From an uncultured Pelagibacteraceae bacterium (GTDB taxonomy: Bacteria > Pseudomonadota > Alphaproteobacteria > Pelagibacterales > Pelagibacteraceae), in contig CACAWY010000002.1 of NCBI GenBank assembly GCA_902536385.1, positions 62,001 to 126,000 on the forward strand: 64,000 nt of DNA, in the 5' to 3' direction. How positions within the stretch are numbered: position 1 is the stretch's first letter; each line of letters begins with the position of its first letter. A model generated the notes under the pieces. It did no database searches, was not told where the DNA came from, and worked only from the letters and a program-made list of their open reading frames with translations. The position numbers were made by a program, and so were the translations under genes. Positions 1-64,000 of this stretch are shown here, in pieces.

Positions 1-934
1 CTTTTTCCAAAATTTGCTCAAGATGGGGCTTATTCTCTAAGAGTTTTTTTATTTCTTTACCAACAGGTACTATCTCATTAATTAAGGCTTCTGCTAGTTT
101 AGTTTTTAAGAAAGAATATTCTTTGCCTGACATCTCATTTATTGCTTTATCCAAATTAATTTTTGAAACCTCTGAGTAAATGTTAATTAAATTGAGTGCT
201 TCAGGCTTTTTTTCTAAACTTTTAATATTATCTGGTATTGGCTCTGAGTCGGATTTTGCTTTTTTTATCTTTTTATTAATATCGTCTGCACTATCTTTTA
301 AATTAATTCTTGAGAAATCGGATTCTTCTGACTTGCTCATTTTTTTTGTTCCGTCTCTCAAGCTCATTACTCTCGAGATATTTTTTTGGATTAACGGTTC
401 AGGTAATGGAAAAAAATCTTCACAATTATAGTCATTATTAAATTTTTGAGCTATGTCCCTAGAGAGTTCTAAGTGTTGTTTTTGATCAGCTCCGACAGGA
501 ACATGAGTTGCTTTATACAAAAGAATATCAGCAGCCATTAAATTAGGATAAATGTATAAACCAACACTAGCTTTTTCTTTATCAGATCCTGCTTTATCCT
601 TAAATTGTGTCATTCGATTTAACCAACCAATTCTAGAAACACAATTTAAAATCCATGCTAATTCAGCATGTCCTGAGACTGATGATTGATTAAAAATTAT
701 ACTTTTATCCGGGTTCAAACCTGTTGCTAAAAAACTAGCAACTGTTTCTAAGACATTTTCTCTAAGTTCATTTGGTTTCTGGAAAACTGTGATGGCATGT
801 AAATCTACAACGCAATAAATACACTTAATTTTTCTCTGCAAAGATACAAAGTTTCTTAAAGCTCCAAAATAGTTTCCTAAATGTAAATTACCAGTTGGTT
901 GAACTCCGGAAAATACTAATTTTTTTTCACTCAT
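1..934 (-). CDS. trpS: Tryptophanyl-tRNA synthetase (3' end outside window)
   Basis: This enzyme charges tRNA-Trp with tryptophan in the cytoplasm. Translating the complement from the ATG at 934 gives [20 protein letters not shown], which holds the class I HIGH-type signature (HLGN). A KMSKS loop (KKMSKSEES) follows near residue 200. About 311 residues lie in the window, so only a short C-terminal part of a protein usually near 330-340 residues is missing. The start codon abuts the murJ stop codon at 935-937, so the two genes are probably co-transcribed leftward with murJ first. Confidence 0.95.
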
Positions 935-2461
935 TTAATTTGTTCTGTAGTTTTTAATTTTTAGTAACCCAAATAAGTAACAAGATATCAAATAAATAGT
1001 AACTACGATACCTACAATAATTAATAAATAAACAGACTTAAACATATAATTGTATACAAGATAATTAGCATATTTTGTTAGAGTAAAGATAAGTGCTAAA
1101 GACATTATTGCTGTAGAGATAAATATTTTTAATGAGTTGTAAAATAATTTATTCTTAATAAGTAAAAAATTGCTTTTCTTTAATAAGTAAAAATAAATAA
1201 ATACGCCTATCCAAGTAGAAATTGAAGTGGCGATCGGTATTATAATAAAACCAACATTATTAAAAAAACTTACACTTATGATTATGTTTAAAAATACAAT
1301 GAAAGAAGATATATAAAAAGGTGTTTTTGTGTTGCCTCTGGCAAAGAAAAAATTTGCTAATATCTTAATTAGTGCAAATGCAATAACTCCATATCCAAAG
1401 AACACTAGAGCATTAGATGTCATCTCCACATCTTTCATACTAAATGAACCATATCCAAACAATCCATTAATAATTTCTTTTGATGCAATGATTAAGCCAC
1501 AACTCGCTGGAACAGAAAATAATAGTGATAGTTCTATAGACTTATTTTGAATATCAGAAACTTTTAAAAAATTTTTGCTTCTAAAAGCTTTTGTAAGCAC
1601 AGGTAAAGATACAGTTCCAACGGCAATTCCCGCAATTGCTAAATTAATTTGATAGACACGATCAGCATAATATAAATATGATACAGCCCCGGATTGAAAA
1701 GAAGCAATAATTGTTCCAACTAGAATATTTACTTGAGTTACCCCTGAAGAGAAAATACTTGGGATTAATTTCTTAAAAAAAAATTTTATTTCTTTTGTAA
1801 TCTTCAATTTCAATTTTATTTTTGGTTTATAGAAATTAAAAGTTACATAAATCAAAAAAATTAATTGAATAATTCCCGCTAATGTTACTCCATAAGAAAG
1901 TTGTTGTGCAATATCAAATCCATATAAATAAGAAATTATTATACTTATTATCAAAACAATATTTAAAATTATTGGAGCTGCTGCAGCGGCTGCGAATTTA
2001 TTGTTTGAATTTAATATTCCAGAAAAAAAAGATGATAAACTAACAAATAACAAAAATGGGAAAGTAATCCTTGTAAACTCTATAGCTAAATTAAACTTTA
2101 TCTCATCTTCAATAAAACCAGGAGCAATTAGATAAACTAAAAACGGTGTGAAAATTTCTGCTAAGGTTACCAAAAAAAGGAGGGTAAAAAATAAAAAACT
2201 TAGTACATCATCAGCAAAAATTTTGCCTTTTTTTTTACTTGAAAAATTCACTGAAGTATAACTTGGGATAAAAGCTGCATTAAAAGTACCTTCAGCAAAA
2301 AGACGTCTAAAAGTATTAGGCAATCTAAAGGCTACAAAAAAAGCATCAGCAAAAATCGACGCGCCTAAAAAAATGGCTATCAAAATATCCCTGAGATAAC
2401 CTAAAATCCTGCTAATTATTGTAAAAAAACTAAATATTGAAGTTGAGGAAAGTAAGTTCAT
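935..2461 (-). CDS. murJ: Lipid II flippase MurJ (MviN)
   Basis: The protein moves the peptidoglycan precursor lipid II across the inner membrane. The 508 residues are almost wholly hydrophobic, with about 14 predicted membrane segments, the usual length for the family. The N-terminal part contains the family-typical stretch RDILIAIFLGAS, followed by DAFFVAFRLPNTFRRLFAEG, which marks MurJ/MviN. It lies directly upstream of trpS with no intergenic base. It is divergent from maeB across a 70-base gap that must hold both promoters. Confidence 0.95.
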   Translation of the reverse strand: MNLLSSTSIFSFFTIISRILGYLRDILIAIFLGASIFADAFFVAFRLPNTFRRLFAEGTFNAAFIPSYTSVNFSSKKKGKIFADDVLSFLFFTLLFLVTLAEIFTPFLVYLIAPGFIEDEIKFNLAIEFTRITFPFLLFVSLSSFFSGILNSNNKFAAAAAAPIILNIVLIISIIISYLYGFDIAQQLSYGVTLAGIIQLIFLIYVTFNFYKPKIKLKLKITKEIKFFFKKLIPSIFSSGVTQVNILVGTIIASFQSGAVSYLYYADRVYQINLAIAGIAVGTVSLPVLTKAFRSKNFLKVSDIQNKSIELSLLFSVPASCGLIIASKEIINGLFGYGSFSMKDVEMTSNALVFFGYGVIAFALIKILANFFFARGNTKTPFYISSFIVFLNIIISVSFFNNVGFIIIPIATSISTWIGVFIYFYLLKKSNFLLIKNKLFYNSLKIFISTAIMSLALIFTLTKYANYLVYNYMFKSVYLLIIVGIVVTIYLISCYLFGLLKIKNYRTN

Positions 2462-2531
2462 AAATAATCTAAATTAGGCCATAAATTTATAGTGAATTTA
2501 ATTTCTTTATATTACATACTCATAAATATAA

Positions 2532-4814
2532 ATGCCAAAAAAAACAGAAATTGATCACTATTCAGATAAAGAGGCACTTGATTTTCATATAAATGGAAAG
2601 TCAGGCAAAATTGAGATTAGTTCAAGTAAACCACTTATAACTAAAAGAGATCTTTCGCTTGCTTACTCACCAGGGGTTGCAGCTCCTGTAAAAGAGATAG
2701 CAAAAAATCCTGACTCAGCTTATGACTATACGAGTAAGGGAAATTTGGTTGCTGTAATAAGCAATGGTTCAGCAATATTAGGTCTTGGTAATCTAGGAGC
2801 TTTAGCATCTAAACCGGTTATGGAAGGTAAGTCAGTGCTTTTTAAAAGATTTGCAGACATTGACTCCATAGATATAGAGATAGATAGCAACGATCCAAAA
2901 TCAATTATTGAAACAATTAAAAATATAGGGGGGACATTTGGAGGAATAAATCTTGAGGATATTGCGGCTCCAGATTGCTTTATTATAGAACAGAAATTAA
3001 AAGAACTTTTGAATATTCCTATATTTCATGACGATCAACACGGAACAGCAATTATTACTACTGCAGCACTTATCAATGCGTTAGATATTTCAAAAAAAAA
3101 GATAGATAAGGTAAAAGTTGTAGTCAACGGTGCTGGTGCATCTGCACAAGCTTGTGCAAATTTATTTAAGAGTTCTGGTGTTAAAAGTGAAAATATCATT
3201 ATGTGTGATAGTAAAGGAGTTATTTATAAAGGACGAAAAAATATTGATCAGTTTAAATCTGCTTTTGCAATCGATACTAAACTTAGAACTTTAAATGAGG
3301 CAATTAAAGGTTCTGATGTATTTTTAGGCTTGTCAGCTAAAGATGTAGTGTCAAAAGAGATGGTAAAATCTATGGCAAATAATCCAATAATTTTTGCCTG
3401 CGCAAACCCAGACCCTGAGATAAAACCTGAGTTAATTAAAGAAGTCAGATCCGATGCGATCATTGCTACAGGAAGATCTGATTATCCAAATCAAGTGAAT
3501 AATTTAATTGGATTTCCTTATATTTTTAGAGGTGCACTAGACGTGAGAGCCAAAGAAATAAATGAGGAGATGAAAGTAGCTGCTGCTCAAGCTATTGCCT
3601 TGCTAGCGAGAGAAAATGTACCGGACGAAGTTGTTTCCGCTTATGGTGGGGATAGGCCAAGATATGGAAAAGATTACATTATTCCGTCTACTTTTGATCC
3701 AAGATTAATAAGTATAATTCCTGCAGCGGTAGCGGAAGCCGCAATGAAAAGTGGTGTGGCAAGAAAAAATATAAATGATTTAGAGATATATAAAGATCAA
3801 TTAACTAATCGACTTGATCCTACAATGTCATTAATGCAAGGTATAAATGCTAAAGTTAGAAAGAATCCAAAAAAAGTAATATTTGCTGAGGGAGAAGACG
3901 AAAATATGCTTAAAGCAGCAATTGAGTTTGGTAGAAACAAACTTGGCACGCCGATCTTAATCGGAGCTGAAAAGAGAATTAAAGAACAACTTAAAAACAT
4001 AGGATTAGATGAAAATTATGAAATTAAGATTGTAAATTCTACAGACAAACAGAAAAGGGAAAAGTATGTAAAACATTTATACAAAAAACTTCAAAGGGAA
4101 GGTCAATTAGAGAGAGATGTTGATCGTTTAGTTAGAAATGATCGAATTGCTTGGGGTGCATCAATGATTGCATGTAAAGATGCAGATGCGATGGTAACAG
4201 GTAACATTAGACATTATGCAGCATCAATAGAAAAATTAAAAAAAGTAACTGAACCAAGACCTGGTGAAGAAATTTTTGGTATGACAATGATAACATTAAA
4301 AGGAAAAACAATTTTGGTGGCAGATACAAATGTTCAAGATTTTCCTTCACCTGAAAGACTGGTTAAAGTTTCAAAGTCATGTGTCCGTGTTGCAAGATTG
4401 TTTGGATTTGATCCTAAAGTTGCCTTCCTATCACATTCAACTTTCGGAAAGCCAATTTCAAAAAATACTAAACATGTGAGAGATGCAATTGAGTTGCTAA
4501 AAAAAGATAATGTTGACTTTGATTTTGACGGAGAGATGCAGCCGGATGTCGCCTTAAATCCTATATATAAAGATATTTATCCTTTCTCAAAAATAGTAGG
4601 AAATGCTAATATTTTAATAATGCCGGCATTGCACAGTGCAGCTATATCTACAAAATTAATGAAAGTTTTTGGTGGTGGAAAATTAATTGGACCATTATTA
4701 ATCGGTTTAGGCTCACCTATAGAGGTTGCTCCATTGAGAGCTAGCACTTCAGAAATTTTAAATTTAGCATCTATAGCAGCCTACTCTTCAGATGTAATTG
4801 ATTACTCAAATTAA
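2532..4814 (+). CDS. maeB: NADP-dependent malic enzyme with phosphotransacetylase-like domain
   Basis: The enzyme oxidatively decarboxylates malate to pyruvate with NADP+ reduction, linking the TCA cycle to pyruvate and NADPH supply. At 760 residues it has the long MaeB form. Residues 1 to about 420 are the malic enzyme part, with the N-terminal motif SPGVAAPVKEIA and the dinucleotide-binding stretch VVVNGAGASAQAC. Residues from about 430 resemble phosphotransacetylase (IFAEGEDENMLKAA) and are usually regulatory rather than catalytic in this family. Its TAA stop overlaps the convergent lipoprotein stop within a shared TTAA at 4811-4814. Confidence 0.95.
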   Translation: MPKKTEIDHYSDKEALDFHINGKSGKIEISSSKPLITKRDLSLAYSPGVAAPVKEIAKNPDSAYDYTSKGNLVAVISNGSAILGLGNLGALASKPVMEGKSVLFKRFADIDSIDIEIDSNDPKSIIETIKNIGGTFGGINLEDIAAPDCFIIEQKLKELLNIPIFHDDQHGTAIITTAALINALDISKKKIDKVKVVVNGAGASAQACANLFKSSGVKSENIIMCDSKGVIYKGRKNIDQFKSAFAIDTKLRTLNEAIKGSDVFLGLSAKDVVSKEMVKSMANNPIIFACANPDPEIKPELIKEVRSDAIIATGRSDYPNQVNNLIGFPYIFRGALDVRAKEINEEMKVAAAQAIALLARENVPDEVVSAYGGDRPRYGKDYIIPSTFDPRLISIIPAAVAEAAMKSGVARKNINDLEIYKDQLTNRLDPTMSLMQGINAKVRKNPKKVIFAEGEDENMLKAAIEFGRNKLGTPILIGAEKRIKEQLKNIGLDENYEIKIVNSTDKQKREKYVKHLYKKLQREGQLERDVDRLVRNDRIAWGASMIACKDADAMVTGNIRHYAASIEKLKKVTEPRPGEEIFGMTMITLKGKTILVADTNVQDFPSPERLVKVSKSCVRVARLFGFDPKVAFLSHSTFGKPISKNTKHVRDAIELLKKDNVDFDFDGEMQPDVALNPIYKDIYPFSKIVGNANILIMPALHSAAISTKLMKVFGGGKLIGPLLIGLGSPIEVAPLRASTSEILNLASIAAYSSDVIDYSN

Positions 4815-5389
4815 AGTTTGTTTCGGCTAAGCTCAGAGGCTAAATATATAGATGGATAAATATTTTTTACGTCAAAAATTTTATTTGCTTCACTTAAAAC
4901 TTCCTTTTTCTCTTCGTTATCCATAGCAATGCCAAAAATATAAATATTTTTGTTAATGGTTTCTAAAGTATAATTTCTAGATTTTGTCTTTTTATTAAAG
5001 ATCAAAGCTGACCTAAGTTGGCTGGTTATTAAAATATCTTTTGCTGTACTTTTAAAATTACTTTGGCCTTTGATTGTTATGGCATTTTTAACAGATCTCA
5101 CACCTTTAGTTTCCCATGCCATTTTTGTTATCTGAATTTTTTCTTCAGGTTCATCTACTTTTCCAGATAAAAAAATTCTTCCATCAATTACCTCATTTTG
5201 TACAGACAAAAAATATTTTTTATCTTTTAATGCTAACCTTGTTGAGAGATTTTTCTGCATTATAGTATCATCAATTTGCATACCGATAGTTCTTGGATCA
5301 AAAGTGATATCAACTCCAGCTCCAAATTGTCCTACAGATGAGCACGAAATTAATAAAAAAAGTAAAAATAGACTAATTATTTTCTTCAT
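4811..5389 (-). CDS. BON-domain outer-membrane lipoprotein
   Basis: This is a predicted exported lipoprotein of 192 residues. The N terminus MKKIISLFLLFLLISC is a short lipoprotein signal peptide ending in a lipobox cysteine at residue 16. Two BON-like repeats follow, at about residues 45-110 (VIDGRIFLSGKV, TKGVRSVKNAI) and 115-185 (KNIYIFGIA). This is the layout of DolP/OsmY-type proteins that bind phospholipid at the envelope. The start lies 17 bases inside the upstream rsmI gene, so translation is probably coupled. The exact role here is inferred from the domain only. Confidence 0.8.
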   Translation of the reverse strand: MKKIISLFLLFLLISCSSVGQFGAGVDITFDPRTIGMQIDDTIMQKNLSTRLALKDKKYFLSVQNEVIDGRIFLSGKVDEPEEKIQITKMAWETKGVRSVKNAITIKGQSNFKSTAKDILITSQLRSALIFNKKTKSRNYTLETINKNIYIFGIAMDNEEKKEVLSEANKIFDVKNIYPSIYLASELSRNKL

Positions 5390-6212
5390 TTTTTATTTTA
5401 AGGCAAATTTCATAAATTTTTTTTTTATTAATATTTTTTGATTGAAATATTAAATCTACAGTATCCTTTAAGCTATATTTTTTTAAATATTTTTTTGCTT
5501 TATTGACAATTTCTTTATTGTCAAATTCCTTATTTTTTGTAATCATCTCAGAAATAACAACAGTTAGTTCACCTTTAACTGGACTTTTAAACAATTTAAA
5601 GTTGTCGACACTGTCCCTATAATAAGTTTCATGTATTTTGGTAATTTCCTTGGCAATCATTAATTTTCTATTAGGAAAATATTTTTTGAAACTGTTTAAA
5701 TAAAAATTGATTTTGATTGCAGGAATAAAGATTACTATTGAGAAAGTGTAATTAGAAAGATTTTGAAGCACTTTATTGAGTTCATTTTCTTTTTTCGGTA
5801 AAAATCCATAAAATAAAAACTGGTCATTAAAACCAGCAACACTCATAGCTGCTGTTATAGAGGAAATTCCAGGTATAGGAATAATTTTTATTTCTTCTTT
5901 TATACATTGGTTTAAAAGAAGACGGCCAGGATCTGAGAGCATTGGGGTACCAGCATCAGAAACCAAAGCCAAAATTTTGCCCTGATTGATATGTTTTATT
6001 ATATTTGTAATTTGTTTTTTTTCATTAAACTTATGGTACGAAATAAGTTTTTTTTTAATTTTAAGATGATTTAATAACTTAATTGAGCGTCTTGTGTCTT
6101 CACATATAATTATATCAGATTTTTTCAATACCTCGATTGCTCTTAATGTTATATCATCTAAATTTCCAATAGGTGTGGAAACAATATATAAGCTATTTAT
6201 GTCAAGTTTCAT
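5373..6212 (-). CDS. rsmI: 16S rRNA (cytidine-1402-2'-O)-methyltransferase
   Basis: RsmI 2'-O-methylates C1402 in the decoding centre of 16S rRNA using SAM. The 279-residue protein opens with LYIVSTPIGNLDDITLRA and contains SDAGTPMLSDPGR and IPIPGISSITAA, the tetrapyrrole-methylase fold motifs of the family. The length is normal. It overlaps the BON lipoprotein gene by 17 bases. Its start is separated by only 3 bases from the divergent start of the LpoA-like gene, so each promoter must lie within the other coding sequence. Confidence 0.95.
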   Translation of the reverse strand: MKLDINSLYIVSTPIGNLDDITLRAIEVLKKSDIIICEDTRRSIKLLNHLKIKKKLISYHKFNEKKQITNIIKHINQGKILALVSDAGTPMLSDPGRLLLNQCIKEEIKIIPIPGISSITAAMSVAGFNDQFLFYGFLPKKENELNKVLQNLSNYTFSIVIFIPAIKINFYLNSFKKYFPNRKLMIAKEITKIHETYYRDSVDNFKLFKSPVKGELTVVISEMITKNKEFDNKEIVNKAKKYLKKYSLKDTVDLIFQSKNINKKKIYEICLKIKNEENN

Positions 6213-6215
6213 TTT

Positions 6216-7370
6216 ATGAAAAAAAAAATTGTAATATTCCTATCTTATATAATTTTATTTTTTAATTCTAATCTTTTAAGTAATGAAGTAAGTAAATATC
6301 TTAAAATTGGTCTACTCGCCCCTTTAAGTGGAGAGTATTCTGATCTAGGAAATTCCCTTTTATATTCTTTGCAGCTAGGACTTGATGAGATTAATGATAA
6401 AAATGTTTTTATTATTCCTAGAGACGCCGGATTCAGTGATGAAACAAAATTAGATTCAGCTATAAAAGATTTAAAGTCACAAGGAATTAATATTATAATC
6501 GGACCTTTAAGTAATAAAGATTTTGCTTATGTAAAGAAATATAATGATTTAATTTTTATTTCCCCTTCAAATATTACGCCGGAATTTAAAAATAATGTTA
6601 TAAGCATAGGTGTTACTTTGGACTCACAATTATTAGCTTTAAATAACTTTATAAAAAAACAAAAAAAAAAGAAAACCGTGATTATGTTTCCAGAGAATCA
6701 ATATACGGATTTTATTGAAAAGAAAATTAAACAATTAAATTTAAATTATTTAAAGGTTTTTAAATACGACCCTGATCCACAAGTTTTGACTGGAGAAATA
6801 GAAGTTTTAACTAATTACAGTCAGAGAAAAAAAAACTTAGAACTAAGAAAAAAAATGTTCCAAGATAAAGAAGATGATCAATCAATAAAAGAGCTGGAGA
6901 GGCTAGAACAATTATATACATTAGGAAGTGTAAATTTTGACTCAGTGATAATTGTAGATTTTGGGAGTAATCTCAAAAGTGTTTTAACTTCTTTAGCCTA
7001 TACAGACGTCAATACACGAGACGTTTTAGTGACAACAGTAAATCAATGGTTTGATGAAAGTATTTTTTATGAAAATACTATTAAAACCTTATATTATCCA
7101 TCAATAGATTATAAAGAATTTAAGAAATATAATGAGAATTATTTTAAAAAATTTTCAACATATCCTGATGAGATTACAATTTTAACCTATGATGCTTTAG
7201 GTTTGATTTATTATGCTTGGAAAAAAAACGGAAAAATAACTTCTATAAATGATTTTTCATTCAAGAATAAAATAAAAGGGAAAATAGGCACTTTTAGTAT
7301 TAAAGATAGAAGAGTAACCCAAGACCTTGAAATTTACAAGGTAGAGAAAAATAAATTTACAAAATTTTAA
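6216..7370 (+). CDS. LpoA-like penicillin-binding protein activator / periplasmic ligand-binding protein
   Basis: This is a 384-residue exported protein of the periplasmic-binding-protein type I fold. A signal peptide covers roughly residues 1-22 (MKKKIVIFLSYIILFFNSN). It is followed by YLKIGLLAPLSGEYSDLGNS, the usual opening of Leu/Ile/Val-binding and LpoA C-terminal domains. The lack of a transporter nearby and the position next to rsmI match the alphaproteobacterial penicillin-binding protein activator family, which regulates peptidoglycan synthesis. It could instead bind a small ligand. Its 3' end overlaps rdgB by 14 bases on the opposite strand. Confidence 0.75.
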   Translation: MKKKIVIFLSYIILFFNSNLLSNEVSKYLKIGLLAPLSGEYSDLGNSLLYSLQLGLDEINDKNVFIIPRDAGFSDETKLDSAIKDLKSQGINIIIGPLSNKDFAYVKKYNDLIFISPSNITPEFKNNVISIGVTLDSQLLALNNFIKKQKKKKTVIMFPENQYTDFIEKKIKQLNLNYLKVFKYDPDPQVLTGEIEVLTNYSQRKKNLELRKKMFQDKEDDQSIKELERLEQLYTLGSVNFDSVIIVDFGSNLKSVLTSLAYTDVNTRDVLVTTVNQWFDESIFYENTIKTLYYPSIDYKEFKKYNENYFKKFSTYPDEITILTYDALGLIYYAWKKNGKITSINDFSFKNKIKGKIGTFSIKDRRVTQDLEIYKVEKNKFTKF

Positions 7371-7935
7371 TTTTTTTTTTCAATTTTTTAAATGCAATGT
7401 ATCTGTGGTCCATTCTATTTTTTTTTCTTCTAGACATTTGGCCAAATGTTTGGGTCTCATTTTTTGGAATGAAAATTGAGTCATATCCAAATCCTCTGCT
7501 TCCTAAAATTTTTTTCGAGATATTTCCATGAAGTTTTCCAACAACTGTAACTATTCTTTTTTGTGGAATTTTAAAAGACAGACTGCAAACAAATGTCGCT
7601 TTCCTACTTTTTTTATTTTTCATTTTTTTTAAAATAAAGGTCATAGCTTTAAAAAAACTCCCATGTTTTTTAGCAAGCCTTGCAGAGTAAATGCCAGGTT
7701 GATTGTTGAGTGATTTAATACATAATCCTGAGTCATCTGATATTACTGGAAAACTTACATATCTCGAAAAAAAATTAGCTTTTAAAATTGAATTTCCTTT
7801 AAAGGATTTCCCTGTTTCCTTAGGACTTGGAATCTTTAACCTTAAAGGGGAGATCTTTATATATTTTTTTGACACTAGATAGCCAATTTCTCTAAATTTA
7901 CCTATATTATGAGTGCCAATTAAGATTTTTTTCAT
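7357..7935 (-). CDS. rdgB: XTP/dITP diphosphatase
   Basis: RdgB hydrolyses non-canonical purine triphosphates (XTP, dITP, ITP) to monophosphates and pyrophosphate, cleaning the nucleotide pool. The 192-residue sequence starts with the family signature ILIGTHNIGKFREI (SHNxxK-like). It has the active-site stretch VISDDSGLCI near residue 67 and the C-terminal GYDSIFIP and MSRRKKNRMDHR motifs. Its 3' end is convergent with and overlaps the LpoA-like gene. It is divergent from grpE across 43 bases. Confidence 0.93.
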   Translation of the reverse strand: MKKILIGTHNIGKFREIGYLVSKKYIKISPLRLKIPSPKETGKSFKGNSILKANFFSRYVSFPVISDDSGLCIKSLNNQPGIYSARLAKKHGSFFKAMTFILKKMKNKKSRKATFVCSLSFKIPQKRIVTVVGKLHGNISKKILGSRGFGYDSIFIPKNETQTFGQMSRRKKNRMDHRYIAFKKLKKKIKIL

Positions 7936-7978
7936 TTCTACCTAGTAATTCAATAAATATTTACTATATAGCAATTAA

Positions 7979-8563
7979 ATGTCAGAAAATAATAAAAAAG
8001 AAGCTGATGACAAAAAGCAGCAAATTGATATTCCTAAAAAAGAAAAAAAAGGAGAAGAATTAACTTTAGAACAAAAGTTAAAAGAGACTGAAGATAAGTT
8101 GCTTAGGTCTTTAGCTGAGGTGGAAAACCAAAGAAGGCGCTTTGAAAAAGAGATCAAGGATGCCTTTGAATTTGGATCTTTTAATTTTGCAAAAGAAAGT
8201 TTAGCTATTTTAGATAATTTGGAAAGAGCTAAAAATGCTATAAAAAATGATTCTGACTTAAAATCAAATAAAGATTTGGATAAATTTTTAGAAAATATTT
8301 TGATTATTGAAAAAGACCTGATCTCAATTTTTGAAAAGAATAGAATTACTAAGATTGCCGCAAAAGGTAAAAAGTTCGATCCTAATCTTCATCAAGCAAT
8401 GGCTGAAATTGAAGATAATAATTCTGAAGTTGGGACTATAGTCCAGGAAATTCAACCAGGCTATATGTTGGGCGAGAGATTGTTAAGACCAGCATTAGTT
8501 GGCGTTGCTAAGGGAAAAAATTCAAAAATTGAGGAAAAAGATGAAAAAAAAGAGCAAAAATAA
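7979..8563 (+). CDS. grpE: Nucleotide exchange factor GrpE
   Basis: GrpE drives ADP release from DnaK in the Hsp70 cycle. The 194-residue protein has a charged, lysine- and glutamate-rich N terminus. A long coiled-coil helix follows (about residues 30-100, including EVENQRRRFEKE), and then the C-terminal beta domain with FDPNLHQAMAE and RLLRPALVGVAKG. It is the first gene of grpE-dnaK-dnaJ. The repressor gene hrcA, often placed before grpE in other bacteria, is absent here, and no CIRCE operator was seen. Confidence 0.95.
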   Translation: MSENNKKEADDKKQQIDIPKKEKKGEELTLEQKLKETEDKLLRSLAEVENQRRRFEKEIKDAFEFGSFNFAKESLAILDNLERAKNAIKNDSDLKSNKDLDKFLENILIIEKDLISIFEKNRITKIAAKGKKFDPNLHQAMAEIEDNNSEVGTIVQEIQPGYMLGERLLRPALVGVAKGKNSKIEEKDEKKEQK

Positions 8564-8564
8564 C

Positions 8565-8592
8565 CTTGTAGAAAGAAAAAAAACACCCATAT
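8565..8592 (+). promoter_or_regulatory. Candidate sigma-32 heat-shock promoter before dnaK
   Basis: In the grpE-dnaK gap, CTTGTAG (8565-8571) is followed after 13 bases by ACCCATAT (8585-8592). This matches the RpoH consensus, CTTGAAA then CCCCATNT with 13-17 bases between, at 5 of 7 and at all but one fixed position of the second box. The promoter would start transcripts about 18 bases before the dnaK ribosome-binding site and give dnaK-dnaJ heat-shock control separate from grpE. It is a visual match only, with no experimental support here. Confidence 0.6.
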
Positions 8593-8616
8593 AAATTAAT
8601 CAAAGGAAAAAACATA

Positions 8617-10542
8617 ATGAGTAAAGTAATAGGAATAGATTTAGGAACGACAAATTCGTGTGTTGCCATCATGGATGGTTCACAAGCTAAAGTTTTAGAA
8701 AATGTTGAGGGTGCAAGAACAACTCCTTCAGTGGTAGCTTTTTTAGAAAATGAGGAAAAACTTGTTGGGCAACCGGCTAAGAGACAAGCAGTAACAAATG
8801 CAGGAGATACTATTTTTGCAGTTAAGAGGCTTATTGGAAGGAAATTTGATGGCCCTTCAGTTCAGAAAGATATTTCTAAAGTTCCTTACAAAATTGTAAA
8901 ATCAGAAAATGGCGATGCTTGGGTAGAGGGTAAAGGGAAAAAATATTCACCAGCTCAAATTTCAGCTTTTGTTTTACAGAAAATGAAAGAAACTGCTGAA
9001 AAATATTTAGGTCAAGCTGTTACTAAAGCTGTGATTACTGTGCCAGCTTATTTTAATGACTCACAAAGACAAGCTACTAAAGATGCTGGAAAAATTGCTG
9101 GGCTTGAAGTTTTAAGAATTATTAACGAACCAACAGCCGCGTCGTTAGCATACGGGCTAGACAAAAAGGGTGGAAAAAAAATAGCTGTATATGATTTGGG
9201 TGGTGGTACTTTTGATATTTCAATTTTAGAAATTGGTGATGGCGTATTTGAAGTTAAATCAACTAATGGAGATACTTTTTTAGGCGGAGAAGATTTTGAC
9301 GATACTGTAGTTGAATATCTTGCTACTGAATTTAAAAAAGATAATGGTATTGATTTAAAAACTGATAAATTAGCCCTTCAAAGATTAAAGGAAGCAGCAG
9401 AAAAAGCTAAAATTGAACTTTCATCTGCAGCTCAAACGGAAATTAATCTACCTTTTATAACTGCAGACAAATCTGGACCTAAGCATTTAAATTTAAAATT
9501 TACTAGGGCCAAACTAGAAGCTTTAGTTCAAAGTTTGGTTGATAGAACTTTAGAGCCATGTAAAACAGCTTTGAAAGACTCTGGTTTTTCTGCAGCTGAA
9601 ATTAACGAAATAGTGCTTGTAGGTGGTATGACAAGAATGCCAAAAATAATCGAGACAGTAAAAAATTTTTTTGGAAAAGAACCAAACAAAAGCGTTAACC
9701 CCGATGAGGTAGTGGCTATGGGCGCAGCTATTCAGGGTGGTGTGCTTCAGGGCGATGTTAAAGATGTATTGCTATTAGACGTTACTCCGCTTTCATTAGG
9801 TATCGAAACCCTTGGCGGTGTTTCTACAAAATTAATTGAAAAAAACACAACGATTCCTACAAAAAAAAGTCAGGTTTTTTCAACTGCAGAAGACAATCAA
9901 CCTGCAGTTTCTATAAGAGTCTTGCAAGGTGAGAGAGAAATGGCTGCTGATAATAAAATTTTAGGAAATTTTGAATTGGTTGGTATTCCTCCAGCACCAA
10001 GAGGCACACCGCAAATTGAGGTTACATTTGATATTGACGCAAATGGAATAGTAAGTGTTTCAGCCAAGGATAAAGGAACTGGCAAGGAACAAAAAATACA
10101 AATCCAGGCTTCTGGTGGTTTGTCTGATGAAGAAATTCAGAAAATGGTAAAAGATGCCGAAGCAAATAAAGAGGCAGATAAGAAAAAAAGAGATACTGTA
10201 GACGCAAGAAACCAAGCAGATAGTTTGATTTTTTCAACAGAAAAAAGTTTAAAGGAGCACGGAGATAAAGTTTCACCTGAAGAAAAAAAAGCGATTGAAA
10301 ATGGTATAGCTGATCTTAAAAAATCTTTAGAAGGAACAGATGTTGAGGATATAAAGAAAAAAACTCAAAGTTTAATTCAAGTTTCTATGAAACTAGGAGA
10401 AGCAGTATATAAAAGCCAACAGAAACCTAATGATAAAGACAAAGGAGCTGGCGGAACAAAAGATGCTAAACCTGGTGAAAAAGACAATGTAGTTGATGCA
10501 GATTTTGAAGACGTAAAAGAAGATAAAGAGAAAAGCGCCTAA
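8617..10542 (+). CDS. dnaK: Hsp70 chaperone DnaK
   Basis: This is the ATP-dependent chaperone that binds exposed hydrophobic segments of unfolded proteins, with DnaJ and GrpE as partners. The 641-residue protein begins [20 protein letters not shown], the Hsp70 nucleotide-binding signature. It contains [15 protein letters not shown] and [12 protein letters not shown] in the ATPase domain (about 1-385), then the substrate-binding domain and an acidic tail ([10 protein letters not shown]). Length is typical. AAAGGAAAA precedes the ATG as ribosome-binding site. It sits 53 bases after grpE and 23 before dnaJ. Confidence 0.98.
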
Positions 10543-10565
10543 GATAGAAAATAAGGAGACGTCCT

Positions 10566-11690
10566 GTGGCTAAAAGAGATTGTTATGATGTCTTAGGTAT
10601 TCCGAGAGGAGCTTCGAAAGAAGATATTAAAAAGGCTTACAGAAAATTAGCATTAAAATACCACCCAGACAAAAATAAAGGTGATAAGGCTTCAGAGGAA
10701 AAATTCAAAGAGGCAAGCGAAGCGTATCACATACTTTCAGACGATAAAAGAAAAGCAAACTACGATCAATTCGGTCACGCAGCATTTGAAGGTAGTGGTG
10801 GAGCCGGCGGCTTTCAAGGTTTTGGGGGTTTTGATAGTTCTTCGTTCTCAGATATCTTTGAAGATTTCTTTAGCGACTTTGGTGGAAGTTCCTCTAGAAG
10901 AACAAGTAATAGAGGAAATGATTTAAGGTATGATGTCGGTATAAGCTTAGAAGAAGCTTATAGAGGTACCGAAAAAAATGTAAGATACACTACTTACAAA
11001 TCTTGCAAGTCTTGTTCGGGAAGTGGGGCAGCGAAAGGCTCTAAACCACTGAGATGTGACTACTGCTCTGGTAGAGGAAAAGTAAGAACAAATCAAGGGT
11101 TCTTTACAGTTCAACAAACTTGTCCGCAATGTAGTGGATACGGTGAAATGATTGGAACACCTTGTAACAGTTGTAGTGGTAATGGAAAAGTACAAGCTAA
11201 CGAAAATGTTACAGTTAAAATTCCTAAAGGCGTTGACGATGGAACAAGAATAAGACTATCTGGTAAAGGGGAAGCAGGTTCAAAAGGAGGGTCTAGCGGA
11301 GATTTATACTTATTTATATCTATAGACAATCATAATATTTTTAAAAGATCAGAAGAAAATTTATATTACGAATTACCAATTTCTTTTTCAGACGCAGCAT
11401 TAGGAACTTCGGTAGAAGTGCCTTCAATAGACGGAGGAAGGTCTAAAATTAAAATACCCGCAGGCACTCAACATGGCAAACAATTCAGATTAAAGGGTAA
11501 AGGAATGCCTATTCTTAGAAGAAACATATTTGGTGATCTTTATATTAGAGTTGTTACTCAAGTACCATCTTCGCTGTCCAAAAGACAAAAAGAAATTTTA
11601 GAGGAATTCAATCAGATTGAAACAAACAAACCAGATCCAGTAATTAAAAGCTTTTTTGAAAAAGCTAAAAAATTCTGGAAAAAATCATAA
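10566..11690 (+). CDS. dnaJ: Hsp40 co-chaperone DnaJ
   Basis: DnaJ stimulates the DnaK ATPase and delivers substrates. The 374 residues show the full type I layout. The J domain has HPD (YHPDKNK, residues about 33-39). The Gly/Phe region is around 75-115. Four zinc-binding CxxCxGxG repeats ([32 protein letters not shown]) lie around 145-205, followed by the C-terminal substrate domains. The start is GTG at 10566, supported by AAGGAG just upstream (about 10552-10557) and by the conserved [10 protein letters not shown] start. Confidence 0.97.
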
Positions 11691-11694
11691 TTAA

Positions 11695-11859
11695 ATGGAA
11701 ACTGATCAAATAATGTCTGCAATATTTCTTGTTGCAGTTCTTGCTTTAATCCTTCCTGGTTTTTTATCCACCAATAACAAGTTAAAGCAATTTTTAAGTA
11801 ATTTATCTATCTGGACTATAATTATACTAGTGATTATTGTATTGATTTATTTTATTTAA
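11695..11859 (+). CDS. Small two-helix membrane protein, 54 residues
   Basis: An ATG at 11695 opens a 54-codon frame ending at TAA 11857-11859, exactly filling the gap between dnaJ and dapB (4 bases from dnaJ, 2 bases from dapB). Two hydrophobic segments (about residues 8-23 and 39-54) are joined by a polar stretch (STNNKLKQFLSN). That is a helical hairpin with no cleavable signal. The tight spacing argues for a real translated gene. The second half loosely recalls the membrane anchor of alphaproteobacterial retropepsin-like proteases, but no protease domain follows. Function unknown. Confidence 0.6.
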   Translation: METDQIMSAIFLVAVLALILPGFLSTNNKLKQFLSNLSIWTIIILVIIVLIYFI

Positions 11860-11861
11860 AA

Positions 11862-12638
11862 ATGAAAAAAATAAATTTAGCAATAACTGGTTGCATGGGC
11901 AGAATGGGACAACAACTCATAAAATCTGCAAATAAAAATAGTGTTTTCAAAATTGTTGCCTTAACTGAAAATAAAAAAATTAGTAAGAAAATTTTAGGAT
12001 TGAAACCTGCTCTCAACTCAAAAGAAACATTTAAAAATGCTAATGTTATCATAGATTTTACTATTCCAAAATGCACATTGGAAATTTTAAAAATCGCAGT
12101 CAAACAAAAAAAGAAAGTTATTATTGGTACTACAGGTTTTACAAAAAAAGAGGAAATTTTAATAAAAAAATTTTCAAAAAAAATTCCTATTCTAAAAGCT
12201 GGAAATATGAGCTTAGGTGTAAATTTATTAATGTATCTAACTGAGATAGCATCAAAATCTTTAGGTAAAAAATTTTTAAGTAAAGTTTATGAAGTACATC
12301 ATAAATATAAAAAAGATTATCCGTCAGGCACAGCTTTAATGTTAGGAGAGGGAGTTGCTACAGGTAGAGGTAAAGAGTTTCGCAGTATGATTGGCAAGAA
12401 ATACTTGAATAAAAAATCATTTCCTTATGGAAGTAAAATTAATTTTAACTCAATAAGGAAAGGGAAAGTAATCGGAGAACATGAGGTCACTTTTTCTAGT
12501 GGTAAAGAAATTGTAACCTTGAATCATGAATCTTTCGATAGAGCTCTTTATTCTGAAGGAGCACTTACTGCAGCTAAATGGTTGTTTAATAAAAAGCCGG
12601 GTCTTTACTCTATGAGAGACCTTTTAAATTTTAAGTGA
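11862..12638 (+). CDS. dapB: 4-hydroxy-tetrahydrodipicolinate reductase
   Basis: DapB catalyses the NAD(P)H-dependent reduction step of the diaminopimelate/lysine pathway. The 258-residue protein starts with the Rossmann motif INLAITGCMGRMGQQL. It contains VIDFTIP, GTTGF, the catalytic EVHHKYKKDYPSGTAL segment and GEHEVTF, all hallmarks of DapB. Its stop overlaps the nth start (GTGA at 12635-12638), indicating translational coupling. It probably belongs to the same rightward transcript as dnaJ and the small membrane protein. Confidence 0.96.
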   Translation: MKKINLAITGCMGRMGQQLIKSANKNSVFKIVALTENKKISKKILGLKPALNSKETFKNANVIIDFTIPKCTLEILKIAVKQKKKVIIGTTGFTKKEEILIKKFSKKIPILKAGNMSLGVNLLMYLTEIASKSLGKKFLSKVYEVHHKYKKDYPSGTALMLGEGVATGRGKEFRSMIGKKYLNKKSFPYGSKINFNSIRKGKVIGEHEVTFSSGKEIVTLNHESFDRALYSEGALTAAKWLFNKKPGLYSMRDLLNFK

Positions 12639-13291
12639 ACAATAAAGAGAAATCCAAGATCATTATTAAGATCCTAAATAAAACTTATCCCAAAGTCCCA
12701 ATTCCATTAAATTATAAGAATACATTTACGCTTCTAATTTCTGTACTTCTTTCTGCACAGTGTACTGATGTAAATGTTAATAATGTTACAAAAAAAATTT
12801 ATCCAAAATACAACAAACCTGTACATTTTGTTAAGTTAGGCAGGAAAAGAATAGAAAAACTAATTAAAAAGATAGGAATTTTTAGGGTTAAAGCAAAAAG
12901 TATTTTTTATTTATCTAAAACTTTAATTGAAAAATATAATGGTAAAGTTCCTAGTACATATGAGGAACTCGAACAATTACCTGGCGTTGGACACAAGACT
13001 GCAGGAGTAGTCATGTCTCAAGGTTTTGGATACCCTGCTTTTCCAGTAGATACTCATATTCATAGACTTGCTCAAAGATGGGGACTAACAAATGGAAAAA
13101 ATGTTTTACAAACTGAGAAAGATTTAAAAACTATTTTTCCAAAAAGGCACTGGAATAGGCTTCATCTTCAAATAATTTGGTACGGTCGAGAATACTGTAA
13201 AGCAAGAGATTGCTATGGAATAACTTGTAAAATTTGTAAAAGCTGTTATCCAAATAGAAAAAAAAAACCATTAAAAACTCAAAAAGCTTGA
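12635..13291 (+). CDS. nth: Endonuclease III
   Basis: This is a base-excision repair DNA glycosylase/AP lyase for oxidised pyrimidines. The 218 residues include LLISVLLSAQCTDVNVN and the helix-hairpin-helix LEQLPGVGHKTAGVV with the catalytic lysine in GHKTA. The catalytic aspartate is in FPVDTHIHRL. Four cysteines of the iron-sulphur cluster lie near the C terminus (C-x6-C-x2-C-x5-C pattern in CKARDCYGITCKICKSC). The start is GTG, overlapping the dapB stop by 4 bases. Confidence 0.95.
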   Translation: MNNKEKSKIIIKILNKTYPKVPIPLNYKNTFTLLISVLLSAQCTDVNVNNVTKKIYPKYNKPVHFVKLGRKRIEKLIKKIGIFRVKAKSIFYLSKTLIEKYNGKVPSTYEELEQLPGVGHKTAGVVMSQGFGYPAFPVDTHIHRLAQRWGLTNGKNVLQTEKDLKTIFPKRHWNRLHLQIIWYGREYCKARDCYGITCKICKSCYPNRKKKPLKTQKA

Positions 13292-13295
13292 AAGC

Positions 13296-14225
13296 ATGAA
13301 AGTTTTAGGAATTGGAAACGCAATAGTAGATGTTATTTGTAAAATAGAAGAGAATTTCCTTACTCAAAATTCACTTACAAAGGGCACTATGAAATTAGTA
13401 GATAAAAATCAGTTTAAAAAAATACTTTCAAGTCTTAAAATTGAAGAAACAATTTCTGGGGGCTCTGTTGCGAACTCTATTGTTGGCCTTGCCCAATTGG
13501 GAAATGAAGTAGGTTTTATAGGGAAAGTAAGTGACGATGAATTAGGCGCTAAGTACGAGGATGGTTTAAAAAAAGAAAAAGTGCAGTATTTTTATTCAAA
13601 GAAAAAAGAAGAAATTCCTACTGGTACTTGTTTAATTTTGATCACACCTGACTCTGAAAGAACAATGGTCACCTTCCTAGGAACAGCAGGAAAAATAAAT
13701 GAAAATGATATTAATGTTGAGGCTATTAAAAAGAGTAAAATTTTATTTCTTGAGGGATATTTATGGGATGAGGGTGATCCAAGAAAAGCTTTCGAGAAAG
13801 CAATTAATTATGCGAATAAAGTAGCAATGTCATTATCAGATTTGTTTTGTGTTGAGAGACACAAATCTAATTTTTTAAATTTAGTGAAAAATAATTTAGA
13901 TATTGTATTTGCAAACGAACAAGAAATCATGTCTTTAATTGATACTACAAAATTTGAGGATGTTATAAATTTTTCAAAATCATTCAAAAAACTTATTGTT
14001 GTAACTAGAGGAGAAAAGGGAGCAGTAGCGATCGAAAATGATAATGTAATTCAGTGTAATGCAAATAAAAAACTTAAAATTGTAGACTTGACTGGAGCAG
14101 GAGATTTATTTGCTGGTGGCTTTCTCGATGGGTATATTAAAGGTAAAACAATTAAAGAAAGTTTAGAAAAGGGAACAGAAATGTCTTCAAAGATTATTCA
14201 AATAATTGGAGCAAGAATTAGTTAG
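13296..14225 (+). CDS. PfkB-family sugar/nucleoside kinase (adenosine kinase-like)
   Basis: This is a ribokinase-fold kinase of 309 residues. It has the N-terminal substrate-binding GNAIVDVICKI, the SGGSVANSIVGLAQLG stretch and the C-terminal ATP/anion-hole signature DLTGAGDLFAGGFL with catalytic aspartate near residue 268. The N-terminal motif resembles the alphaproteobacterial adenosine kinase-like PfkB proteins, but the substrate cannot be fixed from sequence. The last bases overlap the 3' end of the small arfA-like gene on the other strand by 8 bases. Confidence 0.85.
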   Translation: MKVLGIGNAIVDVICKIEENFLTQNSLTKGTMKLVDKNQFKKILSSLKIEETISGGSVANSIVGLAQLGNEVGFIGKVSDDELGAKYEDGLKKEKVQYFYSKKKEEIPTGTCLILITPDSERTMVTFLGTAGKINENDINVEAIKKSKILFLEGYLWDEGDPRKAFEKAINYANKVAMSLSDLFCVERHKSNFLNLVKNNLDIVFANEQEIMSLIDTTKFEDVINFSKSFKKLIVVTRGEKGAVAIENDNVIQCNANKKLKIVDLTGAGDLFAGGFLDGYIKGKTIKESLEKGTEMSSKIIQIIGARIS

Positions 14226-14334
14226 AATATTTTTTTTTCCTTTTAAAACTTCCTTTGCCTTTTTTAGGCTTTACAATTCTTTTTCTGTATTTCTTAGTGA
14301 ATAAATCAACTGCAAATTTATTTCTTTTTTTCAT
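14218..14334 (-). CDS. arfA: ArfA-like alternative ribosome-rescue factor, 38 residues
   Basis: The complement from ATG 14334 encodes a 38-residue, strongly basic protein. It contains the core YRKRIVKPKKGKGSFKRK, which aligns with the E. coli ArfA segment FRQRVEKNKKGKGSYMRK. ArfA recruits release factor 2 to ribosomes stalled at the end of non-stop mRNAs and backs up tmRNA. The start overlaps the upstream regulator stop as ATGA (14331-14334), and the 3' end runs 8 bases into the convergent kinase gene. It is shorter than E. coli ArfA and lacks its hydrophobic C-terminal degradation tail. The identification rests on this short motif. Confidence 0.65.
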   Translation of the reverse strand: MKKRNKFAVDLFTKKYRKRIVKPKKGKGSFKRKKKYSN

Positions 14335-14951
14335 AGGTAATAACCATCTTTGTTATTAAGTATAAATTTCTCATCACTAAACATTTCGTTGATTTTTTTC
14401 CTTAATCTATAAATATGGGTTTCTACAGTATGCGTGTCTGCGTCTGAAGAATAGTGCCAAACAAAGGATAAAATATCTGCTTTAGGAATTGGTTTCTTTT
14501 TATTCAGCAAAATTTCTAAGAGATGGATTTCTTTCTCCGTCAAAATTATGAAACTGTCCCCATTAATCAATTTTTTTTCATTTTTATCAAGTAAGTAGCC
14601 TTTTATTGATATAGAAGAATTTTTATTAAATTTTTTTTTTGCTGCGCTTTTTTCAATAATACTATTAATATCCTCAACAGACACAGGAAGTTTTAAGACG
14701 TAATCAAAGTTTTTTGTTTTGATTTTATCTTTCTTGATTGCAATTATTTTGAAACAATCTTTATCAATTAAATATTTTTTTTCATGATTTGAGAAATCAA
14801 TCTCTTCATCACATATTATTCCATCAATTTTTTTTATTTCTGAAAAGTTTTTTTGATTTGATATAATATTAAACTTAAAATAAGATTTAAGTTCTTGAAG
14901 AGTAGATTTAAAGCTTTCTGAGCCAGAGATGAATATATTTAGTTTATGCAT
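14331..14951 (-). CDS. Orphan OmpR/PhoB-type regulator with degenerate receiver domain
   Basis: A 206-residue protein with two domains. Residues 1 to about 105 resemble a response-regulator receiver. They keep IIDGIICDEE-like strand 3 with Asp48 and the LKLP lysine, but the usual acidic pair after strand 1 is replaced by SGSES. Residues about 120-206 are a winged helix (LTEKEIHLLEILL, HTVETHIYRLRKKI, DGYYL) typical of OmpR-class DNA binding. No histidine kinase lies nearby. It probably regulates without normal phosphorylation. It shares an ATGCAT start palindrome with the divergent L,D-transpeptidase, so that gene is a natural candidate target. Confidence 0.8.
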   Translation of the reverse strand: MHKLNIFISGSESFKSTLQELKSYFKFNIISNQKNFSEIKKIDGIICDEEIDFSNHEKKYLIDKDCFKIIAIKKDKIKTKNFDYVLKLPVSVEDINSIIEKSAAKKKFNKNSSISIKGYLLDKNEKKLINGDSFIILTEKEIHLLEILLNKKKPIPKADILSFVWHYSSDADTHTVETHIYRLRKKINEMFSDEKFILNNKDGYYL

Positions 14952-15437
14952 ATACTAATAAAAAAAAAATTTCTTGTTTACAATAATTATAAAGTAAAAT
15001 GTTCAATTGGTAAAAGAGGAATTGGAGTAAAAAAAAGAGAGGGTGATTTAATTACTCCAAAAGGAAGCTTTAAAATTAAGGAAATTCTTTATAGAGCTGA
15101 CAAAATTAAAAATCTTAAATCCAAATTACAAAAAAAAATTATTAATAAGAAAATGGGTTGGTGCGATGACCCTAGATCAAATAAATATAATAAGTTGATA
15201 AAGTTGCCATTTAAGTTTGGCTACGAAAAATTATATAGGACTGAAAATATTTATGACTTAATTTTAGTCTTAAATTTTAATATGAATCCTGTAAAAAAAA
15301 ATAAAGGAAGTGCAATTTTCATTCATGTTTCGAAAAGAAATTATTCGGCTACGAAGGGTTGCATAGCTGTTAAAAAAAAAGATTTAAGAATGCTTATTAA
15401 GAAAATTAATAAGAATACGAAGGTAAAAATTATTTAG
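14946..15437 (+). CDS. L,D-transpeptidase family protein (YkuD domain)
   Basis: A 163-residue protein consisting almost only of a YkuD domain. The region GDLITPKGSFKI is the early conserved part. IFIHVSKRNYSATKGCIAV carries the catalytic histidine and the nucleophilic cysteine in TKGC, a variant of the SHGC motif. Such enzymes make 3-3 peptidoglycan cross-links or attach proteins to the wall. There is no obvious signal peptide, so how it reaches the periplasm is unclear. Its start codon shares ATGCAT with the divergent regulator. It ends 4 bases inside the convergent PLP-homeostasis gene. Confidence 0.8.
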   Translation: MHILIKKKFLVYNNYKVKCSIGKRGIGVKKREGDLITPKGSFKIKEILYRADKIKNLKSKLQKKIINKKMGWCDDPRSNKYNKLIKLPFKFGYEKLYRTENIYDLILVLNFNMNPVKKNKGSAIFIHVSKRNYSATKGCIAVKKKDLRMLIKKINKNTKVKII

Positions 15438-16084
15438 GATCTAGAACCAAAAATTGAGCTACCAATCCTAACAAATGTTGAGTTGTAGTTTATGGCTTCC
15501 AGGTAGTCTGCTGACATACCCATGCTAAGTTCTTTTAAAGATAAAGAATTATTTAAATCATCTAGTAATTTAAAATATTTTTTTGAATTCCCATCATTTG
15601 GGGGAATTACCATTAAACCAATAATATTTAAGTTCATTTCTCTTGTGCAATAAGTATAAAAAGCATCTACTTCTGTTGAAGAGACTCCTGATTTCTGTAA
15701 TTCATTACCAATGTTTATTTGAATAAAATACTTTAACGACTTATTAATATCTTTTTGACTTTTCGATAGAATATCTGCTAGCTTTTGACTGTCTAGTGAA
15801 TGAATATAATCAAATATTTCAACTGCGTTTTTTGCTTTATTGCTTTGAAGTTTGCCAACCATATGTAATTTGATTTTATTATTATATTTTTTTATTTCTC
15901 GCCATTTTGATAAAGCTTCTTGGACTTTATTTTCCCCAAAATGTTCGTGACCATAATCTAAAAGGGGTTTTATATGTTCGAATGGAAAAGTCTTGCTTAT
16001 AGCAACTATATTTACTTTTCTTTTGGGTTTTAAATTTTCTATATTAGATTTTATTTTATTAAATCTTTCTACTATTATGCTCAT
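15434..16084 (-). CDS. YggS-family pyridoxal phosphate homeostasis protein
   Basis: This is a cytoplasmic alanine-racemase-fold protein that binds pyridoxal phosphate without known catalysis and keeps PLP levels balanced. The 216 residues include VAISKTFPFEHIKPLLDYGHEHFGENKVQEA, with the PLP lysine in AISKT, then HMVGKLQSNKAKN and LSMGMSADYLEAI, all diagnostic of the family. Its start codon directly abuts the start of the divergent ThiE-like gene in CATATG (16082-16087), leaving no intergenic base. Confidence 0.93.
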   Translation of the reverse strand: MSIIVERFNKIKSNIENLKPKRKVNIVAISKTFPFEHIKPLLDYGHEHFGENKVQEALSKWREIKKYNNKIKLHMVGKLQSNKAKNAVEIFDYIHSLDSQKLADILSKSQKDINKSLKYFIQINIGNELQKSGVSSTEVDAFYTYCTREMNLNIIGLMVIPPNDGNSKKYFKLLDDLNNSLSLKELSMGMSADYLEAINYNSTFVRIGSSIFGSRS

Positions 16085-16657
16085 ATGTTTGCTCTAAAAA
16101 AAAAATATTTTATAATAATTGAAAATATCAAAGATATTGAATTAAGTAACATAAAAAAATTAGATAAATTTGTAATAATCTATAGAAATAATAAATTAAA
16201 GGATAAATTTTCAGATATATTAAAGTTTAGGAAAAAATGTAAAGAAAAAAGAATAGAATTATTTGTAGCAAATAATGTCAAACTTTTAAAAGATATAAAA
16301 GCAGATGGAATTTATATTTCCGCAAATAACTTTAGCTTAAACTATTCACAAATCAAGAAATCTAATTTTAAATTGATAGGATCAGCACATAATAATAAAG
16401 AGTTGACAATAAAAAAAAGACAAGGTTGTGCTGATATTTTTTTTTCAAGATTATTTAAGACAAATTACAAACATAAAATAGGATACCTTGGTTTAGTAAG
16501 ATTTAATCTATTGAATATAATTAATAAAAACAAACTCATACCGCTTGGAGGAATTCGTTTGTCAAATTTAAATAAAATGAAGTTAATTAATTGCTCAGGT
16601 TTTGTTATGCTCTCCGAACCAAAAAAAAAGCCGGCCATATTTGACCGGCTTTTTTAA
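16085..16657 (+). CDS. Thiamine-phosphate synthase-like (ThiE/TenI) protein, divergent
   Basis: A 190-residue TIM-barrel protein that resembles ThiE/TenI in overall pattern. It has ADGIYISANNF (the counterpart of ADGVHLGQ), LIGSAHN (IGxSxH), ADIFFSRLFKT and LIPLGGIR (the GGI phosphate-binding loop). Several ThiE substrate residues, such as the N-terminal RxK and the iNDr motif, are not recognisable. It may therefore be a diverged paralogue with altered activity. The final codons lie inside a hairpin terminator at 16624-16655. Confidence 0.6.
   Translation: MFALKKKYFIIIENIKDIELSNIKKLDKFVIIYRNNKLKDKFSDILKFRKKCKEKRIELFVANNVKLLKDIKADGIYISANNFSLNYSQIKKSNFKLIGSAHNNKELTIKKRQGCADIFFSRLFKTNYKHKIGYLGLVRFNLLNIINKNKLIPLGGIRLSNLNKMKLINCSGFVMLSEPKKKPAIFDRLF
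16624..16655. terminator. Bidirectional intrinsic terminator inside the ThiE-like coding end
   Basis: An 11-base-pair stem, AAAAAAGCCGG (16624-16634) with CCGGCTTTTTT (16645-16655), encloses a 10-base loop. A-rich and T-rich flanks make it work on either strand. It can end both the rightward ThiE-like transcript and the leftward porin transcript, whose stop codon is about 20 bases away. The right arm also encodes the last residues and stop of the ThiE-like protein. Confidence 0.85.
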
Positions 16658-16676
16658 TCTTAAACAGTTAGAATTC

Positions 16677-17774
16677 TTAGAATTCCATTGCTAAAGAGAA
16701 AATAGTTTTCTTCTCTTCTCTAGCATCTGTGTAGTCAGAATTATCTGTATCGATTAGAGACACACCAACTGTAGCACCACCAATATTGTATGCTGCCATT
16801 AAAGTTGTTTGCTCTGAAGTCACAGAAGAAGCTGAGTACGTAGAACCTGTACCATCATTCGTGATATCTGTTCTAGTAAAGTCTTCTGACATGTAAGAGA
16901 TTGACAATTGATCGTTAACTGCAAACTCTACACCGAAACCATCAGATTCGTATCTGTCACCGTTAAGTGCAGTAGCTGTATCTGCTGATGCAGTTGCTGC
17001 CTTATCAGTTGTTTTTGCTGGCTCTAACTTACCTTTGTAGTAACCTACTTTGAAGTTACCCATAGCGTATTTAGCGTAAACGTTACCACCTGATTTCTCT
17101 TGAGAAATTGTAGCAATTTTATCACCACCTACTTCGTAGTAGTCACCACCAATTGTTAAACCATCGATTGGAGTTGCTGAAATTCTGTACTGAGTTGCGT
17201 TTGAACCGTCTTTGTCAGCATCAGATTGAGCACCACCACTTTTGTAACTGTTACCCATACCATCAGATGTGTTAGGAGCATATCCTACTGCTGCCTCTAC
17301 TCCGAATGGTAATAAACCAGCTGGTGTGTAGTATGCTATGTGAGGTACAGAAGATACATCATAAGCACGACCAATGTTTGTCATTGTATTCGCGTAGTCA
17401 GCACCTACTCCCATTGCACCAATACCCATTGCTAATTCAGTAGATAATCCACCTTCAGCATCATAGATAGCTAGTGTACCATAGTCATTCATACCAATTA
17501 CTAGGCCAGAGTCATCATTTATTGTTGTCTGTCCGCCAGCAGCTGGATCTAGTTCTGTGTGATATTTCCATGTGAACCCGTTGTCTAACTCACCTGAAGC
17601 AGTGAAATTAAGTTCATTCGAAATACCAAGACCTTTACCGGTGTCATTGAAACCACTTCCCATGCTGTAAGATGCTTTAGCTGAACCTGTTACTGTAAGT
17701 TCACCAGCTTTTGCAGCTACAGAAATTAATGAAGCAGAAACTAAAACAGCGATAGTTTTAAGTATATTTTTCAT
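16677..17774 (-). CDS. Major outer-membrane porin
   Basis: A 365-residue exported protein. The signal peptide MKNILKTIAVLVSASLISVAAKA is followed by GELTVTGSAKASYSMGSG, the usual start of an alphaproteobacterial general porin. The C terminus ends in FSLAMEF, an aromatic terminal residue as needed for beta-barrel assembly. Alternating beta strands and Gly/Asp-rich loops fill the rest. It is AAAGGA-led, monocistronic and bounded by a strong terminator. Unlike its neighbours it is poor in A/T homopolymers, consistent with codon selection in a highly expressed gene (inference). Confidence 0.9.
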   Translation of the reverse strand: MKNILKTIAVLVSASLISVAAKAGELTVTGSAKASYSMGSGFNDTGKGLGISNELNFTASGELDNGFTWKYHTELDPAAGGQTTINDDSGLVIGMNDYGTLAIYDAEGGLSTELAMGIGAMGVGADYANTMTNIGRAYDVSSVPHIAYYTPAGLLPFGVEAAVGYAPNTSDGMGNSYKSGGAQSDADKDGSNATQYRISATPIDGLTIGGDYYEVGGDKIATISQEKSGGNVYAKYAMGNFKVGYYKGKLEPAKTTDKAATASADTATALNGDRYESDGFGVEFAVNDQLSISYMSEDFTRTDITNDGTGSTYSASSVTSEQTTLMAAYNIGGATVGVSLIDTDNSDYTDAREEKKTIFSLAMEF

Positions 17775-17842
17775 ATTTTTCCTTTGTTAAATTGATTTAA
17801 TAATTATTATTAAACAGCTAATTTTTAGCAAAAACTCCAATG

Positions 17843-17854
17843 ATTACGTGTAAT
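17843..17854. promoter_or_regulatory. Perfect 12-base inverted repeat upstream of porin
   Basis: ATTACGTGTAAT is a pair of five-base complementary arms around GT. It lies about 70 bases before the porin start, in the 228-base gap shared with the divergent DUF3576 gene. It could be an operator for the porin, but its length is near what chance can produce in AT-rich DNA. Confidence 0.25.
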
Positions 17855-17966
17855 TTTCATATAAAACCTCTATTTTTTAGCCAGTTGTGACATAAATGCA
17901 ACAATTCTTCCGAAATGCCCCATTTTTCTAGAGAATTTAAATAACTTTCTTAAAACTAAACTGTTA

Positions 17967-17972
17967 TATAAT
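17967..17972 (+). promoter_or_regulatory. Candidate -10 element for DUF3576-leuS transcript
   Basis: A perfect TATAAT lies 30 bases before the ATG of the DUF3576 lipoprotein gene. No convincing -35 box is seen at 16-18 bases spacing (only weak TTTCTT-like sequence). It would start the rightward lipoprotein-leuS-lptE-holA transcript with a short leader. Confidence 0.4.
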
Positions 17973-18002
17973 ATCTAAATCTACATACTTTTTAATAAAT
18001 TC

Positions 18003-18536
18003 ATGAGTATAATAAAAAAAAAATTTTCTATTATTCTGTTTTCCTTTCTAATCCTTTTTAACTCATGCGGAATGTATAAAAAGGTTGATCAAAGAAAGGT
18101 CCCTGATGGGCCAGAGGCAAAAGCAAGAAAAAATATTGAGGAAGGCAGAGGTATCACTTTAGGTGGTATGATTAAGAGAGGTGGGCCAACTAATTATGAA
18201 TTTAGTTCATCCAATCCAATGTGGAGAGCTTCTTTAGAAATTTTAGATTTTTTACCTCTTTCAACAGTTGACTATTCCGGTGGAGTAATAATAACTGATT
18301 GGTATTCAGAAAATAATTCTGATGAGTCGATTAAAATAAGTATAAGATTTTTATCAAATGAGGTCAGGGCAGATAATTTAAAAATTATTGTCCACAAAAG
18401 AAAATGTGCTTCAATATCAAATTGCAGAATTACTCAATTAGGCAACAATCAGATTAGCAATGAACTTCTCACCTCAATAGTTAAAACTGCAGCAGAGTTC
18501 GAAGAAAAAGACAAGAAAAAAAATAAAAAACAATAA
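18003..18536 (+). CDS. DUF3576 family lipoprotein
   Basis: A 177-residue predicted lipoprotein. The N-terminal signal [19 protein letters not shown] is followed by the lipobox NSC, with the modified cysteine near residue 22. The mature part contains [34 protein letters not shown], the conserved core of DUF3576, a family found almost only next to leuS in Alphaproteobacteria. Function is unknown, though linkage to lptE suggests an envelope role. Its stop overlaps the leuS start by one base (TAATG). Confidence 0.85.
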
Positions 18537-21046
18537 TGGAAAGAGTAAATTTTCGAGCTATTGAAAAAAAATGGCAAAAAAAATTTGCAAACTTCAAATT
18601 ATCTAAACCTAAAGGAAAAAAATTTTACTGTTTAGAAATGTTTCCATATCCTTCAGGTAAAATTCATATGGGCCATGTAAGAAATTACACAATAGGCGAT
18701 GTAATTGCGCGTTATAAATTTCTTAATGGCTACAATGTTTTGCACCCTATGGGCTGGGATGCTTTTGGTTTGCCAGCTGAAAATGCATCAAAACAAAATA
18801 ATCTTCATCCCAAAGAGTGGACTCATAAGAATATAGAAACTATGAAAAATCAACTTAAATTACTTGGTTTATCTATCGATTGGGATTTAGAAATAGCAAC
18901 TTGTAATAAAGATTATTATAAGCACCAGCAAGAAATTTTTATTGATTTTTTTAACGAAGGGCTTGTTTCTAGAAAGGAAACATATGTTAATTGGGACCCA
19001 GTTGAAAACACAGTGCTTGCCAATGAGCAAGTGATTAATGGAAGAGGTTGGCGATCTAACGCTTTGGTAGAAAGAAAAAAACTTAGTCAATGGTTTTTCA
19101 ATATAACAAAATTTTCTAAAGATCTTTTGGAAGATTTAGAAAAACTAAGTGGCTGGCCAGATAAAGTTAAATTAATGCAAAAAAATTGGATTGGTAAGTC
19201 GTATGGTTGCGAAATAAATTTTAATCTTACAAACAATAAAGAATTAATAAAAGTTTTCACTACTAGGCCGGATACAATATTCGGAGCTAGCTTTATAGCT
19301 CTATCTGTTGATCATCCATTAAGTAAAGAGTTCAAAAACAAAAAGGATTTTGAGAACTTTAAAGCGGAAAGCAATAAAACAGGTACTACCGAAGAGGCTT
19401 TGGCTAACGCTGAAAAAATAGGATATGACACTGGTTTATTTGTTCATCACCCATTTATTCAAAACAAAAAAATTCCAATATATTTTGCAAACTTCGTTCT
19501 AATGGACTATGGAACTGGTGCAATATTTGGTTGCCCTGCTCATGATCAAAGAGATTATGACTTTGCAAAAAAATATAAGTTAGGAATAATTTCTGTAGTA
19601 TCTAATGGTCAAGTTGGAGAGAAACTTGATGAAGCTTATACAGGTGATGGAAAGATGATAAATTCTGATTTTTTAAACGGCTTAGATACGGTAAGGGCTA
19701 AAGAAAAAATAATTAAAGAAATTGAGAAAAAAAAATTTGGAAAAAGAAAAACACTTTTCAGATTAAAAGATTGGGGTATTTCTCGTCAAAGATATTGGGG
19801 TTGTCCGATCCCGATGATTTATCTTGAAGACGGTAATATAGTACCAGTTGATAAAAGTGAGTTACCAGTTGAATTGCCTGATGAAATTGATCTAACATCT
19901 AAAGGAAATCCTCTCGATAGTCACCCTACTTGGAAAAAAACCGTAGAAAAAAAAACAGGTAAAAAGGCAACTAGAGAAACGGACACTTTAGATACATTTG
20001 TAGATTCCTCTTGGTATTTTTTGAGATTTTGTTCTCCTAAGTATAAATTAGGTCCTTTCGATGAAAAAAAGTTAAATTATTGGATGCCTGTTGATCAGTA
20101 CATAGGGGGAGTAGAACATGCAATCCTACACTTGCTTTACTCTAGATTTTTTATGAAGGGAATTAATAAGTTGAATAATAAAATTAATCTTACAGAACCT
20201 TTTAACAATTTATTCACCCAAGGAATGGTTTGTCATGAAACTTATAAAGACGAAAATGGTAATTGGCTATACCCTGATGAAGTAACCAAAATTGATAATG
20301 AAAAATATTTAAAAAAGATCGACAACTCTAAAGTTATAGTTGGTTCACCAGAATCAATGTCTAAATCAAAGAAAAATACGATTGATCCTGAAACAATGAT
20401 TAATCAATATGGTGCTGATGCAGTTCGATGGTTTATTTTATCTGATAGTCCTCCAGAAAAAGATGTTCAATGGTCAGATGTGGGAGTATCTTCGGCGAAT
20501 AAATTTTTACAAAAAATTTGGAACCTGAACTATCAAATTTCTAAAAGAGTTGATAAAAAAATAAATAGAGAAAAAGAAAAAGAATTTGAGCAGCATATTA
20601 ATAGTTTATCAATAAAAATTGACAATTCTATTGATGGATTTAGATTTAACGTTTCTATAGCTCATTTTTACGAAATGTATAGCTTGTTTAAAAATAACTT
20701 TGACGCAGAAATTAGCAACACATCTATGAATAATAATATCTTAAAAATGATGAAACTTATGATGCCTTTCACTCCTCATCTAGCTCATGAATGTTTAGAA
20801 TTATTTAAATGTAAAGATTTAGATAATTGGCCTAAAGTTGATAAAAAAAACATTATAACAGAAATTTCACTAGCTGTTCAGGTCAATGGCAAAACTAGGG
20901 ATGTTGTAAAAGTAAATAAAGATTCAGATGAAAAAAGTGTTACTAATTTAATTCTTGAATCTTCAAAAGCAAAAAAATATTTGGAGGGGAAAAAAGTGAT
21001 GAAAACGATTTTTGTTAAAAATAAAATAGTAAATTATATTGTCTAA
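18536..21046 (+). CDS. leuS: Leucyl-tRNA synthetase
   Basis: This enzyme attaches leucine to tRNA-Leu in the cytoplasm and proofreads in its CP1 domain. The 836-residue protein has the class I HIGH motif in [15 protein letters not shown] (about residues 37-51). The editing domain includes [13 protein letters not shown]. The tRNA-binding loop [14 protein letters not shown] near residue 607 has serine in place of the first lysine of KMSKS. Its start overlaps DUF3576 by one base. lptE follows with no gap. Confidence 0.97.
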
Positions 21047-21514
21047 ATGACGCGTAAATTTGATAAGTTTTTTTTAATTATTTTAATTTTTTTGATACCG
21101 AACTGTGGTTTCAAAGTTGTAAAACAATCTGAAATCATAAATTTCAATATAGCAAACATTTCAACTGTGGGTGATAACAGAATCGGCTATCGAGTTAAAA
21201 ATAAACTTATTCCTTACTCAAAAAATCAAAAAAAAGATCCAATTTTTTTGGAACTTGAAATTAAAAAAAATAAATCTATCCGAGAAAAAAGTAAGAGTAA
21301 TGAGGTAACCAAATATCAAATTAAGATCGAAATTGTTGTAAAATATGGAAATAGAAGTAATGAAAGATTTTCAGTTTCTAATACTGGAAATTATAGTGTA
21401 TCGACTCAGCACTCTTACACTTTAACAAACGAAAAAAAATTAATAAAATTATTGTCTGATGATTTAGCAGAAGAAATAATTAATGGGTTAGTGCAAAGGT
21501 TTAATGATATATAA
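21047..21514 (+). CDS. lptE: LPS-assembly lipoprotein LptE
   Basis: LptE plugs the LptD barrel that inserts lipopolysaccharide in the outer membrane. The 155-residue protein has a signal sequence ending FLIPNCGFKVV, where the cysteine is the likely lipidation site and CGF is typical of LptE. Similarity in the body is weak, as usual in this family. The call leans on the conserved order leuS-lptE-holA. It begins at the base after the leuS stop and overlaps holA by 11 bases. Confidence 0.8.
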   Translation: MTRKFDKFFLIILIFLIPNCGFKVVKQSEIINFNIANISTVGDNRIGYRVKNKLIPYSKNQKKDPIFLELEIKKNKSIREKSKSNEVTKYQIKIEIVVKYGNRSNERFSVSNTGNYSVSTQHSYTLTNEKKLIKLLSDDLAEEIINGLVQRFNDI

Positions 21515-22493
21515 AAGTTACTTAGTAGAGGGAAATATAAAGATTTTACAAAATAATATAAATCTTTTCTATGGTGAAAATTTAGGTTTAAAAAATGATC
21601 TCAAGTTTATAATAAAAAAAAATTATAAAGAATTTAAAATTATAAGGTTTTTCGAAGATGAGTTATTAAAAAATAATAACTTACTATTACAGGAAATAAG
21701 TAATGGATCTCTTTTTGAGGAGAAAAAAATTATATTTATAGAACAAGTATCTGATAAAATTGCAGATTTGATAGAAGGATTAGAAATCAAAAGTGATGAT
21801 GAAAAAATTTTTTTATTCTCTGAAGTTTTAGAAAAAAAATCCAAACTAAGGAATTTTTTTGAAAAATCTAAAAAACATGGAGTCTCCGCATGCTATCCAG
21901 ATAATGAAATAAGTATAAAAAGTATTATTCAGAAAAAGTTAAAAGAATTTCAAGGTTTATCGGCAACTAATATAAATCTAATATCAGATAATATTAATTT
22001 AGACAGAGTAAAACTGAATAATGAAATAGGTAAAATTCATCTTTTTTTTTCAAATAAAGTTTTAATAACTGAGAAATTAGAGAAACTTTTAAACACAAAA
22101 AACAATCAAGATTTCAATATTCTTAAAGACGAAGCACTACTAGGAAACAAATCGAAAACGAATAAATTGTTAAGCGATACAACTCTAGAAGAAGATAAAA
22201 ATATTTACTACTTAAATACCATTAATCAACGTCTAGGGAGGCTATTTCAAGTTAGTAAATCAAAACGAAAAAGTATTGAAATGGCAATAGAAGATTTAAA
22301 ACCGCCAATTTTTTGGAAAGACAAAAGAAATTTTTTGGAACAAGCAAAAAAATGGGATCAAAGTAAAATTAGGTCTTTATTAGAGAAAACCTATGATATA
22401 GAAGTTAAAATAAAATCTAATAACCAAATTAACAAAAATTTGCTTATCAAAAATTTGATAGTTGATATATGTGAGTCAGCTAATGCTTCGTAA
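21504..22493 (+). CDS. holA: DNA polymerase III delta subunit
   Basis: The delta subunit opens the beta sliding clamp within the clamp loader. The 329 residues match HolA in length and layout. There is an N-terminal region with NLFYGENLGLKND and later SLFEEKKIIFIEQV. A central helical part follows, and then the C-terminal PPIFWKDKRNFLEQAKKW segment typical of alphaproteobacterial delta. It overlaps lptE at the start. Its 3' end overlaps the convergent parB by 14 bases. Confidence 0.88.
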   Translation: MIYKSYLVEGNIKILQNNINLFYGENLGLKNDLKFIIKKNYKEFKIIRFFEDELLKNNNLLLQEISNGSLFEEKKIIFIEQVSDKIADLIEGLEIKSDDEKIFLFSEVLEKKSKLRNFFEKSKKHGVSACYPDNEISIKSIIQKKLKEFQGLSATNINLISDNINLDRVKLNNEIGKIHLFFSNKVLITEKLEKLLNTKNNQDFNILKDEALLGNKSKTNKLLSDTTLEEDKNIYYLNTINQRLGRLFQVSKSKRKSIEMAIEDLKPPIFWKDKRNFLEQAKKWDQSKIRSLLEKTYDIEVKIKSNNQINKNLLIKNLIVDICESANAS

Positions 22494-23334
22494 GGAGATC
22501 TGAAATTAATTCAAATTGATCTAAATCTTTATACTCTATTATAATTTTTCCAGAATTATTTTTTTTATTGGTGATATTTACTCTAAGTCCTAGTATTTTT
22601 TGTAATCTCTCCTGGGTTTTGAGAATATTTGAGTCGATTGTTTTTACAATTTTGCCTCCTTTTTTATTTCTAACTAGATACTCAACTTTTCTTGCACTGT
22701 AATTTTTAGAAACTATCTCTTCGGCTATAGAGGATGCATTTGAAATACCGATTAAAGGTCTAGCTTGTCCCGAAGTTAAAGTTCCTTCTTCTAACATTGC
22801 AACTACATCGCTTGGCAGAGTTAAAAGTCTCAAGGTGTTACTTATATGACTTCTGCTCTTCGACATTAATTTTGAAATGCTTTCATGATCATAATTGAAT
22901 TCTTCATTCAACCTTTTATAACCTTTTGCTTCTTCTATAGGGTTAAGATCATCTCTTTGAATATTCTCAACTATCGCAACCTCTAAAGATTCTACATCTG
23001 ATAAATCTAATATTGTAACTGGGATTTCGTGCAAACCTGCTCTTTGTGCAGCTAACCATCTTCTTTCACCCGCAACTATCTCATATTTCCCAGAATTTGA
23101 CTTATCAGGTCTTACTGCAATAGGCTGAATAATGCCGTTTTTCCTTATAGAATTTGCCAATTCTTCCAATTTTTCCTCTTTAAAATTTTGCCTTGGTTGA
23201 TAAGAATTTCGAGATAGATCTGAAATTGATACCGTATTAATTTTGTTTGCTACTTTTGTATTTTCTTTAGGGGATGTGTCTCCAAACAAAGCTGATAAGC
23301 CTCTTCCTAATCCCTTTTTCTTTCCAGTGCTCAT
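22480..23334 (-). CDS. parB: Chromosome-partitioning protein ParB
   Basis: ParB is the CTP-dependent clamp that loads at parS and spreads over origin-proximal DNA. The 284 residues show the GLGRGLSALFGD N-terminal motif, the NSYQPRQNF box and the CTPase motif VAGERRWLAAQRAG. IVENIQRDDLNPIEEA precedes the helix-turn-helix (SKLMSKSRSHISNTLRLL) that reads parS. It overlaps parA by 4 bases. Two parS-like palindromes lie about 1 kb upstream inside rsmG. Confidence 0.97.
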   Translation of the reverse strand: MSTGKKKGLGRGLSALFGDTSPKENTKVANKINTVSISDLSRNSYQPRQNFKEEKLEELANSIRKNGIIQPIAVRPDKSNSGKYEIVAGERRWLAAQRAGLHEIPVTILDLSDVESLEVAIVENIQRDDLNPIEEAKGYKRLNEEFNYDHESISKLMSKSRSHISNTLRLLTLPSDVVAMLEEGTLTSGQARPLIGISNASSIAEEIVSKNYSARKVEYLVRNKKGGKIVKTIDSNILKTQERLQKILGLRVNITNKKNNSGKIIIEYKDLDQFELISDLLTKH

Positions 23335-24128
23335 GCAGCACTCTCAACTTGGCTTTTTTTCAAAAATTCCTCAGCAAGTTTAAAATATGATTTACTACCA
23401 ACACAATTTTTATCATATACAACACATGGTAAACCGTGCGAAGGCGCCTCGGATAAGCGAACGTTTCTTTGAATTACAGTCTGATAAACTTTTTCTTTAA
23501 AATAATTTCGAGCTTCTCTGTCAACTTCGGAAGAAAGTTTATTTCTTTTGTCAAACATTGTCAGTAGAATACCTCTAATCTTTAGATTAGGATTTAGATT
23601 TTCTTTTATGCGATCTATTGTTTTTACAAGTTGTGTAATTCCCTCTAGAGCAAAAAATTCTGTTTGGAGTGGCACTAGTAATTCATCAGAGGCTACTAAT
23701 GCCATTATTGTAAGTAAGCTTAGAGATGGGGGGCAGTCTATGAAAATATTATCGTATTTTTTTAATAGACCATCTTTCTTTAAGTTCAATATTTCTTTCA
23801 ACACAAATGCTCTATTAGAGTCATTTGCAGTTTCTACTTCAAGACCAGAAAGATTTACATGAGAACCTATTAAATCTAGATTTTTAATATCAGTTTTCTG
23901 AATTATATTTTCAATACTAGTTTTTTTTATTAAAAGATTGTAAACATTTTTGTCTTCATCATTATTGTTTTTACCTAGCCCAGTTGTTGCATTACCCTGT
24001 GGATCCAAATCAATAACCAAATTATTTTGACCCATAATGGACAGTGAGGCAGCTAAGTTTATTACTGTAGTGGTTTTTCCCACGCCGCCTTTCTGATTTA
24101 TGATCGCTAGTGTTGAAGGTAATGACAT
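23331..24128 (-). CDS. parA: Chromosome-partitioning ATPase ParA
   Basis: ParA is a Walker-type ATPase that moves ParB-bound origins. The 265-residue protein begins with the deviant Walker A motif NQKGGVGKTTTVINLAASL (residues about 10-28). It also has DLDPQGNATTGLG and FIDCPPSLSLLTI (Walker B). No N-terminal DNA-binding extension is present, as in other chromosomal ParA/Soj proteins. Its start directly abuts the rsmG stop at 24129, and it overlaps parB by 4 bases. Confidence 0.97.
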   Translation of the reverse strand: MSLPSTLAIINQKGGVGKTTTVINLAASLSIMGQNNLVIDLDPQGNATTGLGKNNNDEDKNVYNLLIKKTSIENIIQKTDIKNLDLIGSHVNLSGLEVETANDSNRAFVLKEILNLKKDGLLKKYDNIFIDCPPSLSLLTIMALVASDELLVPLQTEFFALEGITQLVKTIDRIKENLNPNLKIRGILLTMFDKRNKLSSEVDREARNYFKEKVYQTVIQRNVRLSEAPSHGLPCVVYDKNCVGSKSYFKLAEEFLKKSQVESAA

Positions 24129-24746
24129 TTATTTGTTAATCTCCATTAAAATTATTTTTGAATCTTTATTTGTCATGCTGCTTTCTAATTTATAAGGGTA
24201 TTTTTTTGTTTTAAAAGAATTTTTTATTTCTTCCTGTGCATTTTGACCTTTTAGAATCATTAGTTTATGTGGCTTTTTAGCAATTTCACGTGAAACTTGT
24301 ATTATTTGATCTAATTTTTTAAAAGCCCTGCAGATTATAATCTCGGAATCTATAACTTCATCTCTGATATCTCCTAAAACCTCTGCATTTAAACTCAATT
24401 CCTTAATTGCACCTATTAAGAACCTTCTTTTTACTGGTGATTTTTCATATAATTTCACGTGAAAGGCCTTATTTTTATTGAATATTTCTACTACGAGACC
24501 CGGAAATCCTGCTCCAGTGCCAAGATCGGCCATGGAACTAACGTTAAAATCAATAAACTTAACCAATTGAGCTGAGTCAAGTACATGTCTATGCCAAATT
24601 TGACTCTCTGTGCTTTTGGCAATTAAATTATAATTTTGATTTTCTTTTAGAACTAGATTTGTGAACTTTTTAAGCTTTTCAATTGAATGATCACTAAAAT
24701 TAAGACTCTTTTTGAGAATATTTATGACTTCAAGCTGCTGCATCAA
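24129..24746 (-). CDS. rsmG: 16S rRNA (guanine-527-N7)-methyltransferase
   Basis: RsmG methylates N7 of G527 in 16S rRNA with SAM. The 205 residues contain [23 protein letters not shown] and [17 protein letters not shown], the SAM-binding signature of GidB, and a normal length. It overlaps mnmG by 4 bases and is followed immediately by parA. The coding sequence carries two parS-like palindromes at 24282-24297 and 24451-24466. Confidence 0.95.
24282..24297. other. parS-like ParB-binding site 1
   Basis: AATTTCACGTGAAACT contains the perfect 12-base palindrome TTTCACGTGAAA. It matches the general bacterial parS consensus TGTTTCACGTGAAACA at 13 of 16 positions. It lies inside rsmG, about 150 bases upstream of parA. 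Confidence 0.8.
24451..24466. other. parS-like ParB-binding site 2
   Basis: AATTTCACGTGAAAGG repeats the same perfect TTTCACGTGAAA core 169 bases from the first site and still inside rsmG. It matches 12 of 16 parS consensus positions. Two copies of a 12-base GC-containing palindrome in one AT-rich gene are very unlikely by chance. Confidence 0.75.
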
Positions 24747-26611
24747 GCAGTGGCTTTATATCTAAGTTTTTTAATGTGTGAAAGAAGAATAATTATAGCT
24801 GCTGGTGTAACGCCGTCAATACGAATAGCTTGGCCTAGCGTTTTAGGCTTCACCTGAAGCAGCTTGCTCTTAATCTCATTAGATAACCCGCTCAGTTTTT
24901 CGTAATCTATACCCTCAGGTATGATAACGGACTCGTCTTTCTTAAAAGACTCTATATCTTTATCTTGTCTGTCTAGGTAACCCATATAATGGGTATCTAT
25001 TACAACTTGGTTTTCTATAGGTCTAGGAAAACTAGGAATATCAGGAAACACTTGCCTTATTTTTGCCATATTTACTTTTCGCTGACCCATAATCTCTAAG
25101 CAAGATCTTTTTACTCCGTCCATAGCAATTTTAATATCATATTTCTTAGCTTGATTAGGTGATAAATAATTATTTTTTAAAATTGAATTAAGAGCAAAAA
25201 TATTTTTTTTCTTTTCATTAAATATTTTTTTTCTTTCAGACTTCACTAAATTTAAATTGATTCCAAAATCAGTTAGTCTTTGATCGGCATTATCGGCTCT
25301 TAAAGTTAGTCTATATTCAGCTCTAGATGTAAACATTCTATAGGGTTCTGTAACTCCTTTGGTAATGAGGTCATCAATCATAACGCCAATATAAGAAGTT
25401 GATCGATCTAAAATAAACACCTCTTGATTTCGTATTTTTAAAGCCGCATTGATGCCTGCTATCAAACCTTGAGCTGCAGCTTCTTCATACCCTGTAGTTC
25501 CATTAATTTGTCCAGCAAGAAATAAAGAATTAATTTTTTTGGTTTCTAAGGTTGCTTTTAGCTCCCTTGGATCCACGTAATCATACTCGATCGCGTACCC
25601 AGCCCTCTTCATCTTAACATGCTCTAAACCCTTGATATTGCTCAGTATTTTAAGCTGTATCTCTTCTGGAAGTGAAGTTGATATACCATTTGGGTAAATA
25701 GTATTGTCCTTTAATCCCTCTGGTTCTAGGAATATTTGGTGTTTTTCTTTTTCCTTAAACTTAACAATTTTATCCTCTATTGATGGACAATACCTAGGTC
25801 CTACTCCTTTTATGTTTCCTGAATACATCGCACTTCTTGAAATGTTTTCACTAATAATTTTATGAACATCATTATTTGTGTAAGTCATCCCACATTTAAT
25901 CTGTTTATTGTTGATCTTGTTCGTCAAGAAAGAGAAATAATAATGATCATCATCAGCAGGCTGCATTTCTAAATCATCATAATTAATTGTATCACCATCT
26001 AATCTAGGAGGCGTTCCTGTTTTTAATCTTCCAATTTGCATTTTAAATTTTGCTAGTTGTTCACTTAACCCGGTAGATGGTTTTTCATTATACCGACCAG
26101 CTGGTATCTGTGTTTCACCTATATGTATTAAACCATTCAAAAAAGTTCCCGTAGTAAGAATTAGTTCTTTAGTTTTTATTTCTTTGCCACTCTGACAAAC
26201 GAATCCTATAACTTTGTTGTTATCAAATAAGAATTTTACTACTGGATCGGCTACGACCTCTAAATTTTCATAGTTTAATAATATCTTTTGCATATGCTCT
26301 TTGTAAAGAGCTCTGTCTGATTGAGTCCTTGGTCCTTGCACTGCTGGGCCACGACTTCTATTTAATAATCTAAATTGAATACCTGATTTATCAGCTACCT
26401 CACCCATCACACCATCTAAAGCATCGATTTCTCTCACAAGGTGCCCTTTTCCAAGTCCTCCTATAGCGGGATTACACGACATTTCACCAATAGTCTCAAT
26501 TTTATGGGTAAAAAGAGCAGTATTTACGCCCATTCTAGCGGAAGCTGCTGCTGCCTCACATCCGGCATGTCCTCCACCTATAATTACTACATCATAGCTT
26601 TGTTTTGTCAT
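24743..26611 (-). CDS. mnmG: tRNA uridine-34 5-carboxymethylaminomethyl modification enzyme MnmG (GidA)
   Basis: With MnmE, MnmG adds the carboxymethylaminomethyl group to wobble uridine of several tRNAs, using FAD, folate and glycine. The 622-residue protein begins [20 protein letters not shown], the FAD-binding site. It contains [26 protein letters not shown] and the GTPPRL and [13 protein letters not shown] motifs. It overlaps rsmG by 4 bases and lies 42 bases downstream of mnmE in the same direction. Confidence 0.97.
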
Positions 26612-26653
26612 TATGTGAATGTAAACCTCTAGATTAAGAATACAAGAAGTATT

Positions 26654-27982
26654 TTATTTACCGATACAAAAGTCTTTGAATATAGATCCAAGTATTTCTT
26701 CCACATCTACCTTACCGACGATGCTACCAAGATGTCGTGTGGCCATTCTTAGGTCTTCTGCTGCTAATTCGAGGTCTTTGTTTTGATCCTTTTTAAGAAA
26801 CTTATCAATTTCTTTTAAGCAATCATTGAGCTTAACTCTGTGCCTTTCTCTAGTAATTAAAGCGCTATTATTGGATGTAAATTTTTTGCTTAACTTAGCT
26901 TTAATTAAATCTATTAATTTATCGATATTTTTATTATTTTTTACTGAAGCTAAAACAGTATCAACATTAAATTTATGATTTTGTTTATCAGAAACATCTG
27001 ATTTATTTAAAAAAATTATAGTATCTCTACTAATCATATTCTGTATTTCTTTGTTAATTTTTTTTGACGAATTATCAATAACTATTATATTTAAATCTGC
27101 TTCTTTTGATTTCCCAAGGGCTAATGAAATTCCTTTTTTCTCTACTTCATTTTTAGTATCTCTAATACCGGCGGTGTCAGCTAGAAGAACAGGATATCCA
27201 TCTAAATTTAAATAGGTTTCTATAACATCTCTAGTTGTGCCAGCCTCATCTGACACAATTGCCACTTCTCTTTTAGAAAGTAGATTTAATAATGATGATT
27301 TTCCAGCATTAACTTCTCCTATAATCGAAACCCTAAAACCATCTCTAATTTTTTCTCCAACTTTATTATCCTCAATAAAATTAGTAATTTCTGAATGAAT
27401 TTCTTTGATTGATTTATAGGCATCTTTTAGTACTTTTTCTGGAAGATCTTCCTCTGCAAAATCAATTTTTGCTTCTATAAAAGCAAGTGATTTTATTATT
27501 TTTTCCTTCAAGTCATTATAATAATTTGATGCGTTTCCATGAACTAATTTTACTGCTTGCTGTCTTTGCAGTTCTGTTTCGGAATGGATAAGATCTCCTA
27601 TACTTTCTGCCTTTAACAAATCAATTTTATCGTTTTGAAAGGCAATTTTAGTGAACTCACCAGGTTCAGCTAGTCTGCAGTTTTTTTGCTCAGATAAAAC
27701 TCTCAATAAAGCGTTTATAACTGCGTTACTTCCATGGATTTGTAGTTCTGCTAAATCCTCCCCAGTATAGCTATTTGGCCCGGGAAACCATAACAATAGA
27801 GCCTCTGGATCTATTATATTACCGTTTTTAGGGTCATAGAACTTACAAAAATTAACTTCGTTCGACTTTATATTTTTAGACTTAGTCAAATTTTCACAAA
27901 TCTTAAGTGTTTCACTGCCTGATATTCTAACGATAGCTATTCCAGAGGGTCCTCTGCCCGATGATAAAGCATAAATGTTCAT
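26654..27982 (-). CDS. mnmE: tRNA modification GTPase MnmE
   Basis: MnmE is the GTPase partner of MnmG. The 442 residues comprise the folate-binding N-terminal domain (PSGIAIVRISG), a helical domain and an inserted G domain. The G domain has GEVNAGKSSLLN (P-loop), DEAGTTRDVIE, DTAGIRDT and NKSD. The C-terminal FCIGK motif carries the functional cysteine. The length is typical. It starts 4 bases after the stop of the upstream ubiH-like gene. Confidence 0.97.
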   Translation of the reverse strand: MNIYALSSGRGPSGIAIVRISGSETLKICENLTKSKNIKSNEVNFCKFYDPKNGNIIDPEALLLWFPGPNSYTGEDLAELQIHGSNAVINALLRVLSEQKNCRLAEPGEFTKIAFQNDKIDLLKAESIGDLIHSETELQRQQAVKLVHGNASNYYNDLKEKIIKSLAFIEAKIDFAEEDLPEKVLKDAYKSIKEIHSEITNFIEDNKVGEKIRDGFRVSIIGEVNAGKSSLLNLLSKREVAIVSDEAGTTRDVIETYLNLDGYPVLLADTAGIRDTKNEVEKKGISLALGKSKEADLNIIVIDNSSKKINKEIQNMISRDTIIFLNKSDVSDKQNHKFNVDTVLASVKNNKNIDKLIDLIKAKLSKKFTSNNSALITRERHRVKLNDCLKEIDKFLKKDQNKDLELAAEDLRMATRHLGSIVGKVDVEEILGSIFKDFCIGK

Positions 27983-27986
27983 TGAA

Positions 27987-29096
27987 TTATAATGATAAAC
28001 CCTGATTAGAGATTATTTTACTGAATTTTTTTAATGTCTCGTTGTTCTTAATATTTTTTACAATTATTTCTTTAAATGGATCCAAATATTTATTTTGCTT
28101 AAAAAAGCTGTGAGTAGCATCAACTCCCAAACTCATGATAGTATTTTCGGGTTTTCTACTATTATAAAAATCATTTAATGCATAGCTGGTTTTTATAGAA
28201 ATACCTAAGCCCGCATAATATTTAACAATTTCTTTTAATTTTTTGATATCCCTTAGTACAAGATTAAAACCTTGTCCAGCTACAGGATGAATAGTATGCA
28301 AACCCTCTCCAAGAATTAATGTATTTTTTTGATGATACTGTCGTCTTATACTAAGAGAGATAGGGTAAGACTGAATATTGCTAATAGTAATTTCTTGTTT
28401 GTTCTTCAATATTTCCAATATTTTGTTTTTAACTAAAGTTGTAATTTTTTTTGAATTATTTTCAAAAAAATATTTTTTTACGCTCCAAACAAAAGAGAAA
28501 TAATTTTTTGAAAAAGGAAGTATAGCTAACGGGCCTTCTTTTAAAAAAAATTGGCTTGTGTTGAGTGTCTTAAGATTGTGCTTTACATATCCTGTAATAG
28601 CTATTTCTTTATAATCTTTCTTGATAGATCTAATTTTTGTTATGTTATTATAAATTTTAGATTGTCCGCCTATACAGAGAATAATTAGATCGTTTTTTTT
28701 TAATTCATCTAAGTTATTTAAATCTTTTCTGATTAATTTAATTTTATTTTTAGAAATTTCTTTCAATAATACATTTTTAACTTTATCATTTTCAAAAACA
28801 TACATAAGATTGGAATTAGCTTCGTGAAGATTTAAAAAATTTATTTTTTCTTTTGCGGTTTCGTAAAAAAGCTCAATTTTTTTTGAAGGCCAGAACAACT
28901 TTTGTCCTAAGCTGGTAATATTTTGATTGACGAACTTGTAATTTGTATCTGAAATAGCTGTAGTCCTTTTATCTACATTATTTGTGCCTTTTTTAGCAAT
29001 TAAATTTACCTCTATACCTGGCACTTTAGCTAAAACTACAGCTGTCATTAAACCTGAAAGACCGTCTCCGACAATGCATATTCTCTGTTTTGTCAT
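27987..29096 (-). CDS. FAD-dependent ubiquinone-biosynthesis hydroxylase (UbiH/UbiF type)
   Basis: A flavin monooxygenase of 369 residues. It starts with the GXGXXG FAD site (ICIVGDGLSGLMTAVVLA) and has the second conserved motif LILGEGLHTIHPVAGQGFNLVLRDI, where HPVAGQGFN is diagnostic of the UbiH/F/I/L/Coq6 family. These enzymes hydroxylate the ubiquinone ring. Which ring position is modified cannot be told from sequence. It is divergent from ftsK over 55 bases and probably heads the mnmE-mnmG-rsmG-parAB transcript. Confidence 0.85.
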   Translation of the reverse strand: MTKQRICIVGDGLSGLMTAVVLAKVPGIEVNLIAKKGTNNVDKRTTAISDTNYKFVNQNITSLGQKLFWPSKKIELFYETAKEKINFLNLHEANSNLMYVFENDKVKNVLLKEISKNKIKLIRKDLNNLDELKKNDLIILCIGGQSKIYNNITKIRSIKKDYKEIAITGYVKHNLKTLNTSQFFLKEGPLAILPFSKNYFSFVWSVKKYFFENNSKKITTLVKNKILEILKNKQEITISNIQSYPISLSIRRQYHQKNTLILGEGLHTIHPVAGQGFNLVLRDIKKLKEIVKYYAGLGISIKTSYALNDFYNSRKPENTIMSLGVDATHSFFKQNKYLDPFKEIIVKNIKNNETLKKFSKIISNQGLSL

Positions 29097-29151
29097 ATAA
29101 AAATTTTTAACACTTTCATAAAAATGGTAAAAAGTACGTAATCGATTCGTA

Positions 29152-31233
29152 ATGAATACAAACTTTTTAGATAGTGTAACAAATTTTTTGAAAAAGCGAA
29201 CCTTTGAATTACTAGGTTTAATCTTAGTTTTATCAAGTGTCGCACTTGCTATTGCTTTTACAACATATTCTCCTGAGGATCCTTCATTTGTTTATGGAGA
29301 TAAGAACTTCGAGATCCAGAATTTTTTTGGAATTTATGGAAGCAGTATTGCAGATTTTTTATTACAAAGTTTTGGTTTAGCTTCTTTTTTATTACTGCTT
29401 AACTTTTTATTCTGGGGGTTAGATTTGATAATAAAGAAAGAGTTAAGAAGAATAATTTTAAAATTATTTTTGGTTGTAGCTTATTTGACAGCAGGCACAG
29501 TTTTTATCTATTTAACATTCGATAATTCTTTTTGGTTAATTGATAATGGTAATTCAGGTTTTGTTGGAAAAATAACATACAACTTTATTAATACTTGGGC
29601 TCCATGGATTGATAATACATATTCAATTTATGGACTACTTTTATTAACTATAATTTTTTTTTCATTTTCAGCTGATATAAATTATAAAAAAGTATTCTCA
29701 GTAATTATTTCACTTTTTAGAAGAAAACCTGTGGAAAATATTGAACCAGATTTTGCTAAAATTAATATTGAAGATCAGCCACAGACTTTAAAAAAACCCC
29801 AGCAATCTTTTTCGTTTGAAACTAACACAAGTTCTAAAACAGAGCAGGTTATTACGAAAACTAAATATAATTTACCAGATATAAATTATTTAGAAAAAAA
29901 TTTATCTAAACTTAGTTCTGATGGAAATAAAAATCGTCCTAATGCTGAGTTTATGGAAAAAATATTATTAGACTTTGGTATTGACGGCAAAATTAAAACA
30001 ATTAATAATGGTCCTGTAGTAAGCCTTTATGAATTTGAACCAGCGCCTGGTGTAAAAGTGTCAAAAATAATTAATTTATCTGAAGATTTAGCAAGAAATA
30101 CTAGTTCAACTTCTACAAGAGTTTCGGTCATTCCAGGAAAAAACACTGTTGGAATTGAAATTCCAAACGAGGAAAGGGAGAGCGTATCACTTAGAGAAAT
30201 TATTTCTTATAATAAATTTCAAAAGAAAGATGTAAGACTTCCGATAGCTCTAGGAAAAAGTATTTCTGGAATGCCGATTGTTGGTGATTTGACATCAATG
30301 CCTCATCTTTTAATTGCAGGTACCACTGGTTCAGGAAAGTCTGTTTGTATTAATACTATAATCGTTTCACTACTTTACAAACTAAGTCCAGATCTTTGTA
30401 AATTTATTTTAATCGATCCAAAAATGTTAGAGCTATCCACATACGAAGGAATACCTCATTTATTAACTCCAGTTATTACTGATGCTAAAAAAGCAACTTC
30501 AGCTTTATCATGGACAGTTAAAGAAATGAACAGCAGATATAAATTAATGAGCAAGGTAGGAGTAAGAAACATTGATGGTTATAATGCTAAACATAAACTT
30601 AAAATGCCTTACATCGTTGTAGTCGTTGACGAGATGTCAGACTTAATGCTTGTAGCTGGAAAAGAAATTGAAAACTACATTCAAAAATTATCACAAATGG
30701 CAAGAGCTGCAGGCATTCATATCATCATGGCTACGCAAAGACCAAGTGTTGATGTAATAACAGGTACAATAAAAGCAAATTTCCCAACAAGAATATCTTT
30801 CCAAGTAAGTTCCAAGATTGATAGTAGAACAATTTTGGGGGAACAGGGTGCTGAACAATTACTCGGTAAAGGAGATATGTTATTCATGTCATCAGCTAAC
30901 AGAATAGTTAGAATTCACGGTCCATATGTTTCTGAACAAGAAATTGAGAAAATTACAAACTCATTAAGAGCGCAAGGAGAGCCAGATTATATGGAAGAAA
31001 TTACTTCCCAAGAAACAACTGAAAGCTCATTAACCTCTGGGAATGAAGGTGATGAGGATGAATTGTTCAACCAGGCTGTTGAAATTATTAAAGCTGAGGG
31101 AAAAGCCTCTACAAGTTTCTTACAGAGAAAATTACAGATCGGATATAATAGAGCTGCTAGAATTATTGATATGATGGAAGAAAAAGGTATTGTAAGTAAA
31201 GCAAATCATGTTGGTAAACGTGAAGTTCTTTAA
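29152..31233 (+). CDS. ftsK: DNA translocase FtsK
   Basis: FtsK pumps DNA at the septum and activates dimer resolution. The 693-residue protein has four N-terminal membrane segments (about residues 20-175) and a short linker. The motor has Walker A AGTTGSGKS near residue 390 and Walker B VVVDEMSD near 492. The C-terminal gamma domain (about 635-693, FLQRKLQIGYNRAARIID) reads polar KOPS-like sequences. The linker is much shorter than in E. coli, as in other compact genomes. It overlaps lolA by 26 bases. Confidence 0.97.
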   Translation: MNTNFLDSVTNFLKKRTFELLGLILVLSSVALAIAFTTYSPEDPSFVYGDKNFEIQNFFGIYGSSIADFLLQSFGLASFLLLLNFLFWGLDLIIKKELRRIILKLFLVVAYLTAGTVFIYLTFDNSFWLIDNGNSGFVGKITYNFINTWAPWIDNTYSIYGLLLLTIIFFSFSADINYKKVFSVIISLFRRKPVENIEPDFAKINIEDQPQTLKKPQQSFSFETNTSSKTEQVITKTKYNLPDINYLEKNLSKLSSDGNKNRPNAEFMEKILLDFGIDGKIKTINNGPVVSLYEFEPAPGVKVSKIINLSEDLARNTSSTSTRVSVIPGKNTVGIEIPNEERESVSLREIISYNKFQKKDVRLPIALGKSISGMPIVGDLTSMPHLLIAGTTGSGKSVCINTIIVSLLYKLSPDLCKFILIDPKMLELSTYEGIPHLLTPVITDAKKATSALSWTVKEMNSRYKLMSKVGVRNIDGYNAKHKLKMPYIVVVVDEMSDLMLVAGKEIENYIQKLSQMARAAGIHIIMATQRPSVDVITGTIKANFPTRISFQVSSKIDSRTILGEQGAEQLLGKGDMLFMSSANRIVRIHGPYVSEQEIEKITNSLRAQGEPDYMEEITSQETTESSLTSGNEGDEDELFNQAVEIIKAEGKASTSFLQRKLQIGYNRAARIIDMMEEKGIVSKANHVGKREVL

Positions 31234-31777
31234 AAAAACATTTTTAATCTCGTTTTTTCTATTAATAACAACGAGTTTATTAGCTAGTGAAAAAGATCAA
31301 ATAGTTGCTCAATTAAATAGCTTAAATTCTTTAGAGTTTACATTTGATCAATTAATTAATGAAAAAACAGAAAAAGGTAGTTGTCTTTTAGAGTTTCCTG
31401 GAAAATTAAAGTGCAATTACTTTGATGAAAAGAAAAAAGAACTAGTTATTAATAATAAGAGGTTAGCAATTACGCAAAAAAAGTATAATAAAACTTACCA
31501 TTATCCTATTTCAAAATCTCCATTCTTAAATATTTTATATAAACAAAAACTTTTAGAAATTGTGGAATCAGGAGAATTAAAAGTGAATGATCAAATAATT
31601 AAACTTGTTTATTTTGGTGAAAACGAAATTACAGTTTTTTTTGACAAAAAAAATCTAGACTTGAAAGGATGGAAGATTAAAGATCAATACAACAATAATA
31701 TAAATTTCTCCCTAAAAATTGTTGCTAAAAACGATGTTTTTAAAAAAGATACCTTTAAAGTCCCCGAAATAAACTAA
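31208..31777 (+). CDS. lolA: Outer-membrane lipoprotein carrier LolA
   Basis: LolA ferries lipoproteins across the periplasm. The 189-residue protein has a signal peptide (KFFKKTFLISFFLLITTSLLA) and a LolA-like body including LNSLNSLEFTFDQ, GKLKCNYFDEKKKELVIN and LKGWKIKDQ. It follows ftsK as in many Alphaproteobacteria. The ATG used here lies 26 bases inside ftsK. A GTG at 31220 would give a more typical signal peptide start and 14 bases of overlap, so the exact start is uncertain. Confidence 0.85.
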   Translation: MLVNVKFFKKTFLISFFLLITTSLLASEKDQIVAQLNSLNSLEFTFDQLINEKTEKGSCLLEFPGKLKCNYFDEKKKELVINNKRLAITQKKYNKTYHYPISKSPFLNILYKQKLLEIVESGELKVNDQIIKLVYFGENEITVFFDKKNLDLKGWKIKDQYNNNINFSLKIVAKNDVFKKDTFKVPEIN

Positions 31778-32280
31778 GCTACAAAATCAATTTCTTCTTC
31801 TTTAAATATTTCAAAACCTTTAGATTTATAATTTTGTAAGGCATGTTTGTGGTCTAGACTACAAGTATGGACCCACATTCTTTGAGGATTTTTTCTTGAT
31901 GCACTTGCGATAGCATGATTTACAAGCGTTGAGCCAAGCTTTAAACCTCTGAATTCTTTTAGTACCCCTAGATTGATAAGCTCTACTTCATTTGATCCAG
32001 GATGATATTCTTGTTCGTAATATCCTACTAGATCCTCACCTTTTTTTAGAACATGTGTTTCTAAATTTTTATTTGTAACATACTTTACCCACTCACTATC
32101 AGACCAAAGTAATCTATCTCTCCAATAATGGTCTACACCTATTTGTTTATAGAAAAATCTGTTTAAGTGAAAATTATGTTTATCATCTAAAATAATTTGA
32201 AAATTTACTGGCAGATTTAAATCAACTGTTTTTGAAAAATCTTTAATTTCTAAAAAATATCTTTTTACTCTAGGAACCAT
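31774..32280 (-). CDS. GNAT-family N-acetyltransferase
   Basis: A 168-residue protein with a C-terminal acetyltransferase fold. INLGVLKEFRGLKLGSTLVNHAI holds the acetyl-CoA-binding Q/RxxGxG/A-like motif, and HALQNYKSKGFEIFKEE is the final strand pattern. The substrate is unknown. It is the last gene of the leftward his operon, overlapping the HIT gene by one base. Its 3' end overlaps lolA by 4 bases. Confidence 0.85.
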   Translation of the reverse strand: MVPRVKRYFLEIKDFSKTVDLNLPVNFQIILDDKHNFHLNRFFYKQIGVDHYWRDRLLWSDSEWVKYVTNKNLETHVLKKGEDLVGYYEQEYHPGSNEVELINLGVLKEFRGLKLGSTLVNHAIASASRKNPQRMWVHTCSLDHKHALQNYKSKGFEIFKEEEIDFVA

Positions 32281-32636
32281 CAGCTGACCATCTTTCCGAC
32301 CTTTTCACCTGCAAATATATGATAGTGTAAATGAGGAACTTCTTGACCGCCATCACTTCCAATATTAGTTAAAGCTCGATATCCTTTCTCTTTTGCACCC
32401 ATTAAGTTTGCAACATGCGTAACTGCTTTGTTTAACTCTACAATTTCTATATCTGAAGCTTTGCTATTGAAATCATTAAGATCTACGTATTCACCTTTAG
32501 GAATAACTAAAACATGTACTTTCTTTTGAGGATTGATATCATGAAAAGCTAAAACGTGATCATTTTCATAAACTTTTTTACACGGAATTTCTCCCCTTAG
32601 GATTTTAGCAAATATATTATTTTTGTCGTAACTCAT
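32280..32636 (-). CDS. HIT-family nucleotide-binding protein (HINT type)
   Basis: A 118-residue histidine-triad hydrolase. It has NIFAKILRGEIPCKKVYENDHVLAFHDINPQ at the N terminus and the catalytic triad VPHLHYHIFAG near the C terminus. HINT proteins cleave AMP-linked amines. It overlaps hisE by 4 bases and lies within the his operon, a common alphaproteobacterial arrangement. Confidence 0.93.
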   Translation of the reverse strand: MSYDKNNIFAKILRGEIPCKKVYENDHVLAFHDINPQKKVHVLVIPKGEYVDLNDFNSKASDIEIVELNKAVTHVANLMGAKEKGYRALTNIGSDGGQEVPHLHYHIFAGEKVGKMVS

Positions 32637-32905
32637 TTCTGTCTTTTCTTAAGTTCGCTCATCACATCCTCAATTTTTATGTTGTTAGCCTCTAAGTAAA
32701 CCATCAAATGATAAACCACATCTGCAGCTTCGTGTACCTTATTTGAATTTTTTTCCACAGATTCTATTAATTCCCCTATTTCCTCTCTTACTTTTGAAAC
32801 ACTTAGGTTTTTATCGTTCAAAAGTTTATTAGTATAAGATTTATCTGGAGAAGAATTTTTTCTCTCCCTGATTATTTTAATTAATTGTTCTAAGTTTTCA
32901 AACAT
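32633..32905 (-). CDS. hisE: Phosphoribosyl-ATP pyrophosphatase
   Basis: HisE hydrolyses phosphoribosyl-ATP to phosphoribosyl-AMP, the second step of histidine synthesis. The 90-residue MazG-like protein has SYTNKLL and KVREEIGELIES with the metal-binding glutamates, plus HEAADVVYHLMVYLEANNI. It stands alone rather than fused to HisI. It sits 1 base after hisF and overlaps the HIT gene. Confidence 0.95.
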   Translation of the reverse strand: MFENLEQLIKIIRERKNSSPDKSYTNKLLNDKNLSVSKVREEIGELIESVEKNSNKVHEAADVVYHLMVYLEANNIKIEDVMSELKKRQK

Positions 32906-32906
32906 T

Positions 32907-33665
32907 TTATAACCTTACTGATACATTTTTAGAATTCAAATATTCTTTAGCATCTTTGATTTTATATTCGCCATAATGAAAAATAGAAGCTGCTAAAACT
33001 GCACTTGCTCCACCTTTAACTATGCCATCATATAAGTGATCTAGACTTCCGACTCCTCCAGAGGCTATCACTGGAATATTAGTACTATTTGTAATTGTTT
33101 TTAATAAATCAACATCGTAACCAGATTTAGTTCCATCTTTATCCATCGAAGTTAATAAAATTTCTCCGGCTCCATTTTCTTCTACTTTTTTAGCAAAATC
33201 CACTGCATCGATACCAGTTTTATTTCTTCCACCGTATGTAAACACTTCCCATTTATTTTCAGAAACTTTTTTTGCATCGATCGCAACAACAATACATTGA
33301 GATCCAAATTTTTTTGAAGCTTCCTTAACAAAGTCGACATTCTTTACAGCGGCAGTATTAATGGAGACTTTATCTGCACCGGCTAACAATAAATCGGTTA
33401 TATTTTGAATAGTTCTAACTCCACCTCCAACAGTTAAAGGAACGAAACATTCTTTCGCAGTTTTTCTAACAATCTCAATAATCGTTTCTCTATTTTCATT
33501 TGAAGCGGTAATATCAAGAAAACAAATCTCATCAGCGCCACCGTCACTATAAATTTTAGCTTGCTCTACTGGATCTCCAGCGTCTTTTAATTCAACAAAG
33601 TTAATACCTTTAACAACTCTTCCATCTTTAACATCAAGGCAAGGTATAATTCTATTTTTAAGCAT
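32907..33665 (-). CDS. hisF: Imidazole glycerol phosphate synthase, cyclase subunit
   Basis: HisF, with HisH, converts PRFAR and ammonia into imidazole glycerol phosphate and AICAR. The 252-residue TIM barrel begins [21 protein letters not shown] with the catalytic aspartate. It has [40 protein letters not shown] and [14 protein letters not shown]. It overlaps hisA by 8 bases. Confidence 0.97.
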
Positions 33666-34383
33666 TAATTTCCTTTGCTAACTCATCAAGCTTAATATCA
33701 CCATCGTAAATAGCTTTACCAACAATAATACCTTCAATTTTTTTATTATTTAACTTTTTAGCCTTCTTAATGTCATTTATTGAAGAAACACCTCCTGAAA
33801 TAACAACTGGACAATTAGAAAGCCCTGCAATTTTCACACTCTCATCTAAATTGGGGCTAGTTTTCATTCCATCTCTATTTATATCTGTGAAAATAATTCT
33901 GCTTACGCCAAAATCATTTACATCTTTTAAAAAATCTGTGGTTTTAATTTCTAGATTTTCTTTCCAGCCTGATACTGAGAGATTTCCATCTTTTGCATCT
34001 AATCCCAAAGCAATTTGACCTTTAAATTTTATGCAAGACTCTTTTAAAAATTCTTTATTTTTAATAGCACCACTTCCTAAAATTACTTTCTCAACACCAG
34101 TATCGACATATTGTTTAATGCTATCGAGAGATCTAACACCGCCACCTATTTCAATCTTTAAATCGTATTTAATTACTATTTCTTTTATAATATTTAAATT
34201 GACTGTTTTACCCGTTAAAGCTCCGTCTAGATCAACAATGTGTAAGTTTTTAAAGCCATGATCTTTAAATTTTGCTGCTTGCTCAATCGGTGAAGTTTCA
34301 TATTCAGTTTTATTTTCGAAGTCACCTTTGATTAATCTTACGCATTTCTTATCTTTTATATCTATTGCAGGAAATATTTTCAT
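33658..34383 (-). CDS. hisA: ProFAR isomerase HisA
   Basis: HisA isomerises ProFAR to PRFAR. The 241-residue TIM barrel has [56 protein letters not shown] and [17 protein letters not shown], all HisA signatures. It lies between hisH and hisF with overlaps of 1 and 8 bases, so expression is strongly coupled. Confidence 0.97.
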
Positions 34384-35009
34384 TATAATTTTAAAAAGTT
34401 ATCAATCATCTTTAATCCTATTTTATCACTCTTCTCAGGGTGAAACTGTGTTCCAAATAAATTATCTTTCTCGATAGAACAGACAATTTTAGATGAATAA
34501 TCAGTTGTTGCTGAAATGACTGACTTATCTTCGGGAATAAACTCATAGCTGTGAACGAAATACATATGAGATTTATTTTTTATATCTTTAAATATTTTGC
34601 TATCTTTTTGAATTTCAATTTCATTCCAACCAATGTGCGGGAGTTTAAATTTTCCTTTTTGATTATCAATTCTAGAAACTTTTCCAGGAATCCAACCTAG
34701 TCCTTTAGTTTCTGCTTCTTCATAACCCACATCAGCAAACATTTGTAAGCCTACACAAATTCCTAATAAAGGTTTCTTATTTGTAATTGCAAAATCTTTT
34801 AGCGTGTCAACTAATCCAGAAATTTTATTTAAAGAGTCCACGCAGCTTTTAAAAGAACCTTGCCCAGGTAAAACAATCTTGTCACTAGACTTAATCTTCT
34901 GAATATCTGAAGTTACCTCTAGACTAACTTCACCTTCAGCTACCTCTGTAAAAGAATTTATGACAGAGCTAATATTGCCCGATTGGTAGTCAACAATTGT
35001 GACGTTCAT
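34383..35009 (-). CDS. hisH: Imidazole glycerol phosphate synthase, glutaminase subunit
   Basis: HisH supplies ammonia from glutamine to HisF. The 208-residue class I amidotransferase starts VTIVDYQSGNISSV. It has the nucleophile motif KPLLGICVGLQMFAD and the GTQFHPEKS site carrying the catalytic His and Glu. It lies 5 bases downstream of hisB. Confidence 0.97.
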   Translation of the reverse strand: MNVTIVDYQSGNISSVINSFTEVAEGEVSLEVTSDIQKIKSSDKIVLPGQGSFKSCVDSLNKISGLVDTLKDFAITNKKPLLGICVGLQMFADVGYEEAETKGLGWIPGKVSRIDNQKGKFKLPHIGWNEIEIQKDSKIFKDIKNKSHMYFVHSYEFIPEDKSVISATTDYSSKIVCSIEKDNLFGTQFHPEKSDKIGLKMIDNFLKL

Positions 35010-35014
35010 TAATT

Positions 35015-35605
35015 TTAAATAGAGCCTTTTGTCGAAGGTATTGAGTTTTTAATTCTTTTATCAATTGCTAAAGCATCTTTTAATGATCTAGCTAAACCTT
35101 TGTAACATGACTCAATCTTGTGGTGGCTATTTTCACCGTAAATATTTTCTATGTGTAAAGTAACTCCAGCTGATTGTGAAAAAGCTTGGAACCACTCTTT
35201 AAATAATTCTGTATCCATCTCGCCAAGTTTTTCAACCGGTAGATTTACTTTCCAGATTAAATAAGGTCTATTTGATACATCAATTGAAACTCGGCTTAGA
35301 GTTTCATCCATAGGTATCATTGTTGATGCGTAACGTGTAATTCCTTTTCGATTACCCGCCGCTTTTTTAATAGCCTCGCCTATAGCAATGCCTGTGTCTT
35401 CAGTAGTATGGTGTAAGTCTATGTGGGTATCACCCTTAGCTTTAACTTCCAAGTCTATAAGAGAATGCTTTGATAATTGCTCCAACATGTGATCTAAAAA
35501 ACCAATACCAGTTTTAATTTTATACTTTCCTTTTCCGTCTAGATCGACCGCGACAGAAATACTAGTTTCTTTCGTTTTCCTTGTAATTTTTGCTTTTCTA
35601 CTCAT
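35015..35605 (-). CDS. hisB: Imidazoleglycerol-phosphate dehydratase
   Basis: HisB dehydrates imidazole glycerol phosphate. The 196-residue single-domain form shows [20 protein letters not shown] and [21 protein letters not shown], with the manganese-binding histidines, and [19 protein letters not shown]. It is the first gene of the hisB-H-A-F-E-HIT-GNAT operon. It is divergent from hslV over 95 bases. hisG, hisD and hisI are not in the window. Confidence 0.97.
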
Positions 35606-35664
35606 AACAATACCTGATTTACCTTTGATATATATTTAAATGGTCATTTTATCAATAAATCACT

Positions 35665-35694
35665 ATTGAAGATCTCAAATTAATCTCCACATAT
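35665..35694 (+). promoter_or_regulatory. Candidate sigma-32 promoter for hslVU
   Basis: ATTGAAG (35665-35671) and CCACATAT (35687-35694), 15 bases apart, match the heat-shock consensus CTTGAAA and CCCCATNT with one or two differences in each box. The -10 box ends 6 bases before the hslV ATG. Transcription would then begin at or next to the start codon, giving a leaderless mRNA. No Shine-Dalgarno sequence is visible before hslV. Confidence 0.5.
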
Positions 35695-35700
35695 AACTCC

Positions 35701-36240
35701 ATGAATACAGCTGAAAAATGGCACGGCACTACCATAGTCCTTCTTAGAAAGGATGGGGAGACCATTGTTGCAGGTGACGGTCAAGTCAGTCTTGGTAACA
35801 CAGTTTTAAAAAGCAAGGCAAAAAAAGTTAGAAAAATTGAGAGCAGAGGAGTGATTGCAGGGTTTGCCGGCTCAACTGCAGATGCCTTAACTTTATTCGA
35901 AAGACTTGAGGCGAAATTAGAAAAGCATGCCGGAAACTTACAGAGAGCAGCTGTTGAATTAGCAAAAGATTGGAGAAGTGATAAGTTTTTAAGGAGATTA
36001 GAAGCATTGATGGCAGTAGCAGATAAAGATCACAGTTTTATTATTTCTGGTACTGGTGATGTGTTGGAACCTGAAGATGGGATAATTGGAATAGGATCTG
36101 GTGGAAATTATGCTCTTGCGGCTGCGAAAGTTCTAATCGAAACCGATATGAAGGCGGAAGAGATAGCAAGGAAAGCTTTAAAAGTTGCATCAGACATCTG
36201 TGTATTTACAAACAATAACGTTACGATGGAAAAAATTTAA
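35701..36240 (+). CDS. hslV: ATP-dependent protease proteolytic subunit HslV (ClpQ)
   Basis: This is the peptidase subunit of the HslVU proteasome-like complex. The 179-residue protein has the short propeptide MNTAEKWHG before catalytic Thr10 ([11 protein letters not shown]). [23 protein letters not shown] and [12 protein letters not shown] are further family motifs. Processing after Gly9 would expose the threonine nucleophile. The stop abuts the hslU start. Confidence 0.96.
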
Positions 36241-37617
36241 ATGTCTAAATCTAAAAAAGAAACAAACTTGAAATTAGTTAAAGGTTCTAAAAGTGATAGT
36301 TCAAAAGTTAGTGCTCTTTCACCAAGAGAAATAGTTTCTGAACTGGATAGATATGTAATTGGTCAAAAGGAAGCAAAAAAAGCTGTTGCCGTTGCTTTAA
36401 GAAATAGGTGGAGAAGACAAGCTCTTACTGATGAAATGAGAGATGAAGTTTTACCAAAAAATATTCTGATGATAGGACCAACAGGTGTTGGTAAAACAGA
36501 AATTTCAAGAAGACTTTCTAAATTGGCCGAAGCACCATTTATTAAAGTTGAGGCAACAAGATTTACTGAAGTTGGATACGTAGGAAGAGATGTTGAACAA
36601 ATTATTAGGGACTTGATTGAAATCGCTATTGCAATGGAAAGAGAGAGAAAGAGGAAAGAGGTTAAAGCTAAAGCTGAGTTAAAAGCAGAGGAAAAAGTTT
36701 TAGATGCCTTAGTAGGAAATAAAGCAAGTGTTGCTACTAGAGAAAGTTTTAGAAAAAGATTGAGAAATGGTGACCTAGACGATAATGAAATTGAAATAGA
36801 GGTGCAAGATACATCCTCTGGGTTACAGAGCTTTGAAATACCCGGTATGCCAGGGGGAAATGTTGGAATGGTTAATCTTGGAGATATCCTTGGAAAATCT
36901 ATGGGTGGAAAAAAAGGAAAGAAAAAGAAAATGTCTGTAAAGGAGTCTCACGGAATTTTAGTGGCCCAAGAATCGGATAAAATGATTGAGGAAGATAAAA
37001 TAATTAAAGAAGCAAAAAAAGCTACCGAAGAAAATGGAATTGTTTTTTTAGATGAAATCGATAAAGTTTCAGCAAGAAGTGATAGAGTTGGAGGTGACGT
37101 TTCAAGAGAAGGGGTTCAAAGAGATCTATTGCCTCTCATTGAAGGAACAACCGTAAGCACAAAACATGGGCCAATTAAAACTGATCATATTTTATTTATT
37201 GCCTCAGGAGCTTTTCAATTAGCGAAACCATCGGACTTATTGCCTGAGTTACAAGGGAGATTACCTATTAGAGTAGAATTAAAAGCACTTAATGAAGAGG
37301 ATTTTAAAAGAATATTAAAGGAACCTGATAATAGTTTAATAAAACAATATAAGGCTTTACTAAAAACCGAGGATGTCAACCTTGAGTTTTCAGATGATGG
37401 AATAAATATGCTTGCAAAAATATCTGCGGAAGTTAACTCCTCTGTAGAAAATATTGGAGCCAGAAGACTTCATACAATTATCGAAAAAGTATTAGATGAA
37501 ATCAGTTTCAATGCTACAGACAAAGCTGGAGAAACTATCACAGTTAATAAGAAATTCGTGCAAGATAATTTGGGTAATTTGGTTAAGGATACAGATCTTT
37601 CGAAATTTATATTATAA
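36241..37617 (+). CDS. hslU: ATP-dependent protease unfoldase subunit HslU (ClpY)
   Basis: This is the AAA+ unfoldase that feeds HslV. The 458 residues include [35 protein letters not shown], Walker [16 protein letters not shown] near residue 80, the pore loop EVGYVGRDV, the intermediate domain and Walker [15 protein letters not shown]. It starts directly after hslV. Its 3' end overlaps the convergent Smr-domain gene by 6 bases. Confidence 0.97.
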
Positions 37618-38027
37618 ATTTTTTAACTTAATTAAAATTGCTCCTTCTCCACCATCTTTTATGTCGGCCTCATTTATCGATATTACTAATTTGTTTAAAT
37701 CAGGATCAGATTTAATAAATTCTGGTACTGAAAATTTTAATTTTCCGAAATCCTTTGAAACATAAGCATCATTATCATTAGTAGAGTGCATTCCTTTTCC
37801 TGTTATTAATAATAATTCTTTATATTTATTTTCTACGCAAGATAACAATATCTCCCTCACTTTTATATTTGCGTTATCTAATGTAAAACCATGAAGATCA
37901 AATTTAAACCTCTCCCTTTTTTTATAGTTAAAATTATTTTGATCTTTATCGTAAATGTCTATTGGATCTTTTATATATTCTTCCCAGGTTTCTTTATCTT
38001 CTTGGGAAAGGTTTTTTTTTTTATCAC
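37612..38027 (-). CDS. Smr-domain protein with apparent frameshift at an A11 tract
   Basis: The reading frame from about 38022 down to 37612 encodes [19 protein letters not shown], then [15 protein letters not shown] and [11 protein letters not shown], the DLHG and GKG motifs of the Smr (MutS2-type nuclease or RNA-cleaving) domain. That frame has no ATG, GTG or TTG before the domain. A GTG at 38027, overlapping the upstream stop as GTGA, is in another frame. One extra A in the run of 11 As (38012-38022) would join the two into a normal Smr protein. It may be a sequencing error, a decayed gene or slippage-dependent expression. Confidence 0.65.
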
Positions 38028-38626
38028 TGACTAATAATTTCAGATAAATACCAGTTAGGACTATTATTATTTATATTTTTAGTGAATTTCCAACTATCTG
38101 TAACGAATTTTATTTTATCAGGGTTCCCTTCGATAATTTTGTTTTCCTTATCTTTTTTAACGGAGATCACTTCTGCAACGAATTTAACTGTGGCGAATAA
38201 ATTATCTTTTACTTTTTCATATTTCTCTACTGAAGACTCTTTTACTCCAATGAAGGTAAATTCTGATTTGATATTTTCTTTATTTCTAAGTTTGATTGCA
38301 TCAGAGAAGTTAGAGAACATTTTTGGTGATAATAAAGCCTTCAGTTTAATCAGGTCCCCACTGGCAAATGATGTTAAAATACTTTCATAAGCTATTTCAG
38401 CACCTCTTAGAAATTCTTTTTTATCTTTTCCCTCTAAGACTTCAAGATTCTGATTGGCTGGTTCAACATCCTTTTTGGGCATACTAAATTTTTTCTCTGC
38501 GAAATTAGGATAAACTTTAGACTCATGTCCTGTCTTTCTTCCTAAAATACTTCTTAGTCGCAAAATTATAAATCCTGCGATCATACCCAATAGAATTATG
38601 TCTAAATATCCGAAATTGTTACTCAT
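38024..38626 (-). CDS. Tim44-like domain inner-membrane protein
   Basis: A membrane-anchored protein of 200 residues starting at MSNNFGYLDIILLGM. An in-frame ATG 18 bases upstream is less likely. One N-terminal membrane segment (about residues 8-24) is followed by a short basic linker. The Tim44/TimA lipid-binding domain includes FLRGAEIAYESILTSFASGDLIKLKALLSP and SWKFTKNINNNSPNWYLSEI. In Alphaproteobacteria it sits beside fxsA-secB and Smr, as here. The lytic transglycosylase mltA often found between Tim44 and Smr is absent. Confidence 0.85.
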   Translation of the reverse strand: MSNNFGYLDIILLGMIAGFIILRLRSILGRKTGHESKVYPNFAEKKFSMPKKDVEPANQNLEVLEGKDKKEFLRGAEIAYESILTSFASGDLIKLKALLSPKMFSNFSDAIKLRNKENIKSEFTFIGVKESSVEKYEKVKDNLFATVKFVAEVISVKKDKENKIIEGNPDKIKFVTDSWKFTKNINNNSPNWYLSEIISQ

Positions 38627-38670
38627 AATTTGATAAATATACATGAATAATATAATTTTGTATCAGACAA

Positions 38671-39084
38671 ATGAACACATTTTTCTTAATTTTTATTGGT
38701 TTACCAGCCTTAGAGATATTCCTCATGATAAAAATCGGGGGCCAAATAGGCGCAATTAATACAATTGCTCTAATTTTTCTTACAGCAATAATTGGTATTT
38801 TTTTTGCGAGGATACAAGGAGTTTTAACTTTAAAGTCAGGTTTAAAAAATTTATATCAAAATAAAATACCAATCTATGAACTTTTATCTGGAGCATCTAT
38901 AGCGTTTGCCGCGTTACTTTTGATAGTACCTGGCTTTTTAACCGATTTAATAGGTTTTTTAATTTTAATACCTTTTAGCAGAAAAATTATTTTAAAAACT
39001 TTATTTAAAAGTAAAACAAAAGTTGAAGAAACAAATAAAACTATAGATGGGGAAATAGTAAATAAAGAAAAAGATGAGCTATAA
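38671..39084 (+). CDS. fxsA: FxsA family membrane protein
   Basis: A 137-residue inner-membrane protein with about three hydrophobic segments. It has the family pattern FLIFIGLPALEIFLMIKIGGQIGA at the start and AALLLIVPGFLTDLIGFLILIP later. A charged C-terminal tail follows. FxsA in E. coli relieves F-plasmid exclusion of phage T7, but its housekeeping role is unknown. It overlaps secB by 11 bases and is divergent from the Tim44-like gene. Confidence 0.88.
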   Translation: MNTFFLIFIGLPALEIFLMIKIGGQIGAINTIALIFLTAIIGIFFARIQGVLTLKSGLKNLYQNKIPIYELLSGASIAFAALLLIVPGFLTDLIGFLILIPFSRKIILKTLFKSKTKVEETNKTIDGEIVNKEKDEL

Positions 39085-39493
39085 AATTATAGGTAAATAC
39101 ATAAAAAATTTAAATTTTAGTATTCCAAATCCTAAAACTTTTTTTTTACTTACAAAAAATATAGCAAATTACAAAATAAATATAGACATAAGAAGCAACC
39201 AAGTAAAAGAAAATATATTTGAAGTTCTTACTACTTTAAATCTATCAACAGCAAAAGATGTTTTTGAAAAAATAAATACAAAAATTGAATACGCTACTTT
39301 AATTGAATTATCGAATAAAAATATAGAAAAAAATGAAATGGAAAAAATAGTTCTTATCGATGTACCCTCTAAAATTTATGGAGAGTTAAGGAAGATATTT
39401 GTTAGTCTTTTTGAGAATTCTGGATTTAAAGATATAAAAATAAGCGAAAATGTAGATTTTGAAAGTTTATATAAAAAGAAAAAAACTCAATAA
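39074..39493 (+). CDS. secB: Export chaperone SecB
   Basis: SecB holds preproteins unfolded for the Sec translocase. The 139-residue sequence is diverged but keeps the order of strands and VLTTLNLSTAKDVFEKINTKIEYATLIELSN. It has the fxsA-secB-dnaQ neighbourhood typical of Alphaproteobacteria. It is somewhat shorter than the usual 150-165 residues and lacks the acidic tail. The identification rests on weak similarity plus gene order. Confidence 0.75.
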   Translation: MSYKIIGKYIKNLNFSIPNPKTFFLLTKNIANYKINIDIRSNQVKENIFEVLTTLNLSTAKDVFEKINTKIEYATLIELSNKNIEKNEMEKIVLIDVPSKIYGELRKIFVSLFENSGFKDIKISENVDFESLYKKKKTQ

Positions 39494-40146
39494 AAATTTT
39501 TTTTTAATTCTTTTTTTAAAAACTCTTGGTGTAATTTAAACTCTGTATCTGATATTTTTATTATTTTCTTATTATAATCTTTATTTTTTATTACGTTTTG
39601 TTTAGTACTATTAGATGTTAAATCAAATTTTGGCTCCTTCAAATCTAAAAGATTAATATAAACTTCTCGAAGAAGTTCACAGTCTAATAAAGCATTATGT
39701 TTTTTTCTTCTTGATATATCAATATTAAATCTTTTACAAAGAGCATCTAATGAATTTGAAGAACCTGGAAACTTGTTCCTAGCGATCTCAAGGGAGTCTA
39801 TTATTGATTCTTTATCAATCAATGCCTTCTTCAAAGTGTCGAGTTCTCCGTTTAAAAAACCAAGATCAAAAGTGGCATTATGAATTATTATTTTTTTCCC
39901 CTTAATGAACTCTAAAAATTCATCTGCAATTTTACTGAACTTTTCCTTATTGCTTAAAAATTTGCTTGAAAAACCATGAACTTGAAACGCCTCATCAGGG
40001 ACATCTCTTTCTGGGTTAACTAATTTATGGAAGACTCTACCAGTAGTTATAAAATCCTCAGTTTCTACACAAGCAATTTCAACAATTCTATGACCTTCTT
40101 TAAAAGACAGGCCAGTGGTTTCAGTATCCAGAAATACTTCACTCAT
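39487..40146 (-). CDS. dnaQ: DNA polymerase III epsilon subunit (proofreading exonuclease)
   Basis: Epsilon is the 3'-5' exonuclease of the replicative polymerase. The 219 residues carry the DEDDh motifs: VFLDTETTGLSF (Exo I), HNATFDLGFLNGEL (Exo II) and KRKKHNALLDCELLREVY (Exo III). It is the last gene of the ppsR-maf-aroE-coaE-dnaQ operon, overlapping coaE by 8 bases. It is convergent with secB with a 7-base overlap. Confidence 0.95.
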   Translation of the reverse strand: MSEVFLDTETTGLSFKEGHRIVEIACVETEDFITTGRVFHKLVNPERDVPDEAFQVHGFSSKFLSNKEKFSKIADEFLEFIKGKKIIIHNATFDLGFLNGELDTLKKALIDKESIIDSLEIARNKFPGSSNSLDALCKRFNIDISRRKKHNALLDCELLREVYINLLDLKEPKFDLTSNSTKQNVIKNKDYNKKIIKISDTEFKLHQEFLKKELKKNFY

Positions 40147-40705
40147 ATTGTTTAAATATACCTAATAAAATTTTTTTTAAAATCTTAATATTTCTTTGGT
40201 TAACAACAACATGATCACAAAATTTAGCTTTTTTATTATCACTAAGTTGTTTTTTGTTAAGAATTGAAAAAATTTCTTTATCACCACCTTTTGATATAAA
40301 TCTTTTTAGTCTAATCTTTCGACTTGCTTTTAAAAAAAATATTACATCAAACTGTTTATTTAGTTTACTTTCGATTAATAAAGGGATTTCAAAAAAAGTA
40401 AATTTCCTTTTTTTATTTTTGTTAATGAACAATTTTATTTCCTTTCTAACCAGGGGGTGAATATATTTTTCAATTTTTTTGATATCTAAATTATTTTCCA
40501 AAATTTTATTTTTAATGATAGCTTTTATATTCGAAAAATTTTTAATCTTTAATTTCTTAGACAGAAACATCCTAAAAGTTCTTTTTTTATATAGTTTTTT
40601 TACTACAGCGTCAGCGCTAAATAGCGGTCCTCTTTTTGCAGCTAAAATTTTACTGGCTGTCGTTTTTCCTGAAGATAAAGAGCCTGTTATAGCAATTTTT
40701 TTCAT
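40139..40705 (-). CDS. coaE: Dephospho-CoA kinase
   Basis: CoaE performs the last step of coenzyme A synthesis. The 188-residue P-loop kinase starts KKIAITGSLSSGKTTASKIL. It has FSADAVVKKLY, with the catalytic aspartate, IHPLVRKEI and FFEIPLLIESKL, all CoaE motifs. It overlaps dnaQ by 8 and aroE by 4 bases. Confidence 0.94.
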   Translation of the reverse strand: MKKIAITGSLSSGKTTASKILAAKRGPLFSADAVVKKLYKKRTFRMFLSKKLKIKNFSNIKAIIKNKILENNLDIKKIEKYIHPLVRKEIKLFINKNKKRKFTFFEIPLLIESKLNKQFDVIFFLKASRKIRLKRFISKGGDKEIFSILNKKQLSDNKKAKFCDHVVVNQRNIKILKKILLGIFKQYE

Positions 40706-41523
40706 TTTAATTTTGACAATAATAATTCAACTAAATTTTGATCAATTTCAGGATTCACTTTATTCCATAAATAGAAAGCTTTTTGACCTTGGTAAATAAA
40801 CATATCTAGTCCATTAAAAACTTTAGTATTCTTTTCTTTTAAATGTTTTAGAGTTTTAGTTTCTATCGGGTTATAAATTGTATCAATATAAATTAAATTT
40901 TCTCTTGTATTTTCAAAATTAAAATCAAAATCTTGTCCATTTTTTAATCCCAAACTAGTTGCGTTGACAATAATATCATAATTTTTAATTTCGTCCTGTA
41001 TGTTTTTCCATTCCAAGATTTTAATATTTGAAAACTTTTTTTTTAAAAAAAAACACTTTTCTATTGTCCTATTTATTAATGAGATATCTTTTACTCCAGA
41101 CTTTTGTAATGATAGAATTACTGAAGGAGAAACTCCGCCTGCACCTATTACCAAAGCCTTTCTTTTTGAAGCGTTATCCACCTCTTTTAAATATGCAGCT
41201 TGTAATCCAAAAACATCAGTATTTTCTCCAACTATTATTCCTTCTTGGTTCAAGTAAATTGTATTTACTGAACTTGTAATCTCTGCGTCGTGTACAAGAA
41301 TATCTAAATGAGGAACAATTTTTTGTTTATAAGGTAAAGTTATATTTATTCCATCTAATTTTTTTAATTTGATTTGCTCGACTATGTCTTGTAACTGATC
41401 CTCTTTAACATCTAATATAGAATAATTAGCCTCAATATTATATTTTTTGAACCAATAATTATGAAGTATCGGTGACAGTGAATGTTTAATTGGTTTGCCA
41501 ATAATTCCAAAGTTTTTTTTCAT
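40702..41523 (-). CDS. aroE: Shikimate dehydrogenase
   Basis: AroE reduces 3-dehydroshikimate with NADPH in the aromatic pathway. The 273 residues have FGIIGKPIKHSLSPILHNYWF, LDGINITLPYKQ with the catalytic lysine, SVNTIYL, and the NADP site LVIGAGGVSPSVILSL. It overlaps both neighbours by 4 bases. Confidence 0.95.
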   Translation of the reverse strand: MKKNFGIIGKPIKHSLSPILHNYWFKKYNIEANYSILDVKEDQLQDIVEQIKLKKLDGINITLPYKQKIVPHLDILVHDAEITSSVNTIYLNQEGIIVGENTDVFGLQAAYLKEVDNASKRKALVIGAGGVSPSVILSLQKSGVKDISLINRTIEKCFFLKKKFSNIKILEWKNIQDEIKNYDIIVNATSLGLKNGQDFDFNFENTRENLIYIDTIYNPIETKTLKHLKEKNTKVFNGLDMFIYQGQKAFYLWNKVNPEIDQNLVELLLSKLK

Positions 41524-42104
41524 TTTTTATATTGTTTAACATAGTTGATAATATCTTTTATTGGTAAACCCATAATTGAATCACGATCTCCCTTAATATA
41601 TTCAAATAATTCCATTCCGTCGGCTTCTACCTGATAAACGCCATATGAAAGTAATATTTCTGTTTTTATTTTTCCGAGATATTTTAAAAGCTGTTTTTCA
41701 TTAAAATTTTTCATCTTTAGTTCTGAAGTATCTGTATGATTCCATATCATAGAACCATTCAATGAAAAACAACATGAACTTATTAAATAATGTTTAGAAT
41801 TATTTAGCTTTTTAAGGATTTCGAAAGCTTCTTCTCGAGATTTAGGTTTGTTAATAAGTTCATTGTCTAGAGAAATCACACTGTCAGCACCCAAAACTAA
41901 AATATTAGGATTATTTTTACTTACTTTTACAGATTTTACTTCTGCCAGATTTTTTGAAATTAATTTAGGACTAGCTCCTTCTGCTAAAAGAGAATTTTTT
42001 ATTTCGTCCTCGTCAACATTAGAAAATACCACTTCGGCATCGATATTGTAATTGTCCAAAATCTTTTTTCTCACTCCACTTTTTGAAGCTAAAATAATCT
42101 TCAT
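41520..42104 (-). CDS. maf: Maf/Ham1-like nucleotide pyrophosphatase
   Basis: Maf proteins hydrolyse modified or canonical nucleoside triphosphates and act as house-cleaning enzymes. The 194 residues begin IILASKSGVRKKIL, the Maf signature. LVLGADSVISLDNELINKPKSREEA holds the catalytic aspartate, and KGDRDSIMGLPI is near the end. It overlaps aroE and ppsR by 4 bases each. Confidence 0.93.
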   Translation of the reverse strand: MKIILASKSGVRKKILDNYNIDAEVVFSNVDEDEIKNSLLAEGASPKLISKNLAEVKSVKVSKNNPNILVLGADSVISLDNELINKPKSREEAFEILKKLNNSKHYLISSCCFSLNGSMIWNHTDTSELKMKNFNEKQLLKYLGKIKTEILLSYGVYQVEADGMELFEYIKGDRDSIMGLPIKDIINYVKQYKK

Positions 42105-42919
42105 TTTTTTTTCTTTATTTCAATAATCTTAAGTATAGAGGCAGCGGTTTCTTCCACCGATCTTCTTGTGACGTCAATGATTGGCCAATTATTTTTTTTA
42201 AAGAGCTTCTTGGAGTCATCTACTTCTTTCTTAATATGTTCCACATCAGTGTATTCTTTTAATTTCCGATCTAACATGATTGCGACTCTGTTTCTTCTTA
42301 TGTCAGCTAATCTTTCAGGATCTGCAATAAGTCCAATAACACAAACTTTTTTATTTAGACTTAAGTCAGATGGCAATACTTGATCTAACACTAAAGGAAT
42401 ATTTATTGTTTTATAGCCTCTATTGGCTAAGTAAATTGATGTTGGTGTTTTACTAGTTCTGCTTACTCCTAATAAAACTACATCTGCGTTATTTATATCG
42501 TCTACTTTTTTTCCATCATCATGTGACATTGTAAATTGTATTGCCTCAATTCTCTTATAATAGTCATCATCCAAAACATGTTGAGCACTTGGTTTGTGAA
42601 TAGCTTTTTGATTAAGTAATTTCGAAAAACTTAATATCAGATTTCCTAATATTCCAAAACAAGGGACGTTATTTTTTCCACTCTGATTGGCAATATATTT
42701 AGCAAGTTTAGTCTCGACTATTGTATAAAGAATTAGAGAATTTTCCATTGCTAGACATTCTTTAATTATTTTATCTATTTGTTGTTCTGTTCTAACAAAA
42801 GCAAACTCCTTTTTTTCATATTCAAAATTAGAAAATTGTGATTTTAAAGAAAGAAAAATTCTATCTAAGGTTTCACCTGTCGAGTCAGACACAAGATATA
42901 CATTGTATTTTTGGTTCAT
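42101..42919 (-). CDS. Pyruvate,phosphate dikinase / PEP synthase regulatory kinase-pyrophosphorylase (DUF299)
   Basis: A bifunctional regulator that phosphorylates and dephosphorylates PEP synthase or pyruvate phosphate dikinase. The 272-residue protein contains YLVSDSTGETLDRI, the P-loop-like GVSRTSKTPTSIYLANRGYKTINIP and GLIADPERLADIRRNR. It is the first gene of the leftward maf-aroE-coaE-dnaQ operon. In Caulobacter the same gene flanks the replication origin opposite hemE, as it does here. Confidence 0.93.
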   Translation of the reverse strand: MNQKYNVYLVSDSTGETLDRIFLSLKSQFSNFEYEKKEFAFVRTEQQIDKIIKECLAMENSLILYTIVETKLAKYIANQSGKNNVPCFGILGNLILSFSKLLNQKAIHKPSAQHVLDDDYYKRIEAIQFTMSHDDGKKVDDINNADVVLLGVSRTSKTPTSIYLANRGYKTINIPLVLDQVLPSDLSLNKKVCVIGLIADPERLADIRRNRVAIMLDRKLKEYTDVEHIKKEVDDSKKLFKKNNWPIIDVTRRSVEETAASILKIIEIKKKK

Positions 42920-43021
42920 ATGTTTGTTAATAAATAATTAATAAATCGTTTTTTTCACCTTAAAAAAAAAAATAGAGAAAAAAATTAACATTAATTAACA
43001 ATATTTAAACATTTTATTGAA

Positions 43022-43053
43022 TGTTTATAATGTTGTTTTACTAATGTTTATAA
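43022..43053 (+). repeat. TGTTTATAA direct repeats (possible DnaA boxes)
   Basis: Two identical TGTTTATAA copies begin at 43022 and 43045, 23 bases apart, about two helical turns. Both sit in the extended context AATGTTTATAA. They match the DnaA consensus in 7 of 9 positions. Confidence 0.4.
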
Positions 43054-43107
43054 AAGTAAAAAAGACTGTAAAACAAAGCTTTTTTTCATAAATTATTAAT
43101 CTTACAA

Positions 43108-43135
43108 TGTATAAAAGATGTATAAAAAGTTGTAT
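43108..43135 (+). repeat. TGTAT iterons with 11-12 base spacing
   Basis: TGTATAAAAGA, TGTATAAAAAG and TGTATGACC start at 43108, 43119 and 43131. The helical phasing is typical of protein-binding iterons and sits in the candidate origin about 55-80 bases before hemE. Confidence 0.4.
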
Positions 43136-43188
43136 GACCATTAAACAGGCCCAACTATAAGAACAAAAGTTAAAATTATTAAATATAT

Positions 43189-44199
43189 ATGAGTAACATT
43201 AAAAATATCTTGTTAAAAAGAGTTCCTTGTAAATCTGTATGGTTTATGAGACAAGCAGGAAGATATCTACCGGAATTTCAGAAAATACGATCTAAAAATC
43301 AAAACTTTATCAATCTTTGTTTAAATAGCGAACTTAGTTCTGAAATCACAATGCAACCAATTAAGAGATTTGATCTTGACTCAGCAATAATTTTTTCTGA
43401 CATTTTAATGACTCCATACGCGTTAGGTCAAAAAGTATCTTTCACTAAAAATCAAGGGCCTATTTTGAGTGAATTCGATCTTAGAATATTTCTCCAAAAT
43501 AATGAAAAAGAATTTTCCAAAAAACTAGAACCAATTTACAAAGCAATCAAAATTACAAGAAAAAATCTAACCAATGAAAAGTCTTTAATTTGCTTTGTAG
43601 GAGCACCATGGACACTATTAGTTTACATGCTTGGCATTAGAAAAGATAAAAAGATGGTTGATTTAGATAAACTTAATAATTTTGATAATAAATTAGATCA
43701 AATCATTAATGTATTAGTAAAATTTTTATGTATTCATATAAAAAATCAAATCGAAGCAGGAGCTGACGTTGTTCAAATATTTGACTCTTGGGCAGGACTG
43801 ATTCCTCCAGATAAAATTAATAAATATTGTTTTGTACCAAACACCAAAATAATTCAATTTTGCAAAAAAAGAAACATACCTAATATTTGTTTTCCAAAAG
43901 GCATTAAAGAAAAATTTAAAGATTTTAATGATTTAGTTAAACCAGATGGATTAAATTTAGACCCTGATATAGATCCCTTATGGGCAAAGAAAAATCTGAA
44001 AGATGTAGTATTACAAGGTGGTCTTGATCCTAAAGTATTATTAAAGTCAGAACAGGAAATGATTATAGGAGCGACGAAATACATTTCGGCTTTTAAAGAT
44101 ATTCCTTATATTTTTAATCTAGGACATGGGTTACTTCCAGAAACAGATCCTGATAAAGTGTTTAAATTAGTAAAATTTTATAGGAATTTTCATGGATAA
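43189..44199 (+). CDS. hemE: Uroporphyrinogen decarboxylase
   Basis: HemE decarboxylates uroporphyrinogen III to coproporphyrinogen III in haem synthesis. The 336-residue TIM barrel has VWFMRQAGRYLPEFQKIR, with the substrate-binding arginines, and FCVGAPWTLLVYML-like LICFVGAPWTLL. VVQIFDSWAGLI and FNLGHGLLPETDPDKV lie further along. It overlaps hemH by 8 bases and starts the hemE-hemH-hemJ group flanking the candidate origin. Confidence 0.97.
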   Translation: MSNIKNILLKRVPCKSVWFMRQAGRYLPEFQKIRSKNQNFINLCLNSELSSEITMQPIKRFDLDSAIIFSDILMTPYALGQKVSFTKNQGPILSEFDLRIFLQNNEKEFSKKLEPIYKAIKITRKNLTNEKSLICFVGAPWTLLVYMLGIRKDKKMVDLDKLNNFDNKLDQIINVLVKFLCIHIKNQIEAGADVVQIFDSWAGLIPPDKINKYCFVPNTKIIQFCKKRNIPNICFPKGIKEKFKDFNDLVKPDGLNLDPDIDPLWAKKNLKDVVLQGGLDPKVLLKSEQEMIIGATKYISAFKDIPYIFNLGHGLLPETDPDKVFKLVKFYRNFHG

Positions 44200-45184
44200 A
44201 AACCACCCAGAGGTAAAATTCGGAAAAACAGGTGTTGTACTTGTAAATCTTGGAACTCCAGACTCAACCGATTGGTGGGATATCAGAAAATACTTAAAGG
44301 AATTTTTATCTGACAGAAGAGTAATCGAGGTAAACCCTTTGCTTTGGCAAGTTATACTAAACTTGTTTATACTGACCTTCAGACCTTCTAAAACTGCCCA
44401 CGCATATAAGCAAATTTGGAGAAAGGATAGCAATGAGTCTCCGTTATTATTTTTTACCCGGAGTCAAGCAATTAAGCTTAATAAAAAAATTGGAAATGAG
44501 AAAGTAATTGTAAAATTTGCAATGAGATATGGAAACCCTAGTATAAAATCTAAACTAAAAGAGTTACAAGAGAAAGGCTGTGAAAATATAATTATTTTAC
44601 CACTTTACCCTCAATATGCGAGCGCAACAACTGCTACAGTTTGTGATGAGGTTTATAGAACATTAATGAAAATGAGATGGCAACCAAGCTTACAAATTAT
44701 ACCACATTATGAAAGCAACCCTTTGTATATTGATGCACTAGTTAAAAGTATTGAAAAAAAGATTAATGAAATTAGTTGGAAACCAGATTTGATTATCTCA
44801 TCTTATCATGGAATACCTAAGTCTTATTTTGATAAAGGGGATCCATATCACTGCTATTGTCACAAAACCACGAGATTGATGAAAGAAAAATTTAACAAGA
44901 TTGAGATACAAACAACTTTTCAATCTAGATTTGGCCCTCAAGAGTGGCTAACCCCTTACACTGACAAAACTTTGGAGACTTTACCAGGCAAAGGAATAAA
45001 AAACTTACTTGTAATTTGCCCTGGGTTTGCGTCAGATTGTGTAGAAACATTAGAAGAAATCAATCTCCAAGGGAGAGAAAGTTTTCTTGAAAAAGGAGGA
45101 GAAAAATTTGACATGATTCCATGTCTAAATGATAGTTCAGATCATATTAATCTATTTGAAAAATTAGTAAGCAAATATTTATAA
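44192..45184 (+). CDS. hemH: Ferrochelatase
   Basis: HemH inserts ferrous iron into protoporphyrin IX at the inner membrane. The 330 residues contain GVVLVNLGTPDS, LPLYPQYASATTATV, the active-site histidine in SSYHGIPKSYFDKGDPY, and TTFQSRFGPQEWL. There is no [2Fe-2S] C-terminal cluster motif. It overlaps hemE and is followed after 1 base by hemJ. Confidence 0.96.
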   Translation: MDKNHPEVKFGKTGVVLVNLGTPDSTDWWDIRKYLKEFLSDRRVIEVNPLLWQVILNLFILTFRPSKTAHAYKQIWRKDSNESPLLFFTRSQAIKLNKKIGNEKVIVKFAMRYGNPSIKSKLKELQEKGCENIIILPLYPQYASATTATVCDEVYRTLMKMRWQPSLQIIPHYESNPLYIDALVKSIEKKINEISWKPDLIISSYHGIPKSYFDKGDPYHCYCHKTTRLMKEKFNKIEIQTTFQSRFGPQEWLTPYTDKTLETLPGKGIKNLLVICPGFASDCVETLEEINLQGRESFLEKGGEKFDMIPCLNDSSDHINLFEKLVSKYL

Positions 45185-45185
45185 A

Positions 45186-45617
45186 ATGAATTTATACTTG
45201 CTTTTTAAATCACTTCATCTCATCGCTGTTATCTCTTGGATGGCAGGTCTACTTTATTTGCCAAGGATATTTGTTTATCATGCAGATTCAGATCATGAAG
45301 CTCAAAAAAAAGTTTTTAAAACTATGGAGAGAAAACTATATAATTACATCATGATGCCAGCAATGCTCCTTTCGTGGTTATTTGGAGTTTTGTTGTTACA
45401 CAATCTTGGTTTTTCCGCTTTCTCAGAGCTCTGGATGCAAATAAAATCCTTTGCAGTAATAATTTTGACTTATTATCACTTTTCTTTGGGAAAATATCTA
45501 AATGATTTTGCTATAGATAATAACAAGAAATCGTCTAAATTTTTTAGGATTTATAATGAAATACCAACAATAATACTGATTGTTGTAATATTTATAGTGA
45601 TTTTTAAACCAATATAA
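45186..45617 (+). CDS. hemJ: Protoporphyrinogen oxidase HemJ
   Basis: HemJ oxidises protoporphyrinogen IX in bacteria lacking HemG and HemY. The 143-residue membrane protein has about four membrane segments. The conserved N-terminal LLFKSLHLIAVISWMAGLLYLPRIFVYH carries a haem-ligand histidine. A downstream MERKLYNYIMMPAML segment is also typical. Placement after hemH supports the assignment. Confidence 0.93.
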   Translation: MNLYLLFKSLHLIAVISWMAGLLYLPRIFVYHADSDHEAQKKVFKTMERKLYNYIMMPAMLLSWLFGVLLLHNLGFSAFSELWMQIKSFAVIILTYYHFSLGKYLNDFAIDNNKKSSKFFRIYNEIPTIILIVVIFIVIFKPI

Positions 45618-45683
45618 TTAGGGGTTGAATTTTTTTTAAAAAGACATATATTTATCTAACATTCCTTAATACACAACAATCAC

Positions 45684-46958
45684 ATGAATCTTCAAGAATT
45701 AAAGCAAAAAAACCCTGCAGAGCTTATTAGTGAAGCTGAAAAACTCGGTATTGAAAATCCAAGTACATTGAGAAAGCAAGAAATATTATTTGCCATACTT
45801 AAGAAGCTTGCAGAGAAAAATGAACAAATAACAGCTACGGGTGTACTAGAGGTGTTACAAGATGGATTTGGTTTCCTAAGAGCTATCGAGTCTAACTATT
45901 TACCTGGCCCAGATGATATTTATGTAAGTCCAAGCCAAATAAGAAGATTTGGTCTAAGAACAGGTGACTCAGTCGAAGGTGAGATAAGAGGACCTAAAGA
46001 TGCAGAACGCTATTTTGCTCTACTTAAAGTGAATAAAATTAATTTTGATGACTCAGAAAAAGGAAAAAATAAAATAGCTTTCGATAACTTAACCCCTCTT
46101 TATCCAAATGAGAGAATCAAACTTGAAGTCGAGACAACTAAGATTGAAAAAAAACCTGATAATACTGCAAGATTAATTGATCTTGTAAGTCCGATTGGAA
46201 AAGGCCAAAGGTCTTTAATAGTTTCTCCACCAAGAGCAGGAAAAACAATTATTCTTCAAAACATTGCTCAGTCAATTACAGCCAATCACCCTGAGTGCTA
46301 TTTAATGGTTCTTTTGATCGATGAAAGACCTGAAGAAGTTACGGATATGCAAAGATCTGTAAAAGGTGAAGTCGTTGCATCAACTTTTGATGAACCAGCC
46401 TCAAGGCACGTTGCGGTAGCCGAGATGGTAATTGAGAAAGCAAAAAGGTTAGTTGAACACAAAAAAGATGTCGTTATTTTATTAGATTCGATCACAAGAT
46501 TAGGAAGAGCATACAACGCTGTTATACCTAGTTCTGGAAAAGTTTTGACTGGAGGTGTAGATGCTAATGCTCTTCAAAGGCCAAAAAGGTTCTTTGGAGC
46601 CGCTAGAAATGTAGAAGAGGGAGGATCACTTACTATCATTTCGACTGCCTTAATTGACACTGGAAGTAGAATGGACGAAGTAATTTTTGAAGAATTTAAA
46701 GGTACAGGTAATTCAGAATTAATTCTAGATAGAAAAGTTGCAGATAAAAGAATATACCCAGCTTTAGATATTACTAGATCGGGAACACGAAGAGAGGAAT
46801 TGCTTTTTGCTAAAGACGAATTGTCCAAGATGAATGTTTTAAGAAGAATAATAAGTCCAATGGGCACGATGGATGGAATTGAATTCTTAATTTCAAAATT
46901 AAAGAATACAAAGAATAATTCTGATTTCTTTGACTCAATGAATAAGTCAGCTAATTAG
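45684..46958 (+). CDS. rho: Transcription termination factor Rho
   Basis: Rho is the RNA helicase that ends transcription. The 424 residues have an N-terminal Rho domain and the RNA-binding cold-shock-like domain ([15 protein letters not shown]). The ATPase has Walker [16 protein letters not shown], Walker [17 protein letters not shown]-loop [11 protein letters not shown] and R-loop. The length is normal. It stands 66 bases after hemJ and is convergent with the LON-domain gene. Confidence 0.97.
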
Positions 46959-46962
46959 ATAT

Positions 46963-47580
46963 TTACTGGACAGTTTGATTATTAAAATTAACTTCGTGCA
47001 AGTAAAAGCTAATTATATTTTCTAAAGTATCAATTTTATCTTTTGCAGTTAATGACTCCAATAGTTTTTGTTTTTCCTCATTTGTAACAGGAGAGATCAT
47101 CGATAGAGTATTAATTTTTTGTATTTTATCTAGTCTTTCAAATTCTTTCCAATTTAACAGTAATCCATTCCTTTTAAAAAAAATTTTAGCTTTATCCATT
47201 AAATTTTCTGTACTTTCATCTTCTGACGAACTTTTAAGATCTAATTCAAATTTTTTATAATCTACTTTAAACTCCCTATAGAGTTTCTTGTTACTTATTT
47301 CTCGCAAGATATTAAACCTCGTTATTCCAGTCAGATTTATTAATATTCGTCCGTCCTCACTTTTTTGTAAATCACTAATTTTTCCTAAACAGCCAACTTT
47401 ATAAAGATCATTTCCATTTTTTTGGGATTGCACCATTCCCATTAGCTTATCTTTTTTGTAAGAGTCATTGACTAATTCTAAATATCTTTCTTCGAAAATA
47501 TTTAACGGAAGATTTGTTTTTGGAAAGTAAATTACTCCACTCAAAGGAAAAACTGGAATTATTTCAGGAAGTTTTTTCAT
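46963..47580 (-). CDS. LON peptidase N-terminal (substrate-binding) domain protein
   Basis: A stand-alone Lon N-terminal domain of 205 residues beginning MKKLPEIIPVFPLSGVIYFP. It continues with LPLNIFEERYLELVND and VGCLGKISDLQKSEDGRILINLTGITRF. An upstream in-frame ATG at 47622 adds 14 residues with no similarity and is rejected. It lacks the ATPase and protease parts of Lon. The role is unknown and may be substrate or adaptor binding. Confidence 0.88.
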   Translation of the reverse strand: MKKLPEIIPVFPLSGVIYFPKTNLPLNIFEERYLELVNDSYKKDKLMGMVQSQKNGNDLYKVGCLGKISDLQKSEDGRILINLTGITRFNILREISNKKLYREFKVDYKKFELDLKSSSEDESTENLMDKAKIFFKRNGLLLNWKEFERLDKIQKINTLSMISPVTNEEKQKLLESLTAKDKIDTLENIISFYLHEVNFNNQTVQ

Positions 47581-47636
47581 CACCTTATTATAATAAAAAT
47601 TTTGTCTTATCGATAGCGACATTTTATTTATTTAGG

Positions 47637-47666
47637 TTGACCATTCTAGAGATCGTGTAATATAAT
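47637..47666 (+). promoter_or_regulatory. Sigma-70-type promoter of tRNA-Gly
   Basis: TTGACC (47637-47642) and a perfect TATAAT (47661-47666) are separated by 18 bases. The tRNA begins 11 bases further. This is the best housekeeping promoter match noticed in the window, and transcription would begin about 5 bases before the tRNA. Confidence 0.75.
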
Positions 47667-47677
47667 TCTTTAAATTT

Positions 47678-47752
47678 GCGGGCATAGCTCAGTGGTAGAG
47701 CGTCTCGTTGCCAACGAGAAGGTCGAGGGTTCAAGTCCCTTTGCCCGCTCCA
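47678..47752 (+). tRNA. tRNA-Gly (GCC)
   Basis: A complete cloverleaf is visible. The acceptor GCGGGCA pairs with TGCCCGC, the D-arm is GCTCAGTGGTAGAGC, and the anticodon stem TCTCG/CGAGA encloses loop TTGCCAA with anticodon GCC. The T-arm is GAGGG TTCAAGT CCCTT. The discriminator T is followed by an encoded CCA end (47750-47752). Confidence 0.97.
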
Positions 47753-47770
47753 TTAAGTTAAGATTGTTTT

Positions 47771-48106
47771 ATGAGTGATTTAGCTAAAAAAAAATGTATT
47801 CCGTGTGAAGGCAATATTCCACCATTTGATAAATCAGAAATTCATAAGTACTTAAAAAAAATTGATGGGTGGGATGTAAAAACCAATACTGATGAAAGTT
47901 ATTTCTTATCAAAAGAGTTTTCATTTAAAAATTTCTCAGAAAGCCAAAATTTTGTAAATAAAGTTAGCGCTATCGCCGAAGAAGAAAATCATCATCCTGA
48001 TATTTTGTTCGGATGGGGCTATTGTAAAGTCAAAATTTTTACTCATGCGATAAAAGGTTTAGCAGAAAGTGATTTTATCCTAGCTGCAAAAATTGATAAG
48101 ATTTGA
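47771..48106 (+). CDS. phhB: Pterin-4a-carbinolamine dehydratase
   Basis: This enzyme dehydrates 4a-hydroxytetrahydrobiopterin to recycle the pterin cofactor of aromatic amino acid hydroxylases. The 111-residue protein has the active-site stretch AEEENHHPDILFGWGYCKVKIFTHAIKGL, with the catalytic histidines of ENHHP. It begins 18 bases after the tRNA-Gly and has no clear promoter of its own, so the two may be transcribed together. Its stop abuts the convergent purH stop. Confidence 0.92.
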   Translation: MSDLAKKKCIPCEGNIPPFDKSEIHKYLKKIDGWDVKTNTDESYFLSKEFSFKNFSESQNFVNKVSAIAEEENHHPDILFGWGYCKVKIFTHAIKGLAESDFILAAKIDKI

Positions 48107-49657
48107 TTAATGATTAAAATGTCTTACTCCAGTAAATATCATTTTGATCTTAGCTTTGTTTGCTTCATTAATTATTTCCTGATCTCTAATTGATCCTCCA
48201 GGCTGAATAATAATTTTTACTCCGGCTTTTATCAAAGTTTTTACACCGTCGACAAATGGAAAAAAAGCGTCAGATGCAGCAACCGAATCTTTAATTTTTT
48301 TAGGTTGAAATTTTTTTGCTTTTTGAATTGCTATTTTACAACTGTCTAACCTGCTAGGCTGGCCTGCGCCAATTCCGATAGTTGAAAAATTGTTACACAG
48401 AACAATTGCATTAGATTTTACAAATTTGCTAATATTTACAGCGAATTCTATTTCGGCTAATTCTTTTTTATTGGGTTTTAACTTTGTAACACACTTCAAT
48501 TTTTTTTTGTTTAAAGTTATTTTGTCTTTATTTTGAATCAAGAAAGACCCATCAAAACTTTTTAAAGATGTGATATTTTTAGACTTATATTTTGTGATAT
48601 CAATTATTCTTAAGTTTTTCTTACTTTTTAATATTTGCAATGATTCTTTATCAAAACCATTTGCCATTATTACCTCTAGAAAATTTTTGCTGATTTCCAA
48701 AGCTAGTTTCTTATTTATTTTATAGTTGCAAGCAATAATGCCACCAAAAGCACTGATAGGATCAGATGAATAAGCATTTCTAAGTGAATTTAAAGGTTGT
48801 GTATTTTCTGCTACGCCACAAGGATTAGAATGTTTAATAATTACAGTTCCTGACTTCTTTTTTAAAGACGCCAAAATATCTAATGCCGCAAACATGTCGT
48901 TATAATTATTATAGCTTAGATCTTTTCCATGTAATTGTGTGAATCTAAGTTTTTGATCATCGTAATCATTAATGTAAATTGAACTTTCTTGATGGGGATT
49001 TTCGCCATATCTAAGTTTTTTAAATTTCCTGCCAAAGACTGTTTTTCGCTCTGGAAACTGGATGTTTAACTTATTATTAAACCAATTTGCTATCATCGCA
49101 TCATAATAAGCGGTTAAGCCAAATGCCTTAGATGACATAATTTCTCTAAATTTCAGTGAGGTTCTACCTTTATTTTTTTCTAGTTCATTAATTAATTGAG
49201 GGTAGTCATTCTTATTTGTAATTATTACAACATTTTTAAAATTTTTAGCAGCAGCCCGCACCAATGTAGGGCCTCCAATGTCAATATTTTCGATAATGTC
49301 TTTGGGACTTTTGGTGCTTTTTACAACTTTTTGAAACGGATAAAAATTTACCAGTATTAAATCAATAGATGGAAAATTTTGTCTGGACATCTCATTTTTG
49401 TGTGATTTATTTTGCCTATCGTGCAAAATTCCAGCATGTATTTTTGGATGTAATGTTTTTACTCTACCATCAAGCATTTCCTTAAAGCCAGTATACTTAG
49501 AAAGTTCAGTACAATTGTAACCAAGTTTTTTTATGTATTTAAATGTCCCACCTGAACTTATTATTTTAACGTTATACTTTTTTAGTGTTTTTAATATCGA
49601 AACAATATCTTCCTTATCTGATAAAGAAACTAACGCGTTTTTTATTTTTAAATTCAT
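48107..49657 (-). CDS. purH: Bifunctional AICAR transformylase / IMP cyclohydrolase
   Basis: PurH performs the last two steps of IMP synthesis. The 516 residues split into the N-terminal MGS-like cyclohydrolase domain (about 1-145, with ISSGGTFKYIKKLGY and DGRVKTLHPKIHAGIL) and the C-terminal transformylase (KKLRYGENPHQESSIY, IIKHSNPCGVA, AASDAFFPFVDG). The length is normal. It lies 2 bases downstream of the heparinase-like gene. Confidence 0.97.
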   Translation of the reverse strand: MNLKIKNALVSLSDKEDIVSILKTLKKYNVKIISSGGTFKYIKKLGYNCTELSKYTGFKEMLDGRVKTLHPKIHAGILHDRQNKSHKNEMSRQNFPSIDLILVNFYPFQKVVKSTKSPKDIIENIDIGGPTLVRAAAKNFKNVVIITNKNDYPQLINELEKNKGRTSLKFREIMSSKAFGLTAYYDAMIANWFNNKLNIQFPERKTVFGRKFKKLRYGENPHQESSIYINDYDDQKLRFTQLHGKDLSYNNYNDMFAALDILASLKKKSGTVIIKHSNPCGVAENTQPLNSLRNAYSSDPISAFGGIIACNYKINKKLALEISKNFLEVIMANGFDKESLQILKSKKNLRIIDITKYKSKNITSLKSFDGSFLIQNKDKITLNKKKLKCVTKLKPNKKELAEIEFAVNISKFVKSNAIVLCNNFSTIGIGAGQPSRLDSCKIAIQKAKKFQPKKIKDSVAASDAFFPFVDGVKTLIKAGVKIIIQPGGSIRDQEIINEANKAKIKMIFTGVRHFNH

Positions 49658-49659
49658 TT

Positions 49660-51303
49660 CTAAATTTTTTTCTTAATTTCCCAAATAAAAGATTTGTCTT
49701 TATTAACTAAATTACCAGAAATAGTAATACAAGTATTATCTAATATTTTTTTTCCTCCAAGATATATACTTTTTTCTATTTCAACCTTTTCATCTTTAGC
49801 TGTAAAAATAAGAGATTTATTCTTTGATATTTGTATTAAAACACTGTTTCCACTCATAGTTTTTACTGTCGTAAGCTGAGGATTGATATGGAATCTAAAT
49901 ACATATCTAATAGGTATCCCATAATTTTTTTTAAAAATATAATCAAAACCACTTAGCTTATTCTTATCATGATCTAAATAAATTTCTCTTTTATGAATAC
50001 AATTATAGTTTTTTTCATATCCACTATGTGAAATAGAACAGCCAACAGAGTTCTTATCATTCTTAATTTTTAACTCATTTGTTTTAAAAGTATTCTTTAT
50101 TGAATTTCCAAAAATCTTATTTATTAATTTGTTTCTTTCAAATTTAGTAATACTTGTGTCATTAATTGTTAAGGTAGATTGACTAGCAGTCAATCTACTA
50201 AGCAGTTCAGCTTTATTTGAAATATTGCTTCCAAATCCACAATTCGTAATTATTTTTGTACCATCTAAAAAGTATTCAAATGAAAGTGGACCCGATTGAT
50301 AATTTTTAGAAAAGTTTTTACTTGGTGGTGCCCCTACATCAAAATAAAGAACTTGTTGTTTCGATTTTGCATAAAATATTCCACCTATAGAATTTTTTTT
50401 GTCTTTTCTAGTCACTTTTAAATCTTCAAGATATTTATTAAAAAATAATAAATCATTTTCTGAAGCCCCATTGAATAAAGGCAAATGATTATCCGGTGTT
50501 TTTAAAAATTTAATACAGCTTAGATTTTTTTTAATAATAGCATCAAGAAACTCAGGTAAATATAATTGAGCATCCTTAATATTTTCATAACAAAGTAAAA
50601 AATATTTTGTAATATAAACCAGGTCATTTGCACTTCTAGTCATTGGAAATCCATCGTCATCAAAAAAATATTTTACAAATTTTTCCAGTTCTTTTGTGCC
50701 TATTTTATAATTTTCTTCACATTCTTTAAAAACTATTCCTGATAAAATTAATGCCGTAAGTGCTTCTATTTTAATTATTGGATTATTTTCAAATCTTATA
50801 TTTTTTTTCAAATGGTTGCATTGTAAAATTATATTTTCAAAAAATTTTTCTTTAAATTCGAATGAAGCATTATTAATTATTATATCAACATTCAGTATCC
50901 AACTAATCATCCTTTTACAAAGAGTTGAGGTTTCCCAAATTTTTCTTTTAAAATTTGAATATTTAAATATCCAAAGGTAAATAATTTTTTGAATATTTTT
51001 ACCATCTATCTTTCTATCAATTAAACTAAGCCAAAAGAAATTATGATAATTTGCAATATTCCTTTTTTTACTTTCTACCCAAAATTCATTTGGTTTAATT
51101 TCATTAATTTTAAAAGATTTTTTTTCGTAAGGAGAAATTATTGATAATAGATATGAATTAGGATTAAAGTTAATCTGTGTCGGTATTTTTGATTTTAAAG
51201 ATTTGTTATAATGACTAGATGAAAAATAAATTTTTTTAAAAAACTTAATTAAAGTAATTTGGGTTGCTACAAAATAAAAATAGGCATCTTTTAAGCCAAA
51301 CAT
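49660..51303 (-). CDS. Heparinase II/III family protein
   Basis: A 547-residue protein with an N-terminal alpha-barrel-like region (about 90-300, with NYHNFFWLSLIDRKIDG and NHLKKNIRFENNPIIKIEAL) and a C-terminal heparinase II/III beta domain (about 325-540). In alphaproteobacterial genomes such a gene commonly lies next to purH. The substrate is unknown, and a role in wall or surface glycan metabolism is only plausible. No classical signal peptide is evident. It sits 3 bases downstream of rpe. Confidence 0.75.
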   Translation of the reverse strand: MFGLKDAYFYFVATQITLIKFFKKIYFSSSHYNKSLKSKIPTQINFNPNSYLLSIISPYEKKSFKINEIKPNEFWVESKKRNIANYHNFFWLSLIDRKIDGKNIQKIIYLWIFKYSNFKRKIWETSTLCKRMISWILNVDIIINNASFEFKEKFFENIILQCNHLKKNIRFENNPIIKIEALTALILSGIVFKECEENYKIGTKELEKFVKYFFDDDGFPMTRSANDLVYITKYFLLCYENIKDAQLYLPEFLDAIIKKNLSCIKFLKTPDNHLPLFNGASENDLLFFNKYLEDLKVTRKDKKNSIGGIFYAKSKQQVLYFDVGAPPSKNFSKNYQSGPLSFEYFLDGTKIITNCGFGSNISNKAELLSRLTASQSTLTINDTSITKFERNKLINKIFGNSIKNTFKTNELKIKNDKNSVGCSISHSGYEKNYNCIHKREIYLDHDKNKLSGFDYIFKKNYGIPIRYVFRFHINPQLTTVKTMSGNSVLIQISKNKSLIFTAKDEKVEIEKSIYLGGKKILDNTCITISGNLVNKDKSFIWEIKKKI

Positions 51304-51306
51304 CTA

Positions 51307-51969
51307 CTAATTTTTTCTTAGAGTTTCTATATTTTTTTTTAGATTGCCTTTGTTTTCTTTAAAAATTGTAGATCCAGAAACAATTATATTAGCTCCAGCT
51401 TTTTTAACTAGATTGCAGTTTTCAAAGTTTATTCCACCATCTATTTCAATATCAACATTTAGTTTTTTTTTTTTAATTATTTCATATAAGTTTCTAGTTT
51501 TCTCTAAAACTTCAGGCATAAACTTTTGCCCGCCAAAACCAGGCTCAACACTCATAATCAAAACTAAATCAATTTCATGAAGATAATTTTCTAGTAATTC
51601 AATCTTTGATTTCGGTTTCAATGAAATTCCAACTTTTTTCTTTTCATTTTTTATGAGCTCAATAGTTTTTGCAGTATCATTTGTAGCTTCAGGATGAAAT
51701 GTAATAATATCAGCTCCCGCATTAGCAAAGTCTTTGATAAAATTATCAACTGGTGAAATCATTAAGTGTACATCGAATGTTTTTTTAGTTAATGGTCTTA
51801 GCTTCTTAATTACTTCGGGCCCAATGGTTAAATTAGGAACAAAGTGTCCATCCATAACATCTATGTGAATATAGTCAGCACCCGCTTTCTCGAGAGAAAT
51901 GACCTCGCTACCTAACTTACTAAAATCAGCAGACAATATTGATGGTGAAATTTTTATCGAACTACTCAT
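51307..51969 (-). CDS. rpe: Ribulose-phosphate 3-epimerase
   Basis: Rpe interconverts ribulose 5-phosphate and xylulose 5-phosphate. The 220-residue TIM barrel has ISPSILSADFSKLG, YIHIDVMDGHFVPNLTIG, FDVHLMI, LIMSVEPGFGGQKF and IDGGINFENC, with the metal-binding His and Asp residues. It probably leads the rpe-heparinase-purH leftward transcript. Confidence 0.96.
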   Translation of the reverse strand: MSSSIKISPSILSADFSKLGSEVISLEKAGADYIHIDVMDGHFVPNLTIGPEVIKKLRPLTKKTFDVHLMISPVDNFIKDFANAGADIITFHPEATNDTAKTIELIKNEKKKVGISLKPKSKIELLENYLHEIDLVLIMSVEPGFGGQKFMPEVLEKTRNLYEIIKKKKLNVDIEIDGGINFENCNLVKKAGANIIVSGSTIFKENKGNLKKNIETLRKN

Positions 51970-52015
51970 TATTATTTACTTATATTTTAATCCAAAACTT
52001 TGTCAAAAAATAAGC

Positions 52016-52351
52016 TTAATTAAACAGTTGATATAATTGTCTTGAAAAATCGCTTTCTAATGGAAATGCGAGCATCCCCCAAACATCATATCCTAAAATA
52101 TAGGGCATCGCATAGAATCTGAATAAATAAAAGAACCAAGCAACATAAAGAGCTATAAAAGGACCAAATAGGAAACTAGGCGTGATAAATTTGAACAAAT
52201 TAATTATAGGATTAGTATATTTTACAAAAACTCTCATGAAGAAAAACTGAGAGTCTTCTCTTTGAAAAATATTCATAAATGCTCGACCGATTAAAGTCCA
52301 CATTATTGTTCCTAATATATAATCTAAAACGATTGCCCAAGTAGGTATCAT
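52016..52351 (-). CDS. Small integral membrane protein, unknown function (possibly YggT-related)
   Basis: A 111-residue protein with three hydrophobic segments: WAIVLDYILGTIMWTLIG, the region around FKFITPSFLFGPFIALYVAWFFYLF, and a C-terminal amphipathic part. The order membrane segment, P-I-x-N-L-F, then a second segment recalls YggT proteins, but similarity is too weak for a firm call. It lies between rpe and the symporter genes, on the same strand and after the symporter terminator. It is therefore probably expressed separately from the symporter. Confidence 0.65.
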   Translation of the reverse strand: MIPTWAIVLDYILGTIMWTLIGRAFMNIFQREDSQFFFMRVFVKYTNPIINLFKFITPSFLFGPFIALYVAWFFYLFRFYAMPYILGYDVWGMLAFPLESDFSRQLYQLFN

Positions 52352-52381
52352 ATTTTTAAAATATCATGATTCAGGTAAAAA

Positions 52382-52408
52382 AAAAGGGGCGAATAAATCG
52401 CCCCTTTT
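52382..52408 (-). terminator. Intrinsic terminator of the symporter operon
   Basis: An 11-base-pair stem, AAAAGGGGCGA (52382-52392) with TCGCCCCTTTT (52398-52408), and a 5-base loop lies 20 bases after the symporter stop. On the complementary strand it ends in a run of 9 Ts (52377-52385), ideal for leftward termination. Confidence 0.88.
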
Positions 52409-52427
52409 AATTTTAAATAATTGTTAA

Positions 52428-54284
52428 TTAGTGTTGCTTACCAAGAATAGCCTTACCTGTTGGTATTCTTGTATCGTCTACTAATTTTTGTGTAGCTGGA
52501 CTTGGTTCTTTAGTCATTAAACTGACTACCACCATTACAACTAAACAAATTGGTGCTCCAATTAAACCAAATCTTAAGTGGTCAATACCTAAGAAAGGAG
52601 TATTTACACCGCCCCATAAAGGAACTGAGAATTTAGGGAACACCCACGTTAAGTAAACTGTTCCTGACACAATTCCTGAAATGATACCGGCGATTGCACC
52701 TTCTCTAGTAGCTCTCTTCCACCATACACCAAGTACAAGTGGGAAGAATAAACCTGACATTGCAAAGTCGAATGCCCAAGCAACCGAACCTAAGATACTT
52801 GTTAGCCTGAAAGAGGCTATATAAGCACCAGCAGCTCCGATTATTACTAGAAGTACACGAGCAACTAACAGTCTTTTTGAAGTCTCCGCTTTTGGATTTA
52901 TGATCTTGTAGTAAATGTCGTGTGATAACGCATTTGAGATCGCAAGAACTAATCCATCGGCAGTTGACATGGCAGCAGCCATACCACCAGCAAACACTAG
53001 TCCTGAGATTACGAACGGTAGACCCGCTACTTCTGGAGTAGCTAATACTACAACGTCACCTCTCATGAACCATTCGTTCAACTGAAGTATTCCGTCACCA
53101 TTAAAGTCTGCGATAAATACTTGTTTAACTTCAGACCATCTTTGTACCCACTCTATCGACTGAACTTCAGAAATAGATTTTCCAATAATTCCAGTTGGTA
53201 GATTTGGATCCATCAATGCTAATTTAGACAATGTCGCTAACATAGGCGCTGAGGAGTAGAGTAAGAAAATAAAGAATAGCGACCAAGCTACTGATTTTCT
53301 TGCTGCTCTTACTGTAGGAGTTGTAAAGTATCTCATTAAGATATGAGGCAACGATGCAGTTCCCACCATCATACAAATCGCTAACGACAAGTATTTCCAG
53401 ACAGCCATTCCACCTTCAGGTACTCCAGAGTGAGTTCCAGAGATGTATTTCAATCCTCCTGGTACCCCAGCTGCTTTCATATCTGCGGCGCTGTTTTTAA
53501 CTAGTCCAAATTGTTGTTCAAGTTCGCCAAGTCTTGCAACTTCATCACCTAACATTAAGTGAGGGAAAATTCCTCCACCTACGTTAGAACTAATCCAGAA
53601 TACTGGTATTAAGTATGCGATGATTAATACAATGTACTGAGCAACCTGTGTCCAAGTTACGGCTCTCATTCCACCAAGCATTGAACAGATAAGGATACTT
53701 ATTAATCCTACCCATACACCCGCTTCAAACGGAATTCCAAGAGCTCTAGAAGCAATTGTTCCCGTAGCATTAATTTGTGCTGTTACGTAAGTAAATGATG
53801 CTATGAAAAGCACGAATACAGCTGCAGCTCTTACTGCGTTACCACCGTATCGTGTTCCGATAAAATCAGGAACTGTGTAACATCCAAACTTTCTTAGGTA
53901 CGGAGCCATTAGAGTTGCAACAAGTACGTATCCACCTGTCCAACCTACCAAGAAGGCCATATAAGTATAACCACCAAAGTAAACTCCACCCGCTAAAGCT
54001 ACGAATGATGCACCTGACATCCAGTCAGCTGCTGTTGCCATCCCGTTAAATACGGTTGGCACTTGTCTTCCTGCAACATAGTAGGCATCTACTTGAATGG
54101 TTCTTGATAAATAACCGATTAAGGCATAAATCAATACCGTGAAAGCTACAAACATCACTCCGATGTTTTTAGCTGACACACCTGCTTGCTCTGCTAATGC
54201 CATCAAAATGATGAACACTATAAAGCCACCAGTGTAGGTACCATATATTTTAGGAAGGTTTTGTATAAAATCTCCTTTAAACAT
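52428..54284 (-). CDS. Sodium:solute symporter, acetate-permease-like, with EF-hand-like loop
   Basis: An SLC5-family transporter of 618 residues with about 13 membrane segments. SSS motifs include DAYYVAGRQVPTVFNGMATAADWMSGASF and TLMAPYLRKFGCYTVPDFIGTRYG. Pairing with a DUF4212 gene and closeness to acetyl-CoA synthetase suggest uptake of acetate or a related monocarboxylate (inference). Residues 393-404 (DFNGDGILQLNE) match the EF-hand calcium-loop pattern exactly. The gene overlaps DUF4212 by one base and ends in a strong terminator. Its codon use is less AT-biased than its neighbours. Confidence 0.88.
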   Translation of the reverse strand: MFKGDFIQNLPKIYGTYTGGFIVFIILMALAEQAGVSAKNIGVMFVAFTVLIYALIGYLSRTIQVDAYYVAGRQVPTVFNGMATAADWMSGASFVALAGGVYFGGYTYMAFLVGWTGGYVLVATLMAPYLRKFGCYTVPDFIGTRYGGNAVRAAAVFVLFIASFTYVTAQINATGTIASRALGIPFEAGVWVGLISILICSMLGGMRAVTWTQVAQYIVLIIAYLIPVFWISSNVGGGIFPHLMLGDEVARLGELEQQFGLVKNSAADMKAAGVPGGLKYISGTHSGVPEGGMAVWKYLSLAICMMVGTASLPHILMRYFTTPTVRAARKSVAWSLFFIFLLYSSAPMLATLSKLALMDPNLPTGIIGKSISEVQSIEWVQRWSEVKQVFIADFNGDGILQLNEWFMRGDVVVLATPEVAGLPFVISGLVFAGGMAAAMSTADGLVLAISNALSHDIYYKIINPKAETSKRLLVARVLLVIIGAAGAYIASFRLTSILGSVAWAFDFAMSGLFFPLVLGVWWKRATREGAIAGIISGIVSGTVYLTWVFPKFSVPLWGGVNTPFLGIDHLRFGLIGAPICLVVMVVVSLMTKEPSPATQKLVDDTRIPTGKAILGKQH

Positions 54285-54541
54285 TAGTCATCCTCTCTTT
54301 CTGAGAAACCATGTTCTTCGTCGATTTTTTCTTGTTTATTTGCAGTCCAAAACAAAATTATCACAAAGGCAAGAAGTGAACCTTGCGCAGTCATGTAATA
54401 TGCTAGTGGATAGCCAAGAAAAGACATCGTGTTCAGTTCTGAACCAAACATGAAGATCACTAATGAGAAGAAAGCCCAAAGAACCAATGTTACTATCATA
54501 TGGTTTTTGGTCTTATTCCAATATGCGTCTTTATTTGACAT
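54284..54541 (-). CDS. DUF4212 symporter small subunit
   Basis: An 85-residue membrane protein with two hydrophobic segments (about 14-34 and 47-65) and the family pattern YWNKTKNHMIVTLVLWAFFS. The C terminus has TANKQEKIDEEHGFSE. DUF4212 proteins are encoded directly before this class of sodium:solute symporter and are taken as accessory subunits. GGGGGAAAT before the ATG gives a strong ribosome-binding site. It shares one base with the symporter gene. Confidence 0.9.
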   Translation of the reverse strand: MSNKDAYWNKTKNHMIVTLVLWAFFSLVIFMFGSELNTMSFLGYPLAYYMTAQGSLLAFVIILFWTANKQEKIDEEHGFSEREDD

Positions 54542-54563
54542 ATTTCCCCCTATTTATTTTTTA

Positions 54564-54587
54564 ACTTTTTACGTAAAAAGTACTTTT
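54564..54587. promoter_or_regulatory. Overlapping palindromes upstream of the symporter operon (candidate operator)
   Basis: ACTTTTTACGTAAAAAGT (54564-54581) is a perfect 18-base palindrome. It overlaps AAAAGTACTTTT (54576-54587), a perfect 12-base palindrome, so the half-site ACTTTT occurs three times in alternating orientation. The array begins 23 bases before the DUF4212 start, where a repressor or activator would act. Confidence 0.5.
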
Positions 54588-54602
54588 ATTGGTGGGAAGC
54601 AT

Positions 54603-54615
54603 ACTCATTATGAGT
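54603..54615. promoter_or_regulatory. Second inverted repeat in the symporter upstream region
   Basis: ACTCAT and ATGAGT are perfect 6-base arms around a single T, within the 155-base gap between the DUF4212 gene and the divergent unknown gene. A regulatory role is possible but unsupported. Confidence 0.25.
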
Positions 54616-54696
54616 TGAATTTAAAGAGAAAAAAGGACCCCAAAACCAAATTGAAATGCTATAAGACAAGTAAATAAAGGGTTTTTTAAATACAAC

Positions 54697-55338
54697 GTGA
54701 AATTGAATCTAAATAAACTGAGAAACACTCTTAGAACCACTCTAATAAGCATTTGGGAATATGTAATTCCGATTTGGAAAATTACCGGTTTATTTAAAAG
54801 CATAAAATCAAAAAAAGATTTAGAAAATTTTATTCAAGAGAGATCTGCTCATGTTACTCAAACAACTCTTTACGGGTATTTAAAAACTAGAATTGGAGTT
54901 AAATATATTGCCATGATGGAGGATGAAAGGTTTTTAAAGTCAATCAATCTTGCGAAATGGAATATTTATGTGGTTGCATTAGCTGATTGCGCTTTTTACG
55001 TTTTTTCTTATCTAATTTCGGAAAAAAACTTAAAAGACAATGATTGCAAAGAAATCTTCTTTAATATTTTAGAAAATGAAAAAAAAAATGGTTTGAGTGA
55101 TGAAATTTTTGATAGAGGTAAAAAAAAATTTTTAGAGAGATTAAACAAAGTAAATTTTTTAAATTATCATTTAAACGATCCGTTTAAAGACAGTGGTCAA
55201 GCTTTATACTACTGGTCTCCAATAGCTGATGAATTAAAATCACTTGATAAAAAAATAGTTTTAAATTCAATTCATTTAAAGTGGGGACTAATGAAGGAGG
55301 AATTTAAAAAATTAACAAAAAATTTAAAATTTAACTAA
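54697..55338 (+). CDS. Conserved protein of unknown function in acetate gene neighbourhood
   Basis: I do not recognise this 213-residue family. The start is GTG (54697). The protein is mostly helical, charged and lacks a signal peptide. One weakly hydrophobic stretch, [21 protein letters not shown], lies near residues 88-108. Other noticeable segments are [23 protein letters not shown] and [29 protein letters not shown], which look conserved rather than random. It lies between the symporter operon and acsA and ends 4 bases inside acsA on the opposite strand, so a role in acetate metabolism is possible but unproven. Confidence 0.7.
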
Positions 55339-57479
55339 CCTTTATTTTGTCTATTCTCTACTAAAGATGTAACAACGCTAGGATCAGCAAGAGTAGTTGT
55401 GTCACCCAAATTATCTGGTTCGTTAGCGGCTATTTTTCTTAAAATTCTTCTCATAATTTTTCCTGATCTTGTTTTAGGAAGGCCAGGAGAGAATTGTATA
55501 ACGTCCGGCGTAGCTATTGGCCCAATTTGTTTTCTTACCCATAGTTTAAGATCTCTCTCTAGATCTCCTGTTGGATTTTCACCAGCATTGAGCGTTACAT
55601 AACAATACAAACCGTTACCTTTTATACTATGAGGAAAACCAACCACTGCTGCTTCTGCTACCTTAGGATGTGCAACAAATGCACTTTCGATCTCTGCGGT
55701 GCCTAAATTATGACCGGATACTATGATTACATCATCAACTCTGCCAGTAATCCAATAGTAACCATCCTTGTCTCTTCTACAGCCGTCTCCAGTAAAATAT
55801 TTACCATCAAACTGTGAAAAATAAGTATCAATAAACCTTTGATGGTCTCCATATACTGTACGCATTTGCCCAGGCCAAGACGAAGCCATACAAAGTCTTC
55901 CTTTTCCTTCCCCTTTTATAATTTTACCGTCCTTATCCACTAAAACTGGTTTGATTCCGTAAAATGGTTTAGTTGCAGATCCGGGTTTTAAATCTATAGC
56001 TCCAGGCTGGGGTGCTATAAGGATTCCACCAGTTTCGGTTTGCCACCAAGTATCTACAATCGGGCATCTAGAGTCTCCAACTGTTTTATAATACCACATC
56101 CACGCTTCTGGATTTATTGGTTCCCCAACAGTTCCTAATAATTTTAAAGTCTTTCTACTTGTTTTTTTTACAGGTTTATCACCTTCTCTCATCAAAGATC
56201 TAATAGCCGTAGGAGCTGTATAAAAAATATTTACTTTATATTTATCAACTATTTGCCACCACCTAGAACTATCTGGGTAATTTGGTACTCCTTCAAACAT
56301 AATTGTTGTTGCACCGTTTGATAATGGGCCATAAATAATATAACTATGTCCGGTCACCCAACCTATATCTGCTGTGCACCAATAAACATCGTTAGCCTTA
56401 TAATCAAAAATATATTGATGTGTCATTGAAGCATAAACCATATAACCACCAGTAGTATGAAGAACGCCTTTAGGTTTTCCTGTAGATCCAGATGTATATA
56501 GTATAAATAATGGATCTTCAGCATTCATCTCTTCAGGATCACATTTTGATGGTACCGATGAAATTAATTCTTTATATGAAACGTCTCTTTCATTATTCCA
56601 ATCTACTTGATTTCCAGTTCTTTCAACTACAACGCATTTTTTTACATCAGGACATTGATCTAAAGCTTCATCTGCAATTTTTTTAAGAGGAATTATTTTT
56701 CCTCCCCTTACACCCTCATCTGCAGTTATCAAATATTCGGACTCGCAGTCTGTAATCCTAGTTGCTATTGAGTCAGGTGAGAAACCTCCAAATATTATAG
56801 AGTGAACCGCTCCAATTCTTGCGCAAGCCAACATTATATATGCCAACTCAGGTATCATAGTAAGGTAAATTGTAACACGATCTCCTTTTTGAATTCCTAA
56901 ACTTTTTAAACCATTTGCAGCTTTACAAACATTCTGATGTAATTCTTTATACGAAATCTTTTTTGAGTCGGCAGGATCATCTCCGACCCAAATTATTGCT
57001 GTCTTACTCGGATTTTTCTTTAAATGTCTATCTATGCAATTTGCAGAAGCATTTAATGTGCCGTCGTAGAACCATTTAATCTTAACTTCCTCTTTACTGT
57101 ATTTTACATCTTTTATTTTTGTATATTTTTTAATCCAGGAAATTCGTTTTCCCTCTTTCGCCCAGAATTTATCATTTTCTTTAATTGAGAGTTTGTATTT
57201 TTTTTTGTACTTAGACTCATTGACATAAGCGTGATTCGCCCAACTGTCTGACACCTTAATAACCGAATTTCCCTCATTATCTTTTGAGTAAGTAGGAGCT
57301 CTAAAATTAATTTTTCTTACTTTTTTACTTTTCCTACGAGATTTACTTTTTTTCTTTGGCTTTCTCGTTTTTCTGACTTTTCTAGATTTTCTTTTTACTT
57401 TTTTAGGTCTTCTAGATCGTCTACCAGCCTTTTGGGTTCTTTTATATTTCTTTTTTTTTCTTTTTTTCTTTTTAGCCAC
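55335..57479 (-). CDS. acsA: Acetyl-CoA synthetase with lysine/arginine-rich N-terminal tail
   Basis: AcsA converts acetate, ATP and CoA to acetyl-CoA through acetyl-AMP. The 714-residue protein has the adenylate-forming motif [19 protein letters not shown] and the later [26 protein letters not shown] and the catalytic, acetylation-regulated lysine (Lys674) in [10 protein letters not shown] follow. Family members are near 650 residues. The excess is a tail in which 38 of the first 56 residues are Lys or Arg and none is acidic. The GTG start at 57479 has AAGGGA five bases upstream, and no ATG offers a shorter start, so the tail appears real. Confidence 0.95.
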
Positions 57480-57498
57480 AAATTCCCTTAAATTTTAA

Positions 57499-57915
57499 TT
57501 ATATTTTACCCATGTTACAAATAATTTTCCAGCTTTTATAATCCATTGGCATCACGGATAATCTACTTTGCTTAATAAGCGGTAAATGAGAAATTTTCTT
57601 GGTTTTTTTAATTGTTTCAAGAGTTACGGGTTTTTTTAATTTCATTTCAAACCTAACTTGAACGGCAACAAATCTCTTTTTTTCATCAGTTTTGTCAATA
57701 AAAGCCGATTTTAACACTTTAACTATTCCAACTATCTCTTTTCCAATATTAGAGTGATAAAAAAAACATAAGTCACCAACTCTCATTTTTTTTAAATTGT
57801 TTGCTGCTTGATAATTTCTTACACCATCCCATGTAGTGCCCTTTGCACCAACTTTCTGCTGTTGATCTATTGACCAAACATCTGGTTCAGATTTTAACAA
57901 CCAGTATTGTTTCAT
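57499..57915 (-). CDS. EVE-domain protein
   Basis: A 138-residue PUA-like EVE protein. It has YWLLKSEPDVWSIDQ at the start, TTWDGVRNYQAANNLKKMRVGDLCFFYHSN, then GIVKVLKSAF and PMDYKSWKIICNMG. EVE domains bind modified bases in DNA or RNA, and the single-domain form is common in Alphaproteobacteria. The ligand is not known. It overlaps tsaD by 4 bases and lies 19 bases upstream of acsA. Confidence 0.9.
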   Translation of the reverse strand: MKQYWLLKSEPDVWSIDQQQKVGAKGTTWDGVRNYQAANNLKKMRVGDLCFFYHSNIGKEIVGIVKVLKSAFIDKTDEKKRFVAVQVRFEMKLKKPVTLETIKKTKKISHLPLIKQSRLSVMPMDYKSWKIICNMGKI

Positions 57916-58988
57916 AATTTTAAACCTGGTCCCTTCATATACGGAGCATCTCTATCTAAAGACCATCTAGACTTAGCATTAACAATTATTTTATCTAATA
58001 ATCTTTTTTCAAATCTTTTAATTCCCGCCCAAGCAATCATAGCTGCATTGTCTCCACAAAATTTTATATCAGGATAAACAACTTTAAAATTTATTTCTTT
58101 GGATAATTTTGTTAAATTTTCTCTAATTGTTTTGTTTGCTGCTACTCCACCTGCAACAATTAAATTAACATTTTTTTGTCCAGTCTTTTCTTTGAACATT
58201 TCTATCGCTATTTTTGTTTTTTTATTAAGGATATTATTTATTGTGTTTTGAAATGAAGCTGCAAGATTATACTTCATTTGTTTGTCGTTACCTATTTTCT
58301 TTGCTTCTCTTAAAACTGCAGTTTTAAGGCCCGCAAAAGATAAGTTACATCCTGCTTTATTTATTATTGGCTCAGGTAATTTAAAAAATTTTTTATTTCC
58401 CAACTTAGAAAACCTCTCAATATTCGGACCACCCGGATAACCAAGGTCTAGCATTTTTGCAGTTTTATCAAAAGCCTCACCTAAAGCGTCGTCAATAGTT
58501 GTTCCTAATTGCTGGTACTCATTAACATCTTTTACAATTAAAAACTGGGTATGTCCTCCGGAAATTAATAAAAGCAAATATGGAAATTTAATATTTTTTT
58601 CTAATCCAGGGCTTAGTGCATGACCCTCTAAATGATTGACTGCTACGAATGGCTTGTTTGAAAACGCAGCAATCGATTTACCAATATTTAGGCCTACTGT
58701 TAAACATACAATTAACCCGGGACCAGCAGTAGCAGCGACACCATCAATTTCATCCAAAGGAATTTTACTTTCACGCAAAGCGGCATTTATGACATATTCA
58801 ATGTTATCTAGATGTGCTCTAGCAGCTAGTTCAGGTACCACTCCTCCAAATTTTTTATGTTCCGTAAATTGACTAGATATAATATTAGATAAAATTTCTG
58901 CGGTCCCTTGATCATTTTTTCTAATTACAGCAGCTGCAGTTTCATCACAGCTCGTTTCAATTCCTAAAAATGTAATCTTTTTTGCCAT
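57912..58988 (-). CDS. tsaD: tRNA N6-threonylcarbamoyladenosine synthase subunit TsaD
   Basis: TsaD transfers the threonylcarbamoyl group to A37 of ANN-decoding tRNAs. Starting at MAKKITFLGIETSCDETAAA gives 358 residues, the family norm. An upstream in-frame start at 59051 would add 21 unrelated residues and overlap hemC, so it is rejected. HLEGHALS holds the metal-binding histidines. SGGHTQFLIVKD, GEAFDKTAKMLDLGYPGGP and NLIVAGGVAANKTIRE are further signatures. It overlaps the EVE gene by 4 bases. Confidence 0.96.
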   Translation of the reverse strand: MAKKITFLGIETSCDETAAAVIRKNDQGTAEILSNIISSQFTEHKKFGGVVPELAARAHLDNIEYVINAALRESKIPLDEIDGVAATAGPGLIVCLTVGLNIGKSIAAFSNKPFVAVNHLEGHALSPGLEKNIKFPYLLLLISGGHTQFLIVKDVNEYQQLGTTIDDALGEAFDKTAKMLDLGYPGGPNIERFSKLGNKKFFKLPEPIINKAGCNLSFAGLKTAVLREAKKIGNDKQMKYNLAASFQNTINNILNKKTKIAIEMFKEKTGQKNVNLIVAGGVAANKTIRENLTKLSKEINFKVVYPDIKFCGDNAAMIAWAGIKRFEKRLLDKIIVNAKSRWSLDRDAPYMKGPGLKL

Positions 58989-59044
58989 CTCTTTTTTTAA
59001 ATTAAAATAGTATAAAATAGTACTATCAAATATAACATTAATTA

Positions 59045-59962
59045 ATGACAAAAATTACAATTGGAGCCCGTGGAAGCAAACTTTCATTAGCATATGTGGC
59101 TAAAGTCAAAGAACTTTTAATTAAAAATAATGAAGAACTTAAGGAAGAAAATATAGATTTTAAAGCAATCAAAACATCTGGAGATATAAATTTAAATGTT
59201 AAAATATCTGAGATAGGAGGAAAAAATTTATTTTGTAAAGAAATCGAGGAAAGTTTAATAAAAAAAGAAATTGATCTTGCGGTTCACTCACTTAAAGATA
59301 TGGATTCGATCGAAAATAAAAAACTTCAGATTGGTGCATATATTAAAAGAAATGATTTTCGCGATGTAATTATTAGTAGGAAAATAAAAAATATAACTGA
59401 TCTTAAAGATGGTGTAAAAATTGGCTCTAGTTCGAGGAGAAGAGAGTTTCAATTAAAAAAAATTAATAAAAAAATCTCAATAATAAACATACGTGGAAAT
59501 ATAGATACAAGAATAAACAAAATTGACCAAGATAATCTTGATGGGATCATCCTAGCTGCTGCCGGCGTTAAATCATTAAAACTTGATGAAAGGATAAGTA
59601 TAACTTTTGACTCTAAAGATATACTACCTGCCGTAGGCCAGGGAATTATTGCAGTACAGTGTAGAAAGGAAGATAAAGTAAAAAAATTTATAGAAAAAAT
59701 TAATGATAATGAAACTAGTTTATGTGCGATTGCAGAGAGAAAAATGCTTCAGACTATTGGAGGCGATTGTGAAACAGCAATTGGTGGTCTAGCAGAGATA
59801 AAAAATAATAATTTGAAACTAAGAGCTCAACTTTTTTCAGATACTGGCGATGAAAGCTTTGATTATGAGTTTACTGGCAGAACTTCAGATGCTTATCTTA
59901 TTGGAAAAAGTGTTGGAGAAAAATTATTAGATTTAGCTAAAGGAAGGTATAAAAAAAAATGA
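59045..59962 (+). CDS. hemC: Porphobilinogen deaminase (hydroxymethylbilane synthase)
   Basis: HemC polymerises four porphobilinogens to hydroxymethylbilane. The 305 residues begin ITIGARGSKLSLAYV. They contain IDLAVHSLKDMDS, IGSSSRRREFQL, IRGNIDTRINKI and the cofactor-anchoring cysteine in GGDCETAIGGLA. It overlaps hemD by 4 bases and is divergent from tsaD over 56 bases. Confidence 0.96.
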   Translation: MTKITIGARGSKLSLAYVAKVKELLIKNNEELKEENIDFKAIKTSGDINLNVKISEIGGKNLFCKEIEESLIKKEIDLAVHSLKDMDSIENKKLQIGAYIKRNDFRDVIISRKIKNITDLKDGVKIGSSSRRREFQLKKINKKISIINIRGNIDTRINKIDQDNLDGIILAAAGVKSLKLDERISITFDSKDILPAVGQGIIAVQCRKEDKVKKFIEKINDNETSLCAIAERKMLQTIGGDCETAIGGLAEIKNNNLKLRAQLFSDTGDESFDYEFTGRTSDAYLIGKSVGEKLLDLAKGRYKKK

Positions 59963-60660
59963 ATGTGTTGTTAACAAGATCACTTATAGATACAGAAGAT
60001 TTAATGGGTAAGCTATTTTCTCTTGGTCATAAAATAATTCATGTTCCAACGTTAAAAATATCAGCCGTAAAAACAAACCCTATTAACCCTGACAATTATG
60101 AGGCCTTTATATTTACCAGCGCAAATGCAATAAGAAATTTACAGTCATTTAAATTAGATAAAAATAAACTTTGTTTTTGCGTTGGCGCAATAACAGAAAA
60201 AATTGTTAGGCAACAAGGTTATGTTAATACTATATCTGCCGGTGGGACAGTTAATGCTCTTAAAAACATTATAATTAACTCAGAGTATTTAGATAAAAAA
60301 AAAAGTTTGGCCTATTTATGTGGTGACAATATTAGCTCAGAATTAGATAAAGAATTAGAAAAAGAGGGTTTTAAGATTGAAAAAATTATTAATTACACTT
60401 CAAAAAAAATTAAAGAGTTAAGTAAAGATATAAATCAATTAATAATTAATCATCCCCCAGACATAATTTTTGTTTATTCAAAAAGAAGTGCAGAAAGCTT
60501 TATTGAATTAACAAAAAAATACTCACTCAATGGATTGATGACAGACTCAAGAGTTATGTGTATAAGTGTAAAAGTTTTAAATGTATTTAAACAATCTGGT
60601 TGGAAAAAACTTGAAATTTTTGAAGCTGGAGATGAAATAACAAAACTAAAGATTACTTAA
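59959..60660 (+). CDS. hemD: Uroporphyrinogen-III synthase
   Basis: HemD cyclises hydroxymethylbilane to uroporphyrinogen III. The 233-residue protein is diverged, as the family usually is. It has VLLTRSLIDTEDLMGKLFSLGHKIIHVPTLKI, FIFTSANAIRNL, LCFCVGAITEKIV and DIIFVYSKRSAESF, in the expected order. Position after hemC makes the call firm. Its stop abuts the mscS start. Confidence 0.9.
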   Translation: MNVLLTRSLIDTEDLMGKLFSLGHKIIHVPTLKISAVKTNPINPDNYEAFIFTSANAIRNLQSFKLDKNKLCFCVGAITEKIVRQQGYVNTISAGGTVNALKNIIINSEYLDKKKSLAYLCGDNISSELDKELEKEGFKIEKIINYTSKKIKELSKDINQLIINHPPDIIFVYSKRSAESFIELTKKYSLNGLMTDSRVMCISVKVLNVFKQSGWKKLEIFEAGDEITKLKIT

Positions 60661-61752
60661 ATGGTAGTATTAGAAAATTTTAAAGATCTATTTTTTGATG
60701 TTTGGGATAAGGGAATTTCAGGTGTTAATATTTCTGAAATTGTAATCGCATTGATAATATTTTTATTTTTTCTTTTTTTAAGAGGAATTTTTTCAAAATT
60801 CGTTATCAAAAGATTGGAAAAATATGTATCAAAATCTACAAATAATTTTGATAATTCTTTAGTTTTTTCTATGGAAGGTCCTGCAAAGTTTTTTCCAATT
60901 GTTTTAGGTTTTTTTGTATCTACTAGCTATCTTACCATTGAGTCTCAAGCTGCCGAATTTATTGAAACTGTAAATCGCTCTTTAATAACAATTTTAATTT
61001 TTTGGACTTTCCACCAAATAATTGGACCACTTTCAGTCGTTATAAAGTCAGTAGGTGATTTGATTTCCCGAGATTTAGTAAATTGGATTATCAAAGCAAT
61101 TAAACTTTTAATTTTCATATTAGGAATTGCATCTGTCTTAGAACTTTGGGGCATTAAAATAGGTCCTATTATAGCAGGACTAGGTTTGTTTGGTGTAGCA
61201 GTTGCCCTAGGTGCTCAAGATTTATTTAAAAATTTAATTTCTGGAATTTTAGTTTTGGTAGAAAGAAGATTTCAAGTTGGAGACTGGATTTTTGTTGAAG
61301 ATGTTATTGAGGGTACAGTGGAGTCAATCGGCTTTAGGTCAACAGTAGTAAGGAGATTTGATAAATCTTTAGCTACTATACCAAATTTTCAATTTGCAGA
61401 AAAAGCAGTAATTAACAACTCTCAAATAACAAATAGAAGAATTAATTGGATTATTGGCCTCGAGTACAGAACTACTAGCAAACAACTTAATGATATTAAA
61501 AAGGAAATAGAGAAATATATTATAGACAGTGAATATTTTACTACTTCTGATAACACAATCCTCTCAGTAAAAATAGATCAATTTGCTGCAAGTTCAATAG
61601 ATATTAAGTTGATATGTTTTACTAAAACAAAACACTATTTAGAATGGATGAAAGTAAAAGATATTCTAGCGATGGAAATAAAAAATATTGTCGAAAAACA
61701 CAAAGCATCTTTTGCTTTTCCTAGTACATCAATTTATGTGGAGAAAAATTAA
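60661..61752 (+). CDS. MscS-family mechanosensitive channel
   Basis: A 363-residue inner-membrane channel protein. Hydrophobic segments lie near residues 18-42, 75-95, 100-130 and 140-190. The pore helix region GPIIAGLGLFGVAVALGAQDLFKNLISGI is followed by the beta domain VERRFQVGDWIFVEDVIEGTVESIGFRSTVVRRFD and IPNFQFAEKAVINNS, classic MscS features. It presumably releases solutes on osmotic downshock. It abuts hemD and overlaps yggT by one base. Confidence 0.92.
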   Translation: MVVLENFKDLFFDVWDKGISGVNISEIVIALIIFLFFLFLRGIFSKFVIKRLEKYVSKSTNNFDNSLVFSMEGPAKFFPIVLGFFVSTSYLTIESQAAEFIETVNRSLITILIFWTFHQIIGPLSVVIKSVGDLISRDLVNWIIKAIKLLIFILGIASVLELWGIKIGPIIAGLGLFGVAVALGAQDLFKNLISGILVLVERRFQVGDWIFVEDVIEGTVESIGFRSTVVRRFDKSLATIPNFQFAEKAVINNSQITNRRINWIIGLEYRTTSKQLNDIKKEIEKYIIDSEYFTTSDNTILSVKIDQFAASSIDIKLICFTKTKHYLEWMKVKDILAMEIKNIVEKHKASFAFPSTSIYVEKN

Positions 61753-62048
61753 TGAAATCTATACTTATTCTTTTTGATAATGTAGTAAATCTTTACATTT
61801 GGGTTCTGATAATCCATGTAATATTTAGCTGGTTAGTAGCTTTCAATGTTTTAAATACAAGCAATAGATTCGTTTATTCTGTATTAGATGTTTCTTACAA
61901 ACTCACGGCACCACCATTAAATTTTATAAGAAAATTTTTGCCTAATCTTGGGTCAATAGATATTTCACCAGTTGTATTAATATTAGGCTTAATTTTTTTT
62001 AGGAATTTAGTTTTTGAAATGTTTGCACCAGGATTATTTTTAAGATGA
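61752..62048 (+). CDS. YggT family membrane protein
   Basis: A 98-residue protein with two main hydrophobic segments (about 8-30 and 73-95). The family-typical pattern is IFSWLVAFNVLNTSNRF, then PLNFIRKFLPNLGSIDISPVVLILGL. YggT proteins are linked to osmotic tolerance and cell-envelope functions, but their activity is unclear. It sits in a chain of overlaps between mscS (1 base) and folD (4 bases). Confidence 0.9.
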   Translation: MKSILILFDNVVNLYIWVLIIHVIFSWLVAFNVLNTSNRFVYSVLDVSYKLTAPPLNFIRKFLPNLGSIDISPVVLILGLIFFRNLVFEMFAPGLFLR

Positions 62049-62887
62049 TTATTGATGGAAAAAAAGAAGCAGAAATTATTCGAAATGAAATAAAAAAGGA
62101 AATTTCTGACTTAAAATCAAAAACTTCTAAAATACCAAGCTTAACAGTCATCTTGATTGGAGATTATGTTCCTAGTCAAATTTACGTCAAAAATAAAGAA
62201 AAGAGTGCCCAAGAGGTTGGAATTAAGTCCAAAATATTAAAATATCAAAAAAAAATAAGTGAAAAAGAAATCTTGGCAAAGATTAATGAGTTAAACAAAG
62301 ATAAGGATACTTCTGGTATTTTAGTTCAGTTACCTTTACCGGAACACATAAACAAAGAAAAAATTATTAATGCTATCCATCCTAAAAAAGATGTAGATGG
62401 TTTTAACCCTGTTAACGTTGGAAATCTTTCTTCGGGATATAAATCGATTGTGCCTTGCACGCCTTTGGGCTGTCTTTTATTAATTAAGAAAGTTGAAAAA
62501 AATCTTTCAGGAAAGCATGCTGTAATTATTGGAAGATCTAATTTAAACGGTAAACCCATGGCTCAATTATTATTGAAAGAAAATTGTACTGTAACAATTG
62601 TCCACTCAAAAACTAAAAATTTACAAAATGAATGTCTTAAAGCAGATATATTAGTTGCAGCAGTTGGTGTTCCAAATTTAGTGAAAAAAAATTGGGTAAA
62701 AGATGACGCTATTGTTATTGATGTTGGAATAAATAAAGTAGGCAAAGAAATTGTTGGTGATGTAAATTTTGATGAATTGAAAGATAAGATAAAAGCTATT
62801 ACCCCAGTTCCCGGAGGAGTTGGACCGATGACAATAGCATGTTTGTTAAAAAATACTCTAGAATGTTTTAAAGCTCACCAGCTTTAG
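62045..62887 (+). CDS. folD: Methylenetetrahydrofolate dehydrogenase / cyclohydrolase
   Basis: FolD interconverts methylene-, methenyl- and formyl-tetrahydrofolate. The 280 residues have LTVILIGDYVPSQIYVKNKEKSA with the catalytic lysine. GILVQLPLPEHINKEKIINAIHPKKDVDGFNPVNVG, IIGRSNLNGKPMAQLL and TPVPGGVGPMTIACL follow. It overlaps yggT by 4 bases and the convergent psiE-like gene by 20 bases. Confidence 0.97.
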   Translation: MIIDGKKEAEIIRNEIKKEISDLKSKTSKIPSLTVILIGDYVPSQIYVKNKEKSAQEVGIKSKILKYQKKISEKEILAKINELNKDKDTSGILVQLPLPEHINKEKIINAIHPKKDVDGFNPVNVGNLSSGYKSIVPCTPLGCLLLIKKVEKNLSGKHAVIIGRSNLNGKPMAQLLLKENCTVTIVHSKTKNLQNECLKADILVAAVGVPNLVKKNWVKDDAIVIDVGINKVGKEIVGDVNFDELKDKIKAITPVPGGVGPMTIACLLKNTLECFKAHQL

Positions 62888-63254
62888 ATTTGTCAATTTT
62901 CAAAAATTTACTATTTCTAAATCTAATTATAACTGTAGCTAAAGCTACGATTAAAATTGCAAGGGAAATATAAATTAAATTTGTAGGGTCACTTTCTTTA
63001 TCTTGTAATATTATAAAACGCGCTAGAGCGGTGATTGCAATAACCAGTGGATAGGTAATTCTTACAGCACGAGTTTCCCAATATGACCTAACCAAGCCAA
63101 TTACTTCAATGTAAATAAACATTAAAAGCAAATCAGCTAACGTTATGTTCTTAACGTTGTACATTTCTTTCATTTCTAAAAAAAAAGCAATTATGGTTGA
63201 GATAAGAACAATTACCACTGCTACTAGCTGAATATTTCGAATCGAATTGTTCAT
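62868..63254 (-). CDS. PsiE-like phosphate-starvation-inducible membrane protein
   Basis: A 128-residue inner-membrane protein with four hydrophobic segments. The PsiE family pattern includes LADLLLMFIYIEVIGLVRSYWETRAVRITYPLVIAITALARFII. Members are induced by phosphate starvation in E. coli, but the function is unknown. No pho box was recognised upstream. It starts 21 bases downstream of the argG stop on the same strand. Its end overlaps folD. Confidence 0.85.
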   Translation of the reverse strand: MNNSIRNIQLVAVVIVLISTIIAFFLEMKEMYNVKNITLADLLLMFIYIEVIGLVRSYWETRAVRITYPLVIAITALARFIILQDKESDPTNLIYISLAILIVALATVIIRFRNSKFLKIDKSKAGEL

Positions 63255-63275
63255 TAAATATAGCCTATCAAAAAT

Positions 63276-64000
63276 TTAGTCTTTATTTAACTGTTTAGAG
63301 TGAAATTTGATAAAATTTTCGACTTTTCTCTTATTAAATGTTTTATTTTCTTCAAATGAAACTTTTTTCAAAGAATAAGCTTTATTTTTCGTTCTTCTTG
63401 AAAGAATTGTAATATTTCCCTTATATAAATTTAAAATAATTTCACCGTTAACTTGATTTCTATTTTTATCTATAAATTTTTGTAATTTTAATCTTTTTTT
63501 TGAAAACCAATATCCATTGTAAACTAATTCAGCGTACTCTGGCATTACTCTCTCTTTTTCGTGAACAGTCTTTTTATCAAGTGTTACTGACTCTATGGCT
63601 CTATGGGCTTTATAGAGGATAGTTCCTCCGGGAGTTTCGTAAACACCTCTCGATTTAATCCCAATAAATCTATTCTCTACTAAATCAACTCTTCCAATTC
63701 CATTTTTCCCTGCAAGGAAATTTAATTTTTCTAGAATTTTTTCAGGACTTAATTTTTTTCCATTTACTGCTACCGGATCACTATTTCTGAAAGATATTTT
63801 GACCCTTGTATTTTTGTTAGGAGCCTTTTCTGGTGAAATAGTTCTTTGAAAAATAAATTCTGGCGCAGAGTTTCTTGGATTTTCTAAAACTTTTCCCTCA
63901 GTTGATGTGTGAAAAATATTATCATCAACTGAAAATGGGGGTGCTCCTTTTTTATCTTTAGGAATTGGTATCTTATTTTTTTTTGCATATTTGATTAAGT
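63276..64000 (-). CDS. argG: Argininosuccinate synthase (5' end outside window)
   Basis: ArgG condenses citrulline and aspartate with ATP in arginine synthesis. The visible 3' part, about 240 codons reading continuously from 64000, includes KDKKGAPPFSVDDNIFHTSTEGKVLENP, NGIGRVDLVENRFIGIKSRGVYETPGG and RVMPEYAELVYNGYW, all ArgG C-terminal motifs. The ATP-binding N terminus lies beyond the window. The gene ends 21 bases before the psiE-like gene. Confidence 0.93.
   Translation of the reverse strand, partial: LIKYAKKNKIPIPKDKKGAPPFSVDDNIFHTSTEGKVLENPRNSAPEFIFQRTISPEKAPNKNTRVKISFRNSDPVAVNGKKLSPEKILEKLNFLAGKNGIGRVDLVENRFIGIKSRGVYETPGGTILYKAHRAIESVTLDKKTVHEKERVMPEYAELVYNGYWFSKKRLKLQKFIDKNRNQVNGEIILNLYKGNITILSRRTKNKAYSLKKVSFEENKTFNKRKVENFIKFHSKQLNKD

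Follow-up and report, generated by a model that had tools for sequence, protein, structure and literature searches.

A predicted hemE-type chromosomal replication origin between ppsR and hemE in SAR11 bacteria

Location and composition of the intergenic region

We analysed a 64-kb stretch of DNA (positions 62001–126000 of contig 2, hereafter the window) from a draft genome of 974 kb and 81.5% completeness that probably belongs to SAR11 subclade II. Within it the genes ppsR (minus strand) and hemE (plus strand) diverge, with their starts on either side of an intergenic gap. These two genes were named by Pfam matches, whereas the names of the other neighbours, maf-aroE-coaE-dnaQ to the left of the gap and hemH-hemJ-rho to the right, come from reading the proteins.

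42101–42919, minus strand: ppsR (DUF299/COG1806), PF03618, E 4e-90
42920–43188, no strand: ppsR-hemE intergenic gap, candidate oriC, 269 bp, 17.1% G+C
43189–44199, plus strand: hemE, PF01208, E 6e-82

A preliminary description of this DNA had placed a probable chromosomal origin here, between divergent ppsR and hemE genes with the same outer neighbours, and both its coordinates and its genes are correct. It had also called the gap nearly pure A/T, in agreement with the G+C content that we measured. Stretches of 269 bp at 17.1% G+C or below occur at only two places in the window, the gap and 15968–16374, the sole other stretch that is equally G+C-poor. An origin between hemE and COG1806 is described as experimentally known in Caulobacter and as proposed in Rickettsia (PMC1914354), which bears out the earlier likening of this gene pair to those two origins. 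The gap is intergenic between hemE and COG1806 (ppsR), the position that marks an alphaproteobacterial oriC of the hemE type.

In what follows, g1 is the genus of the window's own genome, g5 to g9 are lineages of the same family and f2 is a sister family. The named relatives that were found via ppsR belong to SAR11.

Repeats and DnaA-box-like sites in the gap

The repeat TGTTTATAA, which had been reported to occur twice, is found at 43022–43030 and 43045–43053, 23 bp apart and at positions conserved in relatives. On the other strand both copies read as DnaA boxes with one mismatch (TTATAAACA). The gap has no match to the canonical box TTWTNCACA, as the preliminary description had stated. In the relaxed form TTWTNNACA it has five sites, all on the minus strand, compared with 0.97 in shuffles, of which 1 in 2000 reached five, and no other 269-bp stretch of the window contains as many. 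Three of the five are one mismatch from TTATNCACA, mostly by a change of C6 to A. On a stricter count (one mismatch to TTATNCACA) the gap ties with a place at 12751, where three further DnaA-box-like sites with one mismatch cluster within 12751–13050 of the window. The cluster of DnaA boxes that belongs to a hemE-type oriC is present in the gap in relaxed form. Its members are listed here with the number of distinct own-genus gaps that carry the strict form (TGTNNAWAA for the first).

42925–42933, minus strand: DnaA-box-like site TTATTAACA (TGTTAATAA on the plus strand), 65/92
42985–43011, plus strand: three TAACA-type half-boxes (TTAACA, TTAACA, TAAACA), 10–11 bp apart, opposite in orientation to the other boxes
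43022–43030, minus strand: DnaA-box-like site TTATAAACA, 52/92
43045–43053, minus strand: DnaA-box-like site TTATAAACA, 68/92
43108–43116, minus strand: weak DnaA-box-like site TTTTATACA, 50/92
43119–43127, minus strand: weak DnaA-box-like site TTTTATACA, 26/92, elsewhere mostly TGTATAAAT

The half-boxes are conserved in the own-genus gaps as TAACA or TCACA (81/92) and TTAACA (73/92), and the third retains ACA in 89/92. TGTAT occurs three times, at 43108, 43119 and 43131, with spacings of 11 and 12 bp. These copies had been described as three phased iterons whose conservation in relatives should be checked. All three are there. Relatives keep the first two as TGTATAAA but mostly have TTATAT in place of the third, which is therefore not an iteron.

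The hemE-side element

Between the boxes and hemE we identified a short conserved element followed by A/T-rich DNA.

43145–43157, plus strand: conserved element ACA-GG-CCC-AA-CTA, a candidate box end, G+C cluster and start of degenerate DnaA-trios
43158–43188, plus strand: A/T-rich stretch up to the hemE start, a candidate unwinding element

The pattern ACANNNCCTA is found in 75 of 94 own-genus gaps, compared with 1.2 in shuffles; the window's copy, ACAGGCCCAA, is among those that do not match. The arrangement recalls the basal unwinding system (BUS) of Bacillus subtilis, which calls for three or more trios no further than 16 bp from a DnaA box, and we searched for its trios in several ways. 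ACA N0-16 CTA[CAT]TA is present in 59/94 gaps (11.5 when shuffled), whereas runs of four trios, present in 34/94 gaps (21.4) and in 3/20 in f2 (5.0), show little or no excess over shuffles; it is the shorter two-triplet pattern that is enriched. With several trio patterns tried on related sequences, this enrichment is only a lead. Some relatives have a clear version of the element and the window a degenerate one, and the tests are mixed, so unwinding beside hemE is put forward as a proposal.

Two other features were considered as marks of an origin. By melting energy neither the gap nor its A/T-rich stretch beside hemE stands out: none of the 12 least stable 50-bp segments of the window falls in the gap, and other stretches melt more easily. 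CtrA sites (TTAA-N7-TTAA) are patchy across lineages, with 0.80 compared with 0.23 in shuffles in the genus and 0 in g9, g5, g7 and f2, and one published survey reports that a ctrA orthologue was not found in Pelagibacter (PMC2877005).

Conservation and synteny among relatives

We found hemE in 55 of 61 genomes, and 30 own-genus loci were compared; four own-genus hemE matches lie outside these 30, and one of them, in G033, has both ppsR and hemE. The order ppsR-gap-hemE is present in 28 of the 30 loci, the other two of which begin inside hemE at a contig end. It is likewise present in 78 of the 80 named SAR11 loci found with ppsR, where the remaining two stop at a contig end. The gap sets exclude L024 and L028, which are cut by a contig end, as well as L038 and L080, whose contigs end before any hemE is reached. 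The own-genus and named sets overlap, and merging 14 identical gaps leaves 92 distinct gaps among 106. All 19 loci fetched from g6, g7, g8, g9 and two further g1 genomes have the same order. In the complete g8 genome G202 (L226, L229, L272), hemE is split into two parts, one of which contains stops; this is either a pseudogene or a sequencing error.

Among the 28 own-genus loci, mean pairwise identity is 62.6% in the gap compared with 41.9% and 38.3% at the four-fold sites of hemE and ppsR, respectively, random sequence being at about 35%. The gap exceeds both sets of four-fold sites in 374 of 378 pairs. The conserved blocks run from TGTTAATAA near ppsR through the three TAACA half-boxes, TGTTnATAA, TGTTTATAA, two copies of TGTATAAA and TTATAT to ACAnnnCCTA near hemE.

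The gap outlives its neighbours: ppsR was lost in f2, and hemE departed in g5. PF03618 is present in 0 of 24 f2 genomes, compared with 30 of 37 own-genus genomes, and all 20 f2 loci fetched have the order maf-gap-hemE, with boxes and a gap of about 271–284 bp. Both complete g5 genomes have ppsR-gap-rho with a gap of 353 bp that keeps ACANNNCCTA, and their hemE is far away (a weaker match, perhaps a different gene). In these two genomes (L270, L271; G073, G076) rho follows the gap directly where hemE is gone, and hemH and hemJ were not found there.

Each of two divergent genes needs one promoter or more in the region between their starts, and the hemE-side element could belong to one of these. 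The gap might accordingly be only a shared promoter region, conserved for the regulation of ppsR and hemE. Its persistence when either neighbour is lost argues against a mere promoter region, since gap and boxes are kept without ppsR (20/20 f2 loci) and with hemE moved away (2/2 in g5), where the hemE-side ACANNNCCTA is retained next to rho. Moreover, conservation extends across the entire gap and includes several blocks of DnaA-box type. We therefore regard the promoter reading as very improbable.

DnaA-box enrichment and the DnaA signature loop

DnaA-box sites that differ from TTATNCACA at no more than one position are enriched about 4–6-fold over dinucleotide shuffles in all seven lineages, four of which are represented by only 2–3 sequences. 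The values per gap are as follows.

g1 (own genus): 3.57 observed, 0.79 shuffled
g9: 4.50 observed, 0.80 shuffled
g6: 4.00 observed, 0.89 shuffled
g5: 3.50 observed, 0.95 shuffled
g7: 3.50 observed, 0.90 shuffled
g8: 4.67 observed, 0.73 shuffled
f2 (sister family): 2.80 observed, 0.72 shuffled

The preliminary description had guessed that a SAR11 origin might use relaxed boxes and had proposed to look for conserved repeats across SAR11 genomes; boxes with one mismatch are indeed conserved across the relatives. These values also bear on whether the gap could be an A/T-rich spacer in which the repeats are chance matches. The count of TGTTTATAA in the window is unremarkable (3 in 64 kb, with 2.9 expected) and, as noted, other stretches melt more easily, both of which would suit a spacer. 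However, box enrichment in seven lineages and a gap identity well above that of four-fold sites contradict it, and a spacer is hardly credible, the least probable of the readings considered.

The mean number of exact TTATNCACA sites per gap is 0.03 in the genus, 0.70 in g6 and 0.25 in f2. The usual change in the window's family is from TTATNCACA to TTATNAACA. A at position 6, found in 191 genus sites within one mismatch of TTATNCACA, is by far the commonest change in the genus; elsewhere in the family it is either the leading change or level with another. In f2, A at position 1 is the most frequent. We aligned the DnaA signature loop to domain IV of E. coli DnaA (1j1v). It reads FGGRDHTT in f2 and begins FANR in g1 and g9, FSNR in g6, FSGR in g7 and FTGR in g5 and g8, the RDHTT core being unchanged across lineages. 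The otherwise constant GG of FGGRDHTT is SG, TG, AN or SN in the window's family (L206–L225; dnaA loci L172–L185).

Tight co-variation of loop and box finds no support within the family, as A6 dominates with an SGR, TGR, ANR or SNR loop alike. Box and loop thus do not co-vary within the family, and their co-evolution is a conjecture drawn from one transition between families, the only such transition visible; A/T drift alone could account for the base change. It is conceivable, and in our view rather doubtful, that SAR11 has a co-evolved, CtrA-free minimal origin in which a shifted DnaA-box dialect (position 6 of TTATNCACA mostly A, with a change in the DnaA loop) is combined with the absence of CtrA control and with flanks of which either is replaceable.

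Position relative to parS and dnaA

The window contains a complete parAB-rsmG cluster at 22480–24746, with a parS-like palindrome in rsmG, directly upstream of parA.

22480–23334, minus strand: parB (ParB_N, HTH_ParB, ParB_C)
23331–24128, minus strand: parA (AAA_31, E 3e-59)
24129–24746, minus strand: rsmG (gidB), PF02527, E 1e-34
24282–24297, plus strand: parS-like palindrome AATTTCACGTGAAACT, inside rsmG, 18.6 kb from the gap

The palindrome has one mismatch to GTTTCACGTGAAAC and is the sole such match in the 974-kb draft, where a reversed-pattern control gave 0; judged from the window alone it could be chance, with 0.44 expected at three mismatches. A parS match was found in 19 of 20 genome entries, G069 having none. 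As G036 and G071 stand for one genome, the 19 matches represent 18 distinct genomes, in 17 of which parS is 8–20 kb from the gap (33 kb in G208). In the complete genomes G074, G075, G077, G079, G080, G085 and G202 a parS with 0–1 mismatch lies at 7–19 kb from the gap; for both complete g5 genomes the distance is 19–20 kb. Among the matches listed, G075, G080 and G085 have further one-mismatch sites far from the gap. A parS close by, one of the features that identify an oriC, is therefore found here. As had been observed, dnaA is outside the window, and we located it 71.6 kb to the left of the gap. The distance is 60–74 kb in 11 of 12 genomes, those with dnaA and the gap on the same contig.

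GC skew and gene orientation

Two long contigs (G061, G037) and two complete genomes (G074, G077) were sampled in stretches. The preliminary description had suggested looking for a minimum of cumulative GC skew at the gap. In G061 and G077 the minimum is close to the gap, at about 14 kb and about 51 kb respectively, and in G037 and G074 it is a broad one surrounding the gap, at 82 kb and 128 kb, but much of the signal is gene orientation. With the coding strand modelled, third-position GC skew gives z values of −3.7 in G061 (the wrong sign), −0.8 in G037 (nil), +2.0 in G074 (weak) and +5.1 in G077 (the right sign). Once corrected for coding, GC skew agrees with an origin at the gap in two of the four sampled genomes, and in the other two the signal vanishes or changes sign. 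Among box clusters in the same samples, the gap comes first in G074 and G037, is equalled by another place in G077 and is outside the top six in G061.

Gene orientation in G077 puts the origin exactly at the gap, which gives the best co-directional coding (0.668, rank 1 of 117), dnaA being at rank 14. In G074 the gap has 0.621 (rank 2 of 120) and dnaA 0.625 (rank 1). The G074 ranking would fit a true origin at dnaA, as annotation practice assumes, the gap being a relic of an ancestral origin or a site for DnaA titration. Some published work sets SAR11 genomes or origins by dnaA (PMC12421898; for the general method, PMC2031905), and skew cannot separate dnaA from the gap. However, the 3.2-kb dnaA locus of the window's genome has no box cluster, with at most one box per 300 bp, and on this ground an origin at dnaA was rejected. 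The parS site, 8–20 kb from the gap, is in the window on the dnaA side yet still 53 kb from dnaA, and a relic would not be expected to stay so conserved. Together with the G077 ranking, these observations make an origin at dnaA slightly less probable still than a mere promoter region.

A model for the SAR11 origin

From conservation, box enrichment, synteny, the position of parS and the co-directionality of genes we infer that the gap at 42920–43188 is the oriC of the SAR11 chromosome, with a probability of roughly nine in ten. The probable origin of the preliminary description is thus supported as a prediction, with parAB near the gap and the persistence of the gap after loss of a neighbour adding to the case. 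DnaA would bind the divergent box cluster of five TTWTNNACA sites, of which three differ from TTATNCACA at one position, and the phased plus-strand TAACA half-boxes may aid the minus-strand boxes in seeding a DnaA oligomer. The oligomer would extend over the ACA-GG-CC-CTA element towards hemE and open the A/T-rich DNA in a BUS-like manner. Helicase would then be loaded and two forks would depart, one through ppsR and the other through hemE, and segregation of the copies would fall to ParB at parS, 18.6 kb from the gap.

SAR11 bacteria are among the most abundant marine bacterial groups, and their growth at sea is estimated from the read depth at origin and terminus. Metagenomic coverage of SAR11 is reported to have one high origin and one low terminus (PMC9589681), and the growth tool GRiD is described as taking dnaA as a stand-in for the origin (PMC7852909). 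The gap, 60–74 kb from dnaA in the genomes measured, differs from this stand-in, and a precise site would allow read-depth profiles to be anchored and put to the test. It also offers a defined 270-bp element for studying replication control in a streamlined alphaproteobacterium without CtrA. A search of the literature by title gave no published oriC position for SAR11, although predictions are likely to exist in databases such as DoriC, and the oriC of HTCC1062 is stated to have been manually identified (PMC4033161).

Comparison with known origins

We class the gap as a variant of the hemE-type origin, in the same place, with relaxed boxes, no evident CtrA control and replaceable flanks. The origin of Caulobacter crescentus (Cori) is described as having the same flanking pair, an A/T-rich intergenic gap and DnaA boxes (PMC1914354). 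However, five CtrA sites are reported in Cori, whereas Pelagibacter is reported to be without ctrA (PMC2877005). In addition, the boxes of the gap are mostly TTATNAACA, and its length of 269 bp falls short of the over 400 bp given for Cori (PMC1914354). The proposed origin of Rickettsia, also between hemE and COG1806, is 383–395 bp among the rows listed, with 82–83% A+T (PMC1914354), so that its flanks and composition are almost those of the gap. In contrast, the gap in the window is shorter and lacks a canonical box, and one flank has been lost in some SAR11 relatives.

On the hemE side, a box-like ACA, a small G+C cluster, CTA-type triplets and A/T-rich DNA follow one another in an order resembling that described for the BUS of B. 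subtilis oriC (PMC8287927, PMC10721633). In comparison, the copy in the window is degenerate, and two motif tests gave little or no excess over shuffles. The BUS-like order is clearest in f2, where L114 has CTACTACTACTA.
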